The notes under the pieces were generated by a model that made no database searches, was not told the DNA's origin, and saw only the letters and a list, made by a program, of their open reading frames with translations. A DNA stretch of 5,275 nt from Candidatus Eiseniibacteriota bacterium (GTDB lineage Bacteria > Arandabacterota > Arandabacteria > JAGLYR01). Shown piece after piece: positions 1 through 5,275 of the stretch. The DNA lies in assembly GCA_023132135.1 (NCBI GenBank), contig JAGLYR010000165.1:1-5275 (forward strand). Direction: 5' to 3'. Position 1 is the stretch's first letter; every line of letters starts with the position of its first letter. The translations under genes and the position numbers were made by a program.

Positions 1-2762
1 AGGGCATCCAGATGAGCAGTACCAGGCCGCTCAGGCATAGGAGGTTCCCCGCCAGCGTGGTCGGCCAGTTCTGCCAGCTGAGCCAAGAACACCCCAGCCT
101 TGGAGCTTTCCTCGTTGGGTTTACAGTCCACGCCGAGATCGTGGAAGAGTTTCCGCAGCTTGATTCTCTCACGGAGATCTGGCCCGGGTAACTCTACCCG
201 GAAGTCCGTAACTGAGATCTTGGCCTGATCAAGCTGGCCCTGTGACAGTGTCGTCTCTTTGTGCGTGGCTCTCAAGTGGCCTGTCGTGTGGAGCATGATG
301 AGTGCGGCATCGACGGCGTCCCGTGGCCATCCATATGGACTGGCCTCGAAGGAAGCGCGAACTTCCTTGCCGCGCTTGCCGGCGCCGACCTCAGAGAACA
401 CGGCGGCACAAACGGGATGTTTCTCCGACGACTCGGTCCAGCCCAATGCTGACATGGCGGCACCGTCGCCGTTCTTGCCGCGGCTAATCACGTTTGTCCA
501 GCGATTGTCATCGCCATCCTTGAACTTGGGAAACAGCCGGTCAAGGGACGCCTGAGCGGCCCCTTCGATCTTGGCGACGAGGTCCAGTTCGAGCCGCTCG
601 CCACCGCCACCCTGGAAGACCTTTGCACCGTCAATCACGCCACGAATGATCTGGTTCCGAGCTGCCTCCGCTGTGGCCATACGTGCGGCCATGGCACCAC
701 GCGCTTCCCCGCCTTCGTCCGTGCTTGGAGCGCCCTTGAAATCTAGGGTGGCTTTGGCGGCGGCGTGCCCAATAATAGCTTTCTGGAGATCATCGGCGCT
801 GGTTTTGGGGACATAGACGTAGATGACCGGACTATCGCTGCCGGCAGCCCGGGCGTCACCCACGACGGTGCTTTCTTTCTCGCCCCAACCATCTCGGATC
901 CATACGGGAATCTCTCTTCCGCCTCTCGCCGGGGCGTCACTGCCAAAGTGGACAAGCAGCTTTCGCGGCTCCTTGCATTTGCCCTGTGTGAGCCGAATTC
1001 CCCTAAGGACCTCGCTGCAGGCGGCACTGAGGAGTGACGCCCGCTTCGTAGATATGGACGTTGGGTCGCTGTTGAGCCGGGTTTTCCGATTACGGAACTC
1101 TCGATCCCATTCGCTGCTTTCGCGCGTTTGAAGGCTGTATTCGTCATCGAGCTTAATGAGCGTCCCGCTGTCTACCAGTTTCTCGAGAATTCTGGGTATA
1201 TCCTTGCGAAGCTGCGTGCCGTCGCTGGACAGATCGGAGACGAGCAAATCCGCCAGCATCTCCGGCGTCGCCCGGACGCCAATGTCCGCGACTTCCTCAC
1301 GCGGGAGCTTTCTGATAAGGAAGATCAATCCGCAGAGCCGCTGGGCAAGTTGGCCTTCCTCGGTGCCATCATTCAGATTCCGAAGCATTTCGTCAATCTC
1401 ACGTAGGAGAACGCCACTCCGGAGCAGGTCGGGTTGGAGCTGTTCAAAAATAAAGTCCGCCGGTACAACTGTGCCAAGTGGTGCTTCGGCCGTCGCTCTC
1501 GCTGCTTCATGCACTATCTTAAGCTGCGTTCGCAGCTGGCTGGCCGTCCCGGGTACGTCCACTGCGCGAAGCACATGCTCCCAGAATCGTCGACGCGAAG
1601 GAAGGAGCGGGTAGTCATCTACAACCACGTCTCTGTCTTCCGCACGGGAGGCGATGGCGGTACTCGCCAGCTGACGGTCGATCTCGCCAGCGTGGGCTTC
1701 GAGTATCTCTTCCACCGCTGTCCGTTTGTCTGCCTTCTTGGCCAGGACAACACGGCGGGTGACTGTCTCAACATCGGAGTCAGACAGCTCGACGGGGATG
1801 GTGAAACGGGCTATAAGCTTCTGCAGCAACGGCATATCTCCTGCCAACGCCGTCTGGCCTGCTCCAATGACCAACACGCGACTATCAAGTTGCTTGCAGA
1901 GCGTTTCTGCAACCTCCTGAACGTCTGTCGACCGGATGGGGCTATCGCCTATGAACAGCTGAATCTCGTCGAGAACAATGATCGTGCAGGGAACTTGCTT
2001 CCCGACAGAGAGGATCTCCCGGACGAGTCGCGTAAACTCAGTCGTTGGAACATCATCCTTCACCGGAAACTGTGACCGAAGCGCAGCCCGAGCCTGCTTG
2101 AGGTCGGCGGCAAAATCGGGGTCGGCGGCAAGAACAGCCACGGCAAGGATGGGACTGACATAGAGATCATGAAGCTCGTCGAAGAAAGCCTTCCCAGCCG
2201 CCTCAACTTCTGTCCTCACTGCATCGAAGATGCCGTTCTTTTTCAACCATAGACAGAATGCGGCCTGCGGAAGAGCTTCGGGCAGACCCTTTGAACGAAG
2301 AATGATGCTGAGCACGGTCAACCGCACGCTCTCCCCGCCACCAGAGGGCAGCGTTCCCGACGCGGAGTGCAGGCCACCGCAACGTTTGCCGAGCGTGTCT
2401 AGCTCCCGCAGAAGATCCTGGACGTCCTGTGGCAGTTGGGCCAGGCCGCGTGCGGATGCTCCGTCGGTAAAGGTCGTGTTCACCCAGAGGTGGCGTAACA
2501 TCTTCAGCAAGTGCGACTTCCCGCTGCCATAGAAACCGCTCACCCAGGCAGCCGGCTGTGTCGTCGAGTCCACGCTGCCAAGAAACGATTCCAGGATGCG
2601 AATCAGGCCGTCCCGGTATTGTCCTTCGCAGACGAAGTGCTCGAGCTCGTACCGCAGCGTCTCGATCTCCTTGTCAGTTTCGGATTCGCGCACGGCAACC
2701 ACGCCGTCATTGAGGATCTTCGAAACCGCAGGATCTCGTTGAAACAGTTCACGGTTCTTCAT
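1..2762 (-). CDS. brxC: BrxC, BREX system P-loop ATPase (partial, C-terminus beyond left edge)
   Basis: This minus-strand frame stays open from the ATG at 2762-2760 to the window edge, giving 920 codons with no stop. BrxC proteins are usually about 1,100-1,250 residues, so roughly the last fifth is missing. Residues 76-83 are a full Walker A (GFYGSGKS, K82), and residues 261-266 are Walker B (IIVLDE, D265/E266). Residues 298-343 hold a sensor-like stretch (VIGAGQTAL) and then RFTIPVELSDSDVETV with arginines and KK, as in BrxC/PglY proteins. The remainder is mixed helical sequence without a motif I can name. BrxC is a cytoplasmic AAA-type ATPase, and in E. coli BREX it is needed for both host methylation and phage exclusion. 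The start overlaps the brxB stop (ATGA), and a GGGGTG Shine-Dalgarno lies 8 nt upstream (2771-2776). The ATPase assignment is firm; BrxC rather than another large P-loop protein follows from the neighbouring brxA and brxB. Confidence 0.92.
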   Translation of the reverse strand, partial: MKNRELFQRDPAVSKILNDGVVAVRESETDKEIETLRYELEHFVCEGQYRDGLIRILESFLGSVDSTTQPAAWVSGFYGSGKSHLLKMLRHLWVNTTFTDGASARGLAQLPQDVQDLLRELDTLGKRCGGLHSASGTLPSGGGESVRLTVLSIILRSKGLPEALPQAAFCLWLKKNGIFDAVRTEVEAAGKAFFDELHDLYVSPILAVAVLAADPDFAADLKQARAALRSQFPVKDDVPTTEFTRLVREILSVGKQVPCTIIVLDEIQLFIGDSPIRSTDVQEVAETLCKQLDSRVLVIGAGQTALAGDMPLLQKLIARFTIPVELSDSDVETVTRRVVLAKKADKRTAVEEILEAHAGEIDRQLASTAIASRAEDRDVVVDDYPLLPSRRRFWEHVLRAVDVPGTASQLRTQLKIVHEAARATAEAPLGTVVPADFIFEQLQPDLLRSGVLLREIDEMLRNLNDGTEEGQLAQRLCGLIFLIRKLPREEVADIGVRATPEMLADLLVSDLSSDGTQLRKDIPRILEKLVDSGTLIKLDDEYSLQTRESSEWDREFRNRKTRLNSDPTSISTKRASLLSAACSEVLRGIRLTQGKCKEPRKLLVHFGSDAPARGGREIPVWIRDGWGEKESTVVGDARAAGSDSPVIYVYVPKTSADDLQKAIIGHAAAKATLDFKGAPSTDEGGEARGAMAARMATAEAARNQIIRGVIDGAKVFQGGGGERLELDLVAKIEGAAQASLDRLFPKFKDGDDNRWTNVISRGKNGDGAAMSALGWTESSEKHPVCAAVFSEVGAGKRGKEVRASFEASPYGWPRDAVDAALIMLHTTGHLRATHKETTLSQGQLDQAKISVTDFRVELPGPDLRERIKLRKLFHDLGVDCKPNEESSKAGVFLAQLAELADHAGGEPPMPERPGTAHLDA

Positions 2763-3322
2763 TGGTCGCTCACCCCGTTGTGCAACGTGATGGGAACAGC
2801 TAGGTAGTTCCAGCCGTCCCGGGCATCCAGCAAGCGGTAATTCTTGTCCTCGTACTCTCCTGGAAAGAAGACCAACAACCGGCCCCGGATGTCGTTGGCG
2901 ATTTCTCTTAGAACGAGAGAGACGCGCGTGAATCCGAACAAACATGCCACGCCTCGGACGGCGACGACGGTATCTTCGTCTACGCCGTCAGCCGTGAGCG
3001 CGTCCCGAAGCAATCCCGCCACGAACTGCACGAAATCGCTCCGAAGCTTCATGGCAAGGGTGTCCGGTTCCTCGAAGTACACCTCTCGGTAATCCGCAGC
3101 AGCCATCCATCGCGCAAAAACACCCGTTAGATCGAGACTCCGCCAGTCGTGGCCATTCGAGGTCGTAGCCATCTCGAACAGATCAAGGCGGGCTCGTAGC
3201 CTGCGTTCGTCGGTCTTCGGGTACACGACGAAGATCGCCTTCTGGTCACCAGCGAGGTTGCGCTGCCACGGAGCACCAATATGCCTTCTGTATCGAGCCG
3301 CCAGATTCTCGATCCTTCCCAC
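2759..3322 (-). CDS. brxB: BrxB, BREX protein of the DUF1788 family
   Basis: The product is 187 aa, close to the usual length of about 190-200 for BrxB. Diagnostic segments are PWQ at 18-20, KTDERRLRARL at 36-46, the glycine-rich GVACLFGFTRVS at 124-135, FFPGEYE at 152-158 and DGWNYLAVPI at 169-178. The last two are the family hallmark near the C-terminus. There is no signal peptide or membrane segment, so it should be cytoplasmic. Its biochemical activity is not established; genetically BrxB is required for methylation and defence in E. coli BREX. The start is GTG (3322-3320), 4 nt after the brxA stop, with only a weak Shine-Dalgarno-like AAAGGCGG inside the end of brxA, which suggests coupling to brxA translation. 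Its TGA overlaps the brxC ATG by 4 nt. The gene looks intact and I see no serious alternative identity. Confidence 0.92.
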   Translation of the reverse strand: MGRIENLAARYRRHIGAPWQRNLAGDQKAIFVVYPKTDERRLRARLDLFEMATTSNGHDWRSLDLTGVFARWMAAADYREVYFEEPDTLAMKLRSDFVQFVAGLLRDALTADGVDEDTVVAVRGVACLFGFTRVSLVLREIANDIRGRLLVFFPGEYEDKNYRLLDARDGWNYLAVPITLHNGVSDQ

Positions 3323-3326
3323 GCGC

Positions 3327-4136
3327 CTACCGCCTTTCGTCCAGTGCCAGGAACCGAGAGAAAGCCATTTCGATCACCGCACCCGACTTGCTTATCTCGA
3401 GAAGACCAAGGCGCTTCGCGTCTATCGCCAGGTCCTCCAGTACCCCCGTGGGAGCGTCGAGCACTTCAGCCCAGAGCGTCCGCAGCAGCGCTGGCCCGCG
3501 GCTACCTTCCAAGAAGCCGACACAGAGCGCATATGCCGTCGCCACCGCTGTAGGGTCTACCCGCTGCCGGATCTTCCGGCCTCGCCCTTTCAAATGTCCT
3601 GATTGCGTCCATGAAGACGCTACGTTCCGGACAACCTTGTCCAGCGTGCTCTCATTGAGACGCCCACCGACCGACTGACTCAGCGCATCCTTGAGCTGCT
3701 GTCGAGCGAGCTCCTCGCCCGCCTGCATTTTCAGAATAGCGGGTGCGGTAACCTTGAGGAGTGGATCCCGCGCTAGCGCCAACAGTATGGCAAGCAGGGG
3801 CCGCCCGGCGCTGTCGGCATACCAGCATTGCCGCATGATCCAGAACAAGCGAACGTTCGGATCGAGAGCGTACAGCTCACTGAGCCTTTGGCTGGAGAGC
3901 CTACGCGTTGCAACCGTCCGCTTGCTGAGGCAGTTATCCTCTAGAATCGCCCGCAGGTAGTCATCTCGTGTCGCCGTTTGCGGGCAGCAGGAGAGAAGCA
4001 GACTCAATTCAGCCAGCATGATAGTGCGGCTTGTATGGGTCCCGCGGTCCCCAGTTCTAAAACCTGTCTCCGGTCGCTCGGCGAAGTGTATTTGCCCCTG
4101 CCTCTGCCGGAGCCTCACTTCGACCGGATCGCTCAT
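3327..4136 (-). CDS. brxA: BrxA-like protein (DUF1819 family), first gene of the BREX operon
   Basis: The product is a 269-aa, mostly helical, soluble protein. Conserved-looking blocks are RTIMLAELSLLL (37-48), KRTVATRRLSSQRLSELYAL (72-91), GRPLLAILLALARDPLL (111-127), NVASSWTQSGHLKGR (171-185) and AYALCVGFLEGSRG (201-214). These match my memory of the long BrxA/DUF1819 form in BREX loci; enterobacterial BrxA is shorter, near 200 aa. Homologues have been reported to bind DNA, and in E. coli brxA is less critical than brxB or brxC. I chose the ATG at 4136-4134 because GGGAGG (4148-4143) lies 6 nt upstream; a GTG three bases earlier (4139) leaves only 3 nt of spacing. The first 36 or so residues are polar and poorly conserved-looking, so a later start at Met40 is possible. 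It follows a clear promoter and sits 4 nt before brxB. Family identity is slightly less certain than for brxB because I recognise it by pattern and context. Confidence 0.82.
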   Translation of the reverse strand: MSDPVEVRLRQRQGQIHFAERPETGFRTGDRGTHTSRTIMLAELSLLLSCCPQTATRDDYLRAILEDNCLSKRTVATRRLSSQRLSELYALDPNVRLFWIMRQCWYADSAGRPLLAILLALARDPLLKVTAPAILKMQAGEELARQQLKDALSQSVGGRLNESTLDKVVRNVASSWTQSGHLKGRGRKIRQRVDPTAVATAYALCVGFLEGSRGPALLRTLWAEVLDAPTGVLEDLAIDAKRLGLLEISKSGAVIEMAFSRFLALDERR

Positions 4137-4142
4137 CACAAA

Positions 4143-4148
4143 CCTCCC
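4143..4148 (-). promoter_or_regulatory. Shine-Dalgarno of brxA (decides the start)
   Basis: GGGAGG on the minus strand lies 6 nt upstream of the ATG at 4136 and only 3 nt upstream of the GTG at 4139. The spacing favours the ATG as the true brxA start. The site begins immediately after the 3' arm of the leader hairpin (4149-4152), so folding of the leader could affect ribosome access. Confidence 0.7.
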
Positions 4149-4177
4149 GTGTTCGCCGGCTAGCTTGCCGGCTACAC
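4149..4177 (-). promoter_or_regulatory. GC-rich hairpin / tandem repeat at the brxA transcript start
   Basis: On the minus strand GTGT (4177-4174), one unpaired A, GCCGGC (4172-4167), a 6-nt loop, GCCGGC (4160-4155), an unpaired GA and ACAC (4152-4149) form a two-part stem with a 1x2 internal loop. The same bases are also a tandem direct repeat, TAGCCGGC twice (4174-4167 and 4162-4155) with a 12-bp period. The element lies between the -10 box and the Shine-Dalgarno and starts at the predicted +1. It could be an operator for a repressor, a 5' stabilising hairpin on the mRNA, or chance in GC-rich DNA. There is no T-run, so it is not an intrinsic terminator. Confidence 0.5.
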
Positions 4178-4181
4178 TGAC

Positions 4182-4210
4182 AATCTAGCAAATAGAACTT
4201 TGGGTGTCAA
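4182..4210 (-). promoter_or_regulatory. sigma70-type promoter of the brxABC operon
   Basis: On the minus strand a perfect -35 hexamer TTGACA (4210-4205) is followed by a 17-bp spacer and a -10 hexamer TAGATT (4187-4182; four of six consensus bases, including the key A2 and T6). The expected transcription start is near 4175, giving a leader of about 39 nt before the brxA ATG. It is the best promoter match I found in the 270 bp between the lipoprotein gene and brxA. It predicts housekeeping-level transcription of the defence operon, subject to whatever acts on the adjacent repeat. Confidence 0.75.
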
Positions 4211-4327
4211 GCTGAATCTCACCAGCCGGTTCTGCCGCACCAGGCCCAGAGGTGTATCTAACTGTAGTACAATGAAATAGCCACTGTTTCGGGGAATCTC
4301 GCGCGCAATTCGGGGCTGTCGTAATTC

Positions 4328-4393
4328 GGCATCTACTTCTATCGCCTGGAGACAGACCGCTTCGAGGCACTGCTGGTTGCATTCAGATCATGA
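4328..4393 (+). pseudogene. C-terminal remnant of a secreted protein with a FlgD-Ig-like/T9SS-like tail
   Basis: On the plus strand, codons 4328-4390 read GIYFYRLETDRFEA followed by a hydrophobic LLVAF and a basic end, then TGA at 4391-4393. Secreted proteins of FCB-type bacteria commonly end in this way (SG-[VI]-YFYRLE, a short F-containing strand, then a hydrophobic strand and R/K before the stop). Directly upstream the frame has a TAA (4322-4324), and none of the three plus frames continues recognisably into the rest of the domain. There is no start codon, so this is a relic rather than a gene. It converges on the lipoprotein gene, whose stop is only 16 nt away. The match is short and made by eye, so it could be coincidence, but the motif density and the correctly placed stop argue against that. 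Confidence 0.5.
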
Positions 4394-4409
4394 ACAATCC
4401 CGGCCAGCG

Positions 4410-5189
4410 TTATTCGACCTGAATGTCTCCGTGGCAGTAGAATCCAGCTGCGACCATAACACATCGGTAGAGATCGGCCGGTACGGGGCTGCCACTCTGA
4501 TCAGCCAGATCCCAGAGAACCGTGTAGTGGCCGGTTAGGAGTGACGCGTCGACCAGGGTTCTGATCACGACGCAGTTCCTGTCGATGATTTCCACGACGA
4601 CATCTGTTGCGAGAGGAAGAGCAAAGGGAATCGTTATGGCGCCCGTCGCAGAATTCGGATAGGCCGGGCCAAGACCGTGCGCCGAGGGAACCACGCCTCC
4701 ACTGGGGCACCAGTCACTCGAATCGCCGCCCAAGATCTCGCCAACCTCGTCTGTTTCGAGAATACCCGTGAAATCCGTCACATCATACGGGCACTGGACT
4801 CCCACCGTGACATTCACCACATCGGACGTTCCTGCGTTGCCACTTGTGTCGTAAGCTTTCGCCCGAAGGGTGTGGGCGGACGTCTCACCTTTCGGGAAGG
4901 CTCTCGTATCCCAGGAGTACTCGTAAGGAGCATCAATGTCCGTGCCGTCTGCAGGTAGCTGTTGATCGATGTAAAACAGTACCCTGTCAACGCCTTCGTC
5001 ATCGGAGACTTCCGCAGTTATGGTCACGGTGCCAGAGACATTCTCTCCGTCGGCCGGACTCGTTATTCTGATGGTAGGTGGCTCACCGTCGCAATCACAC
5101 GAACCATCAAGGCACCCGGTCGACGCAAGAACGACAATCATCCCGAATACCAGGAGCGTCTGCGACCGAGCAGCGGTCAGACGTGGCAT
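4410..5189 (-). CDS. Secreted lipoprotein with Ig-like and FlgD-Ig-like C-terminal domains
   Basis: The 259-aa product starts with a signal peptide: basic MPRLTAARSQ, hydrophobic LLVFGMIVVL, then ASTGC with Cys26 as the likely lipidated residue (the -3 Ser is not the most typical lipobox). A short Cys/Asp-rich linker (26-36) follows. Residues 37-129 form an Ig-like domain of the Big_3/Ig_7 style, opening PPTIRITSPADGENVSG and including a DxEGVDRVLFYID strand and AYDTSGNAG. Residues 130-165 are a linker with the motif DSSDWCPSGG. Residues 170-259 resemble the FlgD Ig-like/T9SS-like C-terminal fold (AYPNSATGAITIPFALP, then GHYTVLWDLADQSGSPVPADLY), ending in GFYCHGDIQVE. It is probably anchored to the outer envelope. 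No catalytic motif is visible, so the function is unknown, perhaps adhesive or structural. It reads in the same direction as the BREX genes, but the 270-bp gap and the separate brxA promoter make it independent. Confidence 0.85.
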   Translation of the reverse strand: MPRLTAARSQTLLVFGMIVVLASTGCLDGSCDCDGEPPTIRITSPADGENVSGTVTITAEVSDDEGVDRVLFYIDQQLPADGTDIDAPYEYSWDTRAFPKGETSAHTLRAKAYDTSGNAGTSDVVNVTVGVQCPYDVTDFTGILETDEVGEILGGDSSDWCPSGGVVPSAHGLGPAYPNSATGAITIPFALPLATDVVVEIIDRNCVVIRTLVDASLLTGHYTVLWDLADQSGSPVPADLYRCVMVAAGFYCHGDIQVE

Positions 5190-5196
5190 GATGTGT

Positions 5197-5202
5197 CTCC
5201 TT
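5197..5202 (-). promoter_or_regulatory. Shine-Dalgarno of the lipoprotein gene
   Basis: AAGGAG on the minus strand sits 7 nt upstream of the ATG at 5189-5187, an ideal arrangement that fixes this start and hence the signal peptide. I see no convincing -10/-35 pair in the remaining 73 bp to the right edge, so the promoter is probably outside the window or non-consensus. Confidence 0.75.
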
Positions 5203-5275
5203 CTGTTCCAGTAAGGGACGTTTCCACGGCCGAGGGCGTCTGTGCCACATTGCAGCGTAATGCGGGTCTGTCCCT

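What the first reader, a model, noticed from the sequence alone, without database searches (positions are those of the whole stretch)
1..4210. Head of a BREX phage-defence operon (promoter-brxA-brxB-brxC)
Seen: a DUF1788-type BrxB with FFPGEYE and DGWNYLAVPI, a P-loop ATPase with intact Walker A and B, a BrxA-like protein, and one promoter driving tightly packed genes. Known: this A-B-C order opens BREX type 1 and type 5 loci, while type 6 places brxE first. Inference: a functional BREX island in an FCB-like bacterium, with pglX, pglZ and either brxL or a helicase beyond the left edge. All visible catalytic residues are intact, so the locus does not look decayed.
Basis: partly seen in the sequence, partly recalled or inferred. 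Interest (0 to 1): 0.7.

Follow-up and report, generated by a model that had tools for sequence, protein, structure and literature searches.

The report
Front half of a BREX phage-defence operon
This is the first half of an ordinary bacterial anti-virus system called BREX type 1, whose remaining genes sit on another fragment of the same genome; it looks intact and is a new member of a known kind rather than a discovery.

Summary
The finding is correct in substance. On the minus strand the window holds brxA (4136-3327), brxB (3322-2759) and brxC (2762 to the left edge), 4 nt apart or overlapping by 4 nt. PADLOC profiles name them BrxA (331 bits), BrxB (265) and BrxC (1358); NCBIfam names BrxC (664 bits, cut-off 400). 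The window is a whole 5275-bp contig, so brxC is cut by the assembly after 920 of about 1148 codons. The predicted missing genes exist in the same genome on contig C11: pglX (5' end cut off), then pglZ and brxL, whole and co-oriented. BrxL next to a BREX-1-type PglZ, a single brxC, and no brxE in front of brxA make it BREX type 1, not 5 or 6. All 59 relatives fetched keep the order A-B-C-X-Z-L as far as their contigs reach. Between pglX and pglZ sits a two-gene cargo, a TrlF/Ppl-type ATPase and a Schlafen-type protein; Schlafen backup effectors in BREX loci are already described (PMC12839542). Roughly 0.84 kb joining the contigs is missing, so their adjacency is inferred. Ordinary new member; interest low.

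The parts
3327..4136 (-). brxA (269 aa, ATG start; a GTG one codon upstream at 4139 is also possible)
   Evidence: PADLOC PDLC02450 BrxA 331 bits, E 9.5e-100; 46-67% identical to BrxA of relatives
2759..3322 (-). brxB (187 aa, GTG start)
   Evidence: PADLOC PDLC02469 BrxB 265 bits; PF08747 25.3 bits, cut-off 26.8; keeps all 30 residues invariant in 52 relatives
3..2762 (-). brxC, 5' part (920 of about 1148 codons), cut by the contig edge; Walker A at residues 76-83, Walker B at 261-266
   Evidence: PADLOC PDLC02489 1358 bits; NF033441 664 bits, cut-off 400; up to 75% identical over the whole stretch to relatives; motifs
4182..4210 (-). promoter-like site TTGACA-17-TAGATT with TG before the -10 hexamer
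   Evidence: consensus scan, 10 of 12 matches; not proof of function
4143..4148 (-). GGGAGG, probable ribosome-binding site of brxA
   Evidence: read directly
4155..4174 (-). TAGCCGGC repeated at a spacing of 12 bp just downstream of the -10, a possible operator
   Evidence: the repeat finder D2 and I3; short, may be chance; function untested

Best explanation
The window is the promoter-proximal half (brxA-brxB-brxC) of a BREX type 1 operon whose second half (pglX - TrlF-like ATPase - Schlafen-like protein - pglZ - brxL) lies on contig C11 of the same genome. By analogy with the studied type 1 systems, PglX with partner proteins puts N6-methyl marks on one strand of a short non-palindromic host motif. 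Incoming unmarked phage DNA with the same motif is blocked from replicating, with BrxC as AAA+ assembly platform, BrxB bound to PglZ, PglZ as metal-dependent nuclease, and BrxL as DNA-binding AAA+ ring. Shown here: gene identity, order, open frames, conserved motifs. Inferred: that the two contigs are adjacent, that the operon is expressed, and the mechanism.
For: Profiles for A, B, C and for X, Z, L on C11. Own-genome searches find one strong BREX set: pglX C11:2-3463, pglZ C11:7359-9707, brxL C11:9709-11757, all on one strand, neighbours overlapping by 4 bp or 1 to 15 bp apart. One brxC only. 59 relatives from many phyla: core genes always on one strand in the order A-B-C-X-Z-L as far as each contig reaches, 18 showing all six. 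Identity to BrxC across relatives tracks identity to PglX (Spearman 0.77, n 40) and PglZ (0.87, n 25), as expected of a co-inherited operon, though shared descent of the hosts could contribute. In relatives without cargo 841-899 bp separate the point where the window's brxC ends from the point where C11's pglX begins, so one short assembly gap explains both cuts. PglZ keeps the VDxLRFD, PTVTATxKP, TDHG and AHGG motifs. Mechanism from PMC12205998, PMC11341690, PMC11842806, PMC12839542.
Against: No sequence joins C74 to C11, and the brxC 3' end was not found in the assembly. The genome is a draft of 345 contigs at 96% completeness, so contig-to-genome assignment is itself an inference. PglX motif IV is NVPY, not the NPPY reported in the solved type 1 PglX proteins, although NVPY is kept in 32 of 35 relatives. 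NCBIfam's BREX-1 PglX model scores best of the BREX models but below its cut-off (276 against 500).
Confidence: 0.95

Rival explanations
1. BREX type 5 or type 6: the same A-B-C opening, with a second brxC or with brxE in front, and a helicase in place of BrxL.
Against: brxL follows pglZ directly; PglZ matches the BREX-1 type B model at 905 bits against 46 for BREX-6 and 45 for BREX-5; one brxC in the genome; the gene in front of brxA is a Big_7/FlgD-Ig protein, not BrxE.
Confidence: 0.02
2. The window is a partial BREX remnant (brxABC only) and the C11 genes belong to a second, separate BREX island.
For: The two contigs are not joined and the brxC 3' end is absent from the assembly.
Against: Only one brxC and one convincing pglX, pglZ and brxL in the genome; the two contigs break at points that lie about 0.84 kb apart in cargo-free relatives; all frames are open.
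Confidence: 0.03

Closest known systems
BREX type 1 (brxA-brxB-brxC-pglX-pglZ-brxL), subgroup with NCBIfam PglZ type B
   Same: All six core genes, order and strand; BrxC AAA+ motifs; BrxL 971 bits to the PADLOC model and 502 bits to a solved BrxL (8emc)
   Different: PglX motif IV is NVPY; a TrlF-like ATPase and a Schlafen-like protein are inserted between pglX and pglZ; brxC is interrupted by a contig end
BREX loci L030, L038 and L042 in Gammaproteobacteria MAGs
   Same: Carry the TrlF-like ATPase (47-50% identical) after pglX; L030 and L038 also the Schlafen-like protein (54-56%) after it
   Different: BrxC only 56-59% identical; L030 also carries a HEC-01-type pair between brxC and pglX
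Geobacter sp. UBA5735 locus L006 and planctomycete loci L059, L060, L062
   Same: Closest core proteins: BrxC 70-79%, PglX 61-62% and PglZ 71% (L006, L059)
   Different: Other cargo genes; several are cut short by contig ends

Membership tests
BREX (any type) | BrxC/PglY P-loop ATPase | tested here: met
   NF033441 664 bits, cut-off 400; Walker A and B intact; C-terminal ~227 codons not in assembly
BREX (any type) | PglZ with intact metal-site motifs | tested here: met
   C11:7359-9707, NF033450 905 bits, cut-off 400; conserved motifs kept; not on the window's own contig
BREX type 1 | six core genes brxA, brxB, brxC, pglX, pglZ, brxL in one operon | tested here: inconclusive
   all six are in the genome, in two same-strand blocks on contigs C74 and C11; the joint is not assembled
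BREX type 1 | BrxL (not a helicase) downstream of pglZ | tested here: met
   C11:9709-11757, PF13337 426 bits, PADLOC BrxL 971 bits
BREX type 1 | PglX gamma-class adenine methyltransferase with motif I and motif IV | tested here: met
   DPCCGSG at residue 279; motif IV reads NVPY, a variant of NPPY shared by 32 of 35 relatives; Eco57I and MmeI Pfam hits
BREX type 1 | 6mA on one strand of a non-palindromic motif, and phage protection | not testable with these tools
   needs native long reads and plaque assays
BREX type 5 | second brxC, and a helicase in place of BrxL | tested here: not met
   one brxC in the genome; brxL present
BREX type 6 | brxE as first gene | tested here: not met
   the gene in front of brxA (5189-4410) is a Big_7/FlgD-Ig protein

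The most novel reading that the evidence does not exclude
This branch of BREX type 1 (PglZ type B) uses a PglX whose catalytic motif is NVPY instead of NPPY in nearly all members, which could mean altered catalysis (weak or absent methylation, or another way of marking self), and here it is coupled to a TrlF plus Schlafen backup module.
Probability: 0.1. Interest if true: 0.45.

Novelty: new member of a known kind. Interest (0 to 1): 0.15.

Why it matters
It adds a well-formed BREX type 1 locus in a poorly sampled phylum (8 genomes held) that looks related to Candidatus Eisenbacteria. It shows that this branch of BREX is spread widely: relatives at about 70-79% BrxC identity come from planctomycetes, deltaproteobacteria, Firmicutes and other phyla. 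The conserved NVPY motif in PglX is a small, testable oddity. Otherwise it confirms what is known.

Tried and rejected
PF08665 (PglZ) on the own genome hit only C76:5328-5897, which reads as a PorX-like response regulator with a PglZ domain (533 aa, next to a histidine kinase gene), not BREX PglZ; the real pglZ on C11 was missed by that model and found with an alignment of relatives. A search of the phylum (8 genomes) gave no other close locus. The pattern search used a sequence not taken from the window and is void. Rfam and tRNA scans were empty. The BrxC column of the first identity table was made in a wrong frame and is replaced. Structure prediction was not used because the family assignment was already clear. 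No paper in the library joins BREX with TrlF, or NVPY with methyltransferase; TIGR04141/DUF6119 gave one unrelated plant paper.

Full report
What is in the window. The window is an entire contig (C74, 5275 bp) of a draft genome of 3.4 Mb in 345 contigs. Its minus strand carries, from right to left, a Big_7/FlgD-Ig protein (5189-4410), a 273-bp gap, brxA (4136-3327), brxB (3322-2759) and brxC (2762 to the left edge). brxA and brxB are 4 nt apart, and brxB and brxC share ATGA. A sigma-70-like site stands about 45 bp before the brxA start; such a match alone is weak evidence.

Identity of the three proteins. PADLOC profiles give BrxA 331 bits, BrxB 265 bits and BrxC 1358 bits; NCBIfam's BREX_BrxC model gives 664 bits against a cut-off of 400. 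Pfam BrxB is just under its cut-off (25.3 against 26.8), and Pfam has no good BrxA match, so the identification rests on the PADLOC models and on relatives. Against 47-52 relatives the three proteins keep all or nearly all residues that never or hardly vary, including Walker A and B of BrxC and the FFPG and DGWNYLAVPI stretches of BrxB.

Truncation. The relatives' BrxC is about 1148 residues long. The window holds 920 codons, and the contig ends there. The missing C-terminal part was not found in the genome with an alignment of seven relatives, so it most likely fell into an assembly gap.

The rest of the operon. Alignments of relatives' PglX, PglZ and BrxL each found a strong match in the own genome on contig C11: pglX 2-3463 (first ~48 codons missing), pglZ 7359-9707 and brxL 9709-11757, all on the same strand. 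PADLOC scores them 1482, 1046 and 971 bits. Between pglX and pglZ lie two genes: an 881-aa TrlF-family ATPase (NF045780 518 bits, cut-off 350; weaker similarity to anti-phage Ppl) and a 413-aa protein with Schlafen AlbA_2 and HATPase_c_4 domains. Downstream of brxL is a TIGR04141/DUF6119 protein (C11:11919-13601, 497 bits, cut-off 35). C11 begins inside pglX and C74 ends inside brxC. In relatives without cargo the distance between these two points is 841-899 bp, so a single short gap would account for both contig ends. This is inference: there is no overlap between the contigs.

Type. Here BrxL follows PglZ directly, PglZ scores 905 bits on the BREX-1 type B model against 46 and 45 on the BREX-6 and BREX-5 models, and there is one brxC. 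It is type 1.

Relatives. A scan of GTDB genomes found 59 loci at 48-79% BrxC identity in planctomycetes, deltaproteobacteria, Firmicutes, gammaproteobacteria, Verrucomicrobia, Elusimicrobia, Eisenbacteria and others. In every one the core genes lie on one strand in the order A-B-C-X-Z-L as far as the contig reaches; 18 show all six. Extra genes sit between brxC and pglX and between pglX and pglZ in many of them. The TrlF-like plus Schlafen-like pair recurs in L030 and L038, and the TrlF-like gene in L042. Across relatives, identity to the window's BrxC tracks identity to C11's PglX and PglZ (Spearman 0.77 and 0.87), which fits one co-inherited operon.

How it works. From published type 1 systems: PglX is a gamma-class adenine methyltransferase that recognises a non-palindromic site (PMC11341690, PMC11842806; [quoted passage not shown] Schlafen RNases fused to a small histidine-kinase domain are described as backup effectors of BREX loci in about a thousand taxa (PMC12839542), which matches the cargo seen here. 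None of these activities was tested for this locus.

An oddity. In this branch PglX motif IV reads NVPY in 32 of 35 relatives and in this genome, NVPF in 2 and NPPY in 1, while the solved PglX proteins have NPPY. It is a conserved trait of the branch, so decay is unlikely; whether it changes catalysis is open.

Host. The phylum holds 8 genomes in the collection. Among 14 named genomes tested, RpoB is closest to a Candidatus Eisenbacteria genome (65% over the full length), and the genome encodes a PorX-like regulator.

Verdict. Observation confirmed, interpretation supported and sharpened to type 1. An ordinary, intact-looking new member of a known system.

Noticed in passing
L073 (C11) 1460-1471, PglX residues 487-490: Motif IV of PglX is NVPY instead of the usual NPPY; NVPY is kept in 32 of 35 relatives, so it is a trait of this BREX branch.
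   Followed up: partly
L073 (C11) 3460-7362: TrlF/Ppl-type ATPase and a Schlafen AlbA_2 plus HATPase_c_4 protein inserted between pglX and pglZ; the same pair is in L030 and L038.
   Followed up: partly
L073 (C11) 11919-13601: TIGR04141/DUF6119 'sporadically distributed' protein right after brxL, possibly a further defence gene; no paper found.
   Followed up: no
window 4410-5189: Putative lipoprotein with a Big_7 Ig domain and a weak FlgD-like Ig domain at the C-terminus, in front of brxA on the same strand.
   Followed up: no
L005 (C76) 5028-6629: PorX-like response regulator with a PglZ domain next to a histidine kinase gene; a false lead for BREX PglZ.
   Followed up: yes
L030 8137-9917: HEC-01-type ATPase and partner inserted between brxC and pglX in a gammaproteobacterial BREX locus; the same gene pair is found in several other relatives.
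   Followed up: partly
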